Origin: Clostridiales bacterium
GTDB lineage: Bacteria; Bacillota; Clostridia; Christensenellales; Aristaeellaceae
Assembly (NCBI GenBank): GCA_017569285.1
Contig: CP069419.1
Span: forward strand, 1,860,001 to 1,924,000
Reading direction: 5' to 3'
DNA: 64,000 bases
A program made the translations under genes and the position numbers. This document shows, one piece after another, positions 1-64,000 of this stretch. A model generated the notes under the pieces. The model ran no database searches. It saw only the letters and a list, made by a program, of their open reading frames with translations, and was not told the DNA's origin. The first letter of the stretch is position 1, and every line of letters begins with the position of its first letter.

Positions 1-115
1 TACACCTGCATGCTCCGCATCAAGCCCTTGAAGACTTGCGAACAAAGTGTATTTTATCCGTTTTTTCAATGCATGTCAAGCCTTTTGCGGAAAGGGTTTT
101 CGGCTGATTCCGGAT
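1..115. other. Non-coding left edge, downstream of queA
   Basis: This stretch lies beyond the queA stop codon. It holds no convincing open reading frame and no clear hairpin with a T-tract. It is probably the 3' untranslated end of the ruv-queA transcript plus a little intergenic DNA. Confidence 0.5.
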
Positions 116-1144
116 TCAGTCGATAAACATCGCGTCGCCGAAGGAGAAAAAGCGGTATTTTTCGGAAACGGCTTCCTTATACACACGGAGGGCTTCCTCC
201 CGTCCCATGAAGGCGCTCACGAGCATCAGCAGTGTGCTCTGGGGCAGGTGAAAATTGGTGATCAGGGCGTCCACCGCCTTGATTTTCACACCGGGATAAA
301 TGAAGATGGAGGTGTCCCCGTCGCCGGGATGGATGATCCCGTCCGGCGTGGACATGGTTTCCAGCGTGCGCACGGACGTGGTGCCGACGCAGATGATGCG
401 CCCGCCTTCCCGGCGGATGCGGTTCAGCGTTTCGGCGGCTTCGGCGGAAACGGCGCAGTACTCACTGTGCATCACGTGCTTCTCCGCGTCCTCCACCTTC
501 ACGGGACGGAAGGTGCCCAGCCCGACGTGCAGCAGCACGGGGACCACGGTCACGCCTTTGGCGCGGATGCGGTCCAGCAGCTCCGGCGTGAAGTGCAGCC
601 CTGCGGTCGGGGCGGCGGCGGAACCCTCCAGCCGCGCGTACACGGTCTGGTACCGGCTGCCGTCCTCCAGCTTTTCATGGATGTATGGCGGAAGCGGCAT
701 CTCGCCCAGGCGGTCGAGCACCTCCTCAAACACGCCGTCGCAGGAGAAGCGGACCATGCGCCCGCCGATCTCCTCCACGTTGCCGAGGATTTCGCAGCGG
801 AGCAGCCCGTCCCCGAAGGAACAGGTGGTGCCGGGCTTCAGCCGGCGGCCGGGGCGCACCAGCGCCTCCCAGTCCGTGGCGGTTTTCCGGCGCAGCAGCA
901 GCACCTCCACCGGGACGCCGGTGTCGTCCTTCACGCCGAGCAGGCGCGCGGGAATCACCCGGGTCTCATTGATGACCAGGGCGTCCCCGGGATTCAGTTC
1001 ATCGATGATGTCGTAGAAATGCTTATGTTCAATGGCACCGGTTTTCCGGCGGTAAATGAGCAGCCGGCTGTGGTCCCGGGGTTCCACCGGGGTCTGGGCA
1101 ATCAGCTCCTCCGGAAGCTCGTAATCAAAATCGGAAGTTTTCAT
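116..1144 (-). CDS. queA: S-adenosylmethionine:tRNA ribosyltransferase-isomerase QueA
   Basis: QueA transfers and isomerises the ribosyl group of SAM onto 7-aminomethyl-7-deazaguanine in tRNA, giving epoxyqueuosine at the wobble position of GUN anticodons. The 342-residue product has the usual family length and the highly typical start [17 protein letters not shown], followed by the conserved [11 protein letters not shown] segment, [11 protein letters not shown], the AGLHFT motif in the middle and [17 protein letters not shown] near the C terminus. The gene is last in a tight minus-strand operon, 7 nt after ruvB. The ruv-queA linkage is common in bacteria, so the assignment is secure. An ATG start at 1144 fits the family N terminus. 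Confidence 0.97.
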
Positions 1145-1151
1145 CGTACGG

Positions 1152-2180
<1,029 letters not shown>

Positions 2181-2197
2181 GAAAGCGTCTCCTCAAA

Positions 2198-2809
2198 TCA
2201 CATACCGGCCATCGCGCGGAGGGCGAGCCGGATCAGTTCCTCCGGCTTGTCGCTCTGGTCGCGGACCTGGCTGACGGCGTTCCGGGCTTCCGTGGAGGAA
2301 TAGCCCAGCGCGGTCAGCGCCTCAATCGCCTCGGCCACGCAGTCCGCGGCCATGGAGGCGGCGGGAACAGCGGCAGCCGATCCGGCGGAAGCGGCGGAAA
2401 CATCCGCCTGGGATACTTTGTCCTTGAGCTCCAGCGCGATGCGCTGGGCGGTCTTCTTGCCGATACCCGGCGCCCGGGACAGGGCGTTCACGTCGCCCAG
2501 CAGGATGGCCAGGTTCAGGTCCCGCAGGGGCATGGCGCCCAGCACGCCCAGCGCCGTCTTCGGCCCGATGCCGGAAACGGAGGTCAGCTGGAGGAACATC
2601 TCCTTTTCCTCCCGGGTGGCGAAGCCGAACAGCTCCAGCGCGTCCTCCCGCACGGAAAGGAAGGTGAAGCAGCGCATGGTTTCTCCCAGTGCGGGGGCGG
2701 CCATCAGGGTGTTGTTGGAACAGCTCAGCTGCCAGCCGACGCCGCCAGCCTGCAGCACCAGGCAGCCGTTGGTTTTTTCGCATACGGTGCCTTCGATAAA
2801 CGCGTACAT
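2198..2809 (-). CDS. ruvA: Holliday junction branch migration protein RuvA
   Basis: RuvA binds four-way junctions as a tetramer and loads RuvB. The 203-residue product starts with the OB-fold domain (MYAFIEGTV), carries two helix-hairpin-helix motifs (VSGIGPKTAL and APGIGKKTAQRIALELKDK) and ends in the RuvB-binding three-helix domain (EAIEALTALGYSSTEA). An Ala/Ser-rich linker (about residues 135-155) separates the last two domains, as in other RuvA proteins. It sits between ruvC (19 nt upstream) and ruvB (17 nt downstream). Confidence 0.98.
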   Translation of the reverse strand: MYAFIEGTVCEKTNGCLVLQAGGVGWQLSCSNNTLMAAPALGETMRCFTFLSVREDALELFGFATREEKEMFLQLTSVSGIGPKTALGVLGAMPLRDLNLAILLGDVNALSRAPGIGKKTAQRIALELKDKVSQADVSAASAGSAAAVPAASMAADCVAEAIEALTALGYSSTEARNAVSQVRDQSDKPEELIRLALRAMAGM

Positions 2810-2828
2810 GGTAAGCCTCCTTCCGGGA

Positions 2829-3323
2829 TTATTTCATCAGGAACTGGGTTTTCGCGATGCCGGCCTGGCAGTGTGTGATCGCGCAGGCGATCGCGTCGGC
2901 CGCGTCATCCGGCTTCGGGATTTCGTCCATTTTCAGCAGGAGCTTGACCATCTGCTGGATCTGCTTTTTATCGGCCTTTCCGTATCCGGTGATGGCCTGT
3001 TTGATCTGCATCGGGGTGTATTCGTAAAGGTTTTCCGTATATTCGGCGGCAGCGATGATCGCCGCGCCGCGGGCGGCGCCGACCATCAGCGCGGTGGTGA
3101 CGTTCCGGGCGAAGAAGAGCTCCTCAAACGCGACGTCATCCGGGCGGTAGATATTCAACAGGTCCCGCACGCCCAGCTGGAGCGTGCGGAGGCGGTTCTG
3201 CATCGGTACGCCGGCCTTGGTTTCAATGCAGCCGTAGTTGATCAGCTTCATCCGGCTGCCCTCGGATTCGACGACGCCCCAGCCCATCAGGGCATAGCCC
3301 GGATCGATGCCCAGAACGATCAA
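2829..3323 (-). CDS. ruvC: Crossover junction endodeoxyribonuclease RuvC
   Basis: RuvC is the dimeric nuclease that resolves Holliday junctions. The 164-residue protein has the RNase H-like fold signature GIDPG with catalytic Asp7, the FEELFF segment carrying the catalytic Glu, and the C-terminal DAADAIACAI segment with the remaining acidic residues. The start appears to be TTG at 3323: a GAGG Shine-Dalgarno element lies about 9 nt upstream and no in-frame ATG fits the conserved N terminus. It is the first gene of the ruvC-ruvA-ruvB-queA operon. Confidence 0.96.
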   Translation of the reverse strand: MIVLGIDPGYALMGWGVVESEGSRMKLINYGCIETKAGVPMQNRLRTLQLGVRDLLNIYRPDDVAFEELFFARNVTTALMVGAARGAAIIAAAEYTENLYEYTPMQIKQAITGYGKADKKQIQQMVKLLLKMDEIPKPDDAADAIACAITHCQAGIAKTQFLMK

Positions 3324-3433
3324 AAAAACCGCCTCGCTCCTTATTTTTTCCGTGTTCCATGGTAAACGTACCGCCTGAAAAAGTCAAGGCGAACAAAAAA
3401 ACAAATGATGCTCAATCCGGGCCTGTGAAAGTA

Positions 3434-3462
3434 TTGCGAAACAATGCGGAAGGTGAGATAAT
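3434..3462 (+). promoter_or_regulatory. Sigma-A type promoter for the mannitol dehydrogenase family gene
   Basis: A -35 element TTGCGA (3434-3439) and a -10 element GATAAT (3457-3462) are separated by 17 nt, about 50 nt before the start codon. The ruvC promoter must lie on the other strand of the same roughly 190-nt divergent region; I could not place it. Confidence 0.5.
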
Positions 3463-3512
3463 ATAAAGGATGCGCGGCCTGCCGCGCGACACGAATGAAA
3501 GGGGCTTTCACC

Positions 3513-5117
3513 ATGGCAATGCATCTGACGGATGAAGGACTCATCAATAAGAAGGAATGGGAAAAACACGGGGTCCGGCTCCCGGAATACGACCGCGCGG
3601 CAATGCGGCGGAAGACGCTGGAGGCGCCGGTATGGGTGCACTTCGGCGCGGGCAACATCTTCCGCGGGTTCATCGCGGGGCTGCAGCAGCGCCTGCTGGA
3701 CGCGGGCCTCACAGACCGGGGCATCATCGCGGCGGAAACCTTTGACGACGAGATTATCGACCGGATCTACAAGCCGTTTGATTCCCTCACCCTGATGGTC
3801 TCCCTGCGGCCGGACGGCGGCACGGACCGTGAGGTGATTGCCTCCCTGGCGGAGGGTGTGAAGGCAGGTCCGTCCTTCCCGGAGGACTGGGACCGGCTGA
3901 AGGCGTATTTCGCTTCCCCCTCCCTGCAGATGGCTTCCTATACGATTACGGAAAAGGGATATTCCCTGCGCGATATGAAGGGCGAGCTGCTGGGCGCCGC
4001 GAAGGCGGACATGGAAAACGGCCCGGCGCAGGCGCGCCACGCGATGGCGGTTACCGCAGCCCTGATGCTGCACCGGTACCAGAACGGCGCGGCGCCGATG
4101 GCCCTGGTGAGCATGGACAACTGCAGCCACAACGGCGAAAAGCTGCGCGCCTCCGTGATGGAGATCGCCGAAGCCTGGGTGAAGAACGGCTTTGCCGATG
4201 AGGGCTTCCTTGCCTGGATCAGCGATGAGGAAAAGGTTTCCTTCCCCTGGTCCATGATTGACAAGATCACCCCCCGCCCCGCGGAGTCCATCACCCGGAC
4301 GCTGACAGATGAGGGATTCGCGGACATGGCACCCATCCAGACGGCGAAACATACCTACATCGCGCCGTTTGTGAACGCGGAGATTCCGCAGTACCTGGTA
4401 GTGGAGGACCGCTTCCCGAACGGCCGTCCGGCGCTGGAAAAGGCCGGCGTCTACATGACCGACCGGGATACCGTCAACAAGACGGAGCGCATGAAGGTTA
4501 CCACCTGCCTGAACCCGCTGCACACGGCCCTGGCGGTATACGGCTGCCTGCTGGGCTATACCCTGATCGCCGATGAGATGAAGGATCCGGACCTGAAGCA
4601 CCTGGTGGAGCGCATTGGCTACACCGAAGGCCTGCCTGTGGTCACCGATCCCGGAATCATCCGGCCGGAAGCCTTCCTGAAGGAAGTGCTCGAGCAGCGG
4701 CTGCCCAATCCCTTCATGCCCGACACCCCGCAGCGCATCGCCTGCGACACGAGCCAGAAGGTGCCGATCCGCTTCGGCGAAACGGTCAAGAGCCGCATGA
4801 AGGACGGCACGGCGGATATCCTCGAAGGCATCCCGCTGGCGATCGCGGCCTGGCTGCGGTACCTGCTGGCGGTGGACGACAACGGCCAGCCGATCCCGGT
4901 ATCCCCGGATCCGCTGCAGGCGGACCTGCAGGCGGAGCTTTCCGGCGTCCGCTTCGGAGAACCGGAGACTGCGGAAGGCGCGCTGAAACCCATCCTCTCC
5001 AATCCCGTGATTTTCGCGGTGAACCTGTATGAAACGCCGCTGGCGGAGAAGATCGAGCGGAACTTCCGCGAGATGCTGGTTCCCGGCGGAGTCCGGGCTT
5101 CCCTGAAAAAGATCTGA
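3513..5117 (+). CDS. Mannitol dehydrogenase family oxidoreductase (fructuronate/tagaturonate reductase-like)
   Basis: The protein (534 residues from the ATG at 3513) belongs to the long-chain mannitol dehydrogenase family, NAD(P)-dependent enzymes that reduce keto-sugars such as D-fructuronate or fructose. The N-terminal Rossmann segment VHFGAGNIFRGF is the clearest mark. KPFDSLTLMV and the later ITEKGYS and LVSMDNCSHNGEKL segments also fit, the last matching the family's conserved NGE region. The length agrees with UxuB-type enzymes in Clostridia (about 530-540). A GAAAGGGG ribosome site lies 8 nt before 3513, better placed than for the upstream in-frame ATG at 3495. No uronate isomerase or dehydratase gene is adjacent, so the exact substrate is inferred only. 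Confidence 0.85.
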   Translation: MAMHLTDEGLINKKEWEKHGVRLPEYDRAAMRRKTLEAPVWVHFGAGNIFRGFIAGLQQRLLDAGLTDRGIIAAETFDDEIIDRIYKPFDSLTLMVSLRPDGGTDREVIASLAEGVKAGPSFPEDWDRLKAYFASPSLQMASYTITEKGYSLRDMKGELLGAAKADMENGPAQARHAMAVTAALMLHRYQNGAAPMALVSMDNCSHNGEKLRASVMEIAEAWVKNGFADEGFLAWISDEEKVSFPWSMIDKITPRPAESITRTLTDEGFADMAPIQTAKHTYIAPFVNAEIPQYLVVEDRFPNGRPALEKAGVYMTDRDTVNKTERMKVTTCLNPLHTALAVYGCLLGYTLIADEMKDPDLKHLVERIGYTEGLPVVTDPGIIRPEAFLKEVLEQRLPNPFMPDTPQRIACDTSQKVPIRFGETVKSRMKDGTADILEGIPLAIAAWLRYLLAVDDNGQPIPVSPDPLQADLQAELSGVRFGEPETAEGALKPILSNPVIFAVNLYETPLAEKIERNFREMLVPGGVRASLKKI

Positions 5118-5137
5118 ACGAAACGAGGATACTGTCT

Positions 5138-6511
5138 ATGAAACTGTGGGGCGGACGCTTCGAAAAGGCAACCGACGGCCTGGTGGATGATTTCCATTCC
5201 AGCATTTCCTTTGACCAGCGGCTCTTCGAGCAGGATATCACCGGGTCCATCGCCCATGCCACGATGCTGGGCGAACAGGGCATCATCCCGCAGGCGGACG
5301 CGGACAAAATCGTGGCCGGCCTGAAGGATATCCTTGCCGACGCGAAGGCCGGGAAGATCGAATGGATGGTGGATGCGGAGGATATCCACATGAACGTGGA
5401 GACCCTGCTGACCCAGCGGATCGGGGAGGCCGGCAAACGCCTGCATACCGGCCGCAGCCGGAATGACCAGGTGGCGCTCGACACCCGGATGTACGCCAAG
5501 GCGGCCTGCCGGGAAACGGAAGCCATGCTGGAGGACCTGCTGGAAGCGATCCTGGCGATTGCCCAGGACAACCTGCATACGATTATGCCGGGATACACCC
5601 ACCTGCAGAAGGCACAGCCCATCACGCTGGCCCATCATATGATGGCCTACGCGCAGATGTTCCTGCGCGACCGGGACCGCTTCCGCAGCGCGTACCGTGC
5701 GGCGGACGTCATGGTGCTCGGATCCGGCGCCCTGGCCGGAACGACCTATCCGCTGAACCGGGAACGGGTGGCGGAACTGCTGGGCTTCTCAAAGATTTCC
5801 GAAAACAGCCTGGACGGCGTGGCCGACCGGGACTACATGCTGGATTACCTCGCCGCCGCGTCCATCTGCATGATGCACCTGAGCCGGTTCTGCGAGGAAC
5901 TGATTCTATGGAACACCAATGAGTTCCGCTTTGTGGAAATGGACGACGCCTTCGCGACCGGCTCCTCCATCATGCCGCAGAAGAAGAACCCGGATGTGGC
6001 GGAGCTGATCCGCGGCAAGACCGGGCGCGTCTACGGCCACCTGATGGGCCTGCTGACGGTGATGAAGGGCCTGCCGCTGGCCTACAACAAGGACATGCAG
6101 GAGGACAAGGAAGCCTTCTTCGATACCCGGGATACCCTGGTGAAGGGCCTGACCGTGTTCACCGCCATGCTGAAGACCGTGACCTTCCGCAAGGATGTCA
6201 TGGAGCGCGGCGCTTCCGGCGGATTCACCAACGCTACGGACTGTGCGGACTACCTGGTGAAGAAGGGCGTTGCCTTCCGCGATGCCCACAAGGTCGTCGG
6301 TGAACTGGTGGCCCACTGCCTCAACGAGAACAAAGCCCTGCTGGACCTGACGCTGGATGAGCTGAAGCAGTTCCATCCCGCCTTTGAGCAGGACGTTTTC
6401 GATGACCTGAGTATGATCTCCTGTGTCGAGAAACGGAAGATTCCCGGCGCTCCGGCGCCCGAGATGGTGCAGCGTTCGATTGACTCCGCGCGGGCAAAAC
6501 TGAAGGAATAA
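5138..6511 (+). CDS. argH: Argininosuccinate lyase
   Basis: ArgH splits argininosuccinate into arginine and fumarate, the last step of arginine synthesis. The 457-residue product has the expected start MKLWGGRF, the HTGRSRNDQVALDTR substrate-binding segment, and the fumarase/aspartase superfamily signature GSSIMPQKKNPD carrying the catalytic serine loop. It lies 20 nt after the dehydrogenase gene and may be transcribed with it, although the two share no pathway. argG is not in the window. Confidence 0.97.
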   Translation: MKLWGGRFEKATDGLVDDFHSSISFDQRLFEQDITGSIAHATMLGEQGIIPQADADKIVAGLKDILADAKAGKIEWMVDAEDIHMNVETLLTQRIGEAGKRLHTGRSRNDQVALDTRMYAKAACRETEAMLEDLLEAILAIAQDNLHTIMPGYTHLQKAQPITLAHHMMAYAQMFLRDRDRFRSAYRAADVMVLGSGALAGTTYPLNRERVAELLGFSKISENSLDGVADRDYMLDYLAAASICMMHLSRFCEELILWNTNEFRFVEMDDAFATGSSIMPQKKNPDVAELIRGKTGRVYGHLMGLLTVMKGLPLAYNKDMQEDKEAFFDTRDTLVKGLTVFTAMLKTVTFRKDVMERGASGGFTNATDCADYLVKKGVAFRDAHKVVGELVAHCLNENKALLDLTLDELKQFHPAFEQDVFDDLSMISCVEKRKIPGAPAPEMVQRSIDSARAKLKE

Positions 6512-6541
6512 ACGGTCTGAAAACAGGCCGAAAATTCATGC

Positions 6542-6570
6542 TGGACAAACATGAGGGGCTTTGATATAAT
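6542..6570 (+). promoter_or_regulatory. Promoter of the tRNA-Thr/tRNA-Pro pair
   Basis: TGGACA (6542-6547), a 17-nt spacer and a perfect TATAAT (6565-6570) end 16 nt before the first tRNA nucleotide. This is a strong stable-RNA type promoter. Confidence 0.75.
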
Positions 6571-6586
6571 ACCCGTTGCTGGTTGT

Positions 6587-6662
6587 GCCGATGTGGCTCA
6601 GTTGGTAGAGCAGCCGATTCGTAATCAGCAGGTCAGGGGTTCGAGTCCCCTCATCGGCTCCA
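6587..6662 (+). tRNA. tRNA-Thr (anticodon CGU)
   Basis: The 76-nt gene folds as a full cloverleaf: acceptor GCCGATG/CATCGGC, D arm GCTC/GAGC, anticodon loop TTCGTAA with anticodon CGU at 6620-6622, and T arm with GTTCGAG. The CCA end is encoded (6660-6662). The discriminator base is U, and the anticodon stem contains a C29-A41 mismatch; both are slightly unusual but the rest is intact. Confidence 0.95.
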
Positions 6663-6666
6663 GTGA

Positions 6667-6740
6667 CGAGGTGTAGCGCAGTTTGGTAGCGCGTTTGGTT
6701 CGGGACCAAAAGGCCGCGGGTTCGAATCCCGCCACTTCGA
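6667..6740 (+). tRNA. tRNA-Pro (anticodon CGG)
   Basis: The 74-nt gene starts 4 nt after tRNA-Thr. The acceptor stem CGAGGTG/CACTTCG has one G-U pair, the anticodon loop is TTCGGGA with anticodon CGG, and the T arm has GTTCGAA. CCA is not encoded: the discriminator A6740 is followed by CTC, so the CCA-adding enzyme is needed. Partial copies of its 3' half occur near 11.5-11.7 kb. Confidence 0.95.
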
Positions 6741-6742
6741 CT

Positions 6743-6783
6743 CCCCGGGACATTGTAAATCAATGCTCCCGGGGTTTTGCTTT
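6743..6783 (+). terminator. Intrinsic terminator after the tRNA pair
   Basis: CCCCGGGA (6743-6750) pairs with TCCCGGGG (6767-6774), extended inside by CATTG/CAATG, and is followed by TTTTGCTTTT. A degenerate copy of this terminator follows the tRNA-Pro fragments at about 11.70 kb. Confidence 0.88.
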
Positions 6784-7021
6784 TCCTGCTGGTTTTCCGC
6801 TTTTTTCCGGTTTGCAACGACCCGGCAAGGCACGGATTTCCGCCTCAAAAAAAACACTTCCGTAAATTTCCGTAAATTTCCGGTTTTTTCCGCTTTGAAA
6901 ATGTCCACTTTGAAAATTTTTCTGACCACAGACTCCGTTGAACCGGGTTTTTCGCGGAGGAAGAGCTAGAAGTTCCCGCTGTGGATCAGAAACACACACT
7001 TTGCGGCTGAATTGAGCCGGA
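6784..7021. other. AT-rich intergenic stretch with short tandem repeats
   Basis: No gene is visible. The stretch contains two copies of TTCCGTAAAT in tandem plus the start of a third (period 10, 6858-6883) and two copies of CTTTGAAAAT 15 nt apart (6893-6902 and 6908-6917). It marks the left edge of the accessory segment next to tRNA-Pro. Confidence 0.5.
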
Positions 7022-7050
7022 TGGACACAGGCCGGCGGGTTTGGTAATAT
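7022..7050 (+). promoter_or_regulatory. Promoter of the beta-lactamase-fold gene
   Basis: TGGACA (7022-7027), 17-nt spacer, TAATAT (7045-7050). The start codon is about 32 nt further on. Confidence 0.55.
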
Positions 7051-7082
7051 AACTATGAACAATACTTACGATGGAGAAAACG

Positions 7083-8366
7083 ATGATGGAAGAACAAAAT
7101 ATTCAGCAGCGCCTGGCTGAATTCATCAGCAGGGAGACAGAATACTGGGATTTCTGGGGCAGCATTCGCATTGTAAAAGACGGAAAGATTCTCTGGGAGA
7201 CCAGCCGGGGATACTCCTGCGCTGAGTTCGGCGTGAAGAACACCATGTCCACCCGGTTTACCATCGCATCGGTGTCAAAGCAGTTTACCGCTTTTGCAGT
7301 AATGCTTCTGTATGACAGGGGCCTTTTATCCCTGAACACGGATGCGAATCTGTATCTTCCGGAAGATATGCGGATCCCCGCCGGAATTACCGTTCATGAT
7401 CTTCTTGCCCATACCTCCGGACTGTATAACTTCTACAACTTCGAGGATGACTTCTATATCGGGGAGGACAGACTGCCTTATGACCGAAAAGCATTCCTCA
7501 GCAAATGGATCCTGAAGCAGCCGATGAACGCCCCGGGAGAATCGTTCAATTACAACAATTCAAATTACAACCTGCTGGCCTGGATCATTGAATATGTATC
7601 AAAACAGTCCTACGCGGAATTCCTGCATGAAAACATATTCCTTCCGCTGGGGATGACCGGCACCGTGTTTGATGACGGCCTGGCGGTCCGCGAAAACAAG
7701 GCAAACAATTATATGCATGATTACGGGCGGATTGTTCGTGTACCGTATGTCAACAATCTGTTTCTGACAGGAGCCGGGGCATTGGTTTCGAACTGTGACG
7801 ATCTGCAGAAGTGGTATGACTGCCTGAAGCGGCGGAAGCTGCTATCCGCACCGGCGTATGAAAGGTTCTTTACTGAAAACATGAATCATTACTGCTATGG
7901 GCTGGAACGGCATGACCGGAACGGCGTAACGGTGTATGCCCACGGCGGTGACGCCAACGGGATTGCGGCCTATACGCAGTACTTTTTTGAGGACGATCTA
8001 TGCATCATCATTCTTTCCAACAATGAATCGCTGAACCAGTACCGGCTGGGGGAAGGCATTGCCGGCATTCTGTATGGAAAAGAACCGCAGCATGCTGTCA
8101 GACCGGATGCAATACCGGTTACGGAAGAGGAACTCCGGAAGTTCACCGGCACATATCTTCCCGGCAAAATCCATATTGAAGTAAAAAACGGAAAACTGTA
8201 TCTGGTACGTGTCAACCAGAACATCCACATTGAACTGTACTGCATCGGCCCCAATACATTTATCCGCAGACATGAGGAGCAGAGCTATACGCACGATCTG
8301 CTGCCGGAAGGCGCGGAAAAACCGACTGTATGGGGATATGAACTGGTCGGTAAAGATTTTATGTAA
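7083..8366 (+). CDS. Serine hydrolase of the beta-lactamase/DD-peptidase family
   Basis: The 427-residue protein has the penicillin-binding-protein-like fold: the SxxK catalytic motif is Ser63-Val-Ser-Lys66 inside TIASVSKQFTA, a YNN motif occurs in FNYNNSNYNLL, and the third motif is of the HGG type (HGGDANG) rather than KTG. The C-terminal about 100 residues (from FTGTY) resemble the small beta-rich domain found behind such hydrolases. No signal peptide is visible, so it may act in the cytoplasm as an esterase or peptidase rather than on beta-lactams. ATG 7083 is chosen because GGAG lies 6 nt upstream; the earlier ATG at 7071 has no ribosome site. Substrate unknown. Confidence 0.85.
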   Translation: MMEEQNIQQRLAEFISRETEYWDFWGSIRIVKDGKILWETSRGYSCAEFGVKNTMSTRFTIASVSKQFTAFAVMLLYDRGLLSLNTDANLYLPEDMRIPAGITVHDLLAHTSGLYNFYNFEDDFYIGEDRLPYDRKAFLSKWILKQPMNAPGESFNYNNSNYNLLAWIIEYVSKQSYAEFLHENIFLPLGMTGTVFDDGLAVRENKANNYMHDYGRIVRVPYVNNLFLTGAGALVSNCDDLQKWYDCLKRRKLLSAPAYERFFTENMNHYCYGLERHDRNGVTVYAHGGDANGIAAYTQYFFEDDLCIIILSNNESLNQYRLGEGIAGILYGKEPQHAVRPDAIPVTEEELRKFTGTYLPGKIHIEVKNGKLYLVRVNQNIHIELYCIGPNTFIRRHEEQSYTHDLLPEGAEKPTVWGYELVGKDFM

Positions 8367-8418
8367 TCGTGGGAAAGCAGTGAAGACCGGACAAAAGCCG
8401 GCATTTACGGAGGGAATC

Positions 8419-8943
8419 ATGCTTCAGCTGATCAGGAGGTGCCCGGAATTCGCGGAGGGATACAAAGCATACTGCCGGGAATTATATGATCACAATGTTG
8501 TGTTTTTCAGGCCCTCGAATCCGAAGTATCTGGAAGGCGACTGGTTTGAACGCACAAAGGACTGGTATGACCGGAAGGAAAAGGGACTTTTGGAGGGCCA
8601 GCCTGTAGGCTTTCATTACTGGGCGGTGGATGACGGCAGGTTCATCGGAGAGTTTCAGCTGAGGACAGAGTTTCCCCCGAAGGTAATGCTGGATATCGGA
8701 AGCGTAGGCTATGCGGTCAGGGTATCGGAATGGAACAAGGGATACGGAACGCAGATCCTGCGCTTCGGCCTGGCAATCGCAAGAGAGCATGGCATGGAAA
8801 AAGTGCTGCTGAACATCAACGAAAAGAATGCGGCGTCCATTCATCTCTGCGAAAAGATGGGCGGGGAGCTTTGGGATACCATTGAGAGGCATAACGAAGC
8901 AGAAGGCAATCATCTTGTCAGACGTTACTGGATCATGCTGTAA
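8419..8943 (+). CDS. GNAT family N-acetyltransferase
   Basis: The 174-residue product has the GNAT acetyl-CoA site in the stretch ending VRVSEWNKGYGTQILRFGL (the Q/RxxGxG/A-type loop) and the typical late segment NINEKNAASIHLCEKMGGELWD. It resembles RimJ/RimL-like acetyltransferases of the small Firmicute type. The reading frame is open further upstream, but the ATG at 8419 has GGAGGG 5-8 nt before it and lies beyond the previous gene's stop. It follows the hydrolase by 52 nt and is probably co-transcribed. Substrate unknown. Confidence 0.88.
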   Translation: MLQLIRRCPEFAEGYKAYCRELYDHNVVFFRPSNPKYLEGDWFERTKDWYDRKEKGLLEGQPVGFHYWAVDDGRFIGEFQLRTEFPPKVMLDIGSVGYAVRVSEWNKGYGTQILRFGLAIAREHGMEKVLLNINEKNAASIHLCEKMGGELWDTIERHNEAEGNHLVRRYWIML

Positions 8944-9024
8944 GCTGCAAAAAAGATATAACAGCCTGCCGGATCAGTCTCCGGCGCTGACAGATACGGC
9001 CGCCAGCCGGCGCTTCGGACTTGC

Positions 9025-9053
9025 TTGTTGAAGTATATGCGATATGCTATAAT
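9025..9053 (+). promoter_or_regulatory. Promoter upstream of the MFS gene
   Basis: TTGTTG (9025-9030), 17-nt spacer, perfect TATAAT (9048-9053). It would give a leader of about 225 nt before the MFS start at 9285. Confidence 0.6.
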
Positions 9054-9099
9054 TTGATCGGGAATGAATCAATACCGGTTATGCGTTTTCGATAACCGG

Positions 9100-9192
9100 A
9101 TGATCGAAATACAGACGGAGGAAAAGACAGTGAAACATACCAGGTGGGGGATATCGTTAGCCGCAGATGTTCCGGCTCCGCGCAAGGTCTGA
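9100..9192 (+). CDS. Candidate leader peptide ORF ahead of the MFS gene
   Basis: A 30-codon frame from ATG 9100 (or 20 codons from GTG 9130, which has GGAGG 8 nt upstream) sits in the leader of the exporter gene and ends 92 nt before its start. The peptide ends VPAPRKV. After it, GGACGAAA and TTTTCGTCC can form an 8-bp hairpin around a 20-nt loop. Drug-exporter genes are often controlled through such leaders, but no family was recognised and translation is only inferred. Confidence 0.3.
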   Translation: MIEIQTEEKTVKHTRWGISLAADVPAPRKV

Positions 9193-9284
9193 TAAAGGAC
9201 GAAACCTGCACGGAGCGATCGGGACCTTTTCGTCCGGTCAGGCTTTGCGCCGCATGAAAACAAAAACATGTAAGGAGCAAAGCC

Positions 9285-11279
9285 ATGAAAAAACATTCAT
9301 TGAAACAACTTCACAGTTTTCTTCTGCTGTGGGGATCACAGACCGTATCCCAGCTTGGGACGGCCATGACGGATTATGCGGTGATTATCTGGGTATACAG
9401 CCGGAGGGGAACCGCGTCCAGTGTGACCCTGTTGACAGTATGCACTTTCCTGCCGACGATCTTTTTCCGCTTCCTGGCCGGAAGCATGGTGGACCGGCAG
9501 AACAAAAAGCGGATCATGCTGATTGCGGACCTGGTAGCAGCCTGCGGAACGCTGGCTGTGTTTGTGCTGCATTCCGCGGAGGTCCTGGAGATCTGGCACC
9601 TGTATGTGATCAATTTCCTGCTCAGCCTCATGAACGCCTTCCAGGAACCGGCGTCTTTTGTCGCTGTCAGTATGCTGGTGCCGAAGGAACACTATGCCCG
9701 GGCCGGCGGCCTGCAGGGATTCAGCGGAGCCGCCGTATCCATCCTGGCCCCGGCGCTGGGCGCGCTGCTGCTGGCCTGCGGCGGGCTGGAACTGGTGCTG
9801 GTGATCGACCTGGCGACATTTGCTGTTGCCTTCCTGATACTGCTGTTCCTGATCCGGATTCCGGAGTCGGAACGGCAGGCAACGGAAGAGGAATCCTTCT
9901 CAAAAACCTGCTTGGCAGGGATCCGCTATCTGAAAGATCATACGGCCATCCTGCGGATTACGCTGTTCCTGGCGGTGATCAATTTCCTGGCGAAGCTGGG
10001 TAACGACGGAATGCTTTCTCCCTTTATCCTGGGCAGGACGGGCAATAACCAGTCCGTGCTGGGCATGGTGGAAAGCTTTACGGCCCTGGGCGTGCTGGCC
10101 GGGAGTTTACTGGCAACGCTGGTGAAACCGGCAAGGAAACGGGCCCGGTTAATCTTTATTGCCACAGGCCTGGTCTTTTCCGGAAACATTATCCAGGGCC
10201 TGGCGCAGCAGCCGTGGCTGTGGTGCGCGGCGGCGTTCGGCAGCTATCTGATGGCAGCCGTAATGAACGTGAACATGGATATCCTGATGCGGGAGAAGGT
10301 TCCGGTGGAGATGCAGGGACGGGTGTTCTCCGCGAAGAGCACCCTGCAGAATTTCACGATCCCGCCTGCCCTCCTGCTGGGCGGCCTGCTGGCGGACACG
10401 GTGTTTGAGCCGTTTATGATGAAAGAATCTCCGGCACAGCAGGCACTGTCCGGACTTTTCGGGACAGGAAAAGGAACCGGCATCGGGCTGATGTTCTTTA
10501 TCATCGGGATTGCCGGGATGCTGGTCAGTTTCACCCGGCTGCGGAAGCCGGTCTACAGGGAACTGGACCGGACGGAAACAGAACCATTACAGGAAAAGGG
10601 AATGGAGGTAACAATGATGAACAATAAAGCAATTGCTTTTTTCAGCGGATTCCCGGACCGCAGGTTTACGGATGAGATTGCCGGACGCCTGGCAAAAGAG
10701 CTGCCCGTGCGCCGGTGCATTGTGTTTATCACCGCCTGCCCGGTGGACTATCAGCAGAATGACGAGGACTCTGCCGGGATGCACGGGATGTTTGAGGAAT
10801 ACGGCATCGGCTTTGACCGGTTCTGCGTGGTTGACGCCAGGATGGAGCCCGCTGACGCGCAGCAGTGGGCCCGGGAAGCAGACTGCTTTTTCCTGATGGG
10901 CGGCGGAGTCTGCGCCGAGCAGATGCAGCTGATGCGTGACAAAGGCATCTATGATATTGTCCGGGACGGACCGGCCATGGTCCTGGGCGTCAGCGCCGGC
11001 TCCATGAATATGGGAAAAACCACGGTGGATATCTGGGAATCCCTCGAGCCGTATGAAGGGCTCGGGTTTGCCGATATTACGATGATCGGCCACTTCAGTT
11101 ATGACGACACGGAACGGCTGCGCCTCATGAAGGCGGTTTCCATGGAGAGGCCTGTCTGTGCCATGGAGGATGAGAGCGCGATCTTCATCAAAAACAGCAA
11201 GGCTGAAATCATTGGAATTATTCATCGGATTGACAAGGGTGAGATCAGGCCGTTTACAGAAGAAGATGTACGGTTCTGA
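9285..11279 (+). CDS. MefA-like MFS exporter fused in frame to a peptidase S51 domain
   Basis: Residues 1 to about 430 form a 10-12-helix major facilitator of the MFS_3/macrolide-efflux type (the segment AGSMVDRQNKKRIM matches the loop between helices 2 and 3; AFQEPASFVAVSMLVP follows helix 4). Residues from about 446 form a peptidase S51 domain with nucleophile motif GVSAGSM near residue 570 and a likely catalytic His in MIGHFSYDD near 602. There is no stop codon between them. However, a strong GGAGGT lies 4 nt before two ATG codons at 10614 and 10617, so the S51 domain could also be made as a separate protein. AAGGAG precedes ATG 9285. The fusion may be real or a recent stop-codon loss. Confidence 0.85.
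   Translation: MKKHSLKQLHSFLLLWGSQTVSQLGTAMTDYAVIIWVYSRRGTASSVTLLTVCTFLPTIFFRFLAGSMVDRQNKKRIMLIADLVAACGTLAVFVLHSAEVLEIWHLYVINFLLSLMNAFQEPASFVAVSMLVPKEHYARAGGLQGFSGAAVSILAPALGALLLACGGLELVLVIDLATFAVAFLILLFLIRIPESERQATEEESFSKTCLAGIRYLKDHTAILRITLFLAVINFLAKLGNDGMLSPFILGRTGNNQSVLGMVESFTALGVLAGSLLATLVKPARKRARLIFIATGLVFSGNIIQGLAQQPWLWCAAAFGSYLMAAVMNVNMDILMREKVPVEMQGRVFSAKSTLQNFTIPPALLLGGLLADTVFEPFMMKESPAQQALSGLFGTGKGTGIGLMFFIIGIAGMLVSFTRLRKPVYRELDRTETEPLQEKGMEVTMMNNKAIAFFSGFPDRRFTDEIAGRLAKELPVRRCIVFITACPVDYQQNDEDSAGMHGMFEEYGIGFDRFCVVDARMEPADAQQWAREADCFFLMGGGVCAEQMQLMRDKGIYDIVRDGPAMVLGVSAGSMNMGKTTVDIWESLEPYEGLGFADITMIGHFSYDDTERLRLMKAVSMERPVCAMEDESAIFIKNSKAEIIGIIHRIDKGEIRPFTEEDVRF
10614..11279 (+). CDS. 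Possible independently translated peptidase S51 protein (internal start)
   Basis: This is the C-terminal part of the preceding frame, listed because GGAGGT at 10605-10610 with a 3-4 nt spacer before ATG ATG gives it its own translation start. The 221-residue product would be a complete dipeptidase-E-like serine peptidase (usual length 210-240), with an alpha/beta flavodoxin-like fold, GVSAGSM nucleophile elbow and downstream His. S51 enzymes cleave Asp-X dipeptides or cyanophycin-type substrates; here the substrate is unknown. Its last 50 residues are nearly repeated in the remnant at 15166-15318. Confidence 0.55.
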   Translation: MMNNKAIAFFSGFPDRRFTDEIAGRLAKELPVRRCIVFITACPVDYQQNDEDSAGMHGMFEEYGIGFDRFCVVDARMEPADAQQWAREADCFFLMGGGVCAEQMQLMRDKGIYDIVRDGPAMVLGVSAGSMNMGKTTVDIWESLEPYEGLGFADITMIGHFSYDDTERLRLMKAVSMERPVCAMEDESAIFIKNSKAEIIGIIHRIDKGEIRPFTEEDVRF

Positions 11280-11478
11280 AGAACGGACTTCGGATATGCT
11301 GCAACAAATCCAGTTGCAGCCTGGGTTGCACTTCTAGAATTGTCCGGAAAGGCAGAATTGTACCTTAAAAAATGAATGGTCAGACCTGGTCAAATGCGGT
11401 AAACAAGGCTTTTTGATAACTTAACCGGAAAAAGCCGGTCACTGTAAGCGGAGCGAGGTTGGAATTCATAAATCTCGA
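11280..11478. other. Intergenic region with a hairpin after the S51 gene
   Basis: GCTGCAA (11298-11304) pairs with TTGCAGC (11314-11320), giving a hairpin without a T-tract. The corresponding position behind the S51 remnant at 15.3 kb carries a related hairpin. The rest of the stretch, up to the first tRNA fragment, shows no gene. Confidence 0.5.
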
Positions 11479-11479
11479 T

Positions 11480-11500
11480 TTCGGGACCAAAAGGCCGTGG
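11480..11500 (+). pseudogene. tRNA-Pro fragment (anticodon-arm part)
   Basis: These 21 nt match positions 6699-6719 of the intact tRNA-Pro with a single mismatch and span the anticodon loop and variable region. The match stops abruptly; the T arm follows only 121 nt later at 11622, so the copy is split by an insert. Confidence 0.8.
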
Positions 11501-11621
11501 ATGAGCGAGCCGAACGTCAGCACAGCGTGCTGTCCGCCGCAGGCGGAAGAGAGGCGAACGAATCAATCGAAACGAGCAATGCGACCGCTCCAAGGGAGCA
11601 GTGCGAAGATTGAGATTGCGT
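11501..11621. repeat. Insert splitting the tRNA-Pro copy, containing a REP-like element
   Basis: About 120 nt of GC-rich, hairpin-bearing DNA separates the two halves of the tRNA-Pro copy. Its last part (11568-11620) begins CGAAACGAG, contains a GCTCC/GGAGC hairpin and ends GATTGAGATTGCG. A similar element with the same order of parts lies at 55065-55112, suggesting a dispersed repeat. Confidence 0.45.
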
Positions 11622-11641
11622 TTCGAATCCCGCCACTTCGA
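11622..11641 (+). repeat. Direct repeat of the tRNA-Pro 3' end (att-like)
   Basis: The 20 nt are identical to the last 20 nt of tRNA-Pro (6721-6740). A second copy of 19 nt follows at 11679-11697, with a GATTCCCC/GGGGAATC hairpin between them. Duplicated tRNA 3' ends are the classic footprint of tRNA-targeted site-specific integration. Confidence 0.8.
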
Positions 11642-11678
11642 CGATTCCCCAAAGGGGAATCATGACTATTGAACCGTA

Positions 11679-11738
11679 TCGAATCCCGCCACTTCGATTT
11701 CCCGGGACATTGAAAATCAGTACTCCTGGGGTTTTTGC
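11679..11738 (+). repeat. Second copy of tRNA-Pro 3' end with degenerate terminator
   Basis: Positions 11679-11697 repeat the tRNA-Pro 3' end. The following DNA keeps most of the tRNA terminator (CCCGGGACATTG, then TCCTGGGG and a T-tract at 11728 onwards), so homology with the 6.72-6.78 kb region runs well past the tRNA. Confidence 0.75.
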
Positions 11739-11788
11739 TTTTGTTGAAATACCGCAACCGCACCGCAACGGGATTTTGCTGATGAACA

Positions 11789-11819
11789 AAAAAACGGGAA
11801 TTGCCACATTCCCGTTTTT
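11789..11819. terminator. Bidirectional intrinsic terminator
   Basis: AAAACGGGAAT and ATTCCCGTTTT form an 11-bp stem with A-rich and T-rich flanks on both sides. It can end the minus-strand SH3 gene (stop at 11902) and plus-strand readthrough from the accessory segment. Confidence 0.8.
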
Positions 11820-11901
11820 CCTGGAGTAAAAAACATATGCTTTGATTTCACTGAATTAACTTCCGATATCGTCGGCTATCATGTAAAGCTCTTCACTATA
11901 A

Positions 11902-13158
11902 TTATCCTTCCGTCCACATTGATGGAAGCATAAGCCGTGAATCAAAAGACAAATCATCCACGGATATGAGCCAACCGTAATACGATTGGCCTCCTACGGG
12001 GATCTCGCATGATACCCAGACGGTGCTTTCTGTCAGGTATTGGCCCCACCCGGTTCTCTGACCGTCCTGGTCAAGGCTGGTCAGTATCTGCACTTCCGTT
12101 CCTTCCGGTATCAGGCCGAGTTCATTGTCGGGAACGATTTTTCCGCTTCCATCAAAGTGATAAGCCTGAGTTCCGCCGCTCTTTTTCACACGGGCCAGGG
12201 TTGAAATACTTCCTTTTCCGCTTTCTTCCACAAAAGACTGCTGGATATAAAAGGGGAATGTTTCATATGTTTGCTCATCCACCCAAGTTCTTCCCTCGCA
12301 GAAATACAGGGGCATTTTTTTGCTCCCTGTGATTCCGAGAATAAACAGCGGGTCATTCTGATATACTTCACCGACACTGCTGCCGGAAACGATGGCGCTG
12401 GGCTGTTTGAGCATTCCCCATTGCGGAATGAGTAACGGTTCTCCTCCGGTTGAAAAGTCAAGATAGTCATCCCGGACATATCCGCTCACGCTTGCGTTTC
12501 GCACCCTGTGCCATCCATCTGCGGAATTATGCCAGTCAAAGATCAGGTCTACAACTGTGCCCGGATAGAGTTTACATACAGAGGCAGATTTGATATCTGT
12601 ATCTGCCCGAACATTAATTGGCAGATCTGCCCGGTCAGAATGTATTCTTGCGTGTCCAAGATTATCTGTCCAGGAAATTTTCTCCATGATGCAGTCGCCG
12701 TACAGGATTTCATTATCCTGAAGATGTGCTTCCACATGAACGTAGGTTTCGTCAATTGTACCCAGAACATACAAAAGCGTATTCTCGGGAATCTGGTGTT
12801 CCTTACCTTCCAGATCAATCAAAGAGATTTGCCCATCTGGATCAGGATAAGCAATTCTTCCGTATGGTGCGTTTACAGCAACCGGAATGCCTTCCTGCAG
12901 ATAGGATTTCATCATCCAGCCTGTACGTCCGCCGATGGTTATGTGTACCCAGCCATCTTTTTCTTCATCAGCGGTATAATGAGCACCATTATAGTACTGG
13001 CCGATGATTTTACCTTTGGGTGTCTCACGCAGCTTCACCCTGGCATCGATGTCCTTACCAGCGACGGAAACAATGCCCTCCGTAGTTGAACTTGCCTGAG
13101 CCAGCGAAATGCCAGCCAGCAGTAAAAGTATGAGACAGAATATAATTTTCTTGCGCAC
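11902..13158 (-). CDS. Secreted protein with SH3b-type repeats
   Basis: The 418-residue product begins with a signal peptide (RKKIIFCLILLLLAGISLAQA) and then shows SH3b-like segments: one early (VKLRETPKGKIIGQYYNGA... DGWVHITIGGRTGWM), one in the middle (INVRADTDIKSASVCKLYPG... DGWHRVRNASVSGYV) and a weaker one near the end (EGTEVQILTS... WGQY). Such domains bind cell wall or mediate protein contacts; no catalytic domain is visible. A GTG start at 13158 is chosen because AGGGGG lies about 9 nt upstream and places the signal peptide at the N terminus; the frame stays open to 13218. Codon use is visibly more AT-rich than in the housekeeping genes, consistent with acquisition. Confidence 0.75.
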   Translation of the reverse strand: MRKKIIFCLILLLLAGISLAQASSTTEGIVSVAGKDIDARVKLRETPKGKIIGQYYNGAHYTADEEKDGWVHITIGGRTGWMMKSYLQEGIPVAVNAPYGRIAYPDPDGQISLIDLEGKEHQIPENTLLYVLGTIDETYVHVEAHLQDNEILYGDCIMEKISWTDNLGHARIHSDRADLPINVRADTDIKSASVCKLYPGTVVDLIFDWHNSADGWHRVRNASVSGYVRDDYLDFSTGGEPLLIPQWGMLKQPSAIVSGSSVGEVYQNDPLFILGITGSKKMPLYFCEGRTWVDEQTYETFPFYIQQSFVEESGKGSISTLARVKKSGGTQAYHFDGSGKIVPDNELGLIPEGTEVQILTSLDQDGQRTGWGQYLTESTVWVSCEIPVGGQSYYGWLISVDDLSFDSRLMLPSMWTEG

Positions 13159-13292
13159 AATCAATGACCCCCTTTTACCAAGATAACGATCCTGAATGTG
13201 ATTTCTGTTCCGCATCACAAGAAAATCAAAATATTTCTTCTGGGTTTCTTTTCAATCAGATATCCCGGCAGACCGGAACTACCGGCACATTA

Positions 13293-13709
13293 TTACCTAA
13301 ACACAAACACGATATCATCTGAAGCGGCATCACTAATTCCGCCTGCTTTCCCGTAACACCTGCATGCGGAAACATTGTGTTTATGAGTAAGCAGAAACAT
13401 TTTGCGGCAGCCCAGGGCTTTCGAATGTTCATGAATAAACCGGACCAGTTCCGTTCCGTAACCCTGATTCTGCCATCCTTCCATAATGTCAATTGCATGC
13501 AGATAGTATACTTTTTGCCCGTCCGGCTCATTCAGGACATAGCCGTAGGCAAATCCGACTGCTTTTCCATTTTCTTCGGCAATATATCCGTATGCGTTCT
13601 TTTCATTCAAAAATGCCTTCAGTACCGCTTCATCGTATTTCGTATTCTCATCATCAACAAAGTCGAGCATCAGCGCAAGATTATGTTCGGCCAGCAGTTC
13701 ACATTTCAT
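13293..13709 (-). CDS. GNAT acetyltransferase resembling the AAC(3)-I group
   Basis: The 138-residue protein has the order of elements seen in aminoglycoside 3-N-acetyltransferase type I and related GNATs: a short N-terminal helix pair, YIAEENGKAVGFAYGYVL, a DI-x-GWQNQGYGTELV acetyl-CoA loop, and HNVSACRCYGKAGG near the end. Similarity to AAC(3)-I is in layout only; real drug acetylation is not shown. The ATG at 13709 has GAGG 9-10 nt upstream; a TTG five codons earlier is less likely. Confidence 0.82.
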   Translation of the reverse strand: MKCELLAEHNLALMLDFVDDENTKYDEAVLKAFLNEKNAYGYIAEENGKAVGFAYGYVLNEPDGQKVYYLHAIDIMEGWQNQGYGTELVRFIHEHSKALGCRKMFLLTHKHNVSACRCYGKAGGISDAASDDIVFVFR

Positions 13710-13766
13710 ATCATCCGACCTCAACTTCCGTTTTTTTGTGCAAGATCACCAAAGGTATTCAGAGCC

Positions 13767-15026
13767 TCAGCTGCCCTGCATATTCATCATGATCTGTTCA
13801 ATCGCCAGGGCGGCTTCATACAGCCTGTACTCATCCTTTCCGTACAGGATTACCGTTTCATTCACGCCGTTCGGATCCTTTTGTTTTCCCGCCACCGTCA
13901 CAGTCGGCAGGCCGCAGAAATGCATGATGCTTGTCGGTCCTGTCATCAGGACAGCGTCATAATGCTCAATCTCAGCCGTAACCCGTGCGATGGCTTCCCT
14001 GCGTACCTCCAGGGCATCCAGATAAGGCTTCCCCTGAAGTCCGCCCGGTGTCTCATCCAATGCCGCGCGCAGCAATTTGTCTCCGTACTTCATCATGGTA
14101 TCCGGATTGGCTTCGTAGTACGCGACGATCTCGGCCAGGGTTTTCCGTTTCGCTGTGGATTTTGCCAGATAGTCTTCCAGCATCGGCCGGAATTCCCACC
14201 GCATGATCGTTACCATTTCAGGTGCCGCACCCTGATCCACTTCCCCGATCACAGCCCCGCCCGCTTTCAGCTTCTTGAGCAGGCTGTCCAGGAAGCGTTT
14301 CCGACTTTCTTCAAACGCCTCCTGGTTGGCCCGGTTTACCGCAATGCGAAGTCCTTTCATCTTGAGGGGCTTCAGTTCCGGCAGCGGCTCATCCCGCATG
14401 GCGGAATATAGTTTCAGCGTGTCGGTCAGGTTCCGCGCCATGGCTCCCGCACTGTCCAGCGTTCTTGCAATGGGAATAATCCCCTCTGCCGACAGCGTGC
14501 CAACCGGCGGTTTCAGTCCGCAGATGCCGTTGAACATCGCACAGCCGGTAACGGAGTGGGACGTATCTGTTCCTACTGCCATCGGTACAATTCCCGCTGC
14601 AACCGCCACAGCCGATCCCGAGGAAGAACCGGTGGGCGAAAGCTTCGGATTCACCGCGTGAATCACCTGCCCGCCCCGGGAACTGTATCCGCCGGGCATA
14701 TTTTCGGTTGTGAAGTTGGCAAACTCCGTCATGTTGGTTTTTCCCAGGATTACCGCACCGTTTCTGCGCAGGTTCCGGATCACCGGTGCATCCTCCCGGG
14801 CAATATTGTCTGCCAGTGCCAGGCTGCCCGCTGTGGTATGCAGGCCTTTCACGTCAATATTGTCTTTCACCAGCACCGGTATCCCGGCCAGTAATTTGTC
14901 CTGTCTGGCCGCTTCCTGTGCTTTGGCTTGTTCCGGCGCGGTTTCATCCAGTTCCGCGATGCAGTTTAGCCTGTTTTTTCCGCCGATGCTTCCTGCAAGA
15001 GCCAGTGCGTTTTCTGTCTGATTCAT
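13767..15026 (-). CDS. Amidase signature family hydrolase
   Basis: The 419-residue protein is an amidase-signature enzyme (GatA/6-aminohexanoate-cyclic-dimer hydrolase/amide hydrolase type). The catalytic Lys is in PVLVKDNID, the Gly/Ser-rich stretch TGSSSGSAVAVAAG carries the cis-serine, and the nucleophile loop reads GTDTSHSVTGCAMFNGICGLKP. In most members this loop is GTDTGGSIRxPA, so the GG pair is replaced by SH while the serine remains. Stand-alone location, length and lack of gatB/gatC argue against a GatCAB role. ATG 15026 has GGAGG only 2 nt upstream; GTG 15035 is an alternative start. Confidence 0.85.
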   Translation of the reverse strand: MNQTENALALAGSIGGKNRLNCIAELDETAPEQAKAQEAARQDKLLAGIPVLVKDNIDVKGLHTTAGSLALADNIAREDAPVIRNLRRNGAVILGKTNMTEFANFTTENMPGGYSSRGGQVIHAVNPKLSPTGSSSGSAVAVAAGIVPMAVGTDTSHSVTGCAMFNGICGLKPPVGTLSAEGIIPIARTLDSAGAMARNLTDTLKLYSAMRDEPLPELKPLKMKGLRIAVNRANQEAFEESRKRFLDSLLKKLKAGGAVIGEVDQGAAPEMVTIMRWEFRPMLEDYLAKSTAKRKTLAEIVAYYEANPDTMMKYGDKLLRAALDETPGGLQGKPYLDALEVRREAIARVTAEIEHYDAVLMTGPTSIMHFCGLPTVTVAGKQKDPNGVNETVILYGKDEYRLYEAALAIEQIMMNMQGS

Positions 15027-15165
15027 ATCCTCCACATACCCTTCTGATGCTCAGGAAATTATGAGATAAACTGACAAGGGAGAATTATCTCCAGATGGAT
15101 TAAATATACTTCTGCATCCAGGCGGCGCTGTCCTTCCGTATATTCTCCGATACATGGCCGTATAC

Positions 15166-15318
15166 ATGAAAGAGGTTTCCATGGAACGGCCGGTCTGTGC
15201 CATGGAGGATGAGAGCGCCATTTTCATCAGGAACGGCAAAGCTGAAATTATTGGGGCCATCCATAAGATTGACAAGGGAGAAATCAGGCCGCTTACGGAA
15301 GAAGATATCCGGCTTTGA
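15166..15318 (+). pseudogene. Remnant of a peptidase S51 gene (C-terminal 50 codons)
   Basis: The frame translates to a 50-residue sequence ending EEDIRL that matches the last 50 residues of the S51 domain at 11.1-11.28 kb at nearly every position (for example SMERPVCAMEDESAIFI in both). The nucleophile region and everything upstream are missing, so this is a truncated copy left by duplication or deletion. A related hairpin follows both copies. The remnant contains the ATG codon of the aligned Met and a proper stop, but no ribosome site. Confidence 0.85.
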
Positions 15319-15331
15319 GACATGATTTATG

Positions 15332-15364
15332 GGATTGCTGCAGCCTAAACGGTTGCAGCAATCC
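15332..15364 (+). terminator. Hairpin after the S51 remnant
   Basis: GGATTGCTGCA (15332-15342) pairs perfectly with TGCAGCAATCC (15354-15364). A second hairpin GCGCAAC/GTTGCGC follows at 15382-15400. The T-tracts are weak, so these may be terminators or processing signals. Confidence 0.5.
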
Positions 15365-15522
15365 CTTTCAGTAAAAAAGCAGCGCAACCCGCAGTTGCGC
15401 AATTTCCTGAAACAGCATCTGTGAGTTGGTGGGAAAGCTGCCTGTTTTATGTTAATCTGTCCTTGCGACGCGGAGCAGAAAACTGTCAGGGACGACAAAT
15501 ACAGAATAAGAGGAGAAGCAAC

Positions 15523-16191
15523 ATGAGCTTTGGAAAAAACCTTCAGTATTTAAGGCAGCTGAGTGCGAATATGACCCAGGAAGCACTGGCGGAAAAGCTG
15601 AACGTCAGCCGCCAGACCATCTCAAAATGGGAAATGGACGCGGCAAATCCGGAAATGGACAAAGCGCTGGAAATCTGCAAAATCTTTAGCTGTACCCTGG
15701 ATAATCTCTTCCGGGAAGAAATGGATAAGCGCAGCGACGCTTATTCAAATCTCCGCACGGAGACAGTCGAAGGATTCCTCTATGTGGAGTATACGGTGAT
15801 CAGCCGGGAACCGGAAGCGGATACCATCGGCAGGATGTACAAATGCGCGGAGGAAAACGGAATCGCGAATCCGAGAGTCATCGGATGGGATTTCCCGAAG
15901 CTGTCGCAGGAACAGGTGAATGTGTTCAATATGCACGGATATACCGCGGCGTTGATCCTGCCGGAGGGCGTTACGCCGGAAGGATACGAAATTAAGGAAC
16001 AGCCAGCCCATCAGTATGCTGCGATCCATATTGACAGGCCTTTTGACAATCCGTTTTCCACCATTCCGGGAGCCTATCACACCCTCGGGGATTATATGAG
16101 GACGAACGGGCTGACATTTGTGGAAAATGAAGTCATTCCGTGTTTTGAAACGGATGGGGAAGGCATGGACGTTTACATGGCCTGTAAATGA
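15523..16191 (+). CDS. XRE-family regulator with GyrI-like effector domain
   Basis: The 222-residue protein has an N-terminal XRE helix-turn-helix (MTQEALAEKLNVSRQTISKWEMDAANPEMDKALEIC split over about residues 18-55) and a C-terminal domain of the GyrI/SoxR-effector type (from about 75: VEYTVISREPEADTIGRMY, later HQYAAIHIDRPFDNPF and a final FETDGEGMDVYMAC). Such domains bind hydrophobic or cationic small molecules, so the protein probably senses a toxic compound. ATG 15523 has AGGAGA 8 nt upstream; the longer open frame is rejected. The GNAT gene follows after 27 nt and may be its target. Confidence 0.85.
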   Translation: MSFGKNLQYLRQLSANMTQEALAEKLNVSRQTISKWEMDAANPEMDKALEICKIFSCTLDNLFREEMDKRSDAYSNLRTETVEGFLYVEYTVISREPEADTIGRMYKCAEENGIANPRVIGWDFPKLSQEQVNVFNMHGYTAALILPEGVTPEGYEIKEQPAHQYAAIHIDRPFDNPFSTIPGAYHTLGDYMRTNGLTFVENEVIPCFETDGEGMDVYMACK

Positions 16192-16218
16192 TGAAGATCC
16201 GGAAAGCGGAGGCAGCTG

Positions 16219-16665
16219 ATGACTTTACAGTTCATGAAAGCGGGTACTTCGGACGCCCTGGTGCTGAATGCCATATCCAGGCTTGCTTTTGACAGCGATA
16301 CGGAGGTGGGGGCTCCTTCCGCAGGAGGACCGCCCGGGTATATGTCGCTGAAATACCATATAAAAATGGCGAAATCAGGCCATCTGTTCAAACTGACGCA
16401 GAATGGCCTAATCCTTGGCGGGGCGGTCCTTTTCCGGAACGGGGACACGCTGAATATCGGAAGGATATTCATTGATCCGCAGCACTTTCGGAAAGGTTAC
16501 GGCACTTGTATGATGCGGGAAATCGAAGCACTGTTTCCGGATGCAAGGCTTTTTACGCTGGACACTCCCGCCTGGAATACCCGGACGAACGCCTTCTACA
16601 CCAGGCTGGGGTATTTGGAAGTGAAGCGTGACGGTGATTTTGTTTACTATTCAAAGAACCGCTGA
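16219..16665 (+). CDS. GNAT family N-acetyltransferase
   Basis: The 148-residue protein has the GNAT core: beta-strand LGGAVLFRNGDTLNIGRIFIDP followed by the acetyl-CoA loop HFRKGYGTCMMREIE and the late TRTNAFYTRLGYLEV element. GGAGG lies 6 nt before ATG 16219. It is 27 nt behind the XRE/GyrI regulator gene and is probably in the same transcript. Substrate unknown. Confidence 0.87.
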   Translation: MTLQFMKAGTSDALVLNAISRLAFDSDTEVGAPSAGGPPGYMSLKYHIKMAKSGHLFKLTQNGLILGGAVLFRNGDTLNIGRIFIDPQHFRKGYGTCMMREIEALFPDARLFTLDTPAWNTRTNAFYTRLGYLEVKRDGDFVYYSKNR

Positions 16666-16698
16666 CGGAGACACAAAACAGGTGTACCGGATGGATTC

Positions 16699-16739
16699 GA
16701 CCCACAGGGCTGAAATATTCAGCACCGCGGGTCTTTTTT
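16699..16739 (+). terminator. Intrinsic terminator after the XRE-GNAT operon
   Basis: GACCC (16699-16703) pairs with GGGTC (16729-16733), with an inner GCTGA/TCAGC stem, followed by six T residues. Confidence 0.75.
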
Positions 16740-16855
16740 CATCTTTGCCGACATGGTATCATTTCTGATGAAGAAACCGGACAAAACAAAGCAATCCATG
16801 ACAGGCTTTTTGCCGTGAACAGCCTTATGATCAATTGTGAAAGGAGGGAGACTGG

Positions 16856-17695
16856 ATGAACTGGGTCAAAACAATCAACGACGCGATCGGGTACATGGAG
16901 AATCACCTGACGGATGAGATTGCGCTGGCGGATATTGCGAAGCATGTAAACCTTTCCGCGTTCCATTTCCAGAGGGCGTTTTCCCTGCTGACGGAAATGT
17001 CCCCGGCGGAATACCTGCGGAAAAGGCGCCTTTCTCAGGCTGGGGCGGATCTGGCAGGCGGAGATGAAAAAGTTATCGATGTGGCCATGAAGTACTGCTA
17101 TGATTCGCCGGAAAGCTTTACCAAAGCGTTTACACGGTTCCATGGGTTTTCACCGATGCAGGTGAAAAAGGGAAGCCCCATTCAGTTCATGAACCGGTTT
17201 ACCGTCCACATGACAATTGAAGGAGGCAGCATCATGGAGTTTACAGTTGAAAAATGGGAAGCGATGGACCTTCTCATGCATGCGAAAACTTTTCATGCCG
17301 AAACAAGCGAAGATGAGATTCCGAAGTTCTGGGACGAGTATTACGCCCATGAGGAATACCGGAAGATTCCGGGATATCTCGGACTCTGCGCCCAGCAGAA
17401 AACCGACAGTGATGAATTCCGGTACGGCATCGGCTGCAAAGCTTCCGATGTGGAAGGTATCCCGGAGGGGTTCGAGATCATCCATATTCCGGAATACACC
17501 TGGGCGGTTTTCAAATGTGTCGGACCGACGCCCGGGGCGATCCAGGCTATGTGGGAAAAGATCTACAAGGAATGGCTGCCGGTTTCCGATTATGAACTGA
17601 TCCCCGATTATGACATTGAGAACTACCTGCCCGGAGATCCGTCTGCCCGGGATTATGTCAGCGAGATCTGCATTCCTGTCAGGAAAAGCAAGTGA
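16856..17695 (+). CDS. AraC-family regulator with GyrI-like effector domain
   Basis: The 279-residue protein has an N-terminal AraC/XylS double helix-turn-helix (residues about 8-105: IALADIAKHVNLSAFHFQRAF and CYDSPESFTKAFTRFHGFSPMQ) and a C-terminal GyrI-like small-molecule domain (from about 120, ending YVSEICIPVRK). This Rob/MarA-like order is typical of regulators sensing drugs or metabolites. AAGGAGGG precedes ATG 16856. The cysteine-rich protein gene follows after 17 nt, so it is the likely operon partner. Confidence 0.9.
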   Translation: MNWVKTINDAIGYMENHLTDEIALADIAKHVNLSAFHFQRAFSLLTEMSPAEYLRKRRLSQAGADLAGGDEKVIDVAMKYCYDSPESFTKAFTRFHGFSPMQVKKGSPIQFMNRFTVHMTIEGGSIMEFTVEKWEAMDLLMHAKTFHAETSEDEIPKFWDEYYAHEEYRKIPGYLGLCAQQKTDSDEFRYGIGCKASDVEGIPEGFEIIHIPEYTWAVFKCVGPTPGAIQAMWEKIYKEWLPVSDYELIPDYDIENYLPGDPSARDYVSEICIPVRKSK

Positions 17696-17712
17696 TGGGG
17701 AGGGAATGAACC

Positions 17713-18264
17713 ATGCCGAAAAATGATAATCCCCAGGCGATCCGGTTTCTTGCCAGTATGGAAGAGCACGGAGAGCGGGAAGCCGGCATCCGGTTTTCCG
17801 AAGAAAACCCGCTGTCAAAGTCTGCTGATGCAGGCAAAAAAACCAAATGGGCCAAAGAGCTATGCGCTTTCCTGAACGATCACTACGATGATGAAACGAT
17901 CAAAAAGATCAGGATGGACTGCGCGTGCGGACCGAAATACGGATACGGCGGCAGTAAACTTAAAGCGGTTTATGACAGGAACCGGGATCCGAATTCTTTT
18001 GTGGAACAGGCAAATGCCCTGGACCTTGGATTTACGCTGGAATATGATGGAACGGCCTATTACCTGATCTATCCGCAGTGCTACTGTTCATGCGTGAACC
18101 GGACCGATGACCTGCTGCCCGGGACATGGTGCTACTGTACGCTTGGGTATTCCAGGAGAATGTTTGGATATGTATTCGGAAAAGAAGTCAGGACGGAGCT
18201 GATCAGCAGCGTTAAGCAGGGAGACGCTGTATGCAGGATCAGGATCACGGTACAGGACGCATGA
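17713..18264 (+). CDS. Conserved cysteine-rich protein of unknown function (V4R-like C-terminal pattern)
   Basis: The 183-residue protein has nine or so cysteines, among them CACGPKYGYGGSK (N-terminal half), PQCYCSCVNR and GTWCYCTLGYSRRMFGYVFG, and a final GDAVCRIRITV. The last part resembles V4R-type and related small-molecule or metal-binding domains, in which Cys and a GY/FG pattern are followed by GDxxCrF. I recall similar conserved proteins (DUF6144-like) next to AraC/GyrI regulators, but could not confirm the family. There is no signal peptide or membrane segment, so it is probably cytoplasmic and metal- or heme-binding. Confidence 0.75.
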   Translation: MPKNDNPQAIRFLASMEEHGEREAGIRFSEENPLSKSADAGKKTKWAKELCAFLNDHYDDETIKKIRMDCACGPKYGYGGSKLKAVYDRNRDPNSFVEQANALDLGFTLEYDGTAYYLIYPQCYCSCVNRTDDLLPGTWCYCTLGYSRRMFGYVFGKEVRTELISSVKQGDAVCRIRITVQDA

Positions 18265-18297
18265 CTGGTATCTGCGATGGAATCGCTTCGGCTGCTG

Positions 18298-18330
18298 AAA
18301 ACAGGCACTCTTCACGGGTGCCTGTTTTTT
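18298..18330. terminator. Bidirectional terminator between convergent genes
   Basis: AACAGGCAC and GTGCCTGTT form a 9-bp stem with A and T flanks, between the plus-strand cysteine-rich gene and the minus-strand regulator gene. Confidence 0.82.
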
Positions 18331-18427
18331 CATGCGTTTCCGGTTTTGCGGATCGGAATGCCAATTCAGCATGTTTCTCTTTCAATTCCAATTATTTCAT
18401 AGTAATGGGTTTTGACGGAATGATCTG

Positions 18428-18715
18428 TCAATTGCCGGTGAGGATGCTGTTCAGGAGTTCGACATACTGCCGGAAACTGTCCCGGCCAAGCGGTGTCAGT
18501 TCACAGGTGGTCAGCGGTTTTTTGCCGGAAAACTCCTTGCGGACAATAATATAGCCCGCATCCGTAAGCTTGCTGATCTGGACACTGAGATTGCCGTCGG
18601 TTGCTCCGGTCAGATGTTTCAACGCAGTGAACGAAAGGGGCTGTTTGATTAGTCCGCTGACGATCATCAGCCGAAGTTTCGACTGGAACATCTCCGGGAT
18701 ATTATTCATCTCCAT
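18428..18715 (-). CDS. Winged-helix transcriptional regulator (HTH_34 type)
   Basis: The 95-residue protein is a compact winged helix: LRLMIVSGLIKQPLSFTALKHLTGATDGNLSVQISKL forms the DNA-binding helices in two conserved stretches and GYIIVRKEF...PLTTCELTPLGRDSF the wing. These small regulators typically sit behind or before a gene for a membrane protein and control it. Its start overlaps the end of the membrane-protein gene by 14 nt, so the two are translationally coupled. The promoter with a 16-bp palindrome at 19513-19541 probably serves both genes and is a likely autoregulatory site. Confidence 0.88.
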   Translation of the reverse strand: MEMNNIPEMFQSKLRLMIVSGLIKQPLSFTALKHLTGATDGNLSVQISKLTDAGYIIVRKEFSGKKPLTTCELTPLGRDSFRQYVELLNSILTGN

Positions 18716-19460
18716 AGACAGACCCTCTCTGCTTTTTCATGGAAAAGATACCCATGCCGATATACACGAATGGGAGCAAAAGGGAGATTAGATTCGCTTT
18801 CGCGGTCAGAAATGCATACAGCTGAACCGCAGTTGTGGTTCCATTGAGGTCCACAGCGGTGACATAAGGCAGCGGAATGATAAACAGAACGGGAAACAGA
18901 ACAGAGAGTACAGCAGCGATAATCTTCATGATCCGGCTGCTGATATAGTGGCCGGTAAAGAAAATGCAGATACATACGGCACCGTATTTCATGCAGCTGA
19001 GGACTGTGTTCCCGATTGCTGGATTCGAGGATGGGACAGCCAGCCCGATGAGCTGCGTGATGAGCTCCAGGACAACCGGAGCGAAAAGTATTACACCCCA
19101 CATATCAAACAGACGCATGGTATATACATTCTCGCTCTTTCCGATTTCCCTGCGTTTGCGTATAAACAGGACGAAGAGCACGATACTGACAACATACGAC
19201 AGGCCTGTCAGGATAAGGGACAGGGTGGCGACGTTCTCCAGGCGGGATGTACGGGCGGTATAAAAGGTGAGAACGATCTGGAATACCAGGAAGGCGAGCG
19301 TGGCTGAACCATATACCAGGAAGAGCCAGCCGAGGCGGCGCAGATTGATTTCCGTATGGTTGATAATGCGCTTGATGAGCGCAATATCCTCCATGGCGGT
19401 TTTGATGTTTTCCTCACTGCGCTGGTTTTCGGAAGCAGGTATCTGCTGTGTCATACTCAT
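18702..19460 (-). CDS. Six-helix integral membrane protein paired with a winged-helix regulator
   Basis: The 252-residue protein has a cytoplasmic N-terminal helix (about residues 1-42, charged) and about six hydrophobic segments (GWLFLVYGSATLAFLVFQIV; LILTGLSYVVSIVLFVLFI; WGVILFAPVVLELITQLIGL; AVCICIFFTGHYI; IAAVLSVLFPVLFIIPLPYV; LISLLLPFVYIGMGIF). No catalytic motif is seen. Proteins of this layout are often co-encoded with HTH_34-type regulators in Firmicutes, function unknown. AGGAGAA lies directly before ATG 19460. Confidence 0.8.
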   Translation of the reverse strand: MSMTQQIPASENQRSEENIKTAMEDIALIKRIINHTEINLRRLGWLFLVYGSATLAFLVFQIVLTFYTARTSRLENVATLSLILTGLSYVVSIVLFVLFIRKRREIGKSENVYTMRLFDMWGVILFAPVVLELITQLIGLAVPSSNPAIGNTVLSCMKYGAVCICIFFTGHYISSRIMKIIAAVLSVLFPVLFIIPLPYVTAVDLNGTTTAVQLYAFLTAKANLISLLLPFVYIGMGIFSMKKQRGSVYGDE

Positions 19461-19512
19461 TTCTCCTTTGGAATGGATTCGGAAATCCGGTGGTGTTTTC
19501 CGGATGCTTTAT

Positions 19513-19541
19513 AATATAAAGTACTTTATAACAGATGTCAA
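19513..19541 (-). promoter_or_regulatory. Promoter with embedded 16-bp perfect palindrome
   Basis: On the minus strand TTGACA (19541-19536), a 17-nt spacer and TATATT (19518-19513) form a near-consensus promoter. The spacer and -10 box are covered by the perfect palindrome TATAAAGTACTTTATA (19515-19530), an obvious operator candidate for the winged-helix regulator of this operon. Confidence 0.75.
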
Positions 19542-19586
19542 CCCTTCTTTCCGGTTCTTTCAAAAAGATTTCAAATCCCGGCAGTT

Positions 19587-19639
19587 TGACAGTTAAAAAA
19601 CCCTGTAGTCATAACGGCTGCAAGGTTTTTTAACTGTCA
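19587..19639. terminator. Long inverted repeat, probable bidirectional terminator
   Basis: TGACAGTTAAAAAACC (19587-19602) and GGTTTTTTAACTGTCA (19624-19639) are 16-nt perfect inverted arms with A- and T-tracts. It lies 58 nt past the stop of the minus-strand E2-like gene and just upstream of the promoter above, so it isolates the two transcription units. Confidence 0.75.
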
Positions 19640-19696
19640 TAATTTGAATGTTTGTGTGTAAAGAACTGCCTGATTATATTGCCCGGGACCTTTGTT

Positions 19697-20638
19697 TCAG
19701 CTCCCGGAATTGCCGGGTTTCAGCGTTTCCGGGTTTTTGTTTCCTAAATCATGCTTTACGGAAACTTTGGGGACATGGTATTCCACGCCCTGGTCAAAGC
19801 GCACTTCTTCCGGCGGAACCTCCAACTCTTCCGGATGATCCATGAAATGAATGACGTCGAAAAAGAAGCCCGCGTAGTGCGCGCCGGAGCAGACCCGTTC
19901 ATCCGCCGTGATGCCGATGGGCAGGATGCGCTTCATCCGGGCTTTTCCGTCCTCCACAACCGCTTCCTTCTGGATGCTGCCCATGCCGAAGAACAGGCTG
20001 ACATTGCCGAAGTTATAGATGTGGTGCAGGGGGTTGTGCAGCCCGATGGAACCGTTGTTGGTAATAAACAGTCCGCTGTAGAAAGGAAGCTCGCGGATCA
20101 GCACGGGCGGCGCGATTCCGTAACGGTCCAGCAGGCGGACCAGTCCGACCACCGTTGTGGCCAGGCCGGGTACAGCCAGCAACGCGCTGGCCAGCTTGAT
20201 GACAAACCCGCCCTCTTTTGTGCTCCGGCTCTTTTCCACTGCCGCGTTCATGCGGTCCCGGACGTCGAAAATCGTGTCGGTCAGGTCAAAGAGGATGCGG
20301 ACCGTATCCTCGTTGCTGTGGATGTCCTGCGGGTTTTTCAGGACCGTATAGGAAATGGAGCAGTTGTTCCGCGCAAAGAACTGCTTGTTGAAGATAAACC
20401 GGTTAACTTCCGGATTGCGGCTGACAGCACGGACGTAGGCGGCTGCCAGGATCTGCATGAAGGTGATCTTCTGGCCTTCCCGGCTTTTCTGGGCGATATA
20501 CCGGCTCAACTTCTCATAGTCCGCCTTGTGATCCAGGAACACCTGCGCGTCGCAGCGCATCGGCATGAGGTAGGGGGTCATCTGAATAATGGGATCCAGC
20601 TTCTTCACTCGTTTTCCGTCAGGTCTGCGTCCGAACAT
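19697..20638 (-). CDS. E2-type acyltransferase-fold protein lacking the catalytic His and Asp
   Basis: The 313-residue protein has the chloramphenicol-acetyltransferase/2-oxo-acid dehydrogenase E2 fold: LMPMRCDAQVFLDHKADYEKL near the start, ITFMQILAAAYVRAV, and the C-terminal DERVCSGAHYAGFFFDVIHF segment at residues 246-265. In active E2 enzymes this last motif is DHRxxDG; here His is Glu247 and Asp is Ser251, so canonical acyl transfer is unlikely. There is no lipoyl domain and no E1/E3 gene nearby. It may bind CoA esters or a partner without catalysis. AAAAGGAGG precedes ATG 20638. Confidence 0.75.
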   Translation of the reverse strand: MFGRRPDGKRVKKLDPIIQMTPYLMPMRCDAQVFLDHKADYEKLSRYIAQKSREGQKITFMQILAAAYVRAVSRNPEVNRFIFNKQFFARNNCSISYTVLKNPQDIHSNEDTVRILFDLTDTIFDVRDRMNAAVEKSRSTKEGGFVIKLASALLAVPGLATTVVGLVRLLDRYGIAPPVLIRELPFYSGLFITNNGSIGLHNPLHHIYNFGNVSLFFGMGSIQKEAVVEDGKARMKRILPIGITADERVCSGAHYAGFFFDVIHFMDHPEELEVPPEEVRFDQGVEYHVPKVSVKHDLGNKNPETLKPGNSGS

Positions 20639-20861
20639 GGAAAGGGCCTCCTTTTAAATTAATCGTCCTGATGAGACAGGAGTTTTACTGAGAACAAATT
20701 AACAGATGACGGCTTCGGCCTGAAGACCGTAATTCTGTGCATAAATATACAATTCGTCAAAGGGCGGGGGACTCCTGTCAGAAGGATCCTTTCATCTGCG
20801 GGGAATGCTTCCGGCCGGCAGGATCCGGCGTATTTGCCCTTTATTTGTAGAAAACATGTTT
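20639..20861. other. Divergent intergenic region
   Basis: No gene is visible between the E2-like gene (minus) and the S51 peptidase gene (plus). Several short inverted repeats occur, for example around GGATCC at 20787 and 20822. The plus-strand promoter-like motif begins at 20862. Confidence 0.4.
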
Positions 20862-20898
20862 GTTCCCCTTTTCTTTCTCCGGTCCGGCAAGTAAAATG
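20862..20898 (+). promoter_or_regulatory. Promoter-like motif GTTCCCC-N22-GTAAAATG (copy 1)
   Basis: GTTCCCC (20862-20868) and GTAAAATG (20891-20898) are separated by exactly 22 nt, 38 nt before the S51 peptidase start. The same two elements with the same spacing occur at 25945-25981 and 40490-40526. TAAAAT is a plausible -10 box. Confidence 0.65.
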
Positions 20899-20935
20899 CA
20901 GATACAGAAAATCGCACATACAGGAGGAGTAAACC

Positions 20936-21496
20936 ATGCGCCTGATGCTGACATCCTGCGGACTGGAAACGGAAAAGATCAAAGGATACTTCCTGGAGAT
21001 GTTGGGGAAGGATCCCTGCCATGCCAAAGCGCTTTTTATCCCGACCGCCGCGATTGACGCGGATGCTGTCGAAGTGCTGCCGAAATGCATGCATGACCTG
21101 CTGAAATGCGGCTTTCCGAAGGAAAACATCCGGGTATATGACCTGCATGCCGATATGCCGGCGGACGAGCTTGGCACTTTTGACGTGGTTTATTTCTGCG
21201 GCGGAAGAACCTCCTACCTGCTGGAGCGGATCAATGATTCCGGTTTCCGGGGAACGCTGCTGAACTATATCCGGGAGGACGGATTTGTGATCGGGGTCAG
21301 CGCGGGGAGTATCATTTTCGCGAACAACCTGCCCGGCAATCTGGGTTTTATTGATACAAAGCTGGATGTCCACTGCGACAGGAGCAGTTTTGCCGGCCGG
21401 GTCACATTCCCGCTGGCGGACAACCTGAAACTTTCGAATACAGCGGCGATGCTGATCCGGAATATCCCGGATGATACGGAAATCATTGATGACTGA
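20936..21496 (+). CDS. Peptidase S51 (dipeptidase E-like)
   Basis: The 186-residue protein begins MRLMLTSCGLETEKI, the typical S51 N terminus, continues with the VYFCGGRTSYLL strand-loop and has the nucleophile elbow GVSAGSI followed by a His in LDVHCDR. It is a little shorter than E. coli PepE (229 residues), mainly at the C terminus, but the catalytic centre is complete. Members cleave Asp-X dipeptides or related peptides in the cytoplasm. AGGAGG lies 7 nt upstream. Its stop overlaps the in-frame ATG of the next frame (TGATG), so the two genes are probably coupled. Confidence 0.88.
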   Translation: MRLMLTSCGLETEKIKGYFLEMLGKDPCHAKALFIPTAAIDADAVEVLPKCMHDLLKCGFPKENIRVYDLHADMPADELGTFDVVYFCGGRTSYLLERINDSGFRGTLLNYIREDGFVIGVSAGSIIFANNLPGNLGFIDTKLDVHCDRSSFAGRVTFPLADNLKLSNTAAMLIRNIPDDTEIIDD

Positions 21497-21537
21497 TGAT
21501 ACGGGGACCGGAAGAAGGCGGAACGGAGCGGATCTGT

Positions 21538-22515
21538 ATGCCGAATGAAATCACGAAGGTTATTCAGTGCATGCTGGCCATGCAGCGGTATCCATGGGAA
21601 CAGGGAGTCTGCGCCCAGGCTCTGCTGGAAGCCGGGCGGGAAGAACTCTGGATTCCGATGGCGTATGATGCCATCCGGCGCCAGTCCCCGGACGGGCGGC
21701 TCGCGATGGCCGGCGGCGGTCCGGCGGTTTCCGATCCGGCGGCAAACGGAGAGGTCTGCCTCCGTGCCTGGCAGCGGACCGGCAATCCGTTTTTCCTGGA
21801 CGGCGCGCAGCGCATGCTGGACTACCTGGATCATTCCGCGCCGCGTACGGCGGACGGAATCATCTGCCATAATGACGTTTCCTTTGAGGCGGGCTTTTCT
21901 GCCGCCCAGCTATGGATTGACGGGCTGTATATGGTTCCGCCGTTCCTGGCGGTGATGGGCCGGATTGAAGATGCCGCGGAACAGGTCCGGGGTTATATCC
22001 GGCATCTCTTTGATGAGGAAACCGGCCTTTTCTTCCACATTGTGGATACGGCAGGCGGAAGGTTTGTCCGCAGAAAGCACTGGGCGACCGGAAACGGCTG
22101 GGCCCTGATGGGCCTTGCCCGGATAACCGAAGCGGCCGGGGAAGCCGACCGCCTGGAGATCCGGGATGAGATGTCCGGTTTCCTGAACCGGCTGCTGGAT
22201 TCCATGCTTGCGTACCAGGCAGCGGACGGGCGCTTTCACGATATCCTGGATGACCCGGAAAGCTTTATGGACGGCACTTCTTCCGCCATGATGGCGGCAA
22301 CGGTCTTCCGGGGAATCCTGCACGGATATGTCAGCAGGGAATACCGGGACGCGGCGGAGGCCGCTTACCGGACCGTGATGGAAAAAACAGACGGGATTGG
22401 CCTGGTCCGTGAAGTATGCGGATGCCCGGATTTCGTCTCTGAGGGAACGTCAGCAGAAGCCCAGGCGGCCCTGGTGATGGCGGATGCCTGGCGCAGAAAG
22501 CTGAATATGGAATAA
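21538..22515 (+). CDS. Glycoside hydrolase family 88/105 protein (unsaturated rhamnogalacturonyl hydrolase-like)
   Basis: The 325-residue protein shows the (alpha/alpha)6 barrel pattern of unsaturated uronyl hydrolases: MQRYPWEQGVCAQALLE, NGEVCLRAWQRTG, FIDGLYM-like WIDGLYMVPPFLA, HWATGNGWALMGLARI (the conserved GNGW segment), and DGTSSAMMAA near the end. Such enzymes remove unsaturated galacturonate from pectin fragments by hydration. No signal peptide, so it is cytoplasmic. ATG 21538 has GGAGC 8 nt upstream; ATG 21496, overlapping the previous stop, is an alternative 14 codons longer. Confidence 0.85.
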   Translation: MPNEITKVIQCMLAMQRYPWEQGVCAQALLEAGREELWIPMAYDAIRRQSPDGRLAMAGGGPAVSDPAANGEVCLRAWQRTGNPFFLDGAQRMLDYLDHSAPRTADGIICHNDVSFEAGFSAAQLWIDGLYMVPPFLAVMGRIEDAAEQVRGYIRHLFDEETGLFFHIVDTAGGRFVRRKHWATGNGWALMGLARITEAAGEADRLEIRDEMSGFLNRLLDSMLAYQAADGRFHDILDDPESFMDGTSSAMMAATVFRGILHGYVSREYRDAAEAAYRTVMEKTDGIGLVREVCGCPDFVSEGTSAEAQAALVMADAWRRKLNME

Positions 22516-22538
22516 CCGGGCGGTATCCGCCCGGTTAT
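22512..22538. terminator. Bidirectional terminator between convergent genes
   Basis: ATAACCGGGCGG (22512-22523) pairs perfectly with CCGCCCGGTTAT (22527-22538). The stem includes the stop codon of the GH88/105 gene. It separates that gene from the minus-strand hydrogenase-like gene. Confidence 0.8.
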
Positions 22539-22547
22539 CTGCTTCGG

Positions 22548-24053
22548 TCAGTCTTTCTTTTGAAACGGGGATACGGAAGGATCCAGGTGCCCGTCCCGGA
22601 ACATGGAGAACTGATCCATCGGGTAATTCTTCAGGTTTTCCAGGATCTGCCGTCCGTCCGCCCGGCTCAGCAGCTCCTTCCGGTCACGCAGGACCTGCGC
22701 TTCCGCCTGGTGCTTGGAGGGACCGCCGATACAGCCGCCGGGGCACATCATGCCTTCGACAAAATCCTCCTGCAGTTTTCCGGCCTTGAGCAGCATCATG
22801 GCCTTTTTGCATTCATCCCCGCCGGAGCACTGCAGCAGTCTGATATCGGAAGGATCTTCGCCCAGCTCTTTCATCACCTGCAGGACCGCTGCGGCCACGC
22901 CGCCGCTGCCGGCAAACTGCTTGCCGAAAAGGGAGGCTTCCTGGTAGGATTCCTCCACCGGTTCGGGGGTGATTTCCCGGGAATCCAGCATGGCAACAAT
23001 CTCGCCGTAGGTCAGCGCGTAATCCGGCCGGTCCGCGATGAACTCATTCAGGGTTTCTCCCTTCTTGGCGATGCACGGCCCGATAAACACGGTGACGCAG
23101 TCCGGGTCCCGGTGCTTCAGGTACCGGGATACCGCGACCATCGGGCTGACCGTGTTGGACTTGTATTTCTGGTATTCTTCCGGGAAATGGTGGCGCAGCA
23201 TGGAGATAAACGCGGGGCAGCAGGAGGTGGTCATCTTGCGGCCTTCTTTTCTGGCTTCGATCCACTCCAGCGCCTCATACGCGGCCGTCATATCACCGCC
23301 GAGGCCGACTTCCACCATGTCCGCGAAGCCCAGCTTTTTCAGGGCCGCGCGGATGGAAGCCATGGATACATCCTTGCCGAACTGGCCTTCCGTGGCAGGC
23401 GCGCACATGGCATAGACTTTTTTTCCGCTTTTGATTTCCCGGATGATATCCACCGCGTAGATCCGGGAACCGATCGCGCCGAAGGGACAGCTGTGGATGC
23501 AGTGGCCGCAGTGGACGCATTTCTCATCGTCAATCATGCACAGCCCGTTTTCGGTATATGTGATGGCGCCGACCGGGCACGCCTTTTTGCAGGGCCTTTC
23601 CGTATGAACAATCGCGCCGTAGGGGCAGGATTTTGCGCACATGCCGCAGGACTTGCACTTGGACGGATCAATATGCATGCGGGTATCGCCGGGGGTGATG
23701 GCGCCGAAACGGCATGCGTTCAGGCAGGCCTTTCCCAGGCAGAAACGGCAGATATCCGTGATCATGTAATCCTGGATCGGGCAGTCATCGCAGGCGGCGG
23801 GGATAACGGCCACCACATTGCGGGATTCGCTGTTCACATCCGGATTCTGTCCCATGGCCAGGCGGACCCGCCCGCGGACGATCTCGCGTTCCTTGTAGAT
23901 ACAGCACCGGTACTGGGGCTGCGGGCCAGGAATGATCTCCAGTACCAGCCGCTCACAGTTATCCGTTGTCAGCTTGTCTTCCCATGCCAGGCGGCATACC
24001 TCCCGCAGGATATGGTGCTTTAATTCCACAATGCCCTTATCGTTTGTAATCAT
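22548..24053 (-). CDS. [FeFe]-hydrogenase-like protein with multiple [4Fe-4S] clusters
   Basis: The 501-residue protein has an N-terminal ferredoxin-type region with Cys groups at about 88-91, 102-114, 133-143, 155-159 and 180-189 (enough for three to four [4Fe-4S] clusters), then the Fe-only hydrogenase large domain. H-cluster motifs are present: L1 TSCCPAF (276-282), L2 GPCIAKK (325-331) and L3 CPGGCIGGP (437-445). L2 has Gly in place of the usual Met and L3 ends GGP instead of GGGQP, so it belongs to a divergent group. No PAS domain or HydEFG maturase is near. It could be a sensory or low-activity hydrogenase. ATG 24053 has AAGGAG about 8 nt upstream; the frame is open to 24182. Confidence 0.85.
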   Translation of the reverse strand: MITNDKGIVELKHHILREVCRLAWEDKLTTDNCERLVLEIIPGPQPQYRCCIYKEREIVRGRVRLAMGQNPDVNSESRNVVAVIPAACDDCPIQDYMITDICRFCLGKACLNACRFGAITPGDTRMHIDPSKCKSCGMCAKSCPYGAIVHTERPCKKACPVGAITYTENGLCMIDDEKCVHCGHCIHSCPFGAIGSRIYAVDIIREIKSGKKVYAMCAPATEGQFGKDVSMASIRAALKKLGFADMVEVGLGGDMTAAYEALEWIEARKEGRKMTTSCCPAFISMLRHHFPEEYQKYKSNTVSPMVAVSRYLKHRDPDCVTVFIGPCIAKKGETLNEFIADRPDYALTYGEIVAMLDSREITPEPVEESYQEASLFGKQFAGSGGVAAAVLQVMKELGEDPSDIRLLQCSGGDECKKAMMLLKAGKLQEDFVEGMMCPGGCIGGPSKHQAEAQVLRDRKELLSRADGRQILENLKNYPMDQFSMFRDGHLDPSVSPFQKKD

Positions 24054-24220
24054 TCCCAAGACTCCTTCTGGACTATTCGGTTTTTGTAGTAAGAAAGTGC
24101 CGGGACAGTGCCCATCTGCATTTATTATACCCAAAAAAGCGCAGAACGGCAATCCCGGTCCGGAAAGGATTCCTTCGCCCAAATGACGAAATACTTACCA
24201 GGGAGGAAGCGGAGGAACAT

Positions 24221-24352
24221 ATGGATAAGCAGTATGATCCTTTGTCGGAGCCGGAGAAGGAGGAAACCCCGCAGGACCGGGAGGAAGAGCCGATCCTGAT
24301 CAGTACGGATGACTTTTACGACCTGCTGATGGAGCAGCAGGAGCAGATGTAA
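24221..24352 (+). CDS. Small acidic protein (43 residues)
   Basis: A 44-codon frame starts at ATG 24221 with GGAGGA 5 nt upstream and ends TAA at 24352. The peptide is very acidic (EPEKEETPQDREEEP in the middle) and ends ISTDDFYDLLMEQQEQM, probably a helix. It lies 24 nt before the HIT gene and is probably in the same transcript. No family is recognised; the ribosome site and spacing make it a likely real small protein. Confidence 0.6.
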   Translation: MDKQYDPLSEPEKEETPQDREEEPILISTDDFYDLLMEQQEQM

Positions 24353-24376
24353 TATCATGAAACGGAGAAGAACGAG

Positions 24377-24778
24377 ATGGACGGTTGCATTTTCTGCCGG
24401 ATTGCGTCCGGTGAGATTACCGGCCTGAGGGTATACGAGGATGAGGCCACCCTGGCGTTCATGGATGTCGCGAAGGATGTGGATGGGCATATCCTGGTGA
24501 TTCCGAAGGCACACTGCAAAAAAATCCTGGACTGCGAGCCGGAGACACTGGATGCCATTTTCCGGACGGTGCGGAAGGTGTCGCAGCACCTGGTTTCCGA
24601 CTGCGGGTATGAGGGGGTCAACCTGCTCAATGCCAGCGGCGAATGCGCCGGACAGTCGATTCCGCATTTCCACATTCACATCATTCCCCGGAAAGGCGGG
24701 GACGGGATTGACGCCTGGCCGGAGTTTGCCGGTGCAAAGGAAGACCTCCAGGCGGTATATGACCGGGTGAAGATGTAA
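24377..24778 (+). CDS. HIT family protein (HinT-like nucleotide hydrolase)
   Basis: The 133-residue protein begins with the typical DGCIFCRIASGEI segment and carries the histidine triad HFHIHIIPR near residue 95-103. HIT proteins hydrolyse aminoacyl- or lysyl-AMP and related nucleotides. The CxxC near the N terminus (CIFC) binds zinc in many members. It follows the small acidic protein gene by 24 nt. Confidence 0.95.
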   Translation: MDGCIFCRIASGEITGLRVYEDEATLAFMDVAKDVDGHILVIPKAHCKKILDCEPETLDAIFRTVRKVSQHLVSDCGYEGVNLLNASGECAGQSIPHFHIHIIPRKGGDGIDAWPEFAGAKEDLQAVYDRVKM

Positions 24779-24796
24779 AAACACAGGGAAGTGGAA

Positions 24797-24833
24797 AAAA
24801 GGACGGCCCCGGATATGCGGGGACCGTCCTTTT
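24797..24833. terminator. Bidirectional terminator between HIT and methyltransferase genes
   Basis: GGACGGCCCC (24801-24810) pairs with GGGGACCGTCC (24819-24829) with one bulged A; AAAA and TTTT flank it. Confidence 0.85.
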
Positions 24834-24840
24834 GGGTTGC

Positions 24841-25776
24841 TTATACGATTTCTCCCCGTGCAAAGAGGTTGTCCTTGCCCATTCCACAGACATAGGGACT
24901 GCGGTCATACAGGTAGCAGAATTCCAGGAAATCCTTTTTCTGTGCGGGGTCGTTCATGATTTTCACCAGGATCTCATTGGGAATGGTCCGGGCGAAAGCC
25001 CCCGGGCCGGCCAGGGAGATCTCCCGGACCCCGTTTTCGGCCAGGATCCGCTCCAGCTCGTCCGGCATGAAATGATAGGTAATGCTCCATGGCGCCTCGC
25101 CCCGGTCATAGGCAGCCCGGGCTTTCTCCACATCCCCCATGAGCCCGGTTTCCAGTGTTTCCAGCAGGGATTTCTTCCGGAAGGAAAAATCCCGGATCAT
25201 CTGCTCCCGGCTGTTCAGACACCACTGGACCCATCCGTCCGGACTGCTCCGGTCCAGGATGAACTGGTTCTTCTGGATGGGATTGGCCAGGTAGGGGAGC
25301 GCTCCCAGGCGGCTGGAAACGCTGAGCATGATGCGCTTTTTCGCGATGCGCACCAGTTCCCGGATGGTTTTCTCCTGCTGCGGATACGTATAGGAGACCG
25401 GCGCGTCAAAGGAGATCACCAGGTCAAAGCTCCGGTCCGCATAAGCGGAAAGATCCTCCAGGGCACCCTGCACAAAGGTGATCCGGTCCAGGACGCCGGC
25501 GGCTTCGGCCAGCTCCCGGGCCTTGTCAATCATGGGCCGGGAAATGTCGAAATGGGTGACCTGCAATCCCTGCCGGGCCAGCAGGATGGAAAAGCGGCCG
25601 CACCCGGCGCCGCCGTCAAACACCGTGTGAATCCCGTCCAGGTGATCCAGGAGCTCATGCTCGATATGGCTTTTCTGCACGATGTCGTCAATAAAGGTCT
25701 GCTCGCGTTCTGCTTCCCGTTCTCCCTTGTCGGGAAGGTTCCACATCCTTTCGGAAATCCGGGTGCTGTAATCCAT
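24841..25776 (-). CDS. Class I SAM-dependent methyltransferase
   Basis: The 311-residue protein has a Rossmann methyltransferase domain: motif I VFDGGAGCGRFSILLA (about residues 51-66), motif II HFDISRPMIDKA, and motif IV DLVISFDAPVSYTYP. The C-terminal 130 residues are specific to this group. The substrate is not evident. ATG 25776 has GGAGGA 7 nt upstream; the frame is open further but without a ribosome site. A minus-strand promoter lies at 25885-25912. Confidence 0.85.
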   Translation of the reverse strand: MDYSTRISERMWNLPDKGEREAEREQTFIDDIVQKSHIEHELLDHLDGIHTVFDGGAGCGRFSILLARQGLQVTHFDISRPMIDKARELAEAAGVLDRITFVQGALEDLSAYADRSFDLVISFDAPVSYTYPQQEKTIRELVRIAKKRIMLSVSSRLGALPYLANPIQKNQFILDRSSPDGWVQWCLNSREQMIRDFSFRKKSLLETLETGLMGDVEKARAAYDRGEAPWSITYHFMPDELERILAENGVREISLAGPGAFARTIPNEILVKIMNDPAQKKDFLEFCYLYDRSPYVCGMGKDNLFARGEIV

Positions 25777-25884
25777 TGTTCTTCCTCCTTCCGGTGTGCC
25801 ATAAACGAAAACGCCCCAAATAATACCCCTCCGGGCACTATCTGCGGCGTCGCTCAAAACGTACATCACACACAAACTGTACTC

Positions 25885-25912
25885 AATATATCATAAATGC
25901 GGGGCTTGTCAA
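25885..25912 (-). promoter_or_regulatory. Promoter of the methyltransferase gene
   Basis: On the minus strand TTGACA (25912-25907), a 16-nt spacer and TATATT (25890-25885). The leader of about 105 nt shows no obvious structure. Confidence 0.65.
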
Positions 25913-25944
25913 GCGGATGGCCGGACCCGGTGAAAAAAACTTCT

Positions 25945-25981
25945 GTTCCCCTTTCTTCCGCGTGGCGCTCATGGTAAGATG
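25945..25981 (+). promoter_or_regulatory. Promoter-like motif GTTCCCC-N22-GTAAGATG (copy 2)
   Basis: GTTCCCC (25945-25951) and GTAAGATG (25974-25981) are 22 nt apart, 42 nt before the cyclase gene. See the copies at 20862 and 40490. The Nudix gene at 29084 has a related second half (GGTAAGATGAA at 29038) but only a partial first half. Confidence 0.65.
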
Positions 25982-26022
25982 AAGCAGGTAAAACCAGGCC
26001 GTTCCGGCAGGAGGGAAGACGC

Positions 26023-26622
26023 ATGAAGATCTATGATATTTCCCAGGAGGTTTTCGGCTGCGCGGTGTTCCCCGGGGATCCGCATCCGGAAAGGGAAATC
26101 AAACTGAGAATCAGCGAAGGCGCCATGTGCAACCTGAGCGCTTTCAGCATGTGCGCGCACAACGGCACCCATGTGGATGCGCCGCTGCATTTTATCGACG
26201 GAACGGAAAGCGTTGACCGGGTGGATCTGGACAAGTTCATCGGGTATGCCTATGTGGCGGAGCATGACGGTCCGGTCCGGGCGGAGGACGCGGAGCGGAT
26301 CCTGGAAACGGCTGCGGCGTTTGATCCCCGGGCCGCGGAAAGGATCCTGGTCAAGGGGAAAGCCACCGTTACGGCGGAAGCAGCCCGGGTTTTTGCGGGC
26401 CGGGGGATCAAACTGTTCGGAAATGAATCCCAGACGGTCGGCCCGGAGGATGCGCCAATGGAAGTGCACCTGATTATGCTCGGGGCAAAGGTCGTCCTGC
26501 TGGAGGGCATCCGCCTGGGGCATGTGCCGGAAGGGGTATATGTCCTGCACGCGGCGCCGCTGAACCTGGGCGGCGCGGAAGGCGCGCCCTGCCGGGCAAC
26601 GCTGATCAGCACCGATCTGTGA
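26023..26622 (+). CDS. Cyclase family protein (kynurenine formamidase-like metal hydrolase)
   Basis: The 199-residue protein has the cyclase/arylformamidase signature HNGTHVDAPLHF (about residues 46-57), whose His and Asp bind the metal, preceded by YDISQEV at the N terminus. It ends with the GAEGAPCRATLI segment usual in the family. Members hydrolyse N-formylkynurenine or act on cyclic amides; the substrate here is open. It begins an operon with the flavin reductase (start 18 nt past the stop) and a GNAT gene. Confidence 0.9.
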   Translation: MKIYDISQEVFGCAVFPGDPHPEREIKLRISEGAMCNLSAFSMCAHNGTHVDAPLHFIDGTESVDRVDLDKFIGYAYVAEHDGPVRAEDAERILETAAAFDPRAAERILVKGKATVTAEAARVFAGRGIKLFGNESQTVGPEDAPMEVHLIMLGAKVVLLEGIRLGHVPEGVYVLHAAPLNLGGAEGAPCRATLISTDL

Positions 26623-26639
26623 AGAAGGGGAGTTTTCAG

Positions 26640-27299
26640 ATGAAATACGCATACCGGGAAATGCCGGAAAACCTGAAAGGAACTTATGCCGATATCTCCA
26701 GGAACTGGGGCTTCTGCTGGAAGGAATTTGTGATGAGTGTGCCGTCGCCGCTGTTCCTGGTAACCACCTATAAATCGAACGGCCTGCCGAATGCGAGCAT
26801 GCAGTCCTGGTCCACGTTCACCTGCGCAAACCGCGGCAGCGGTTACTACGCGCTCCTTGGCAGCGTGAACAAAAACGGCCATCTGTACCGGACACTGCAG
26901 GAAACAAAGGAAGCCGTGATCAATTTCATGTCGGCGGAAGCACATGCCGCCTGTATGGCTACCATCCACAACAATGAATTTGATAAAGATGAGATTGCCG
27001 CATCCGGGCTGACCGCGGAGAAGGCGGACTGGGTGAATGCTCCGACGGTAAAGGAATGCTTTATGAACCTGGAATGCCGGTATGTATGGGAGAAGGAAAT
27101 CGTACCGGGGGATGACCATGTGATAATCTGCCTGGAAGTGCTGGGCGGACACATTGATGAGGAGCACCTGGCGGACCGGATCGGCGAAAACGGCCTCCTG
27201 TACAATATCCACTACCAGATGAATCCCGAGCATCCCGGGAAAACGGGGCATGATTACGCGGCGGTTCTGCAGCGGAAAGTCGATGTCGGGGAATACTGA
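26640..27299 (+). CDS. Flavin reductase family protein (flavoredoxin-like)
   Basis: The 219-residue protein resembles FMN-binding split-barrel flavoredoxins: PSPLFLVTTYKSNGLPNASMQSWSTF and NKNGHLYRTLQETKEAVINF are the flavin-binding parts. Such proteins transfer electrons to or from FMN, sometimes as flavin reductases. ATG 26640 has GGGGAG 8 nt upstream; a GTG at 26619 overlapping the cyclase stop is less likely. Function in this operon is not known. Confidence 0.85.
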   Translation: MKYAYREMPENLKGTYADISRNWGFCWKEFVMSVPSPLFLVTTYKSNGLPNASMQSWSTFTCANRGSGYYALLGSVNKNGHLYRTLQETKEAVINFMSAEAHAACMATIHNNEFDKDEIAASGLTAEKADWVNAPTVKECFMNLECRYVWEKEIVPGDDHVIICLEVLGGHIDEEHLADRIGENGLLYNIHYQMNPEHPGKTGHDYAAVLQRKVDVGEY

Positions 27300-27325
27300 A
27301 TTCAATCGGAAGGCAGCAGGAAAGA

Positions 27326-27784
27326 ATGATCAGCAGGGCAAAGCCTGAACAGGCCGGGGAGATCCACGACGTTGTGGTTTCCACGATATCGGAGATTTAC
27401 CCGAAGTATTACACCAAAGAAGTGGTGGAGTTTTTCATCGGTTACCACAGCCCGGAACGGATCCGGGAGGACATTTCAGCCGGAAAAGTATATATCGCCG
27501 AAGAGAACGGCAGGATCGCCGGCACCGGGACGATTAACGGGGACAATATCGAGCGGGTATATGTGCGGCCGGAGTACCGGGGAAAAGGAATCGGCTCCGC
27601 CCTCATGGATTATATGGAAGGCGAGATCCTGAAGGACCATGAGGCGGTGGTGGTGGAATCCTCCCTGCCGGCCGGAGAGTTCTACCGGAAACGGAAATAT
27701 ATCCAGGTAAAGCATATGGACTATCCCGTCGAAAACGGGAAGATCCTGTGCTATGAGGTGATGCGGAAAACGGGGAAACCGTAA
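27326..27784 (+). CDS. GNAT family N-acetyltransferase
   Basis: The 152-residue protein has the GNAT core IAEENGRIAGTGTINGDNIERVYVRPEYRGKGIGSALMDYM, given here as the order of beta4, beta5 and the acetyl-CoA loop RGKGIG, and the late AGEFYRKRKY element. It follows the flavin reductase by 26 nt with a GGAAGGCAGCAGG region upstream. Substrate unknown. Confidence 0.87.
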   Translation: MISRAKPEQAGEIHDVVVSTISEIYPKYYTKEVVEFFIGYHSPERIREDISAGKVYIAEENGRIAGTGTINGDNIERVYVRPEYRGKGIGSALMDYMEGEILKDHEAVVVESSLPAGEFYRKRKYIQVKHMDYPVENGKILCYEVMRKTGKP

Positions 27785-27872
27785 ACTGGCCCTATTCTTT
27801 TTTCATATTCTGGCTATTTCGTGAAGACCACTTTCGGTTTATACTTCCTTCCTGAAAGCGGTTGTACCGCGG

Positions 27873-27890
27873 CTGTGCGCATGCGCACAG
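27873..27890. promoter_or_regulatory. 18-bp perfect palindrome upstream of the pyridoxal kinase gene
   Basis: CTGTGCGCATGCGCACAG is a perfect palindrome ending 20 nt before the start codon. It is either an operator or a hairpin in the leader that affects access to the ribosome site at 27896-27902. Confidence 0.5.
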
Positions 27891-27910
27891 GAGACAGGGG
27901 GAAGAAACAC

Positions 27911-28753
27911 ATGAAACGGATACTGACCATTCAGGATATCTCCTGCTTCGGGAAATGTTCCCTGACGGTGGCGCTGCCGCTGCTGTCTGCCATGGGAATT
28001 GAAACGGCGATCCTGCCGACCGCTGTGCTCAGCACGCACACGCTGTTCAAGGGCTTCACCTGCAAGGACCTTTCCGACCAGCTGGTGCCCATCACCGACC
28101 ACTGGAAGCGGGAGGGGATCACTTTCGACGCGATCTATACCGGATACCTGGGCACGGAAGAGGAAATCGACACGGTGATCGGCATCATCCGGGAATTCCG
28201 GAATGAGAACACCCTGGTGATCGTGGATCCGGCGATGGGGGACAACGGCCGGCTGTATGCCGCCTTTGACGAGCACTACGCGAAAAAGAACGCGGATCTC
28301 TGCGCGGTGGCGGACATCATTGACCCGAACATTACGGAAGCCGCCTTCATGACCGGGCTGCCGTACCGGGAGGAATATTCTGAAGACTATATCCGGGAGA
28401 TGCTGCTGGCGCTGGCGAAGCTCGGAACGAAAACGCCGATCCTCACCGGGGTTTCCCTGGGGGAAGGCAAAACCGGCGCGATGGGGTATGATTCCGAAAC
28501 GAAGACGTTCTTCAACTACCAGAACGACCGGGTTCCGGCGGCGTACCACGGGACGGGGGATATCTTCTCCAGCGTCCTGGCCGGCGCGTTTGTGCTGGGG
28601 ATCAGCCGGGCAGAGGCCCTGAAGATCGCCGCGGACTACACAGCGCTGACCATTGCGGAAACGCTGAAGAACCCGGGGAACCCCTGGTACGGGGTGGACT
28701 TTGAGGCCACCATTCCGGCACTGGCGGATATGCTGAAGCAGGCCGGGAAATAA
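27911..28753 (+). CDS. Pyridoxal/pyridoxamine kinase (PdxY/PdxK family)
   Basis: The 280-residue ribokinase-fold protein phosphorylates vitamin B6 vitamers with ATP. Marks are the N-terminal IQDISCFGKCSLTVALPLLSAMG region, TGYLGTEEEI, VDPAMGDNGRLY (metal and ATP contacts), and the C-terminal HGTGDIFSSVLAGAF with the catalytic Asp. Length matches the family. The ATG at 27911 has GGGGGA 8 nt upstream; the frame is open 30 codons further, across the palindrome, but without a ribosome site. Confidence 0.92.
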   Translation: MKRILTIQDISCFGKCSLTVALPLLSAMGIETAILPTAVLSTHTLFKGFTCKDLSDQLVPITDHWKREGITFDAIYTGYLGTEEEIDTVIGIIREFRNENTLVIVDPAMGDNGRLYAAFDEHYAKKNADLCAVADIIDPNITEAAFMTGLPYREEYSEDYIREMLLALAKLGTKTPILTGVSLGEGKTGAMGYDSETKTFFNYQNDRVPAAYHGTGDIFSSVLAGAFVLGISRAEALKIAADYTALTIAETLKNPGNPWYGVDFEATIPALADMLKQAGK

Positions 28754-28785
28754 CCGTTTTTCACGGATGGAAAGGAAGATATGGA

Positions 28786-28974
28786 ATGGACGGGCAGGCG
28801 CCGGAGCAGGCACAGATGACACCGGAGGAAAAGAAACGGGAGCTGTACCGGAAGCAGAAGGAGCTGCTGGACACATTCCTTTCGCACGGCGCGATCAGCC
28901 GCGCGCAGTATGACAAGTCGCTCGGCGACCTGACGGTGAAGATGGGCTTCGGCCCGGAAACACCCGGACCGTAA
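28786..28974 (+). CDS. Small charged protein (62 residues)
   Basis: The protein reads as one long amphipathic helix (MTPEEKKRELYRKQKELLDTFL) followed by a helical hairpin ISRAQYDKSLGDLTVKMG. The second half resembles the short SHOCT-type oligomerisation helix (GxIsxxeYdkxxxxL), though this is inferred from pattern only. AAGGAAG lies 7 nt before the ATG. It follows the kinase gene by 32 nt and is followed by a terminator, so it closes that transcript. Confidence 0.7.
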   Translation: MDGQAPEQAQMTPEEKKRELYRKQKELLDTFLSHGAISRAQYDKSLGDLTVKMGFGPETPGP

Positions 28975-28990
28975 AGCGGTATATGGCATG

Positions 28991-29026
28991 AAGGGCATCC
29001 CGGAGCGGGGTGCCCTTTCCTTTTCC
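28991..29026 (+). terminator. Intrinsic terminator after the kinase operon
   Basis: AAGGGCA (28991-28997) pairs with TGCCCTT (29011-29017), extended by CCC/GGG inside, and is followed by a T-rich tract. Confidence 0.75.
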
Positions 29027-29083
29027 TGCCGCTTCATGGTAAGATGAATCCCGGAGACCGTTCCAAAAAGGAGGAATGCATGC

Positions 29084-29599
29084 ATGGACAGCTGGGTGGA
29101 AACGAAGCAGCTTCCGGTGCACTTTGTATCGGCCGCGGGGCTGGTATGGAAGGACGGCAAGGTCCTGCTGATCCGCTCGCAGCGGCGGGGATGGGAGATC
29201 CCCGGCGGCGTGGTGGAGCAGGGGGAAATTATCCTGGACGGCCTGAAGCGGGAGATCCGGGAGGAAAGCGGCGTGGAAGCCGAACCGCGGTGCCTGGGCG
29301 GCATCTACCAGCGGCTGAACCTGAAGCCGGGATTCGGCCCGCTGGAGGGAATGATGATCCCGACCACGGTGAATCTGTTTTTTGTCTGCGATTATGTCGC
29401 CGGAACGCCAGGCCCGTCCGAAGAGGCCCTGGAGGCGGGATGGTTCACGCCGGAGGAAGCGCGGGAGCGGGTGACTTCCCCGCACATCCGGAAGGCGCTG
29501 ACGGATATGCTGGACTGTGACGGGAAGGTGTCTTTCAGCGCGTTCATCCGGAATGAGGACGGATCCAATACCCAGGTCAGCGAGGAATATATCGGATAA
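29084..29599 (+). CDS. Nudix hydrolase
   Basis: The 171-residue protein has the complete Nudix box GGVVEQGEIILDGLKREIREESG (given as GGVVEQGE... REIREESG), with the catalytic REIREESG core, after a W-E-I-P-G entry strand. Nudix enzymes hydrolyse nucleoside diphosphate derivatives; the specific substrate is not evident. It is a single gene with GGAGG upstream and a GGTAAGATGAA element at 29037-29047 that resembles the -10 half of the repeated promoter motif. Confidence 0.9.
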   Translation: MDSWVETKQLPVHFVSAAGLVWKDGKVLLIRSQRRGWEIPGGVVEQGEIILDGLKREIREESGVEAEPRCLGGIYQRLNLKPGFGPLEGMMIPTTVNLFFVCDYVAGTPGPSEEALEAGWFTPEEARERVTSPHIRKALTDMLDCDGKVSFSAFIRNEDGSNTQVSEEYIG

Positions 29600-29633
29600 C
29601 GCGCGGCGGCCGATGTTTTTTTGCCGTATCCCC

Positions 29634-29661
29634 TTGACGGGGAAAGGGAATATGATATCAT
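29634..29661 (+). promoter_or_regulatory. Promoter of the structured leader RNA
   Basis: TTGACG (29634-29639), 16-nt spacer, TATCAT (29656-29661). Transcription would start near 29668, about 435 nt before the decarboxylase start codon. Confidence 0.6.
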
Positions 29662-29667
29662 ATTGCC

Positions 29668-29860
29668 AATGCTCCCCGGGAGAGGCGGGGAGAAGGAATA
29701 TTAAGACAAGGTGACCTGTCATCAGCGTCTTAAGCAATTTACGGGACCACTCCGAAAAGGAGTCAAGGCCATACGGACAGCCGGGTCCACTGCCGATGGG
29801 CGGTTTCCGCCCCTATTGATTGAGTTAAAAGCTCAGTTTTATAAGTTGGTTACTTTATAA
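29668..29860 (+). ncRNA. Candidate structured RNA, family not recognised
   Basis: This non-coding stretch can form several hairpins in a row: CTCCCC/GGGGAG (29673-29692), the perfect 7-bp pair TTAAGAC/GTCTTAA (about 29701-29737), ACTCC-GAAA-GGAGT inside an outer GGACC/GGTCC pair (about 29743-29793), and GGGCGG-TTT-CCGCCC (29799-29813). It then becomes AT-rich. It does not match the riboswitch, 6S, SRP or tmRNA signatures that I know. It may be a leader of the polyamine operon or a separate small RNA. Confidence 0.45.
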
Positions 29861-29938
29861 CCGAAATGCGTAATCTGCGCAAACTTGTGAAATGGTCAAT
29901 AAGAGTAGTAAAAGTAAGTATTGCTATATAGACTCTGT

Positions 29939-30052
29939 ATGCCGAGCACCACAGATATTCCGTTCCGGACCTCTTTACCGTGCCATGGCGGGGCAAGGGA
30001 GAATGCCCGTATGCTGAAGGACGGTACAGGAACCTGGTTTTATGTGGACTGA
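29939..30052 (+). CDS. Candidate leader ORF before the polyamine operon
   Basis: A 37-codon frame from ATG 29939 ends TGA at 30052, two nucleotides before the stem of an intrinsic terminator. An internal ATG at 30011 gives a 13-residue peptide (MLKDGTGTWFYVD) and has AAGGGAG about 9 nt upstream. An extended -10 box TGCTATATA (29922-29930) precedes the longer frame. The arrangement upstream ORF, terminator, decarboxylase gene recalls the ornithine-sensing SpeFL leader of enterobacteria, but translation and function here are inferred. Confidence 0.35.
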   Translation: MPSTTDIPFRTSLPCHGGARENARMLKDGTGTWFYVD

Positions 30053-30053
30053 T

Positions 30054-30086
30054 ACGCAAGTTGTGAGATTACAGCTTGCGTTTTTT
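30054..30086 (+). terminator. Intrinsic terminator in the leader of the polyamine operon (attenuator candidate)
   Basis: ACGCAAG (30054-30060) pairs with CTTGCGT (30075-30081), directly followed by TTTTTT. The ribosome site GGTGGAGG of the decarboxylase starts only a few nucleotides later (30093), so the terminator must be bypassed for operon expression. Confidence 0.75.
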
Positions 30087-30102
30087 GTTTGAGGTGGAGG
30101 AA

Positions 30103-31623
30103 ATGGGGAAGTACTTGTACGACCAGTCCCGGGCGCCGATCTATGAGGCGCTGGAGCGCTTCCGCGGGATGCGGGTGGTGCCCTTTGACGTGCCGGGACA
30201 CAAGCATGGCAAGGGCAATCCGGAGCTGACGGCTTTCCTGGGAGAGAAGTGCGTCGGCGTGGACGTGAACAGCATGAAGCCGCTGGACAACCTGTGCCAT
30301 CCGGTATCGGTGATCCGGGAGGCGGAGGTCCTGGCCGCGGACGCCTTCGGCGCGGCAAATGCCTTCCTGATGGTGGGCGGAACCACCAGCTCGGTGCAGA
30401 GCATGGTGCTCTCCTGCTGTAAGCGGGGGGACAAGATCATCCTGCCGCGAAACGTGCACCGCAGCGTGATCAATGCCCTGGTGCTGTGCGGCGCCGTGCC
30501 GGTGTATGTGAACCCGGACGTGGACCGGCAACTGGGCATCTCCCTGGGCATGAGTGTGGAGCAGGTGCGGAAGGCGATCCGGGAGAACCCGGACGCGGTG
30601 GCCGTGCTGGTGAACAATCCGACGTATTACGGCGTCTGCAGCGACCTGCGGACGATTGTGAAGCTGGCGCATGAGGCCGACATGATGTGCCTGGCGGACG
30701 AGGCCCACGGAACGCACTTCTATTTCGGCGACGGCATGCCCGTGACTGCCATGGAAGCGGGGGCGGACATGGCTGCGGTTTCCATGCACAAGAGCGGCGG
30801 AAGCCTTACCCAGTCCAGCCTGCTGCTGACCGGGAAGCGTGTGAACGCCGGGCATGTGCGGCAGATCATTAACCTGACGCAGACCACCTCCGGCAGTTAC
30901 CTGCTGATGTCCAGCCTGGATATCAGCCGGCGGAACCTGGCGCAGCGCGGCAAAACCGTGTTCCGCAAAGTGGCGGAGATGGCGGAATACGCCCGGGAGG
31001 AAATCAATGCGGTCGGCGGGTACTACGCCTACGGCCGGGAGCTGATCAACGGGGATTCCATCTTTGATTTTGACCCCACCAAGCTGAGCGTGCATACGCG
31101 GAACATCGGCCTGGCGGGCATCGAGGTATATGATATCCTGCGGGATGAGTATGATATCCAGATCGAGTTCGGGGATATCGGCAACATCCTGGCGTACCTG
31201 TCCATCGGCGACCGGATGCAGGAGCTGGAGCGGCTGGTGTGCGCGCTGGCGGAGATCAAGCGGCGGTATATGAAAGACCCCAACGGCCTGCTGAGCCAGG
31301 AATATATCGCGCCTGAGGTGGTGTACAGCCCGCAGGACGCGTTCTACGCCGACAAGAAGAGCGTCCCGCTGGCGGAAAGCGCCGGGTATATCTGCAGTGA
31401 GTTTGTGATGTGCTACCCGCCGGGAATCCCGATCCTGGCGCCCGGCGAGCGGATTACCGGGGAAATCCTGGACTATATCGTCTACGCCAAGGCGAAGGGA
31501 TGCTCCCTGACAGGCCCGGAGGATCCGAACATTGAGCATATCAACATCATCCGGGAGGAGGCGAAGAGCACATGGAACTCTGGTTCAGTGAATGCCACGC
31601 TCCGGACGTCAAGCATAGCCTGA
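30103..31623 (+). CDS. speA: Orn/Lys/Arg decarboxylase (probable arginine decarboxylase)
   Basis: The 506-residue PLP enzyme belongs to the aspartate-aminotransferase-fold Orn/Lys/Arg decarboxylases of the short Gram-positive (SpeA/CadA) type. It opens with the DVPGHKHGKG substrate-entry segment; the PLP region has GGTTSSVQSM, ADEAHGTHF with the pyridine-binding Asp, and the Schiff-base Lys230 in SMHKSGGSLTQSS. The presence of an agmatinase gene downstream indicates arginine as substrate. GGAGG lies 2-3 nt before ATG 30103. The last 52 nt overlap speE. Confidence 0.93.
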   Translation: MGKYLYDQSRAPIYEALERFRGMRVVPFDVPGHKHGKGNPELTAFLGEKCVGVDVNSMKPLDNLCHPVSVIREAEVLAADAFGAANAFLMVGGTTSSVQSMVLSCCKRGDKIILPRNVHRSVINALVLCGAVPVYVNPDVDRQLGISLGMSVEQVRKAIRENPDAVAVLVNNPTYYGVCSDLRTIVKLAHEADMMCLADEAHGTHFYFGDGMPVTAMEAGADMAAVSMHKSGGSLTQSSLLLTGKRVNAGHVRQIINLTQTTSGSYLLMSSLDISRRNLAQRGKTVFRKVAEMAEYAREEINAVGGYYAYGRELINGDSIFDFDPTKLSVHTRNIGLAGIEVYDILRDEYDIQIEFGDIGNILAYLSIGDRMQELERLVCALAEIKRRYMKDPNGLLSQEYIAPEVVYSPQDAFYADKKSVPLAESAGYICSEFVMCYPPGIPILAPGERITGEILDYIVYAKAKGCSLTGPEDPNIEHINIIREEAKSTWNSGSVNATLRTSSIA

Positions 31624-32426
31624 GGGTGAACCGCCACCTGTATTCCGGGAAGAGCGAGTACCAGCAGATCGATATCTTCGATACCCCGGAATTCGGGCGG
31701 GTGCTGGCCCTGGACGGCAATGTGATGCTGACGGAGCGGGACGAGTTTATCTACGACGAAATGATCACGCACATCCCGATGTCCGTCCATAAGAACGTAA
31801 AGGATATCCTGGTGATCGGCGCCGGGGACGGCGGCGTGGTGAAGGAGCTGACCCGGTATGATACCGTGGAGCGGATCGACCTGGTGGAGATGGACGGCCA
31901 GGTGATCGAGGCCTGCCGGACCTACCTGCCGGAGAACGCGTGCAAGCTGGATGACAGCCGGGTACACATTTACTTTGACAACGCGCTCCGGTTTATCCGC
32001 CGGTGCACGGATGAGTACGACCTGATCATCGTGGACTCCAATGATCCCTTCGGTCCCTCCGAGGGCTACTTCACCCGGGAGTTTTACGGTATCTGCTACA
32101 ACGCCCTGCACGAGGACGGCATCATGGTGAACCAGCAGGGCAGCCCGTTCTACAAGCATGACGCGGAAGCCATGCAGCGGAGCCACAAGCGGATCGTGAA
32201 CACCTTCCCGATCAGCCGGGTGTACCAGGCGCATATCCCGACCTACGCGGCGGGCTACTGGCTGTTCGGCTTCGCGAGCAAGAAGTACCATCCGATCGAT
32301 GATTTCGATGAGGAGCACTGGAAGAGCCTGCACCTGAGCACGAAGTACTACACGACGAAGCTGCACATCGGCTCGTTTTACCTGCCGGCCTACCTGGAGA
32401 AGATGCTGGAGGAGGTGGAAGCATGA
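31572..32426 (+). CDS. speE: Spermidine synthase family aminopropyltransferase
   Basis: The 284-residue protein has the SpeE features: N-terminal beta domain, IYDEMITHIPMSVHKN, motif I VIGAGDGGVVKEL, the acidic VEMDGQVIEAC, and the active-site VDSNDPFGPSEGYFTREFY loop with the catalytic Asp. It transfers an aminopropyl group from decarboxylated SAM to putrescine or a related amine. No speD (SAM decarboxylase) is in the window, so the donor must come from elsewhere. The start overlaps speA by 52 nt; the stop overlaps speB by 4 nt. Confidence 0.93.
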   Translation: MELWFSECHAPDVKHSLRVNRHLYSGKSEYQQIDIFDTPEFGRVLALDGNVMLTERDEFIYDEMITHIPMSVHKNVKDILVIGAGDGGVVKELTRYDTVERIDLVEMDGQVIEACRTYLPENACKLDDSRVHIYFDNALRFIRRCTDEYDLIIVDSNDPFGPSEGYFTREFYGICYNALHEDGIMVNQQGSPFYKHDAEAMQRSHKRIVNTFPISRVYQAHIPTYAAGYWLFGFASKKYHPIDDFDEEHWKSLHLSTKYYTTKLHIGSFYLPAYLEKMLEEVEA

Positions 32427-33277
32427 AGAAGAACATTGAAACCTTTATAGGCTGCGACGCAGATTACGAAAGCGCGAAGATCGCGGTGTTCGGCGCACCC
32501 TTTGATTCCACCACCAGTTTCCGGCCCGGCGCGCGGTTCGGCTCTTCCGCCATCCGCCACGAAAGCTTCGGCCTGGAAACCTACAGCCCCTACCAGGATA
32601 AGGACCTGGCGGATATCCGGGTGTTTGACTGCGGGGACCTGGAGCTGTGCTTCGGCTCGGCGGAAGCGGCTCTGCGGGACATTGAGGAAAAGGCCGGGGA
32701 AATCCTGGCGGACGGCAAGCTGCCGTTCCTTATCGGCGGGGAGCATCTGGTGACCCTGGGCGCAGTGCGGGCGGCGGTCCGGAAATACCCGGACCTGCAC
32801 ATCATCCACTTTGATGCACACGCGGACCTGCGGGATGACTACCTGGGTGCGCAGCTCAGCCACGCCTGCGTGATGCGGCGGTGCCACGAGCTGACCGGCG
32901 ACGGGCGGATCCACCAGTTCTGCATCCGCAGCGGGGAGAAGGCGGAGTTCACCTTTGCCGCAGCGCATACGGACATACATAAGTTCACCTTTGACGGCCT
33001 GGAGGAGCTGGCCGGGAAACTGGCGGCGGAGAACACGCCGGTGTATCTGACGGTGGACCTGGACTGCCTGGATCCGTCCCTCTTCTGCGGAACGGGCACG
33101 CCGGAAGCCGGCGGCGTCCGGTTCACGGAGCTGCTGGAGGCAATCCTGGAAGTCAGCAAAACCAACATTGTGGGCGCGGACGTGAACGAACTGGCGCCCA
33201 TGCTGGACGCCAGCGGCGCGTCCACGGCGGCGGCCTGCAAAGTCGTGCGGGAAATGCTGCTGGCAATTTACAGATAA
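32423..33277 (+). CDS. speB: Agmatinase/ureohydrolase family enzyme
   Basis: The 284-residue arginase-fold enzyme has the manganese ligands in GGEHL, HFDAHADLRD and TVDLDCLDP. It removes urea from agmatine to give putrescine; in related operons similar enzymes act on N1-aminopropylagmatine or its carboxylated form, which the neighbouring genes would also allow. Coupled to speE by an ATGA overlap. Confidence 0.93.
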   Translation: MKKNIETFIGCDADYESAKIAVFGAPFDSTTSFRPGARFGSSAIRHESFGLETYSPYQDKDLADIRVFDCGDLELCFGSAEAALRDIEEKAGEILADGKLPFLIGGEHLVTLGAVRAAVRKYPDLHIIHFDAHADLRDDYLGAQLSHACVMRRCHELTGDGRIHQFCIRSGEKAEFTFAAAHTDIHKFTFDGLEELAGKLAAENTPVYLTVDLDCLDPSLFCGTGTPEAGGVRFTELLEAILEVSKTNIVGADVNELAPMLDASGASTAAACKVVREMLLAIYR

Positions 33278-33301
33278 GAACAGAAAACGGAGGATAAAGA
33301 T

Positions 33302-34561
33302 ATGAGCAGGGTACTGGTAATCGGATGCGGCGGGGTGGCCAGTGTGGCCATCCGGAAGTGCTGCCAGGCGGATGATGTGTTTACGGAGCTGTGCATTGCC
33401 AGCCGGACGAAGTCCAAGTGCGACGCGCTGGCGGCGTCCCTGGTGGGAAAGACGAAAACGAAAATCACCACCGCGCAGGTGGACGCGGACGACGTGGAAC
33501 AGCTGAAGGCGCTGATCAACGGTTATAAGCCGGACCTGGTGATGAACATCGCGCTGCCGTACCAGGATCTCACGATCATGGATGCGTGCCTGGCCTGCGG
33601 CGTGAACTATATGGATACCGCGAATTATGAGCCCGAGGATACGGACGATCCGGAATGGCGCGCCATCTATGAGAAACGGTGCAAAGAGAAGGGTTTCTCC
33701 GCCTATTTCGACTACAGCTGGCAGTGGGCGTACCGCGAAAAGTTTGAGCAGGCCGGCCTGACCGCCCTGCTGGGCTGCGGCTTTGACCCCGGCGTCACGC
33801 AGGCATACTGCGCCTATGCGAAGAAGCATGAGTTCGACACCATCGACACCATCGACATCCTGGACTGCAACGGCGGCGACCACGGCTATGCCTTCGCTAC
33901 CAACTTCAACCCGGAGGTTAACCTGCGGGAGGTGTCCGCGCCGGGCAGCTATATGGAAAACGGCAGATGGGTGGAAATCCCCGCGATGAGCATCAAGCGG
34001 GAATATGACTTCGAGGACGTGGGGCCGAAGGATATGTACCTGCTGCATCATGAGGAGATCGAGTCCCTGGCTGTGAACATCCCGGAGGTGAAGCGGATCC
34101 GCTTCTTCATGACCTTCGGGCAGAGCTACCTCACGCATATGCGCTGCCTGGAGAACGTGGGCATGCTTTCCACCACGCCCGTGAACTTCGAGGGCCATGA
34201 GATCGTGCCGATCAAATTCCTGAAGGCGCTGCTGCCAGATCCGGCCAGCCTGGGCCCGCGGACCCACGGCAAGACCAACATCGGCTGCATTTTCACCGGG
34301 AAAAAGGACGGGCAGGAAAAGAAATACTACATCTACAACGTCTGCGACCACCAGGAATGCTACCGCGAGGTGGAAAGCCAGGCGATCAGCTACACCACGG
34401 GTGTTCCGGCCATGTGCGGCGCGATGATGCTGCTGACGGGCAAGTGGAACAAGCCCGGTGTGTACACCGTGGAAGAGTTTGATCCCGATCCCTTCCTGGA
34501 CGCGCTGGACCGCTTCGGCCTGCCCCGCCGGGAGAACTGGAATCCGGTGCTGGTGGACTGA
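33302..34561 (+). CDS. Carboxynorspermidine/carboxyspermidine dehydrogenase (saccharopine dehydrogenase family)
   Basis: The 419-residue protein begins with the nucleotide-binding VLVIGCGGVASVAIRKC and continues with the family's SRTKSKCDAL, VNYMDTANYEPEDTDD and GCGFDPGVTQAY segments. It condenses putrescine (or agmatine) with aspartate semialdehyde to the carboxy polyamine using NADPH. The next gene, overlapping by 1 nt, encodes the matching decarboxylase, which fixes the function among saccharopine dehydrogenase relatives. Confidence 0.93.
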   Translation: MSRVLVIGCGGVASVAIRKCCQADDVFTELCIASRTKSKCDALAASLVGKTKTKITTAQVDADDVEQLKALINGYKPDLVMNIALPYQDLTIMDACLACGVNYMDTANYEPEDTDDPEWRAIYEKRCKEKGFSAYFDYSWQWAYREKFEQAGLTALLGCGFDPGVTQAYCAYAKKHEFDTIDTIDILDCNGGDHGYAFATNFNPEVNLREVSAPGSYMENGRWVEIPAMSIKREYDFEDVGPKDMYLLHHEEIESLAVNIPEVKRIRFFMTFGQSYLTHMRCLENVGMLSTTPVNFEGHEIVPIKFLKALLPDPASLGPRTHGKTNIGCIFTGKKDGQEKKYYIYNVCDHQECYREVESQAISYTTGVPAMCGAMMLLTGKWNKPGVYTVEEFDPDPFLDALDRFGLPRRENWNPVLVD

Positions 34562-35769
34562 TGGAAAACAAAGAAGTATTCAAAGGCCTGGCCGGCCGGA
34601 ACGCGCCGGCATGCTTCGCCCCGCTCCGGACGCCGTGCTATATTGTGGATGAGAAGCGCCTGGAGGAAAACGGGGAAATCCTGGCCGCGGTGGCGGAGCA
34701 TACCGGGTGTCGGATCCTGCTGGCCCAGAAGGCGTTTTCCAATTATGATTTCTATCCACTGCTGGCGCCGTACCTGGCGGGCACCGAGGCCAGCGGCCTG
34801 TATGAAGCCCGGCTGGGCGCGGAGGAAATGCCCGGGAAAGAGGTGCACGTTTTCTGCGCCGCCTACCGGGAGGACGAGTTTGAAGAACTGCTCCGGTATG
34901 CGGACCATATCGTGTTCAATTCCGTGAACCAGCTCCGGCAGTTCGGGAAAACGGCCCGGGAAGCCGGAAAGAGCGTCGGGCTCCGGATCAACCCGGAATG
35001 CTCCACCCAGGAAGGCCATGCGATCTATGATCCCTGCGCGCCGGGCAGCCGCCTGGGCGTCACGCGGGAAGTATGGAACCGGGAGATGACGGACGACCTG
35101 CTGAGCCTGCTGGACGGATTGCATTTCCACACCCTTTGTGAGCAGGACGCGGACGCGCTGGAAACTACCCTCGCGGCAGCGGAAATCCGCTTCGGCGACG
35201 TGCTGCCCCGGATGAAATGGCTGAACATGGGCGGCGGGCACCATATCACCCGGGAGGATTATGATATTCCCCGGCTGGAAAACCTGCTCCGCCGCACCCG
35301 GGAAAAGTGGAACCTGCAGGTATACCTGGAGCCCGGGGAAGCCGTGGCGCTGAACGCGGGATACCTGGTTGCCACCGTGCTGGACGTAACGGAAAACAGC
35401 GGTATCCGGACCGCGGTTCTGGATGCCAGCGCGGCCTGCCATATGCCGGATGTGATCGAAATGCCCTATACCCCGCCGCTGCTGAACGGGGAGGCGGAGG
35501 GCCCGGAGACCGGCCGGTTCCGGCTGGCCGGCCCGACCTGCCTGGCGGGTGACGTCATCGGGGAATACAGCCTGGATGCGGAACCCCGGCCGGGGGACCG
35601 CCTGGTGTTCGGCGATATGGCGATCTACACCACCTGCAAGAACAATACGTTCAACGGAATGCCCCTGCCGGACATCTATGCCATGAACCGGGACGGGGAA
35701 TTCACGAAGCTGACCGGATTTGGCTATGAAGATTTCAAAGGAAGGCTCGGCAGCGGAAAAAGGGAATAA
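34561..35769 (+). CDS. nspC: Carboxynorspermidine decarboxylase
   Basis: The 402-residue alanine-racemase-fold PLP enzyme decarboxylates carboxy(nor)spermidine to the polyamine. Visible marks: the N-terminal TPCYIVDEKRLEEN, AQKAFSNYDFYPLL with the PLP Lys, GLRINPECS, LHFHTLCEQ, and the C-terminal CLAGDVIGEY and FNGMPLPDIY segments. It is the last gene of the operon, starting inside the previous stop (TGATGG). Confidence 0.94.
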   Translation: MENKEVFKGLAGRNAPACFAPLRTPCYIVDEKRLEENGEILAAVAEHTGCRILLAQKAFSNYDFYPLLAPYLAGTEASGLYEARLGAEEMPGKEVHVFCAAYREDEFEELLRYADHIVFNSVNQLRQFGKTAREAGKSVGLRINPECSTQEGHAIYDPCAPGSRLGVTREVWNREMTDDLLSLLDGLHFHTLCEQDADALETTLAAAEIRFGDVLPRMKWLNMGGGHHITREDYDIPRLENLLRRTREKWNLQVYLEPGEAVALNAGYLVATVLDVTENSGIRTAVLDASAACHMPDVIEMPYTPPLLNGEAEGPETGRFRLAGPTCLAGDVIGEYSLDAEPRPGDRLVFGDMAIYTTCKNNTFNGMPLPDIYAMNRDGEFTKLTGFGYEDFKGRLGSGKRE

Positions 35770-35903
35770 ACCGGAAAGACACCGGCAGGCCGGATATCCA
35801 GGCGCCATGATTTATGATACAATCGGGTGGAAACGGAATCTGTGCCTGCCGGTTTTTGATATCCGGCGGAATACCGGATCCGGAGTATCCCGGAGGTTAT
35901 GAT

Positions 35904-36566
35904 ATGAAGTATTCGGATCTCAGCCATATCTGGAAGGAAATATATCAGGCGGAATGGGAGTCGGTATGCCGCGGCAGCAAAGCGATTGCCGCGATGATCA
36001 CGGATGAAAACGGGGAGATTATTTCGTCGGGCAGGAACCGGATTGCGGAACAGGACATCCTGAATCCGCGGGTCCTGCACGCGGAAGTCGAAGCGGTCCG
36101 CGGCCTGGATGTCGCGAAGTATCCGTTTGTCAAATCCTATACGCTGTACGCGGCGCTGGAACCGTGCCCGATGTGCCTCGGAACGCTGGTGATGGGCGGA
36201 ATCCGGAACCTGGTGGTCGGCGCCCGCGATGATCACGGCGGTGCGGTTGAGCTCCTGGAAAAAAGCGCGTTCCTGGCATCCAAGCATGTCCGGGTGACCT
36301 GGATGCCGCAGGAATACGGAGACGTCCAGCGGGGCCTGCAGGCTATCCGGGAGCTGCTGTTCAATGATGAACCGGACCGGCTTGCGAGGATGCTGGCCGA
36401 CTTTTCGGTTTATAACGGCCGGGGAGTCCGGGCGGCCCGGAAGATGGTGGAATCCGGAATGTTCCGGGAGAAAGAACCCCGGGATTATGATGCTTCGTTT
36501 GTTTTTGACCGCCTGTGTGAACTGATTGCGGAGGGAGATGCGGATGATGAACCGGGAAATCAATAA
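35904..36566 (+). CDS. Nucleoside/nucleotide deaminase family protein
   Basis: The 220-residue zinc deaminase has the motif HAEVEAV (about residues 46-52) with the zinc His and catalytic Glu and the PCPMCLG motif with two zinc Cys about 30 residues later. It is longer than TadA or guanine deaminase (about 155) because of a C-terminal extension of about 70 residues of unknown role. GGAGGT lies 6 nt before ATG 35904. Its end overlaps the Nudix gene by 23 nt, suggesting coupled translation and perhaps a common role in nucleotide clean-up. Confidence 0.88.
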   Translation: MKYSDLSHIWKEIYQAEWESVCRGSKAIAAMITDENGEIISSGRNRIAEQDILNPRVLHAEVEAVRGLDVAKYPFVKSYTLYAALEPCPMCLGTLVMGGIRNLVVGARDDHGGAVELLEKSAFLASKHVRVTWMPQEYGDVQRGLQAIRELLFNDEPDRLARMLADFSVYNGRGVRAARKMVESGMFREKEPRDYDASFVFDRLCELIAEGDADDEPGNQ

Positions 36567-37194
36567 GGAAAAGATCGAAACGCTGTATGAAAACCGGTTT
36601 CTGAAATGCTTTGACCTGCAGTACGCGGAGGGAAAGCATTATTATGTGGCTTCGCGGCGCGGGAAGGAAGACCTGGTCGCGAAGAAGGCGGACGATGAAT
36701 TTCGCTCCATGCTGCCGGATGCCGTCACCATTGCGGTGGTGCTGCACCTGCCGGGGAATGAGACGTGCCTGCTGATGTCCTATGAATACCGCTATCCGGT
36801 GGGGCAGTTCCTGCTCAGCCCGGTGGCCGGCCTGCTGGATCCGGAGGACCGCGCGGCGGAAGATCCCCTGGTGACCGCGGCGGTCCGGGAGATCCGGGAG
36901 GAGTGCGGCCTGCAGGTGAAGGATACCGACCGGGTGTATGTGCTTAACCCGTGTGCGTTCTCCACGCCCGGCATGACGGACGAGAGCAACGCCTTCCTGT
37001 GCGCCGAAATCACGCTGGACAGCCTGGACGGCCTGAACCAGAACGGCGCGGAGGGCTCCGAGCTGTTTGACGGCTTTGAGCTGCTGGATCGGGAGCAGAC
37101 CCTGGAAATTTTCCGGACCGGCCGGGACAAACACGGCAATTTCTTCTCGCTGGCCGCATGGATGGTGCTCGGCATCTTCCTGTCCCGGTTCTGA
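36544..37194 (+). CDS. Nudix hydrolase (ADP-sugar pyrophosphatase-like)
   Basis: The 216-residue protein has an N-terminal beta-domain and a Nudix box spread as GLLDPEDRAAEDP followed by AAVREIREECGL, with the catalytic REIREEC core. The long layout resembles NudF/ADP-ribose pyrophosphatases. The start is inside the end of the deaminase gene; ATG 36544 has GGAGGG 8 nt upstream, while ATG 36538 and a TTG at 36526 are alternatives. Confidence 0.88.
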   Translation: MMNREINKEKIETLYENRFLKCFDLQYAEGKHYYVASRRGKEDLVAKKADDEFRSMLPDAVTIAVVLHLPGNETCLLMSYEYRYPVGQFLLSPVAGLLDPEDRAAEDPLVTAAVREIREECGLQVKDTDRVYVLNPCAFSTPGMTDESNAFLCAEITLDSLDGLNQNGAEGSELFDGFELLDREQTLEIFRTGRDKHGNFFSLAAWMVLGIFLSRF

Positions 37195-37239
37195 TTCCGG
37201 GAAAGCGCATACAGATCGGGAAACAAGGGGATATGGAAG

Positions 37240-37983
37240 ATGGAAGCAATGGAAATCCGGGCGCTGGAGGAGATGGCGGCCAACGCCCATGTGGCACTGA
37301 ACGTGATGCAGTATGATGGGTGGCTGCTGCGGTTTTCCGCGGGACATACCAACCGGGCCAATTCGGTCAGCGTGCTGTATCCTTCTACAATCAATACTGA
37401 TGAAAAGATCGGATACTGCGAGCGGCAGTACCGCGCGCAAGGCCTGCCGTGCGTATTCAAGCTGACGGATGCGGACGGGGAACTCGGCGCGCTGCTGGAG
37501 AAGCGGGGATACGGGATCGTTACGCCGACCGATGTGATGATCCTGGACCAGCCGGAAATGGAAATGCCGGATGGGGAGATCACCTTCACTGACCTGCCGG
37601 CGGAGGAATGGCTCCGCGCTTATTTTGACTTCGAAGGGCTCACCGATCTGGCCCGGCGGGATATATTCCGCCGGATGCTGGAGAAGGTGCTGGTCCGGAC
37701 CCGCTATGCGGCCCTGAAGCTGGACGGCCGGATCATTGCCTGCGCCTCGTCCGCAGCGGAGCGGGGGTATGCGCTGCTGCAGAATATTGTGGTGGATCCG
37801 GAATACCGGGGCCGCGGTTTCGGCCGGACGATCTGCCGCGCGCTGCTTGCGGAGGCGGCGGGGGCCGGAACCGGGCATGCGTACCTGCAGGTGGTGCAGT
37901 CCAACATACCGGCCATGCGGCTGTATGAAAGCCTGGGATTCCGGAAGGTATATACCTACCGGTACCTGAAACAGGGGACCTGA
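37240..37983 (+). CDS. GNAT family N-acetyltransferase
   Basis: The 247-residue protein has an N-terminal domain of about 115 residues (with NVMQYDGWLLRFSAGHTNRANSV) that is typical of a larger GNAT subgroup, then the catalytic GNAT core LLQNIVVDPEYRGRGFGRTICRALL given here as strand, P-loop-like RGRGFG and helix, and the IPAMRLYESLGFRKVYTY end. It may belong to the same transcript as the deaminase and Nudix genes. Substrate unknown. Confidence 0.88.
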   Translation: MEAMEIRALEEMAANAHVALNVMQYDGWLLRFSAGHTNRANSVSVLYPSTINTDEKIGYCERQYRAQGLPCVFKLTDADGELGALLEKRGYGIVTPTDVMILDQPEMEMPDGEITFTDLPAEEWLRAYFDFEGLTDLARRDIFRRMLEKVLVRTRYAALKLDGRIIACASSAAERGYALLQNIVVDPEYRGRGFGRTICRALLAEAAGAGTGHAYLQVVQSNIPAMRLYESLGFRKVYTYRYLKQGT

Positions 37984-38061
37984 CTGCTGCACTGCAGAGG
38001 AATGAAAAATATTTCCATTAATTTGTATAAAACGGGGAATACAAAACAACGCTGCATCGTA

Positions 38062-38091
38062 TATAATAGCAGGGACGGACAAATGTCCCTG
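38062..38091 (+). promoter_or_regulatory. -10 box and hairpin upstream of the secreted SH3 protein gene
   Basis: A perfect TATAAT (38062-38067) is followed immediately by an inverted repeat CAGGGAC/GTCCCTG (38070-38091), 25 nt before the gene. No good -35 box is seen. The repeat could be an operator or a 5' stabilising hairpin. Confidence 0.5.
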
Positions 38092-38115
38092 ATGACCGAC
38101 TGAGGAGGAAGGAAA

Positions 38116-39672
38116 ATGATGAAGCGCTGTCTGTTGTTTGTTGTAATGACCGTGATTCTGCTGGCTGCCTGTGTCTGCACCGTGTACGCAGAGGAACAGC
38201 TTCCGGCGGAAATCCGTGATAGTCTGTCCGGTGTAACGATTACCGATGCCGATTATGTGGGCGGGAAAGCGGAAGAGAGCGCCTGGTTTGTGCTGGGCCG
38301 CACCGGAAACGGAACCAATACCCTGTACTGCTTCACCCTGAAGAACGGCAAATGGGCGAAAAGCTTTTCCACCAACAAGGCTGTTCCGCAGGGAAAGAAA
38401 GCGGTCAGTATCTATGTGATCGACCAGTACCAGGATGCCGCGACGGACAAAAAGGTCAAAGGCCCGGTGCTGATCATCAACCAGGAGGAGGAGCACGGCG
38501 AGTATTCCGATCTGATTACCGCTTACCAGCGTTCTTCCAAAGGGACCTGGAACCTGTTCCGGATCCTGGGTTATGCTGATTTCGAGAGCATGGAAATCGG
38601 CGACGGATATATCACCTATTACAAGGATCCGGATGAAGCACGCGTGAAGGGAACCGTCCGCGGGACGTTCCAGCGGGATCTCCGGTATATCAACCTGTCT
38701 TCCTTCCCGAAGACCTACAAGCAGGCCCAGCAGAAGCTGACCGTGGCGCCGGATATGCCCCGGGGATCCGAGCTGGAGGCGACCGAGGTCAAGTTCACGG
38801 GCGGAAAGAACTATGAGGTGTATTCCGCGCCGGATAAGAACTCCATCCGGGGCGGAAACGGCAAGGCCAAGGTTTCCACTAACGGCTGGATCCAGGTGTT
38901 CGGCCGGGAAGGCAGCTGGATCCTGATCCAGTACTCCATTGACAGCGACCATTACCGCTTCGGCTATATTGACGCGGCTTCCCTGCCGAAGAAGACCAGT
39001 GTGAGCAGCCTGGACTTCCACCGCATCAGCGCGATGGCCGGCACCCGCGTCAGCGTAACGGATGACCCGCTGTATTCCCGCAGTGTGCTGACCACCCTGG
39101 AGGCCGGAACGGAAATTACCTGGCTGGCCACCGTGGGCGACTGGGCATATATCGAAGGAGCGAATTATCGCGGCTTTATCCCGGTATCCGCAGTTGCCTT
39201 CCCGGAACCGGCGGGACAGGAGAACTTTGAAGTTTTCACGGGAAGCGACGGGGAAAAGTATGACCTCTTTGAGGTAAAGAAGCTTTTCTATGACGCGAAC
39301 CACAAGGTGTACGCGGTGTACGGCACCTATGAGCGGGTGGCGGAGGATGATGAATGCTACTACGGAAAGCTGGCGCAGGACGGCAGCTTCACCTATGTGC
39401 TTGCGCCGGATTTCACAGCGGACATGATGAATCCTGAAACGATGGATCCCCTGGATTCCAATTTACCGGTGAAAGATCTTTACGCGTGGTATATTGACGC
39501 GTATCTGGGAGGAGAAGCGCCGGCAAACGGCGAACTGGTCTTCCAGTGCGACATTCCGGCGGACCAGCTGGAAACCACGCAGGCGGACTTCTGGTTTGTC
39601 ACCACACGCATCCGCCTGAATGCCGCGAATGAAATTGAACACATGGAATACTATTACGTGCCGTGGAACTGA
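38116..39672 (+). CDS. Secreted protein with SH3b-type domains
   Basis: The 518-residue protein has a signal peptide (MMKRCLLFVVMTVILLAAC, ending VYA before EEQ). A Cys in the hydrophobic part does not form a clear lipobox. After an N-terminal domain of about 200 residues come two SH3b-like segments: KNYEVYSAPDKNS... GWIQVFGREGSWILIQY and ISAMAGTRVSVTDDPLYSR... WAYIEGANYRGFIPV. A C-terminal domain of about 130 residues has no recognisable motif. It is probably anchored to or loosely bound at the cell wall. GGAGGAAGG lies just before the ATG. Confidence 0.78.
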   Translation: MMKRCLLFVVMTVILLAACVCTVYAEEQLPAEIRDSLSGVTITDADYVGGKAEESAWFVLGRTGNGTNTLYCFTLKNGKWAKSFSTNKAVPQGKKAVSIYVIDQYQDAATDKKVKGPVLIINQEEEHGEYSDLITAYQRSSKGTWNLFRILGYADFESMEIGDGYITYYKDPDEARVKGTVRGTFQRDLRYINLSSFPKTYKQAQQKLTVAPDMPRGSELEATEVKFTGGKNYEVYSAPDKNSIRGGNGKAKVSTNGWIQVFGREGSWILIQYSIDSDHYRFGYIDAASLPKKTSVSSLDFHRISAMAGTRVSVTDDPLYSRSVLTTLEAGTEITWLATVGDWAYIEGANYRGFIPVSAVAFPEPAGQENFEVFTGSDGEKYDLFEVKKLFYDANHKVYAVYGTYERVAEDDECYYGKLAQDGSFTYVLAPDFTADMMNPETMDPLDSNLPVKDLYAWYIDAYLGGEAPANGELVFQCDIPADQLETTQADFWFVTTRIRLNAANEIEHMEYYYVPWN

Positions 39673-39720
39673 CAGGGATGATTCCGGATCAGTTTCCCGG
39701 CGGGAAGGATACCGGATCGG

Positions 39721-40440
39721 ATGAACAGGGAAGAACGGATTGCGCGCTATGAGCAGATGCTGGACCGGGCAGCCGCCGCGGCCCGGCAGATGGAGGAGGC
39801 GCGGGAAGCCTTTGAAAGCGTCCGGGGAGACCTGGCGGAGCTGGAAAAGTATTATACCGGCCCGGAATGGAAAGAAGACTTTGAAGCCGATGAAGCAGGA
39901 CTGCTGCCTCCCGGCCTGAAGCGCGGTGTACTGTCGGAGGACGGGATCAGCGATGTGCTGGACACCTTCCGGGAATTGCGGACCCGGCGGGTGCGGACGT
40001 CGGCCAAGGCGCTGGTGATCAAAGAAGGGCGGATGCTGGCCATTAAACTGCGGGACGCGGACGGCGTGTTCTATATCATGCCCGGCGGCGGACAGCACGC
40101 GGGCGAGCTGCTGCCGGACGCGGTGGAACGGGAGGTCGCGGAAGAGGCGGGCATCCGGGTGAAGGCCGGGGACGCCGTGCTGGTGATTGAAGGCGCGGAG
40201 GGTGAACCGGACCACCGGGTGGACATCGTCTTCCGGTGTGAGTATATCGGGCCGTGCGACGCTGAAGCCCAGTATGACTGGAACCAGATCGGCACCGAAT
40301 GGCTGCCGCTGGATACGCTGAACCGGGCGCCCCTGTATCCCTCAAAGCTGAGAAGGGCGATCATGAATCTGGCGCAGGGGAAGGGAAACCCGGTTTATCT
40401 CGGCAATGAGAATGCCGGCGATCCGGAAATAACGGACTGA
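39721..40440 (+). CDS. DUF4298-Nudix hydrolase fusion
   Basis: Residues 1 to about 88 match the DUF4298 pattern: a helical start (MNREERIARYEQMLDRAAAA), then ELEKYYTGPEWKEDFEADEAG and LKRGVLSEDGI. Residues about 95-235 form a Nudix domain with box GGGQHAGELLPDAVEREVAEEAG (core REVAEEAG). DUF4298 usually occurs as a separate small protein, so the joined form suggests that the helical domain guides or regulates the hydrolase. It lies 48 nt after the SH3 gene. Confidence 0.85.
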   Translation: MNREERIARYEQMLDRAAAAARQMEEAREAFESVRGDLAELEKYYTGPEWKEDFEADEAGLLPPGLKRGVLSEDGISDVLDTFRELRTRRVRTSAKALVIKEGRMLAIKLRDADGVFYIMPGGGQHAGELLPDAVEREVAEEAGIRVKAGDAVLVIEGAEGEPDHRVDIVFRCEYIGPCDAEAQYDWNQIGTEWLPLDTLNRAPLYPSKLRRAIMNLAQGKGNPVYLGNENAGDPEITD

Positions 40441-40447
40441 CCATTGC

Positions 40448-40474
40448 AAGGAGGCGGAAGCCTCCTTTTTCTTT
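40448..40474 (+). terminator. Intrinsic terminator
   Basis: AAGGAGGC-GGAA-GCCTCCTT (40448-40467) followed by a T-tract. Confidence 0.88.
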
Positions 40475-40489
40475 GCCCGGAAAACGTTT

Positions 40490-40526
40490 GTTCCCCTTTC
40501 TATTCAGGGAGTTCCATAGTAAAATG
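40490..40526 (+). promoter_or_regulatory. Promoter-like motif GTTCCCC-N22-GTAAAATG (copy 3)
   Basis: GTTCCCC (40490-40496) and GTAAAATG (40519-40526), 22 nt apart, 32 nt before the ATPase gene. Same arrangement as at 20862 and 25945, and all three copies are preceded by an A-rich GAAAA stretch. Confidence 0.65.
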
Positions 40527-40557
40527 ATTTATCAGAAGAAATGAAAGGGGGATCGGT

Positions 40558-41421
40558 TTGTACCTGAGCGCGTTTTACTTTCCGGGAGAAGAAGCAGAAT
40601 CTGATTTCATGTTCGGGCTGAAAACCACTTATGACCAGTCCGTTTATCCGTACGGCATCCTGCCGAAAGTCGGATTGAATGAAATCCTTTTCCGGCCGGT
40701 AACCATCCTCTACGGCGGGAACGGAAGCGGAAAAAGCACCGCCCTGAATGTGATTGCCGAAAAGCTGCGCCTTACGCGGAACAGCGCGTATAACCGCTCC
40801 CGCTTCTTTGAGAATTTTGTGGACCGTTGCTCGGTAACGCTGGAGGAAGCGGTTCCGAAAAACAGCCGCATCATTACCAGCGATGACGTTTTCGATATGA
40901 TGCTGGATATCCGTACCATCAATGAGGGCATCGACCGGAAACGCTCAGATCTTTCAGATGAATATTTCAGCCTGAAGCATGAGAAGTTTCAGCTCAAATC
41001 ACTGGACGACCTGGAACACCTGCAGAAGATCAACCAGGCAAGGAGCAAAACCCTGAGCCGGTTTGTGGCCAAAGAATCCGGGGACAGCATCCGGGAACGG
41101 TCCAACGGGGAAAACGCGCTGATATTCTTCCAGGGCAAGATTGAAATGGATACCCTCTGCCTGCTGGACGAACCGGAGAACAGCCTGAGCCCGGAGAACC
41201 AGATGATCCTCGCGGATTTCCTGATGGATTCCGTGCGGTACTGCGGCAACCAGCTGGTCATCAGCACCCATTCCCCGTTCCTGCTGGCGTTCCCGGGGGC
41301 GAAAATCATCAACCTGGATGATCATTCCCGGGTGGCGGACAGCTGGACGCAGCTGAAGAACCCGCGGGTTTACTATGAGTTTTTCAAAAAGCACGCAGAT
41401 GAGTTTGAACAGGAGCAGTAA
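40558..41421 (+). CDS. Stand-alone AAA/ABC-type ATPase
   Basis: The 287-residue protein has Walker A YGGNGSGKSTALN (about residues 54-66), an ABC-like signature ERSNGENAL, Walker B LCLLDEPENSLSP and the switch STHSPFLLA. It therefore belongs to the ABC-type ATPases related to SMC/OLD-like predicted ATP-binding proteins, without a membrane partner. A TTG start at 40558 is used: AAAGGGGG lies 6 nt upstream and it gives the full N-terminal strand. The radical SAM gene begins 5 nt after its stop, so the two are co-expressed. Confidence 0.85.
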   Translation: MYLSAFYFPGEEAESDFMFGLKTTYDQSVYPYGILPKVGLNEILFRPVTILYGGNGSGKSTALNVIAEKLRLTRNSAYNRSRFFENFVDRCSVTLEEAVPKNSRIITSDDVFDMMLDIRTINEGIDRKRSDLSDEYFSLKHEKFQLKSLDDLEHLQKINQARSKTLSRFVAKESGDSIRERSNGENALIFFQGKIEMDTLCLLDEPENSLSPENQMILADFLMDSVRYCGNQLVISTHSPFLLAFPGAKIINLDDHSRVADSWTQLKNPRVYYEFFKKHADEFEQEQ

Positions 41422-41426
41422 CGCAG

Positions 41427-42299
41427 ATGCATTTTGTGGATGCGAAGGGAATCCTGACCGGCGGAAAGGGCCGCTACGGGATGAATATCTACCGCGGGTG
41501 CTCCCACGGGTGTATTTACTGTGACAGCCGCAGCCGGTGCTACCAGTTTACCCACGCGTTTGAGGATATCGAGGTAAAGCGGAACGCGCCGGAACTGCTG
41601 GAGCAGGCCCTGCGCTCCAAACGGGAAAAGTGCATGATCGGAACAGGATCCATGTCGGATCCGTACATGCACTGCGAGGAAAAGCTCGGCCTGACGCGGC
41701 AATGCCTGGAGATTATCTGCCGATACGGGTTCGGCGCAGCGGTGCAGACCAAATCCGACCGGATCCTGCGGGATATCGATCTCCTGGAGGAGATCAACCG
41801 GAAAGCCAAATGCGTGGTCCAGGTCACACTGACCACCTGGGACGATCAGCTGTGCGGGATCCTGGAACCGAATGTGTGCAATACCCGGCGGCGCGTGGAA
41901 GTGCTGGAGGAGATGCGGAAACGCGGGATTCCCACGGTTGTGTGGCTCACACCCATCCTTCCGTTCATCAACGACACGGAGGAAAACGTCCGGGCCATCC
42001 TGGAGGCCTGCGCGCAGGTACAGGTGAAAGGAATCATCTGCTTCGACATGGGGCTGACCCTTCGGGAAGGGGACCGGGAATACTATTACGCGGCGCTGGA
42101 CCGGCACTTCCCCGGACTGAAGGAGAAGTATATCCGCACCTACGGGAATGCCTATGAGCTTCCCAGCCCGGACAGCGCAAAGCTGATGAACCTGTTCCGG
42201 TCCTTCTGCCGGGAGCACGGCATCCTGTACCGGCCGGATGACTGCTTCAGCTATATGCAGGAGTTTCCGGAAAAGTATCAGCAGATCTCATTTCTGTAA
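41427..42299 (+). CDS. Radical SAM protein of the spore photoproduct lyase-like (SplB) group
   Basis: The 290-residue protein has the radical SAM motif CSHGCIYCDSR (CxxxCxxC, about residues 26-33) after GRYGMNIYRG, the GTGSMSDPYMHCEEKLGLTR segment typical of the SplB/Rv2578c-like group, and QTKSDRILRDIDLL. Such proteins occur outside spore formers and their substrate is mostly unknown; DNA photoproduct repair is possible but not shown. It follows the ATPase gene by 5 nt. Confidence 0.88.
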   Translation: MHFVDAKGILTGGKGRYGMNIYRGCSHGCIYCDSRSRCYQFTHAFEDIEVKRNAPELLEQALRSKREKCMIGTGSMSDPYMHCEEKLGLTRQCLEIICRYGFGAAVQTKSDRILRDIDLLEEINRKAKCVVQVTLTTWDDQLCGILEPNVCNTRRRVEVLEEMRKRGIPTVVWLTPILPFINDTEENVRAILEACAQVQVKGIICFDMGLTLREGDREYYYAALDRHFPGLKEKYIRTYGNAYELPSPDSAKLMNLFRSFCREHGILYRPDDCFSYMQEFPEKYQQISFL

Positions 42300-42313
42300 T
42301 CAGTGAAAGTTAC

Positions 42314-42344
42314 ACAGGCCGCCGGTTTTCCGGCGGCTTGTTTC
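42314..42344 (+). terminator. Intrinsic terminator after the radical SAM gene
   Basis: GCCGCCGG (42318-42325) pairs with CCGGCGGC (42330-42337), followed by TTGTTTCT. Confidence 0.8.
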
Positions 42345-42395
42345 TGTCCGGAACGACGGGAAACAAAGGTTTTCCGCTTTTTTTGTTTTTGGGGG

Positions 42396-42424
42396 TTGAC
42401 ATGACAGGATAATCGTGATAATAA
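42396..42424 (+). promoter_or_regulatory. Promoter of the GGDEF protein gene
   Basis: A perfect TTGACA (42396-42401), 17-nt spacer and TAATAA (42419-42424). Other AT-rich hexamers overlap the -10 position. The AT-rich leader is about 55 nt. Confidence 0.6.
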
Positions 42425-42486
42425 TATGTCACAGATATTATTTCAGAAATAATATATTAGGACGAATATCGAAAGGAGAATGAAAA

Positions 42487-43191
42487 ATGAAGCAGGAAAG
42501 CAAAAAGTGGCCGATCACAGTGGAGGACCACCAGGAACAGGGACGGATTCACGCGGAGAAGCAGAGCGCAGTCAATGCCGCGCTGAAGTTCCCCACGGGC
42601 AGCGCATTCGACGAGGACCTGGGAGAAATCCTGGCGTCCGATGCCGAGGCAAACGGCGAGGTGGTGGCCATCGCGCTGATCGACTGCGACAAGTTCGACC
42701 ATATCAATAAGGATTTCAGCCGGGAAGCGGGAGACAATGTGCTGATCAGCGCCGGCGGATATATCCGGGATAACCTGCCGGAAGGCGCAAAGGTTTATCG
42801 GATCGGCGGGGATGAATTCGGCATCATTTTCCGCGGAACAATGGAGCGGGAGGAAATCTTCCTGTTCCTGAACGACCTGAAGAACAACTACAGCGTTGCC
42901 ACGCCGGACGGCGTGCGGCAGACGGTCACCATCGGCATGGCAACCGCTTTTGAGGATGCCAGCCGCTGCGCGGAGCTGGTCCGGAAGGCGGACGGTGCGC
43001 TGTTCCGGGCCAAGGTGGCCGGCGGAAACAAGGTGGCCATGGCGAAGGAGGAGAAGATGGTTCCCAAGACCAGCCACTTCACCCAGGACCAGCTGCAGCG
43101 CCTGGCCAAGCTGGCGAAGCGGGAAGGCGTGGGGGAGGCGATCCTCCTGCGGGAAGCGGTGGATCTTCTGCTGAAGAAATATGACATCTGA
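42487..43191 (+). CDS. GGDEF-domain protein (diguanylate cyclase-like), soluble
   Basis: The 234-residue protein contains a GGDEF domain (about residues 55-185) with IALIDCDKFDHINKDFSREAGDNVL and the intact catalytic motif RIGGDEF near residue 105. There is no membrane segment or known sensor domain, only about 50 N-terminal residues and a C-terminal helical tail that ends AILLREAVDLLLKKYDI. c-di-GMP synthesis is likely but the short upstream region gives no clue to the signal. AAAGGAGAA lies just before the ATG. Confidence 0.85.
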   Translation: MKQESKKWPITVEDHQEQGRIHAEKQSAVNAALKFPTGSAFDEDLGEILASDAEANGEVVAIALIDCDKFDHINKDFSREAGDNVLISAGGYIRDNLPEGAKVYRIGGDEFGIIFRGTMEREEIFLFLNDLKNNYSVATPDGVRQTVTIGMATAFEDASRCAELVRKADGALFRAKVAGGNKVAMAKEEKMVPKTSHFTQDQLQRLAKLAKREGVGEAILLREAVDLLLKKYDI

Positions 43192-43348
43192 TCCGATATG
43201 ACACTGACCGGCCCGGCGGGAATCCGCCGGGCTGAATTTATGCCTGTATGGAAAGAAAGCCATGCTTGCAAAGCGGACGGTTCATGGTACAATAAAACCC
43301 GGAAAAACTTCCGGAAAGAAAACCGAATACCGGGAAAGGAAGAGAAAG

Positions 43349-44122
43349 ATGGCATATCTTCGGATTGAATACTATTCCCAGGCACTGCACCGGACAACCG
43401 CGTTTGAGATGCTGGTTCCCAATGACCCGCGGGAGGGAATGCCGGAACCTTCACAGCCGATGAAAACCCTGTTCCTGCTGCACGGGTATACGGGAAAGGC
43501 GGGCAACTGGGTGCCGGAAGACCTACCGGTGAAATACAATTTCGCGATCGTGATGCCGAACGCGGAGAACTCCTTCTACCTGGACGGGCTCTCCTCCGGC
43601 CACGCGTTCCAGACAATGGTGGGCGTTGAGCTGGTGGACTATGTCCGGAAGACGTTCGGCCTGGCGGAACGGCCGGAGGATACCTATATCGCGGGCCTTT
43701 CCATGGGCGGCTTCGGCGCACTGCATACCGGCCTGGCGTATCCGGACCGGTTCGGTAAAATCGGAGCCCTTTCCTCAGCGCTGATTGTGCATGAGGTGGC
43801 CACGATGAAGCCCGGGCAGGGCAACGCTGTCGCGAATTATGAATACTACCGCGAGTGCTTCGGCGATCCGGCCACCGCGGCGGAACGGGACTGCAACCCC
43901 GAACTGCTGGCCCGGAAGCTGAAGGCGGATGGGAAAACGATTCCCGGGATCTATATGGCCTGCGGAACGGAGGACTTCCTGATCGAGAACAACCGGGCAT
44001 TCCACCGGTTCCTCGTGAATGAAGAAATCCCCCATGAATATCATGAGGGAAAGGGAATCCACGATATGGTGTTCTGGACGGAACACATCCGGAACGCGGT
44101 GGAATGGATGTTCGATTCCTGA
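43349..44122 (+). CDS. Esterase family alpha/beta hydrolase
   Basis: The 257-residue protein matches the esterase D/putative esterase family: FLLHGYTGKAGNWV oxyanion region, nucleophile elbow GLSMGGFGAL (Ser about 117), an Asp in ACGTEDFLIEN and the catalytic His in GKGIHDMVFW. It probably acts on small acyl esters, for example on acetylated or feruloylated sugars. ATG 43349 has AAGGA 8 nt upstream; the frame is open further upstream without a ribosome site. Confidence 0.88.
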   Translation: MAYLRIEYYSQALHRTTAFEMLVPNDPREGMPEPSQPMKTLFLLHGYTGKAGNWVPEDLPVKYNFAIVMPNAENSFYLDGLSSGHAFQTMVGVELVDYVRKTFGLAERPEDTYIAGLSMGGFGALHTGLAYPDRFGKIGALSSALIVHEVATMKPGQGNAVANYEYYRECFGDPATAAERDCNPELLARKLKADGKTIPGIYMACGTEDFLIENNRAFHRFLVNEEIPHEYHEGKGIHDMVFWTEHIRNAVEWMFDS

Positions 44123-44131
44123 CGGGCGGGA

Positions 44132-44572
44132 TTATTCATCGTCCGGTTTTGCGGTCATCTGCTGCCGGATGGCATTGGCGAGATTCATAAAGCCGCTGGC
44201 TTTCATGATGGCCAGGCCCTGGCCTTCGTCCCCCAGGACGACAAGCTGGTCGCCGGGGGAGATGTCAAAGATCTTCCGGGCCCGGGCCGGGATGATAATT
44301 TGTCCCTTGTCACCGACGGAAACAATCCCGAACAGGTGCTTCCCCTTGGGCGGTGTGTAAAGGTTCATATTGGTTTCGGATTCAAAGCTGACCAGCATAT
44401 CGAGGGAAACGTCGAAAAGCTGCGCCAGCTTTTGTCCTGTTTCCAGGTCGGGCATGGAATCGCCGGCTTCCCACTTGGCAACGGCCTGGCGGGTGACGCC
44501 GACCTTTTCGGCGACTGCTTCCTGGGTCAGGCGGCGGGCTTTCCGGAGATGGATCAGGTTTTCACTGAACAT
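44132..44572 (-). CDS. XRE helix-turn-helix regulator with C-terminal AbrB-type domain
   Basis: The 146-residue protein has an N-terminal XRE domain (RLTQEAVAEKVGVTRQAVAKW, about residues 14-34) and a C-terminal SpoVT/AbrB-type swapped-hairpin domain (VGDKGQIIIPARARKIFDI followed by DQLVVLGDE). Two DNA-binding domains in one small protein are common in regulators beside drug ABC exporters in Clostridia. It is the third gene of the minus-strand ABC operon, 14 nt after the permease gene. ATG 44572 has AAGGAGGA 5 nt upstream. Confidence 0.9.
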   Translation of the reverse strand: MFSENLIHLRKARRLTQEAVAEKVGVTRQAVAKWEAGDSMPDLETGQKLAQLFDVSLDMLVSFESETNMNLYTPPKGKHLFGIVSVGDKGQIIIPARARKIFDISPGDQLVVLGDEGQGLAIMKASGFMNLANAIRQQMTAKPDDE

Positions 44573-44586
44573 GGGGTTCCTCCTTC

Positions 44587-45357
44587 TTATGCGAGGTCGG
44601 CCTTCATCCGGGAACGGAAGGCCAGGGAAGAAAGCACAATCAGAAGTATAGCACATCCGGTGACAATCAGCAGCGGAATCCAGCACGCGGAGGCAGAAAA
44701 ATCCAGCCGGACCGCAGCGCGGGCGCTGCGCGTGCAGTAGTAGAAGGGCAGCGCTTTGCAGATATCCAGCATTGTGCCGCCGGTGGCGTCCGCGTCAAAC
44801 CAGATGCCGCCCAGGAAGGAACCCAGGGAAATGATGATGGAGCTGACGCCGGGCGCGGCCTTGTCGTTGAACAGGGAACCGAACAGCATGCCGAAGCCGA
44901 TGAACATCGCCGCGGAGGGAACGAGCACCGGGATGGACGCGATCAGTCCGAGCGGGTTCAGGCGGTCCGGGGTGAAGAACGAAATCACAAAGGATACCAC
45001 GTAGATCAGGATGCTCTGCAGGACGCAGATCACCAGCATGGGCAGCATGTATCCGATAATGAAATCCGTGGAGGTCATCGGCGTGGCATACAGCCGGACC
45101 AGGAAGGAGCCGGCGCGGTCCTTGGACACGGTCAGCGTGGTGAACAGCATGACGAACAGCTGGCCGAACACCGCAATGCCCGCGCACAGGTTCTGGATAT
45201 GGAATACGGTCATGCCGGATTCCCGCGGGATGCTGGTATCCACCAGCGTCATCACCACGAGCATCACCAGCGGGAAGGCCAGGCAGAAGACATAGCTGAG
45301 GGGATCCCGGAGAAGCTCCTTCCGGTTCCGGTCCGAGTAAGCAAGGATGCGGTTCAT
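44587..45357 (-). CDS. ABC-2 type exporter permease
   Basis: The 256-residue membrane protein has six hydrophobic segments (YVFCLAFPLVMLVVMTLV; LCAGIAVFGQLFVMLFTTL; IIGYMLPMLVICVLQSILIYVVSF; LIASIPVLVPSAAMFIGFGMLF; GVSSIIISLGSFLGGIWF; LLIVTGCAILLIVLSSLAF) as expected of ABC-2 permeases. It pairs with the ATPase gene, whose stop overlaps its start by 4 nt. The role is probably drug or lipid export. Confidence 0.9.
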   Translation of the reverse strand: MNRILAYSDRNRKELLRDPLSYVFCLAFPLVMLVVMTLVDTSIPRESGMTVFHIQNLCAGIAVFGQLFVMLFTTLTVSKDRAGSFLVRLYATPMTSTDFIIGYMLPMLVICVLQSILIYVVSFVISFFTPDRLNPLGLIASIPVLVPSAAMFIGFGMLFGSLFNDKAAPGVSSIIISLGSFLGGIWFDADATGGTMLDICKALPFYYCTRSARAAVRLDFSASACWIPLLIVTGCAILLIVLSSLAFRSRMKADLA

Positions 45358-46094
45358 TCTTCGGTCACCTCTCCTTCCGCGATGGCCACAAAGGCGTCTT
45401 CCAGGGTGGTTTTACCGGTCATCTCCAGAATTTCCGGCAGCGTTCCGCAGGCGGCGATCCGGCCGGAGATCATGATGCCGAGCCGGTCGGACAGGTGTTC
45501 CGCCTCTTCCATGTAGTGGGTGGTGAGCACAATCGTGAGGGAACCCTTCAGGGATTCGATCACGCGCCACAGATCCCGCCGGGCGAGCACGTCCAGGCCC
45601 AGGGTCGGTTCATCCAGGAAAAGGACGGAGGGCTCGCCGATCAGCGCCATGGCGATGGAAAGCTTCCGCTTCCAGCCGCCGGACAGCGTGCCGGCCCGCT
45701 GGTCCAGCACTTCCTCCAGGTGGAAATCGGCCACGGTCCGGGTCACCCGTTCGGCGGTTTTTTCCTGACCGAAGCCGTAAATCCGGGCCATGAATTCCAG
45801 GTTCTCCCGCACGGTCAGGCGCTCCGCCACGGCGGTGTCCTGCGTGGAGATGCCGATCATGGGCTTGATCTTCGCACTTTCCCCGGTGCAGCTGAAGCCG
45901 CCGACAAACGCTTCGCCGGAGGTCGGCGCGGACAGGCAGGTCAGCATCCGGATGGTGGTGGTTTTGCCGGCGCCGTTGACGCCCAGCAGGGAGAACAGCT
46001 CGCCCTTCCCGATACTCAGGGAAAGGCTGTTGACGGCGGTTTTCGGGCCGTACTGCTTGGTCAGGTTTCTCGCTTCAATCATGTTCACGGGCAT
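45354..46094 (-). CDS. ABC transporter ATP-binding protein (drug exporter type)
   Basis: The 246-residue ATPase has Walker A GVNGAGKTTT, the signature TLSGGWKRKLSIAMAL and Walker B VLFLDEPTLGLD with the H-loop TTHYMEEAEHL. The LSGGW variant and the ABC-2 partner place it in the CcmA/DrrA-like drug-export group. It is the first gene of the exporter operon ATPase-permease-regulator. Confidence 0.93.
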   Translation of the reverse strand: MPVNMIEARNLTKQYGPKTAVNSLSLSIGKGELFSLLGVNGAGKTTTIRMLTCLSAPTSGEAFVGGFSCTGESAKIKPMIGISTQDTAVAERLTVRENLEFMARIYGFGQEKTAERVTRTVADFHLEEVLDQRAGTLSGGWKRKLSIAMALIGEPSVLFLDEPTLGLDVLARRDLWRVIESLKGSLTIVLTTHYMEEAEHLSDRLGIMISGRIAACGTLPEILEMTGKTTLEDAFVAIAEGEVTEE

Positions 46095-46270
46095 TCCTCA
46101 TTTCCTTTGGGCGCGGATGGGGAACAATTCCCACATTCGCAACTGATTCGAACATATTGTAGGTCCGGAAGCGGGGGGAAGTCTACCAACCGGAGATGAC
46201 ATTCGGGGCCAATTGTGTTAATTCTGGTTGCGAAAGTGGGAAAAGGGGCCGTTTTTTCCGCAGGGAAGGA
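46095..46270. other. Divergent intergenic region before the ABC-F gene
   Basis: This region separates the minus-strand exporter operon from the plus-strand ABC-F promoter. A TACAAT box on the minus strand (46154-46159) could serve the exporter, but a -35 box at proper distance is not evident. No gene is visible. Confidence 0.4.
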
Positions 46271-46299
46271 TTGACAGGGAGCCGGGAATCGAATATGAT
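46271..46299 (+). promoter_or_regulatory. Promoter of the ABC-F gene
   Basis: Perfect TTGACA (46271-46276), 17-nt spacer, TATGAT (46294-46299). The leader would be about 190 nt. Confidence 0.7.
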
Positions 46300-46336
46300 A
46301 ACCGCATAACGAAGAAAGGACGGTCTTTCGCGACTG

Positions 46337-46354
46337 ATGAGAATCCGCAACTGA
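46337..46354 (+). CDS. Candidate five-codon leader peptide with Arg-Ile-Arg
   Basis: ATG AGA ATC CGC AAC TGA encodes MRIRN, about 30 nt into the predicted leader. Leader peptides of macrolide-inducible genes often contain an Arg-x-Arg or Arg-x-Lys arrest motif (for example MRLR in ErmDL), which this frame has. Its AAAGGA is about 16 nt upstream, farther than ideal, so translation is uncertain. Confidence 0.35.
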   Translation: MRIRN

Positions 46355-46409
46355 TAATCGGCTGCATGACGCTCCGGGGCGGTTGGCCCGGGGGGATCGT
46401 TTTTGTTGC

Positions 46410-46450
46410 CGTTTGGAGGTTGCGTTACGCGAATGCCAAACGTCTTTTTA
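46410..46450 (+). terminator. First terminator-like hairpin in the ABC-F leader
   Basis: CGTTTGG (46410-46416) pairs perfectly with CCAAACG (46436-46442), with an inner GCG/CGC helix, followed by TCTTTTTA. It stands in the leader, ahead of the gene. Confidence 0.7.
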
Positions 46451-46463
46451 TATGTGCGCGTCG

Positions 46464-46495
46464 CTCCTCCACGGCATCGGGAGGAGTTGTTTTTT
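46464..46495 (+). promoter_or_regulatory. Second leader hairpin, sequestering the ABC-F ribosome site and ending in a T-tract
   Basis: CTCCTCC (46464-46470) pairs with GGAGGAG (46480-46486), which is the Shine-Dalgarno element of the ABC-F gene, and TTGTTTTTT follows up to the ATG. The hairpin can act as a terminator and as a translational lock. Confidence 0.7.
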
Positions 46496-48160
46496 ATGCC
46501 TAAGATGATACTGGAAGCGACGGATCTCCGCCTGTTTTTCGGAGACCGTGAAATACTCAATACGGACCGGCTGGCGGTATATGACGGAGAGCGTATCGGC
46601 CTGATCGGGGAAAACGGCGCCGGCAAGACCACCCTGCTGCGGGTGCTTTCCGGCGAACTGGCGCCGGATGAGGGAATCGTCCGCTGCCGGACAACCGCGG
46701 CGCTGATCCGCCAGCACGGAAGCGCCGGGGCTGGGGAGGACCCGGAAACCCGGGCGCGTTTCCGCGCGACAAAGGAACGGGAAGGCCTGTCCGGCGGCGA
46801 GATGACCCGGAACCGGATATCTTCCGCCCTGTCAGCCCGGCCGGGACTGCTGTTTGCGGATGAACCCACCACGGACCTGGACCGGGAAGGAATCCGGGTG
46901 CTGCGCGGGGAACTGGAAGGTTTCCCGGGCGCCATCATCCTGGTATCCCATGACCGGGCGCTGCTGCGGGCGCTCTGCACGCGGATCTGGTACCTGGAAG
47001 ACGGAAAGATCCGGGATTTCCCCGGCGGATATGACGATTTCGTCCGGGAACAGACACGCGAGCGGGAACGGGCGGCGTTTGAGTACGAGCAGTATAAAGC
47101 GGAAAAGAAGCGGCTGAAGGAATCCGCGCAGCGGATGACGGAATGGGCTTCATCCGTCAAAAAGGCGCCGACCCGCATGGGCAACAGCGAGGCGCGGCTG
47201 CATACGCATGAGTATACCAATTCCGTACTGCACCTGAGCGCGATGAAGCGGACCATCCAGAACCGGATGGACCACCTGGAGGTGAAGGAAAAGCCCCGGG
47301 CGCTGCCGGAAATTACAATGAAGCTGGGTGTCGCCCATCCGGTGGAGGCGCGGAACGCGCTGGAAGTCTGCTGCGACAGCCTGCAGGCCGGCAGTAAAAC
47401 GCTGCTGTCAGATACAACCTTCTGCCTGCCGGCAGGATCCCGTACGGCGCTGACGGGGCTGAACGGCTGCGGGAAAACCACCCTGCTGCGGGTGCTGGCC
47501 GGAAACGCGGAGGCGGGCGTCCGGTTTGCCGGAAACGTGCGCTTCAATCCGGCCGTGCGCGCGGGCTGGTTCGACCAGCACCACGAGAAGACGCTGCGGA
47601 TGGACAAAACTGTGCTGGAGAATGTGATGGAAGGTTCCTCCTGTCCGGAGCACTTTGCCCGGACCGTCATGGCCTGCCTGGGTATCGCCGGGGACAATGT
47701 GTTCAAGCCGGTGCACCTGCTGTCCGGCGGGGAACGCGTGAAGACGGCGCTCGGAAAGCTGCTGCTGGCGGACTGCAACCTGCTGGTGTTGGACGAGCCG
47801 ACCAACCACCTGGACCTGTTTACCCTGGAGGAGCTGGAAAAGCTGCTGGCCGGATACGGCGGCACGCTGCTGTACGTCAGCCATGACGAGGAGTTCATCC
47901 GGAAAACGTCCACCCGGATTGTCCGCTTTGAGAAGGAAAAGCTGGTAACGTTCGAGGGCGGCTGGGAGGAAATGCAGAACGCCGGAAAGCGCAACGTTTC
48001 GGCGGAGGAACGCAAAATCGCCATCAGCACGCTGGAAATGCGGATGGCGGCCCTGTCCGCCCGGATGTCCAGTCCGAAGAAGGGCGACCGCCCGGATGAA
48101 CTGCAGGCGGAATACCTGCGCCTGGCCGCGGAAGCGAACGCGCTGAAAAGGCAGGCCTGA
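46496..48160 (+). CDS. ABC-F type ATPase (ribosomal protection/antibiotic resistance type)
   Basis: The 554-residue protein has two ABC domains and no membrane segments. Domain 1: GENGAGKTT, a signature LSGGEMTRNRI and LLFADEPTTDLD. Domain 2: GLNGCGKTT, LSGGERVKTALG and LLVLDEPTNHLD. Between them lies the charged inter-domain linker (EYEQYKAEKKRLKESAQRM), the part that contacts the ribosome. ABC-F proteins displace macrolides, lincosamides or pleuromutilins or act in translation; the regulated leader points to antibiotic resistance. ATG 46496 directly follows the hairpin; the frame is open to 46403. Confidence 0.92.
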   Translation: MPKMILEATDLRLFFGDREILNTDRLAVYDGERIGLIGENGAGKTTLLRVLSGELAPDEGIVRCRTTAALIRQHGSAGAGEDPETRARFRATKEREGLSGGEMTRNRISSALSARPGLLFADEPTTDLDREGIRVLRGELEGFPGAIILVSHDRALLRALCTRIWYLEDGKIRDFPGGYDDFVREQTRERERAAFEYEQYKAEKKRLKESAQRMTEWASSVKKAPTRMGNSEARLHTHEYTNSVLHLSAMKRTIQNRMDHLEVKEKPRALPEITMKLGVAHPVEARNALEVCCDSLQAGSKTLLSDTTFCLPAGSRTALTGLNGCGKTTLLRVLAGNAEAGVRFAGNVRFNPAVRAGWFDQHHEKTLRMDKTVLENVMEGSSCPEHFARTVMACLGIAGDNVFKPVHLLSGGERVKTALGKLLLADCNLLVLDEPTNHLDLFTLEELEKLLAGYGGTLLYVSHDEEFIRKTSTRIVRFEKEKLVTFEGGWEEMQNAGKRNVSAEERKIAISTLEMRMAALSARMSSPKKGDRPDELQAEYLRLAAEANALKRQA

Positions 48161-48251
48161 AACCGCTGCGCCGGCTGTTTCCCTGCCGGTTGGAAGCTTG
48201 CAAAACCGGCGATGGATATGGTATGCTTGCACGAGACAGGAGGAACCGCAT

Positions 48252-48698
48252 ATGACGAAAAAGACAACCACAGTCCAGATTGTGATGCCCCAGCATTGCA
48301 ACGGATATGCCATTCCCCGGCTTTTCGGCGGCCAGATCATGGCATGGATTGACGTAATCGGCGCCGTGGCGGCCCGGCGGTATACCCATGCCGCGGTTAC
48401 CACCGTGTGCATCGACAACCTGACGTTCCTCAAACCTGCCCACCTGAACGATACGGTGGTGCAGGAAGCCTGCGTGACCTGGACCGGGCGCACGTCCCTG
48501 GAGGTCCGGGTGGACAGCCTGGTGGAGAGGCTGGACGGATCGCGGGAGCTGATCAACCGCGCCTACCTGGTGTTCGTCGCGATTGATGAAAATGAGAAAC
48601 CGATCCCGGTGCCTCCCTTTGTCCCGGAAACCCTGGAGGAAAAGAAAGAATACGCGGCAGCCGAAATCCGCCGCAAAAACCGCCTGAACAACGGCTGA
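48252..48698 (+). CDS. Acyl-CoA thioesterase (hotdog fold)
   Basis: The 148-residue protein has the hotdog-fold signature of the YciA/BFIT-type thioesterases: IPRLFGGQIMAWIDVIGAVAARRY with the active-site Asp region, then TVCIDNLTFLKPAHLNDTV. It hydrolyses acyl-CoA esters in the cytoplasm. GGAGGA lies 8 nt before ATG 48252. Single gene, 32 nt before the M16 peptidase gene and perhaps co-transcribed. Confidence 0.92.
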   Translation: MTKKTTTVQIVMPQHCNGYAIPRLFGGQIMAWIDVIGAVAARRYTHAAVTTVCIDNLTFLKPAHLNDTVVQEACVTWTGRTSLEVRVDSLVERLDGSRELINRAYLVFVAIDENEKPIPVPPFVPETLEEKKEYAAAEIRRKNRLNNG

Positions 48699-48730
48699 AC
48701 CGCCGAGGCGAAAATGGAGAGGAGAACCCT

Positions 48731-51601
48731 ATGAAACCCGGAGAAATTCTGCACGGCTTTAAACTGGTTTATTCCCAGCCCATGCCGGACCTGAAGGCCA
48801 CCCTGTACCGCTTTACCTACTGGAAGAACGGCGCGGACGTCATCTGGCTGGAGCGTGACGATGTCAACAAAACCTTCGGAATCGCCTTCCGGACGGTTCC
48901 GTCGGACCATACCGGTATTTTCCATATCCTGGAGCACTCCGTACTGAACGGATCGGAAAAGTATCCGCTGCGCGAGCCCTTCGTGGACCTGCTGAAGAGC
49001 TCCCTGGCCACGTTCATCAACGCGTTCACGTTCCCGGACAAGACGATGTATCCGTTCTCTTCCCGGAATGACAAGGATTTCCTGAACCTGATGGACGTCT
49101 ATATGGATGCGGTGCTGCATCCGCTGTCCCTGCGGGATCCACACTCCTTCCGCCAGGAAGGCTGGCACTATGAGCTGGACAACCCGGACGGTGAGCTGAC
49201 GATCAACGGCGTCGTGTTCAATGAAATGAAGGGCGCCTATACCTCCCCGGACAGCCTGATCCGCGATTATCTGGACCGGCAGCTGTTCCCGGATACCTGC
49301 TACGGCAAGGATTCCGGCGGCGATCCGGATCATATTCCGGAACTGACGTATGAAGATTACCTGGCGAACCACCACCGCTTCTACCATCCGTCCAATTCCT
49401 ATATCTGGCTGGACGGCAGCATTGATACGGACGCGGTATTCGCCAAGCTGGATTCCTTCCTGCAGGACTATGACCGGATCAATCCGGATTCCGATATCGC
49501 GCTGCAGGAACCCATCACCCCGGCGGAAAAAACTGAGTATTATCCGGTCGGCCCGGAAGATGACAAGGGCAGCAAGGCGATCATTGGTATGGGCTGGGTT
49601 TACGGCACCTATGCGGATACCCTGAAGAACCTGGCGGTCGGCGCACTGACGGAAGTGCTGGCCGGATCGAACGATGCTCCGCTGACCAGCGCGCTGCTGG
49701 AAGCCGGCCTGTGCGAGGACGTCTCGCTGGAACGGTCCGACAGCACCAAGCAGATGTATGTGGACCTGGTCCTGAAGAACTGCGACCCGGCGAAGAAGGA
49801 TGAAATCCGTTCGCTGGTCTATGAAACGCTGCGGAAGCAGGCGGATGAAGGAATCGACCGGAAGCGTCTGGCCGGCGTGCTCAGCCGGATGGAATTTGTG
49901 AACCGCGAAAAGGATTACGGCCGGTTTCCCCGGGGTCTGGCCTACGGTATCGAGAGCTTCACGACCTGGCTGTACGGCGGGGATCCCGCCGATGCCCTGA
50001 GCATTGAAAGCCTGTTTGCCCCGCTGGCGGAAATGGCGGAGAACGGCGGCTTTGAGCAGCTGATCCGCGAGGTGTTCCTGGACAGCCGCCACCATGGCGA
50101 TGTGATCATGCTGCCTTCCGCCACGATCGCGGAAGAAAAGCGCGAGGCGGAGAAGAAGCGCCTGGCGGAGATCAAAGCCGGCTGGACAACGGAACAGGTG
50201 CAGCAGGTAATTGATGAATTCCGTATCCTGCGGGAGAAGCAGAGCCGGGCGGATACGCCGGAACAGCAGGCGAAGCTGCCCCGGCTGACGCTGGAAGACC
50301 TGCCGGCCCAGCGGACACCGGCGCCGAATACCGTTTCCGAAATCGACGGAACGGTCCTCCTGCACCAGGATGTGGATACCGCCGGTATTTCCTACCTGAC
50401 GCTGTATTTCTCCCTGGCGGATATGCCGGCGGAGGAGCTGAGCCGGATTTCCATTCTGGCCCACCTGATGGGCGATGTGGCCACGGAAAACTACGACGTG
50501 GCCGCGCTGCACGCTGAAACGAACGAGAAGCTGGGCCGCCTGAATATCTTCCCGCAGATTCATGCCGGACGGAAAAAGGCGGAATCCTTTGTCACGGTGA
50601 ACGTGGCGGTGCTGGAAAACCGGAAGCCGGACGCGGTACGCCTGCTGGATGAAATCCTGAACCGGTCCGTGTTTACGGATGAAGCATATATCCTGAACAT
50701 GATCCGGCAGGACCGGATCAACACGGAACAGGGCATCATGATGAGCGGCAATGCCTATGCGGCGCGCCATGCGGCAGCGGCCCTGTCCCCTGCCGGCGCG
50801 ATGAACGAAGCCATGCTGGGCATCGGCTTTACGCGGGTCCTGCAGAAAACGGAAAAGGAATTCGGCAGGGATACCCTGGCCTGGATGGCGGAAATGGCGA
50901 AGCGCATCTTCACCCGCGGCCGGGTAACCGTCAGTGTGACCGGCGAACTGGATGAAGCGTGGGTCCGGCAGGTGCTGGCAGTCCTGCCCGCCGGTGAAAA
51001 GGGAGAAGCGGCGGTTTATACGCCGGCCGAACGCCGGGCGGACGGCTTCACCATCCCCTCCGAAATCGGCTTCGCGGCCCGCGCGGCGGCGCTGCAGCCG
51101 GAGAACCGGGGCGCGGCGCTGGTGGCAGCCAATTTCCTCACCCTGGATTACCTGTGGAACACGATCCGCGTGAAGGGCGGCGCCTACGGCACCAACTTCC
51201 GGATTTCGGAAACCGGCAACATGGAAATTACCTCCTACCGGGATCCCAACGCGGCGCAGTCGCTGGACAGCTTCTGCGAAACGGGACGGGTGCTGCGTGA
51301 ATTCTGCGACAGCGACAATCCCCTCACGCAGTATATTGTCAGTACGATCGGGGGAATCGATCCCCTGCGGACGCCGCGGTCTGTCAGCAATGAGGCAGCG
51401 TGGATGTACTTCTCCGGAACCACCGAGGAAGACTGCAACCGGGAGTGGAACCAGGTCCTGCATACCACGAAGGATGAGCTGCGGGAGCTGGCGGACGCGA
51501 TCGGGAAGGCCTGCAATGAATCCGTGGTCTGCGTGGTCGGCGGCAAGACGGCGCTGGATGCCTGTGGCAGCAGGCTGGAGCACATCGAATCCATCCAGTA
51601 A
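48731..51601 (+). CDS. Insulinase family metalloprotease (M16C, presequence protease-like)
   Basis: The 956-residue protein has the inverted zinc motif HILEH at residues 65-69 with the distal Glu expected about 75 residues later (NGVVFNEMKGAYT near 145), and the M16C-associated middle domain. The second half repeats the fold without zinc ligands. M16C enzymes degrade oligopeptides inside the cell in a clam-shell chamber. No signal peptide, so it is cytoplasmic. The length matches the family (about 970). Confidence 0.95.
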   Translation: MKPGEILHGFKLVYSQPMPDLKATLYRFTYWKNGADVIWLERDDVNKTFGIAFRTVPSDHTGIFHILEHSVLNGSEKYPLREPFVDLLKSSLATFINAFTFPDKTMYPFSSRNDKDFLNLMDVYMDAVLHPLSLRDPHSFRQEGWHYELDNPDGELTINGVVFNEMKGAYTSPDSLIRDYLDRQLFPDTCYGKDSGGDPDHIPELTYEDYLANHHRFYHPSNSYIWLDGSIDTDAVFAKLDSFLQDYDRINPDSDIALQEPITPAEKTEYYPVGPEDDKGSKAIIGMGWVYGTYADTLKNLAVGALTEVLAGSNDAPLTSALLEAGLCEDVSLERSDSTKQMYVDLVLKNCDPAKKDEIRSLVYETLRKQADEGIDRKRLAGVLSRMEFVNREKDYGRFPRGLAYGIESFTTWLYGGDPADALSIESLFAPLAEMAENGGFEQLIREVFLDSRHHGDVIMLPSATIAEEKREAEKKRLAEIKAGWTTEQVQQVIDEFRILREKQSRADTPEQQAKLPRLTLEDLPAQRTPAPNTVSEIDGTVLLHQDVDTAGISYLTLYFSLADMPAEELSRISILAHLMGDVATENYDVAALHAETNEKLGRLNIFPQIHAGRKKAESFVTVNVAVLENRKPDAVRLLDEILNRSVFTDEAYILNMIRQDRINTEQGIMMSGNAYAARHAAAALSPAGAMNEAMLGIGFTRVLQKTEKEFGRDTLAWMAEMAKRIFTRGRVTVSVTGELDEAWVRQVLAVLPAGEKGEAAVYTPAERRADGFTIPSEIGFAARAAALQPENRGAALVAANFLTLDYLWNTIRVKGGAYGTNFRISETGNMEITSYRDPNAAQSLDSFCETGRVLREFCDSDNPLTQYIVSTIGGIDPLRTPRSVSNEAAWMYFSGTTEEDCNREWNQVLHTTKDELRELADAIGKACNESVVCVVGGKTALDACGSRLEHIESIQ

Positions 51602-51623
51602 ACAAAGAAGAACAGATACAAAA

Positions 51624-51649
51624 CGGGCGTCCGGTGATCCGGACGCCCG
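51624..51649. terminator. Bidirectional terminator
   Basis: CGGGCGTCCGG-TGAT-CCGGACGCCCG is an 11-bp perfect stem between the convergent protease and purC genes. Confidence 0.85.
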
Positions 51650-51671
51650 ATCTTTATGCTTTCGAAACTGC

Positions 51672-52385
51672 TCAGCCGTGAGCCTGCAGCCGGCGCATGA
51701 TTTCCTGGTACGCGTCTTCCACGCCGCCCATATCCCGGCGGAAGCGGTCCTTATCCAGCTTCATGCCCGTTTCGCTGTCCCACAGGCGGCAGGTGTCGGG
51801 GCTGATTTCATCCGCCAGCACGATGGTGCCGTCAGACAGCCGGCCGAACTCAAGCTTGAAGTCCACCAACGTAACGCCGCAGGACTTCCAGAAGGCTTTC
51901 AGCTCTTCGTTCACCTTGAAGGCGTACTTCTTGATGGTGTCAATTTCTTCCTGGGTGGCCAGGCCCAGCGCGAGGGCATGGTAGTCGTTGATCAGCGGAT
52001 CACCCAGTTCGTCATTCTTATAGGAGAATTCAATGGTGGGTGCCTTCAGGAGGGTGCCTTCCTCCACGCCGTAGTGCTTGCTGAAGGAACCGGCAGCGAT
52101 ATTGCGGATGATGACTTCCAGCGGAACGATCTGCACCTTCTTCACGAGGGTGTCGCGGTCATTGATCTCCTCCACGTAATGAGTGGGGACACCTTTCTTT
52201 TCCAGGTACTGCATGAGCGCGTTGCTCATCTTGTTGTTGATGACGCCCTTGCCAGCGATGGTGCCCTTCTTCAGGCCGTTGAAAGCGGTTGCGTCGTCCT
52301 TGTAGGAAACGAGCAGAAGCTCCGGATCATCCGTTGCAAAGACCTTTTTGGCCTTTCCCTCGTACAGCTGTTCACCCTTAACCAT
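51672..52385 (-). CDS. purC: Phosphoribosylaminoimidazole-succinocarboxamide synthase
   Basis: PurC joins aspartate to CAIR in purine synthesis. The 237-residue product has the typical [12 protein letters not shown] start, [16 protein letters not shown], the signature [14 protein letters not shown] and the C-terminal LVDFKLEFG and [12 protein letters not shown]. It stands alone, without other pur genes. GGAGGGG lies 7 nt before the ATG. Confidence 0.97.
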
Positions 52386-52430
52386 ATGAAATCCCCTCCA
52401 TCATCTGAATCGGTTTTCCGGTCCCCCGGA

Positions 52431-52470
52431 AAAGAGAAAGAGCGTTTTCCACCAACCCTTTCGGAAACGC
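52431..52470 (-). terminator. Terminator-like hairpin in the purC leader
   Basis: On the minus strand GCGTTTCC pairs with GGAAAACGC (52470 to 52442, one bulge), followed by a pyrimidine-rich tract TCTTTCTCTTTT. It lies between the promoter and the purC start, so it could attenuate. No purine-riboswitch core is seen. Confidence 0.4.
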
Positions 52471-52485
52471 CCAAATCACATTGCA

Positions 52486-52514
52486 TGTATACACCCAAAC
52501 CGCTTATCTGTCAA
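52486..52514 (-). promoter_or_regulatory. Promoter of purC
   Basis: On the minus strand TTGACA (52514-52509), 17-nt spacer, TATACA (52491-52486). The leader is about 95 nt. Confidence 0.7.
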
Positions 52515-53115
52515 CCCTCAAAGCATTTTCCCAAGCGGATTCATACAACAAAAAAACGGCGCCTGGCGCAGGTGGGTTTTCCCTGTGTACAACCTCCACA
52601 GGACGGGACACTGCCCCTGCGGTTCAGCGTTTTCCTGCCTGAAACCTCCGGGCGTGTTCCTGCGGCTGTGCCCAAACCCCGTATATAGAGGATCTGGTAC
52701 TGGATTTTGAAGGAAATATGCAATATCTATTTTTCTGTTCCAAATGAAAATTCCAAAAATCGGCGTATTCTGTTGTGCAATTTCTGCGTTTTTTGCAAGA
52801 ATTGCGAATTATTTGCCACAAAATGCGGATTTTGTTCACCACCCAATGCGATAATTGGTTGGATTTTTGATGTTTTTATCATGGATGTAAACCTTTGCAC
52901 CCGAAACGCCTGGTTTTTTCGTGATTCCCTTTGTGCAGAAATTGCATAGTAATGAGCAAAATTTGCATAGCAGCCTGAGAATGCGTGTTGTTAGAATACG
53001 GGTAGAAATACGTGGTTTCAGACATAGTTGACGGCGCAGGGTTTTCCAGTTTCGGAGTCCCCGTTCCTCGCAACCCCATTGTCCGATCCGACCCGACGGA
53101 ATGGAGGAATCAGGT
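52515..53115. other. 600-nt intergenic region before the sugar ABC operon
   Basis: No gene is supported. From about 52690 to 53000 it is strikingly AT-rich. It has several TTGCA/TTGCG/TTGCC pentamers spaced by about one helical turn near 52790-52820 and two TTGCATAG octamers 21 nt apart (52942-52949 and 52963-52970). These are candidate operator repeats for the sugar operon. I could not place a convincing sigma-A promoter for the permease gene. Confidence 0.5.
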
Positions 53116-54066
53116 TTGACGACCAAGGCTAACGAAATTGCCCCGACAGTAAACCGCCGGATGGGTTTTTCCTGGAAAACCTATCTCAAGCGGTACTGGA
53201 CGCTGTACCTGCTGCTGCTGCTCCCGGTTGCGTTCTTTCTCATTTTCCGGTACTACCCCATGGCCTACGTCCTGCTGGGCTTCAAAAAGAACAACATCCT
53301 GATCCCGCCGTGGCAGGTTGAATGGGCCAAGAACAATGGCTTCCAGTGGTTTATCCGGGCTTTCAGCGACAAGAGCTTCATCAACGCCCTGAAGAATACC
53401 ATTTTCCTGAACCTGCTGGACCTGTTCATCGGTATGCCGATGCCAATCATCATGGCCCTGCTGCTCAACGAACTGGCTTTCCCGAAATACAAGCGCATTA
53501 CCCAGACGGTACTGTACCTGCCCCACTTCCTGAGCTGGGTTATTATCTCCAGCATCACGCTGCGGCTGTTCGGTACGCACGACGGTATCATCAACAAGCT
53601 GCTCGGAACGGAATTCCCCTTCATCAGTACGGAGGGAACCTGGCGCGGCACTTACATCTTCCTGGGCATCTGGAAGGAATGCGGCTGGAACACCATCATT
53701 TACCTGGCGGCACTCACCGGCATCAACCCGGAACTGTATGAGGCTGCCGAGGTGGACGGCGCGACCCGCCTCCAGAAGATCTGGCACGTTACGCTGCCGG
53801 GCATCCGCTCCACGATCATTGTTCTGCTGATTATGAACCTGGGCCATATCCTCGGTTCTGAATTCGACCGCCCCTTCACCCTGAGCAACAAGCTGGTACA
53901 GGGCGCAAGTAAAACGATCTCCATCTTCGTTTACGAACGCGGCATCCAGGGCCAGCAGTATTCACTGAGTACTGCAGTCGGCCTGTTCCAGAGTGTGGTC
54001 TGCGTAATCTTCCTGCTCCTGTCGAACTCGCTGGCGAAGCGGTTCGGCGAGCGCGGTGTATGGTAA
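53116..54066 (+). CDS. Sugar ABC transporter permease, LplB/YtcP-type (first)
   Basis: The 316-residue membrane protein has six helices with a typical start (TYLKRYWTLYLLLLLPVAFFLIF followed by YYPMAYVLLGFKK) and the EAA loop ELYEAAEVDGATRLQKIWHVTLPGI. It is of the LplB group, which imports oligosaccharides or uronate-containing sugars. A TTG start at 53116 is preferred, with GGAGG 8 nt upstream; ATG 53101 has none. It precedes the second permease by 13 nt. Confidence 0.92.
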   Translation: MTTKANEIAPTVNRRMGFSWKTYLKRYWTLYLLLLLPVAFFLIFRYYPMAYVLLGFKKNNILIPPWQVEWAKNNGFQWFIRAFSDKSFINALKNTIFLNLLDLFIGMPMPIIMALLLNELAFPKYKRITQTVLYLPHFLSWVIISSITLRLFGTHDGIINKLLGTEFPFISTEGTWRGTYIFLGIWKECGWNTIIYLAALTGINPELYEAAEVDGATRLQKIWHVTLPGIRSTIIVLLIMNLGHILGSEFDRPFTLSNKLVQGASKTISIFVYERGIQGQQYSLSTAVGLFQSVVCVIFLLLSNSLAKRFGERGVW

Positions 54067-54079
54067 GGAGGCGAAGGAT

Positions 54080-55015
54080 ATGAGTACTGTTGCGAAATCC
54101 GAGTTTCCCGCCAAGAAGAAGCTGCGCGACGGCATGATCAAATCCCGGAAAACCCGTACCGGCGACCTGATTATCGCGGGAATCTGCTTCCTGCTGATGC
54201 TGCTCTGCCTGCTGCCCATGGTTCACGTTCTCGCTTCCAGCCTGTCCTCCGCGGATGCACTGGTCCGGAACGACGTGTTTATCTGGCCCAAGGGCTGGAA
54301 CATCGAAGCATACAAAACCGTGCTGACTACGGAGAAATACGTCCGCTCCCTGGGCTGGACCGCGATCCTGACCGTCATCTGCACGCTGCTTTCCATCTCC
54401 CTGACGATTATGGCCGCCTACCCGCTGACCTATACCAACCTGAAGGGCGGACGGTTCATCAACTTCATCATCCTGTTTACGATGTATTTCAGCGCCGGTA
54501 CGATTCCGTACTACCTGCTGCTGAGCCGGCTGGGAATGCTGAACACGCCGTATGCGCTGATATTCCCGAACTGTATCGGGGTATTCAACGTCATCATCAT
54601 GCGAAGCTTCTTCTTCGGAGTCCCGGACAGCCTGAAGGAAGCCGCAGAGATCGACGGCGCCGGCCCGATCCGGGTCCTGATCCGGGTTTACCTGCCCCTG
54701 AGCCTCCCGGTGATCGCCACCCTGAGCCTGTTCTATGCTGTCGGCCGCTGGAACGGTTTCTCCGATGCGCTGATGTACCTCAAGAGCTCCGATTCTGAAA
54801 AATACTGGCCCATCCAGCTGCTCCTGTACAACGTGATCAAGAATTCCACCCAGACCACGGAACAGGCGGCGCAGGAAGGCTTCTTCGACAACGGCGTTTC
54901 CAAGACCATCCAGATGGCGACTGTTATGTTCGCCACCGTGCCGATCCTGCTGGTATATCCCTGGCTGCAGCGGTACTTCGTTGCCGGTGTCACGATCGGT
55001 GCCGTAAAAGGGTAA
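54080..55015 (+). CDS. Sugar ABC transporter permease, LplC-type (second)
   Basis: The 311-residue membrane protein has an N-terminal helix DLIIAGICFLLMLLCLLPMV, further helices and the EAA loop SLKEAAEIDGAGPIRVLIRVYLPLSLP. It forms the heterodimeric channel with the first permease. AAGGAGG lies 8 nt before ATG 54080. The ATPase subunit is not encoded here; such systems use a shared MsmX-type ATPase. Confidence 0.92.
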   Translation: MSTVAKSEFPAKKKLRDGMIKSRKTRTGDLIIAGICFLLMLLCLLPMVHVLASSLSSADALVRNDVFIWPKGWNIEAYKTVLTTEKYVRSLGWTAILTVICTLLSISLTIMAAYPLTYTNLKGGRFINFIILFTMYFSAGTIPYYLLLSRLGMLNTPYALIFPNCIGVFNVIIMRSFFFGVPDSLKEAAEIDGAGPIRVLIRVYLPLSLPVIATLSLFYAVGRWNGFSDALMYLKSSDSEKYWPIQLLLYNVIKNSTQTTEQAAQEGFFDNGVSKTIQMATVMFATVPILLVYPWLQRYFVAGVTIGAVKG

Positions 55016-55058
55016 TCCTTTGATGACCGCCGGTGGCGGGAATTTCATCAAAGGATTA
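55013..55058 (+). promoter_or_regulatory. Intercistronic stem-loop between permease and binding-protein genes
   Basis: TAATCCTTTGATGA (55013-55026, includes the permease stop) pairs perfectly with TCATCAAAGGATTA (55045-55058), with an inner CCGCC/GGCGG. There is no T-tract. Such hairpins commonly stabilise or partly stop the transcript so that the binding protein is made in excess. Confidence 0.75.
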
Positions 55059-55064
55059 CTCAAC

Positions 55065-55112
55065 CGAAACGAGTGATCTCCGCGGTGCGGAGTCACGACG
55101 ATTGAGGTTGCG
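55065..55112 (+). repeat. REP-like element, copy 2
   Basis: Begins CGAAACGAG, contains a CTCCG/CGGAG hairpin, ends GATTGAGGTTGCG. Parts and order match 11568-11620. Confidence 0.4.
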
Positions 55113-55162
55113 GAAGTAATTCGGGGTAATAATACCCTGGAAATATAAAGGAGGAAAAACCT

Positions 55163-56800
55163 ATGAAACGCATCCTGTCCCTGGTGCTGTCCCTGGCACT
55201 GCTGTTGACTGTGTTCGCGACCGTGGCTTTCGCGGACGTGACCGATGACGGCTTTGTGGATGGCAAATTCACCGAAACCCGCTCCATCACGGTTGAAATC
55301 TACAACCGCAACAACGATGGCGGCACCGATCCCACCGACAACGTCTGGACCAAGTGGATCAAAGAGCAGATGCTCGAAAAGTACAACGTGGATGTGACCT
55401 TCGTGTCCGTCGGCCGTTGGACTGAAACCGATGACATGAACAACCTGCTGGCTGATGGCAAGGCTCCCGACGTGAGCTACACCTACGGCGGCAACATGGT
55501 CATCTCCTACGCGAACATGAAGGATGCCAACGGCAACCCCGGTGTTATCGACCTGGCTCCCTACATTGAGGCGTACAAGGATCAGCTGGGCGACCTGACC
55601 GCGCTGCTGAGCGAAGATGACCTGTACTATGACAAGGATCCCGAAACCGGCGCCCTGTACATGATCGAAGGCCGCCGCGCGGACGTGTCCCGTATCACCA
55701 CCTTCATCCGTAAGGACTGGCTGGATGCCCTCGGACTGGCCGAGCCCACCACCGAAGAAGAGTTCTACAATGCCCTGGTTGCTTTCCGCGACAACGCTGA
55801 GAAGCTGCTGGGCGCCGATGCTGACAAGATGGTTCCCTACGCCACCTCCACCGATATCGGCTGGCGGAATGACCTGATGGCTGTCAGCTATGTTCCCACC
55901 GATGTGTCCGATGAACAGCTGTTTGTGTATGGCTACGATGATCGTCACCTGCTCTACCCCGGCTACAAAGAAGGTATCCGGACCCTGAACAAGTGGTACA
56001 ACGAAGGCCTGGTCTGGAAAGACTTCGGCGAACACAACGATTCCACCGATGAAGACAACATGATGAAGGCCGGTTATGTCGGCGCCTTCATGCACAACTG
56101 GGATTACCCCTTCCGCAATGGCGAAGACTGCATCAACCTGAATCTGCAGCGGAACGTTGGCGAGAACGCCATGTTCGTCCCGATCGACTGCTTCCCGAAC
56201 GCGGATGGCGTGACCAAGAAGTTCATGGGCGCGGCTGTCGGCAGCGACCGGAAGATCTTCTTCCCGTCCACCAACAAGGAGCCCGTTGCTTCCCTGATGT
56301 ATGTCAACTTCATCTCCAGCGCCGAGACCATCAAGTACCTGCAGACCGGTCTGGAAGGCACCAGCTTCGAAATGGAAGGCGATGCCTATAAGATCCTGCC
56401 CGCGACCGGCGAATGGGTCAAGAATTCCGGCAACAACATCGACTACACCATGACCTGCAACGGCCTGTACCTGGGCGAAGCCACCGGCGCCACCACCGCG
56501 CTGAGCTATCCGGGCATCCCCGCTGACATCGTCATCAAAGCGAACGAGTTCGGCAAGAACAACGGCTACTTCGTGAAGCACTTCAACGTCGGCACCATCG
56601 AGAGCGAAACCGAAGTCGGTTCCTCCCTCACCAGCCTGCGTGACGAAATGCTGACCAAGGCTGTGACCGCTTCCGTCGCTGACTTCGACAGCGTCTGGGA
56701 CAGCTACATGGATCAGTACCTGGCCCTCGGCGGACAGGACATCATCGACGAGCGCATCCAGAAGCTGGCTGATGTCTATGGCATCACCATCGAGAAGTAA
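55163..56800 (+). CDS. Extracellular solute-binding protein of the sugar ABC system
   Basis: The 545-residue protein has a signal peptide (MKRILSLVLSLALLLTVFA, cleavage likely after VAFA) with no lipobox Cys, unlike most Gram-positive binding proteins. The mature part follows the family-1 type fold of LplA-like sugar-binding proteins, with early VEIYNRNNDGG and WTKWIKEQMLEKYNVDV. Codon choice is visibly biased towards C-ending codons, as in highly expressed genes. GGAGGAAAAA lies before the ATG. It is co-transcribed with the two permeases and ends in a strong terminator at 56830. Confidence 0.93.
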   Translation: MKRILSLVLSLALLLTVFATVAFADVTDDGFVDGKFTETRSITVEIYNRNNDGGTDPTDNVWTKWIKEQMLEKYNVDVTFVSVGRWTETDDMNNLLADGKAPDVSYTYGGNMVISYANMKDANGNPGVIDLAPYIEAYKDQLGDLTALLSEDDLYYDKDPETGALYMIEGRRADVSRITTFIRKDWLDALGLAEPTTEEEFYNALVAFRDNAEKLLGADADKMVPYATSTDIGWRNDLMAVSYVPTDVSDEQLFVYGYDDRHLLYPGYKEGIRTLNKWYNEGLVWKDFGEHNDSTDEDNMMKAGYVGAFMHNWDYPFRNGEDCINLNLQRNVGENAMFVPIDCFPNADGVTKKFMGAAVGSDRKIFFPSTNKEPVASLMYVNFISSAETIKYLQTGLEGTSFEMEGDAYKILPATGEWVKNSGNNIDYTMTCNGLYLGEATGATTALSYPGIPADIVIKANEFGKNNGYFVKHFNVGTIESETEVGSSLTSLRDEMLTKAVTASVADFDSVWDSYMDQYLALGGQDIIDERIQKLADVYGITIEK

Positions 56801-56829
56801 TCCTTCTCCTTAATTGGTACACTCCTTCG

Positions 56830-56861
56830 GCGGGCGCCGGCTCCGGCCGGCGCCCGCTTTT
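56830..56861 (+). terminator. Intrinsic terminator of the sugar ABC operon
   Basis: GCGGGCGCCGG (56830-56840) pairs perfectly with CCGGCGCCCGC (56847-56857), followed by TTTT. Confidence 0.85.
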
Positions 56862-56888
56862 GAAAAACACGGAAAGGAGGGCATGCCC

Positions 56889-57242
56889 GTGGAACGTTCG
56901 GAATCCCTGATCCGGGGAGTAACCGCCTATATTGACGCCAACTATACCCAGTCAGTTCGCGGTGATGACCTGGCCAGACGCTTCGGCGTCAGCGTCAGTT
57001 ACCTGAGCCATGAGTTTACCCGGATTACCGGGCGCAGCATTTACGATTACGTTCTGTCCCGCCGGATTGAACTGGCGCGGGAGATGATGCAGACGGACAT
57101 GCCTTTACAGGAAATCGCGGTCCGCTGTGGTTTCCGGGATTATTCCAATTTCCTGCGGGTATTCCGCAAAGCCGCAGGCGTCTCGCCAAGCGAATTCCGC
57201 CGGCAAAGCCAGGCAGCCGGAGCCGGGATGCAGGAGGCGTAA
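56889..57242 (+). CDS. Small AraC-type helix-turn-helix protein
   Basis: The 117-residue protein is a bare AraC/XylS DNA-binding domain: LARRFGVSVSYLSHEFTRITG (first helix-turn-helix) and LQEIAVRCGFRDYSNFLRVFRKAAGVSPSEFRR (second, split as IAVRCGFRDYSNFLRVF). There is no sensor domain. GTG 56889 has AAGGAGG 7-8 nt upstream; ATG 56883 is too close to it. It lies behind the sugar ABC operon and may regulate it, perhaps through the direct repeats upstream of the operon. Confidence 0.85.
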   Translation: MERSESLIRGVTAYIDANYTQSVRGDDLARRFGVSVSYLSHEFTRITGRSIYDYVLSRRIELAREMMQTDMPLQEIAVRCGFRDYSNFLRVFRKAAGVSPSEFRRQSQAAGAGMQEA

Positions 57243-57295
57243 ATAAATGCCATCCGGCCGGGATGGCTGAAAGAGACCGGAACAACCGGATTATG

Positions 57296-57325
57296 AAAGC
57301 CAGGCACTGAAAAGTGCCTGGCTTT
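57296..57325 (+). terminator. Terminator after the AraC gene
   Basis: AAAGCCAGGCACT-GAAA-AGTGCCTGGCTTT, a 13-bp perfect stem followed by ATTAT. Confidence 0.8.
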
Positions 57326-57491
57326 ATTATGTCTATGGAACTGTATGGTCCGGTTAATAACAATGGGAGCAGTCTGTTTTGGACTGCTTTTTGCATCTTT
57401 TTTGTTTCTCCGGACGGACGGATGACAGGCCCGACCTTTGCGGAGCAAGCAATCTCCGGGGCCTGCCGCAGGAACGCCGTCCGGCTGCTGT
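57326..57491. other. Intergenic stretch with a second hairpin
   Basis: AGCAGTC/GACTGCT (57368-57388) plus TTTTT gives another terminator-like hairpin. The 326-nt region from 57243 to 57568 otherwise holds only the two terminators and the promoter listed next. Confidence 0.5.
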
Positions 57492-57520
57492 TTGAAAACA
57501 TGCATTCCGTATGATATAAT
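57492..57520 (+). promoter_or_regulatory. Promoter of the two-part esterase gene
   Basis: TTGAAA (57492-57497), 17-nt spacer, TATAAT (57515-57520), 49 nt before the ATG. Confidence 0.75.
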
Positions 57521-57568
57521 TCCACCATCATCAACAACAGGATCCCCCTGTGAAACGGAGGCAATCAT

Positions 57569-59167
57569 ATGGGCATGGCATCCAGGCCGGAAGTATCGGA
57601 ACTGCCGGGAGGCGGGAAGTTCTGGTCGAATACCTTCAGCTCTTTCAGCGCCCTGGTTTATGTTCCCCTCGGGCAGCCGGATTCCGCTGTCATCAATTAC
57701 GGCTACAAGGCGCCCTACCTGCTCGTGTTTGATGACCAGGACCGGGATGTAGGACTTGCGCTGGATTATGCGGAGCGATCCGGCCTGGCGGATATCGCCC
57801 GCAGCTATTCCACCTCCGTCGTGTTCATCCGCCCCATTGCCCCGGAGGGCTGGGCCGGCGCGCCGGATACCCTGTTTGCCGACCTGGCGGCGGAGAGCAA
57901 AATCGGCCAGTATTACCAGGACGGGATCATTACCCCGAAAAACTTCTTCACCGGTGAAATTGGTGAGAGCTTTATCCGTGGTTCCCTGTTCCGCACGGTG
58001 CTCTTCGGATGCGGTGAGTCGGCGGACTATATTGCCCGCTGCTGCCTGAAGACGCTGGAGGGCCAGTACCTGTGGGGCCCGGGCGAAATTACGCCTATGG
58101 CCGCCGTGCTGGAAAACCTGTCCGTGATTCCTTCGCCGGAGCGCCGGGATATCCCGGTGGTTTCCATTGGAAACAGCGCCCGGGTGAACGATGCGCTGCG
58201 CGAAACCTGTGATTTCCTTTGCGTCCGGGATGAGGCGGACTTCCGTGCCGATCATGATGAATTCTGGTGCCGGATGAAGCGCTGGTGCGGTATGCTGTCC
58301 CGGGACGAGGACCTGTCGGCCATGAACATGGCGGAAGAACCGGTGGTCACTGAGCTGGTTACTTCCCCGGACAACCAGGGTGATGATGCCGGCACCGACA
58401 TGCATAAGGTGGGGTATGTTGCCTATTATCCGACGCCGCTTTCGGAGGACAGCCCGCTTCCGCTGGTGCTCGCTTTCCACGGCGGCGGCGATTCCGCTTT
58501 CCATATTGCGTGGGTTTCCGGCTGGTGGCGCGTTGCCATGCGGAACCGCTTCCTGCTGGTGTGCCTTGAAAACCACCTGAACGTTACGGCCACCGAGGTC
58601 ATGTCCCTGATCGGGCAGCTGAAGGAAAAGTATCCGATTGATTCCTCACGGATCTATGCCAGCGGCTTCTCCATGGGCGGCTGCAAGTCCTGGGACCTGT
58701 TCCAGGAATATCCGGAATCCTTCGCGGCGCTCGCGCCGATGGATGCGACCTTCGAGGTCGGGCTGAACCTGTACGGCCAGCCGGCGCCGAAGCCCATCAA
58801 CCGCGACATCCCCGTGCCGGTGTATTACGCGGCGGGCGAGAAGACCCCCCTGCCGGAAATGCCCTGCCAGGCGGACAAGTGTATGGAACGCGCCCGGTAT
58901 GTGTTCGAAGTCAACCAGGTGGTCAAACCATACAATCTCGTATTCGATGACCGGGAAAGCTGGGAGGAACCCTTTTGGGGTGTTCCCGGTGACCGGGTTG
59001 AGAAGATCCCGGACCTTTCCCGGGGCGCCATCCTGACCGAGCACCGCTATGTGAGCAAAGACGGGGTATACCGTACCGTTTTCGCCGGCGTGGACAACCA
59101 GGGCCATGAATGCCGGGAGCACACATGTGAACGGGCGTGGCAGTTCATGAAGGACTTCACGCGGTAA
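57569..59167 (+). CDS. Esterase/alpha-beta hydrolase with extra N-terminal domain
   Basis: The 532-residue protein has a catalytic alpha/beta-hydrolase domain in its second half: LVLAFHGGGDSAFH (oxyanion hole), nucleophile elbow GFSMGGCKSW, and a His in DNQGHECREHTCERAW near the end. The first about 270 residues look like a second, degenerate alpha/beta-hydrolase fold (AVINYGYKAPYLLVFDDQDRD; SLFRTVLFGCGESAD with Gly-Cys-Gly in place of the Ser elbow). No signal peptide. It resembles PHB-depolymerase-type and feruloyl esterases. Single gene with GGAGG 7 nt upstream; neighbours suggest action on plant sugar esters. Confidence 0.82.
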   Translation: MGMASRPEVSELPGGGKFWSNTFSSFSALVYVPLGQPDSAVINYGYKAPYLLVFDDQDRDVGLALDYAERSGLADIARSYSTSVVFIRPIAPEGWAGAPDTLFADLAAESKIGQYYQDGIITPKNFFTGEIGESFIRGSLFRTVLFGCGESADYIARCCLKTLEGQYLWGPGEITPMAAVLENLSVIPSPERRDIPVVSIGNSARVNDALRETCDFLCVRDEADFRADHDEFWCRMKRWCGMLSRDEDLSAMNMAEEPVVTELVTSPDNQGDDAGTDMHKVGYVAYYPTPLSEDSPLPLVLAFHGGGDSAFHIAWVSGWWRVAMRNRFLLVCLENHLNVTATEVMSLIGQLKEKYPIDSSRIYASGFSMGGCKSWDLFQEYPESFAALAPMDATFEVGLNLYGQPAPKPINRDIPVPVYYAAGEKTPLPEMPCQADKCMERARYVFEVNQVVKPYNLVFDDRESWEEPFWGVPGDRVEKIPDLSRGAILTEHRYVSKDGVYRTVFAGVDNQGHECREHTCERAWQFMKDFTR

Positions 59168-59187
59168 CCATTCCGATATAACTGATT

Positions 59188-59217
59188 CGGCCTGCAGATC
59201 CTGCAGGCCGGTTTTTT
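59188..59217 (+). terminator. Intrinsic terminator after the esterase gene
   Basis: CGGCCTGCAG-ATC-CTGCAGGCCG followed by GTTTTTT. Confidence 0.88.
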
Positions 59218-59237
59218 ATGCGGATTGCAGGAAATGA

Positions 59238-59280
59238 TTGACATACGGCGGATTCCGGATATAATTGAGAACGGTTCTCA
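59238..59280 (+). promoter_or_regulatory. Promoter with adjacent Fur/Zur-type palindrome
   Basis: TTGACA (59238-59243), 16-nt spacer and TATAAT (59260-59265) are followed directly by the perfect inverted repeat TGAGAA-CGG-TTCTCA (59266-59280), which covers the transcription start. It is a likely operator for the Fur-family protein encoded next. Confidence 0.82.
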
Positions 59281-59304
59281 TTTTCGGGAGGGGGGTTGTT
59301 TGCG

Positions 59305-59757
59305 GTGGCAGGCAAGACAGGATACCGGACAAAGGCCCAGGCGGAACTGCTGGAATACCTGCAGTCAACGCCCGGGGTGCATCATACGGCGGCCGGGCTG
59401 AAGGAGCATTTTGCCGCGGAGGGAACGCCCATCGGCACCGCGACGATTTACCGCCGCCTGGAACAGTTTGTGGATGAGGGGAAAATCCGGAAATACGTGA
59501 TCGGGACGGGTGAAAGCGCCTGCTACACGTATGAGGAGGAATCCAGCCACTGTGCGGAGCATTACCACTGCAAATGCGAGCGGTGCAGCCGCCTGATCCA
59601 CCTGGACTGCGACGAGCTGGATGAGATCCGGACCCATATGCTGGCGCACCACGGTTTCGCGTGGAACGCCGGGAAAACGGTTTTTTACGGCATCTGTGAG
59701 CAGTGCCGGAAGGAAATGGCGGTCGGGAGCCGCATAACCAATCCCCGGGGAGAGTAA
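59305..59757 (+). CDS. Fur family transcriptional regulator (probable Zur)
   Basis: The 150-residue protein has the Fur winged helix (HHTAAGLKEHFAAEGTPIGTATIYRRLEQF, in parts about residues 26-57) and the C-terminal metal domain with HYHCKCERCSRLIHLDC and a second CxxC (CEQC), which form the structural zinc site. Because znuC/znuB-type genes follow, zinc is the likely signal. GTG 59305 has GAGGGGGG 8-9 nt upstream; TTG 59296 is too close to it. It is probably autoregulated through the palindrome at 59266. Confidence 0.9.
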   Translation: MAGKTGYRTKAQAELLEYLQSTPGVHHTAAGLKEHFAAEGTPIGTATIYRRLEQFVDEGKIRKYVIGTGESACYTYEEESSHCAEHYHCKCERCSRLIHLDCDELDEIRTHMLAHHGFAWNAGKTVFYGICEQCRKEMAVGSRITNPRGE

Positions 59758-59759
59758 GA

Positions 59760-60473
59760 ATGGCATTATTGACCTGTAAGGACCTGGTGCTCGGATATGA
59801 CGGACATCCTGTGCTGTCCGGCATCAGTTTTGAAGTGTGTGCGGGGGACTACCTGTGCATTGTCGGCGAGAACGGATCGGGCAAGACGACCCTGATGAAG
59901 ACCGTGCTGGGCCTGCAGAAGCCGCTCGCCGGGAAAATCACCTTCGGCGACGGGCTGAAGCAGAACGAGATCGGCTATCTGCCGCAGCAGACGGACGTAC
60001 AGCGGGATTTTCCCGCGACGGTGCGCGAGATCGTGCTGTCTGGCTGCCAGGGGCGAATGGGGCGCCGGCCGTTCTACAACCGGGAAGACAAAAAGACCGC
60101 CGCGCAGAATATGGAACGCCTGGATCTGGCTGCCTTTGCCGGCCGTTGCTACCGTGAACTGTCCGGCGGACAGCAGCAGCGTGTACTGCTGGCGCGGGCC
60201 CTGTGCGCGACGCAGAAGCTGATCGTGCTGGATGAGCCGGTTTCCGGCCTGGATCCGCACGTCACCTCGGAGATGTACGGCCTCATCCGGAACCTGAACC
60301 GGGAGGACGGCATCACCGTCATGATGATTTCCCATGATATTACCGCTGCCCTGCAGGAAGCCACCCATATCCTGCATGTGGGTGAGGAGCTGTTCTTCGG
60401 TACGAAGGCGGATTATCTCGCGTCCCCGCTGGCAGCCCGCTTCCTGGCGCTGAAGGGAGGGGAGCCGGTATGA
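59760..60473 (+). CDS. znuC: Metal ABC transporter ATP-binding protein
   Basis: The 237-residue ATPase has Walker A GENGSGKTT, Q-loop YLPQQTDV, signature ELSGGQQQRVLLARAL, Walker B LIVLDEPVSGLD and H-loop SHD. The sequence DFPATVREIVLSG is typical of the zinc/manganese ABC group. It lies 2 nt after the Fur gene and overlaps the permease gene by 4 nt. The metal (zinc rather than manganese) is inferred from the regulator. Confidence 0.9.
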   Translation: MALLTCKDLVLGYDGHPVLSGISFEVCAGDYLCIVGENGSGKTTLMKTVLGLQKPLAGKITFGDGLKQNEIGYLPQQTDVQRDFPATVREIVLSGCQGRMGRRPFYNREDKKTAAQNMERLDLAAFAGRCYRELSGGQQQRVLLARALCATQKLIVLDEPVSGLDPHVTSEMYGLIRNLNREDGITVMMISHDITAALQEATHILHVGEELFFGTKADYLASPLAARFLALKGGEPV

Positions 60474-61315
60474 TCGAAACCCTGCGGATGTACATGCAGT
60501 ATGACATGGTCCGGAATGCGCTGATCGTTGGGGTGCTGATTGCCCTGTGCTCCTCGCTGCTGGGCGTGACGCTGGTGCTGAAGCGGTTCTCCTATATCGG
60601 GGACGGACTGTCCCATGTGGCGTTCGGCGCGATTGCGATCGCGGCCGTGCTGCACCTGTCGGACGACATGGTGCTGGTGATGCCGGTTACGATCCTGTGC
60701 GCGGTGCTGCTGCTGCGGACGGGCCAGAAAACCCGGATCCGCGGCGACGCAGCGATCGCCATGATCTCCGTCGGCGCGCTGGCGGTCGGATACCTGCTGA
60801 TGAATATCTTTTCCGCCTCCTCCAACCTGTCCGGCGACGTATGCTCGACGCTGTTCGGCTCCGCGTCCATCCTGACGCTGACGAAGGCAGAGGTGTGGCT
60901 GAGCATTATCCTGTCCGTTGTTGTGGTGGTTATTTTCCTGCTGTTCTACAACCGGATTTTCGCGGTGACCTTTGACGAGAACTTTGCCCGGGCCGCCGGG
61001 ACAAAGGTAGAGGCATACAACCTGCTGATCGCGGTGGTGATCGCGGTGATCATCGTGCTGGCCATGAACCTGGTTGGCTCCCTGCTGATCTCCGCGCTGG
61101 TGATTTTCCCGGCGATGTCGGCCATGCGGCTGTTCCGGAGCTTCCGCGCTGTAACGATTGCTTCCGCGGTGCTGTCGGTTTTCTGTGCGCTCATGGGAAT
61201 CCTGGTCGCGATCCTTGCTGACACACCGGTCGGTTCCACGATTGTGGGAATGGATATTCTCGCTTTCCTCATCTGTGCGGCGGCCGCCCGGCTGCAGGGA
61301 AGGACATCCAAATGA
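60470..61315 (+). CDS. znuB: Metal ABC transporter permease
   Basis: The 281-residue membrane protein has eight to nine helices and the family's GVTLVLKRFSYIGDGLSHVAFG segment near the N terminus and AMNLVGSLLISALVIFPAMSA near the middle. It pairs with the ATPase gene (ATGA overlap). The metal-binding lipoprotein ZnuA is not in the window. Confidence 0.92.
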   Translation: MIETLRMYMQYDMVRNALIVGVLIALCSSLLGVTLVLKRFSYIGDGLSHVAFGAIAIAAVLHLSDDMVLVMPVTILCAVLLLRTGQKTRIRGDAAIAMISVGALAVGYLLMNIFSASSNLSGDVCSTLFGSASILTLTKAEVWLSIILSVVVVVIFLLFYNRIFAVTFDENFARAAGTKVEAYNLLIAVVIAVIIVLAMNLVGSLLISALVIFPAMSAMRLFRSFRAVTIASAVLSVFCALMGILVAILADTPVGSTIVGMDILAFLICAAAARLQGRTSK

Positions 61316-62592
61316 GAAAAACCGGACGAATCCTGCTGTTTCTGGTGCTCCTGCTCGCTGTGATACGGGCGGGAAGCGCCGCCGCGGAGAAGCACAGCCT
61401 CCTGCTGCGCTGCACCGGCGGAGGGCAGGTCGGCCGGATCAATGAAAAGGCGGTCAGCGTCATCATTGAACCCCGTGGAACGTTCCTGGATGCAGGGGAT
61501 GAAACCTGGACGCCGGAAAAGCTGCGGAGCCTGCCGGGATTCCGGCTGGTGAGGGCCGCCCTGCGCTTTACGGCGGCGGAAGCCATCGGCAGGGGATCGG
61601 TGCTGTATTCGCTGGCATGCGGGAATCAGGTGACCCAGCCGTGCACGGTGCCGGACGGACACGTTCTCTGGGATGTGACGGACGCTGTCAGAACCTGGCT
61701 GGAAACCGGGGATGCGCTGAAGCTGATTCCGGTGAACCGGGGAAACGGTGAATATATCCGGGTGGAGGAAGATTCGATTTACCTGCAGCTGACCTTTACC
61801 GCGGACGGGGAGGTTCCGCTGTTTCCGCTGGACCGTGCGGAACAGCAGGAATGGCTGGATGAGGCGCTGGGCATGCTGGAGGAGGGAAATCCCGTGCTCC
61901 GGCAGTACCGGGAGGTGGCCGGCAGCCTGGTTTCCGCGGAATATCCGCTGGGCGTTCCGTATTTCTTCAGCGGGGAAACCGGAAACGGCATGCTGAAGCC
62001 GCGCGTTCCCAATCCCAATTCCACCACGCGCTATTTCCGCGCGGAGCGGACGTACCTTTACGGCCTGGACTGCGCCGGATACCTGAACCTGGTGCTTTCC
62101 CGGAATAACCTGGGGCATGTTTCCATTGCGAAGATGATCCGGGATGGCCAGGGCGGGAAACTGCTGGCCGCGGATCCGTCGGAATGGCCGGAATTCCTGC
62201 TCCCCGGCGACCTGATCGGTATGGACCACGGCCGGTATAACCATATTGTGATGTATATCGGGACCATGCGTACCTTCGGCTGGACGGAAGAAACAGCCGG
62301 GGAGGCGCTTCCCGTGCTGGATATGCCGTTGGTGATCCACTGCGGCAGCAATCCCTTCTACTACGAACGGTATACGGAGTATATCCGTGAGTGCGGATAC
62401 CGCAACACCTATCCGCCGGACGGAGGCGTAACGGTGTCGGTGGTGCTGCCGGATGCAAAGAGCGTGCCGTACAGCATGAGCCCGCCGTGGGGATGGGGAG
62501 ACGATTTCCACTGGTACCTGCTGGACGGCAGCCCGCTGCTGGTGTTTCCGCTGGATACAGCCGACAGCCTGGTCTGGACCGGCATCCGGTAA
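61312..62592 (+). CDS. Secreted NlpC/P60-like cysteine hydrolase
   Basis: The 426-residue protein has a signal peptide (MRKTGRILLFLVLLLAVIRAG, then SAAAE) and, after a domain of about 200 residues of unknown type, an NlpC/P60-like domain: catalytic Cys254 in YGLDCAGYLNLVL and His311 in GRYNHIVMYIGT, preceded by LLPGDLIGM. Such enzymes cut peptidoglycan peptides. Its start overlaps the permease stop by 4 nt (ATGA), so it belongs to the Fur-controlled operon, which is unusual. It may help metal uptake through the wall, or be a metal-starvation response. Confidence 0.8.
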   Translation: MRKTGRILLFLVLLLAVIRAGSAAAEKHSLLLRCTGGGQVGRINEKAVSVIIEPRGTFLDAGDETWTPEKLRSLPGFRLVRAALRFTAAEAIGRGSVLYSLACGNQVTQPCTVPDGHVLWDVTDAVRTWLETGDALKLIPVNRGNGEYIRVEEDSIYLQLTFTADGEVPLFPLDRAEQQEWLDEALGMLEEGNPVLRQYREVAGSLVSAEYPLGVPYFFSGETGNGMLKPRVPNPNSTTRYFRAERTYLYGLDCAGYLNLVLSRNNLGHVSIAKMIRDGQGGKLLAADPSEWPEFLLPGDLIGMDHGRYNHIVMYIGTMRTFGWTEETAGEALPVLDMPLVIHCGSNPFYYERYTEYIRECGYRNTYPPDGGVTVSVVLPDAKSVPYSMSPPWGWGDDFHWYLLDGSPLLVFPLDTADSLVWTGIR

Positions 62593-62685
62593 GCTGTCCC
62601 GGATTTACCGCGCAGTGGAGGGCGGTTTCCGCGGGAAAGGAATGATCACCTGCCGGGTCGGCAGGATATATGGAGGTATATGGAG

Positions 62686-63585
62686 ATGACCGGAAAAATC
62701 CCTTATTACAGGGCAACGGAGATTGCCGAAAAGAGCTGGAAGATTGAGAATGCGTGCTGCGAAAGCTCCTACGCGCTCTGCTACCTGGTGGAGGGGCGGG
62801 ATTACGCGCTCCTGATCGATACGATCCTCGGCATCGGCAACCTGAAGGCGTTCTGCGAAACGCTGACGGACAAGCCGATCCGGCTGGTGAACACGCACTC
62901 GCATTCCGACCATGTCGGCGGCAATTTCTTCTTTGATCACTGCTATATGCATCCCCGGGATATCGGCTCCTTCCAGGACAGCATCGGCATTCCGAAGGAG
63001 AAAGTCCTGGAGATGGCCAGGGAGATGGTCCTGCCGGAATACCGGGATTTAATGGAGCCGGACGACAACTTCTCCGACTGGCATCCGATGAAGGTGTATC
63101 CGGTCAGTGACGGCGATGTGTTCGACCTCGGGGACCGGCAGCTTGAGGTGGTGGAGGTCGGCGGGCATACCCTCGGCTCCATCGTGCTGATTGACCATAA
63201 AACCCGGATCGCGTATGCCGGGGATGCCTGCAACGGCAATACCCTGCTGGAGTTTGACAACTCCCTGCCGGTGATTGCCTACCTGCGGGCCCTGCTGCAT
63301 CTGAAGGACCACCAGGCGGAATTCGACATGGTATACGGCGGGCATGAAATCTTTGACGCTTCCATTGTGGACGAGGGGATTGAAACCGTGGCGAAGGTGG
63401 TCGCCGGAACGGACGACCGCTGCGAACGCACCGGCATCATGGGCGGCCCCGTGTTCTATGCCGCGGAAAAGGTGGAAGGCGGATATGAACGCAAGGACGG
63501 GAAGCATTTCAACATGAGCTATATTCCCGGGAAAGTCCTGGGCCCGGACGAGCCAAAGCAGGTTTTCCGGATGGAAAACAGGTAA
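62686..63585 (+). CDS. MBL-fold metallo-hydrolase
   Basis: The 299-residue protein has the metallo-beta-lactamase zinc motif NTHSHSDHVGG (HxHxDH), further ligand His in VGGHTLGS and Asp in AYAGDACNG, and a late YGGHEIF His. The substrate is unknown. GGAGG lies 9 nt before ATG 62686 and 3 nt before ATG 62680. The gap to the NlpC gene is 93 nt, so co-transcription is possible but not certain. Confidence 0.9.
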   Translation: MTGKIPYYRATEIAEKSWKIENACCESSYALCYLVEGRDYALLIDTILGIGNLKAFCETLTDKPIRLVNTHSHSDHVGGNFFFDHCYMHPRDIGSFQDSIGIPKEKVLEMAREMVLPEYRDLMEPDDNFSDWHPMKVYPVSDGDVFDLGDRQLEVVEVGGHTLGSIVLIDHKTRIAYAGDACNGNTLLEFDNSLPVIAYLRALLHLKDHQAEFDMVYGGHEIFDASIVDEGIETVAKVVAGTDDRCERTGIMGGPVFYAAEKVEGGYERKDGKHFNMSYIPGKVLGPDEPKQVFRMENR

Positions 63586-63600
63586 CCCGGAGGCAGAAAG

Positions 63601-63630
63601 AATCACCGGCGCGGTTCCGCGCCGGTGATT
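63601..63630. terminator. Bidirectional terminator
   Basis: AATCACCGGCGCGG (63601-63614) pairs perfectly with CCGCGCCGGTGATT (63617-63630), between the convergent MBL and DUF4097 genes. Confidence 0.88.
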
Positions 63631-63645
63631 TGTATACCGGAAAAG

Positions 63646-64000
63646 TTATTTTACCGGACGGATGGTGAGATCGCCGGAAGTGGTGCCGATGGTGATCTTC
63701 GCGGATCCGTCGCCGCAGGTGTAACTGCCTTTGCTGCCGGCCAGCGGGATATCCGTGGTCATCTTGCCGCTGGTGGCGTTGTGCTTCAGGGTGAAGCCGG
63801 GCTCGGCAGGCAGCTCCGCAGTCACGTCGCCGGAGGTGGCGCTGACCGCCGCATTGTCAAAGCGCTTCAGGGCAAGATGGATATTCCCGCTGGTGGAACC
63901 GGCCGACAGGTCCCCGACCCGATCCGCGGTGATGCTGATTCCGCCGGAGGTGGAATGGGCGGCAACCTTCTCCGCTTCATCCAGGTCGGCGCTGAGGGAT
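63646..64000 (-). CDS. DUF4097-type protein, C-terminal part (runs off the window)
   Basis: About 118 codons are visible on the minus strand, ending TAA at 63646. They show the beta-helix-like repeats of DUF4097/adhesin-like proteins: HSTSGGISI, GSTSGNIHL, ATSGDVTAEL, NATSGKMTTDI and TTSGDLTIRPVK at regular spacing, each with the TSG turn. Such proteins are often membrane-linked and co-encoded with PspC or PadR regulators. The start lies to the right of the window. Confidence 0.85.
   Translation of the reverse strand, partial: SLSADLDEAEKVAAHSTSGGISITADRVGDLSAGSTSGNIHLALKRFDNAAVSATSGDVTAELPAEPGFTLKHNATSGKMTTDIPLAGSKGSYTCGDGSAKITIGTTSGDLTIRPVK

Follow-up and report, generated by a model that had tools for sequence, protein, structure and literature searches.

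Promoter copies in the window and the genes behind them

The window, i.e. the whole stretch of 64,000 nucleotides that was analysed, corresponds to C1:1860001-1924000 of a clostridial genome of 3,265,326 bases (G000, the source genome). Three sets of genes on its plus strand are preceded by the same promoter-like arrangement. At the first of them a TGTTCCCC box (20861..20868), with an A-tract and a T-tract just upstream, is followed by a -35 slot reading TTTTCT (20869..20874, 17 nt before the -10) and by the -10 element TAAAAT (20892..20897); the gene behind it codes for a Peptidase_S51 family protein of 186 aa (20936..21496), and a glycoside hydrolase 88 gene comes next. The box is also present at the S51 genes of G002, G021, G027 and G001 (L135, L140, L143, L159). 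The second copy (TGTTCCCC at 25944..25951, -35 slot TTTCTT at 25952..25957, -10 TAAGAT at 25975..25980) is kept in G006 (L029/L094) and precedes what is probably one operon, 26023..28753, with genes for an arylformamidase-like cyclase, a flavin reductase, a GNAT protein and a PfkB-type kinase. The third, kept in G006 as well (L005), consists of TGTTCCCC at 40489..40496, a -35 slot TTTCTA at 40497..40502 and a -10 TAAAAT at 40520..40525, and lies in front of genes for an AAA ATPase with a TTG start and a radical SAM protein (40558..42299). The latter (window positions 41427-42299) resembles the PA0069/Rv2578c family (3.6e-41, below the family cut-off), and a damage box, as proposed below, before such a gene makes a repair role worth considering.

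The first-pass annotation of this DNA had described the three copies as GTTCCCC-N22-GTAARATG, standing 30-45 nt before unrelated genes. A pattern check of the window located them at 20862-20898, 25945-25981 and 40490-40526, each with a gap of exactly 22 nt. Their number is beyond chance (the window holds three exact matches, and 100 dinucleotide-shuffled versions of it gave 0.00 on average), and a scan of the whole genome gave the same three matches, all within the window, with none for the reversed pattern used as control and none when the gap was made one base shorter. The start codons lie 38, 42 and 32 nt beyond the end of GTAARATG, and the remark that no normal -35 element is present was a fair one in view of the TTTTCT, TTTCTT and TTTCTA found 17 nt before TAARAT.

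Two other sites in the window are related to these copies. One, missing from the earlier annotation, is a TGTTCGCC box on the minus strand (3388..3395) before ruvC, followed by a -35 reading TTGACT and a -10 reading TACCAT (whole model match, 3353-3401); the identity of RuvC comes from Pfam, on a relative's gene, and the site is one of those used to train model R1 (see below). The other is a weak plus-strand site before a Nudix gene (29008..29051), with GGTGCCC in place of TGTTCCCC and the same -10 spacing. It had been thought to carry the second half of the pattern only; the copy at 29010 has two mismatches, its first half being GTGCCCT, and is devoid of the TGTTC core. Membership of the Nudix-gene site in the promoter class is doubtful, and its score is not independent because it is among the 10 training sites of R1. 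Five of the 13 sites in the source genome (ruvC, S51, cyclase, weak Nudix, AAA) lie within 37 kb (window 3353-40530), a clustering obtained in 23 of 200000 draws under random placement. In G001, G027 and G029, four sites each are found near one another on one contig.

A promoter class with a fixed geometry

The sites belong to a promoter class, AAA-N4-TTTGTTCSCC-TTkNNN-N17-TAnnAT, in which the box, the -35 slot, 17 nt and the -10 follow one another in this order; since the -35 slot directly follows the box, the latter occupies about -43 to -36, immediately ahead of the -35. The consensus of 92 non-redundant sites from the genus was AAA-N4-TTTGTTCSCCTTkNNWTT-N15-TAnnAT, with a spacer of 17 in 86 sites and of 18 in 6, in a set itself selected for a spacing of 16-18. 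Unbiased evidence on spacing is therefore confined to the 34 distinct matches of the 10-mer TGTTCSCCTT in the source genome, as the other site sets require or favour the -10 spacing. Searched with no -10 required, this 10-mer gave 36 matches, against 25 for the reversed control. Among the 34 distinct ones, TAnnnT occurs at offset 31 in nine cases and at offset 32 in two, and at every other offset between 20 and 59 in 0-3. A subset of the TGTTCSCCTT matches are thus promoters of one geometry, and the clustering of TAnnnT at a single offset bears out the earlier suggestion that TAARAT is a -10 box.

The -35 slots of further members read TTGACT (ruvC), TTGCAA (rpsF, helicase), TTGTGT (recA) and TTGAGT (Y1 transposase). 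In 17 recA promoters from genomes with the gene pair described below, conservation reached at least 94% in AA (-8,-7), TTTGTTCCCCTTG, a T-tract (13-16), G29 and TA..AT. Matches to TGTTCCCCTTTC-N18-GTAARATG with up to three mismatches were found in 26 of 45 genus genomes, 74 in total against 19 for the reversed control. The idea of a palindromic LexA box was discarded: across the 92 sites there is no GAAC left half, and only the A- and T-tracts are symmetric.

The box-bearing genes

In the source genome, sites combining the 10-mer with a fitting -10 lie before recA, ruvC, a DEAD helicase gene, rpsF, gyrB, a RidA-like gene, a Y1 transposase gene and an XRE-S24 operon, the list being completed by the three promoters of the window. 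Model R1, a sequence-only model built from 10 source-genome sites, gave 12 matches there at E <=5.3e-4: ten are the training sites, and the new ones lie at gyrB, a site that had already appeared in the TGTTCSCCTT search, and at a KilA-N gene. The XRE-S24 operon promoter, with a spacer of 18, was absent from the R1 list for this genome even at E 10. The genus set comprises metagenome-assembled Clostridia, several of them from goat or sheep gut; at a threshold of 0.02, R1 matches were obtained in 31 of its 45 genomes, and in 23 there were at least four sites. A wider spread was sought in a broader collection of genome contigs, and the 14 loci obtained all appear to lie within genus genomes already in the set.

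Downstream genes were compared at 89 loci (six from the source genome), which are a selection among the matches listed, with 60 regions picked by hand and near-copies in G007/G031 mostly skipped; gene families were assigned on representatives of downstream-gene clusters. The genes behind these promoters were recA (15), helicase (13), rpsF (7), ruvC (7), gyrB (6), rarA/MgsA (6), RidA-like (4), S51 (4), YpsA-like (3), KilA-N (2), recQ (2) and 20 singles. The latter include genes for a Y-family polymerase and for AlkZ-like, AAA ATPase and YhcG-type proteins, and for about a dozen of the 20 no link with repair is apparent. The site at L119, before a methyltransferase-like gene, was not counted, being devoid of TGTTC and not a match of R1 itself.

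That the bulk of the box-bearing genes make up a DNA-damage (SOS-like) regulon is well supported: the box is found at recA and at further repair genes both in the source genome and at the genus loci. Two caveats apply to this gene set, namely that gyrB and rpsF have housekeeping functions too and that the ruvC -35, TTGACT, would be adequate without an activator. The first-pass annotation had proposed shared control by a regulon not obvious from gene function. The sites do form one promoter class; what had not been foreseen is that the genome search shows DNA-damage genes (recA, ruvC and others) in the set, so that its logic becomes clear. The S51 peptidase, cyclase and AAA/radical SAM genes, otherwise unrelated, are accordingly candidate damage-response genes.

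An operon with an XRE-S24 protein and a LexA winged helix

In the source genome, LexA over the family cut-off (110.95 bits) was not found, and three partial matches were obtained. A two-gene operon at C1:3236.4-3237.5 kb contains an XRE-S24 gene (275 aa) that overlaps by 4 bp with a gene for an 89-aa protein. The XRE-S24 protein is made up of HTH_3 and Peptidase_S24, and its self-cleavage residues (Ala-Gly, Ser, Lys) are invariant in 19 sequences. The small protein, hereafter mini-LexA, matches Pfam LexA_DNA_bind (2e-8), has no S24 domain and is, according to domain and fold searches, a LexA winged helix alone: the best PDB matches of its AlphaFold model (pLDDT 81) in the fold search were LexA 3k2z (3e-4) and 3jso. 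A PDB profile search with the mini-LexA alignment returned no hits at 0.001. Mini-LexA also matches PHROG 3502 at 3e-11; a viral origin was considered and dropped after an IMG/VR scan found no relative. A second XRE-S24 gene is present in the source genome (L072, G000:C1:489500-495500), with no winged-helix partner seen alongside, and a protein similar to it in sequence exists in G037 (L230), a genome without the pair.

In all 19 operon promoters of the genus, TTTACA is followed by the palindrome AGCACAA-N5-TTGTGCT, exact in 14 of them and slightly altered in the others, and this by the -10. When eight of the 19 pair genomes were searched for it with up to one mismatch, G000, G006, G008, G012 and G029 had it at one place only, the operon promoter; there were four places in G001, three in G002 and none in G032. 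Since it is confined to the operon promoter in those five genomes, the palindrome is probably the auto-operator of XRE-S24, predicted to be the only one there. Just upstream of the operon promoter a TGTTCCYC box lies in 8 of the 19 pair genomes and is missing in 11. The palindrome was also seen in L283 (G001) and L019 (G030), ahead of small genes that resemble each other in sequence, and in L019 it is combined with TGTTCCCC at one promoter. In the pair-less genomes G044, G014, G033, G028 and G013 (L259, L245, L247, L255, L257), A/T-rich dyads such as CACAAAAATATTGTG, which much resemble the XRE-S24 palindrome, are found upstream of the recA -35, and an XRE-S24 protein may act directly on recA in these five.

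Co-occurrence of the operon and the box

The XRE-S24/winged-helix pair was found by family search in 19 of the 45 genus genomes, including G004, where a motif-based search missed the small gene. At least four sites were counted in each of the 19 pair genomes, versus 4 of the 26 without the pair (Fisher 4e-9, ignoring kinship), and the pair was seen in none of the 22 genomes with three sites or fewer. The pair-less genomes with at least four sites (G020, G021, G035, G038) are each 60-70% complete; G016, 73% complete and without the pair, has three sites, none of them at recA. The recA gene was found in 38 genomes, of which G017 was left out because it has no recognised start; the box was present at recA in all 19 pair genomes versus 3 of the 18 others (Fisher 9e-8, again ignoring kinship), G026 being counted as positive in the form TGTTCCAC. 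A recA tree was built with 36 of the 38 genomes, and the doubtful, incomplete G021, G035 and G038 were set aside. The box and pair traits agree in 33 of the 33 rows thus obtained, with four changes or contrasts on the best tree and only one independent contrast on well-supported branches.

Full-length LexA over the cut-off was detected in 12 of the 45 genomes, eight of which are pair genomes (G004, G008, G012, G019, G026, G027, G032 and G043; e.g. L182, L183, L184). This weighs against a simple replacement of LexA, and the classical protein may be sharing the work in those eight genomes.

A possible damage relay

From the evidence, all of it comparative, we infer mini-LexA as the protein that binds the box, activation as the outcome, and both self-cleavage and palindrome binding by XRE-S24. 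Taken together, we lean, with a little better than even confidence, to the view that the motif acts as control box for a DNA-damage regulon at ordinary sigma-A-type promoters, and that removal of the S24 protein would allow mini-LexA to be made and to activate the box promoters. The XRE-HTH/S24 protein would repress its own operon via AGCACAA-N5-TTGTGCT in the -35/-10 spacer; upon DNA damage it would cleave itself, in a RecA-dependent manner by analogy, and the second gene, coding for the 89-aa protein with a LexA-type winged helix alone, would then be expressed. Mini-LexA, bound to TTTGTTCSCC (about -43 to -36), would work as a class II activator that raises expression of recA, ruvC, the helicase gene, rpsF and gyrB, along with the three transcripts of the window; in the eight pair genomes with a box at the operon's own promoter, this promoter would be part of the set too. 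The scheme builds on features observed directly: the motif at its constant position, the set of genes, the operon with its palindrome, and the joint occurrence of motif and operon. A relay with a LexA-domain activator would fit the S24 guard, the adjoining LexA domain and a GTTC box that is one-sided and keeps the same position in front of many repair genes. A repressor role for mini-LexA is disfavoured because its level would rise on loss of the S24 protein, shutting the repair genes off on damage.

Relief of repression through cleavage has its textbook example in the SOS response. Whether LexA has here been taken apart, with an XRE-S24 sensor standing guard over chiefly one promoter and the LexA DNA-binding domain set free to activate the host SOS regulon, is a question on which we are nearly evenly divided, inclining slightly to doubt. 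If true, it would amount to a chromosomal SOS cascade with positive control in two steps, and to our knowledge no host regulon is run by a split-LexA relay. Such a relay would delay the response, would alter its reversibility as well as its dose response, and would be an example of a repressor domain converted into an activator.

Comparison with known systems and alternative readers of the box

The Gram-positive LexA SOS regulon includes recA, ruvC and a Y-family polymerase gene, under operators of the GAAC-N4-GTTC type. The set described here shares these three genes, a LexA-type winged helix and the GTTC in the box; it differs in that the source genome is without full-length LexA above the cut-off, that a single non-palindromic box occupies a fixed place, and that the sensor and the presumed DNA reader are separate proteins. 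We found no literature joining the rumen, a LexA/RecA SOS regulon and a binding motif. In the literature searched, the nearest precedent is gp6 of phage GIL01 (PMC6182141), described as a truncated LexA homologue with a class II-type activator site centred at -43.5, overlapping the -35, and made only after DNA damage removes an S24 repressor; it serves one phage late promoter through a palindromic site, GaCACAn nTGTGaC. Both cases have a stand-alone LexA DNA-binding domain and a fixed site abutting or overlapping the -35, mini-LexA being the predicted binder here. Unlike that of gp6, the mini-LexA gene is chromosomal and sits beside the S24 gene, and the box is non-palindromic and lies before many host repair genes. 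Because the gp6 site is palindromic and serves a single phage promoter, we claim likeness rather than membership, and the symmetry of the gp6 site, which TGTTCSCC lacks, is a point against the mini-LexA model.

It is unlikely that TGTTCSCC is bound and the promoters repressed by XRE-S24 itself, in the manner of HdiR, or by XRE-S24 joined to mini-LexA, with damage simply lifting the repression. The two genes adjoin and both co-occur with the box, S24 repressors replace LexA elsewhere, as in the cases of HdiR (PMC8565304) and FddR (PMC13148647), and GIL01 pairs LexA with a small partner, gp7 (PMC6182141). HdiR, the Bacteroidetes S24 regulators and FddR also resemble XRE-S24 in joining S24 to a phage-repressor-like HTH and in having a palindrome at their own promoter; as those accounts present them, however, they act directly on their targets (PMC8565304, PMC13148647), whereas the palindrome described above is limited to the operon in five of the eight genomes searched. 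The near-perfect palindrome at the auto-operator position (exact in 14 of 19) is unlike TGTTCSCC, and in the source genome it occurs at a single place with up to one mismatch, hence not at the other TGTTCSCC promoters. This palindrome of its own makes XRE-S24 improbable as the direct reader of the box, and a repressor needs no single fixed distance to the -10.

Another regulator of the clade might bind the box, perhaps full-length LexA in some genomes, the operon being a fellow traveller. The co-occurrence of pair and box is partly phylogenetic, the search for regulators covered LexA-type families plus, in the source genome only, WYL proteins, and 8 of the 19 pair genomes have LexA over the cut-off. 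Yet the source genome has the box and no such LexA, and the pair-less G009, G023, G025 and G033 have full-length LexA over the cut-off and no R1 site, which argues against LexA as the reader. In addition, within the pair-genome clade, G009, G010, G022 and G024 have recA promoters that have lost TGTTC and retain CCTT and the -10. We thus regard such a regulator as improbable and keep mini-LexA as the favoured candidate.

PafBC and DriD are damage-responsive activators, and a WYL-domain protein of their kind would share with the system proposed here the damage genes, the inferred activation and a motif built into the promoter, that of mycobacteria, tTGTCRgtg-N8-TannnT, likewise lying upstream of the -10 (PMC5656591). 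They are WYL proteins with another motif and another spacing, the distance from box to -10 being 23 nt here versus 8 in the mycobacterial motif. WYL proteins are encoded at two loci of the source genome. At one of them, L074 (G000:C1:2427000-2435000), two overlapping WYL/WCX regulator genes lie near a DUF2828/DUF7788 gene. This neighbourhood suggests a local role, and WYL genes were set aside as the regulator; that such a protein drives the box promoters is very unlikely.

The first-pass annotation had left the choice between an alternative sigma factor and a shared activator open. The activator is the more likely of the two, because the box precedes a -35 slot in which some members have TTGACT, TTGCAA or TTGAGT. 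Sigma-70-type spacers are shorter than 26 nt, the distance that would separate TTGTTC from TAARAT, so that a sigma factor reading GTTCCCC as a -35 is hardly credible in spite of the strict spacing and the weak -35 slots of the three window copies, given also that the slot 17 nt from the -10 at other members, recA with its TTGTGT included, is of the TTG type.

A different arrangement was noticed at L064 (G000:C1:3094230-3097239), which has no -10 at the right spacing and was rejected as a member and left out of the training of R1. There, two inverted copies of TGTTCCCCTT (TGTTCCCC) surround a hairpin followed by T's, with a gene downstream that by eye is mraZ-like.
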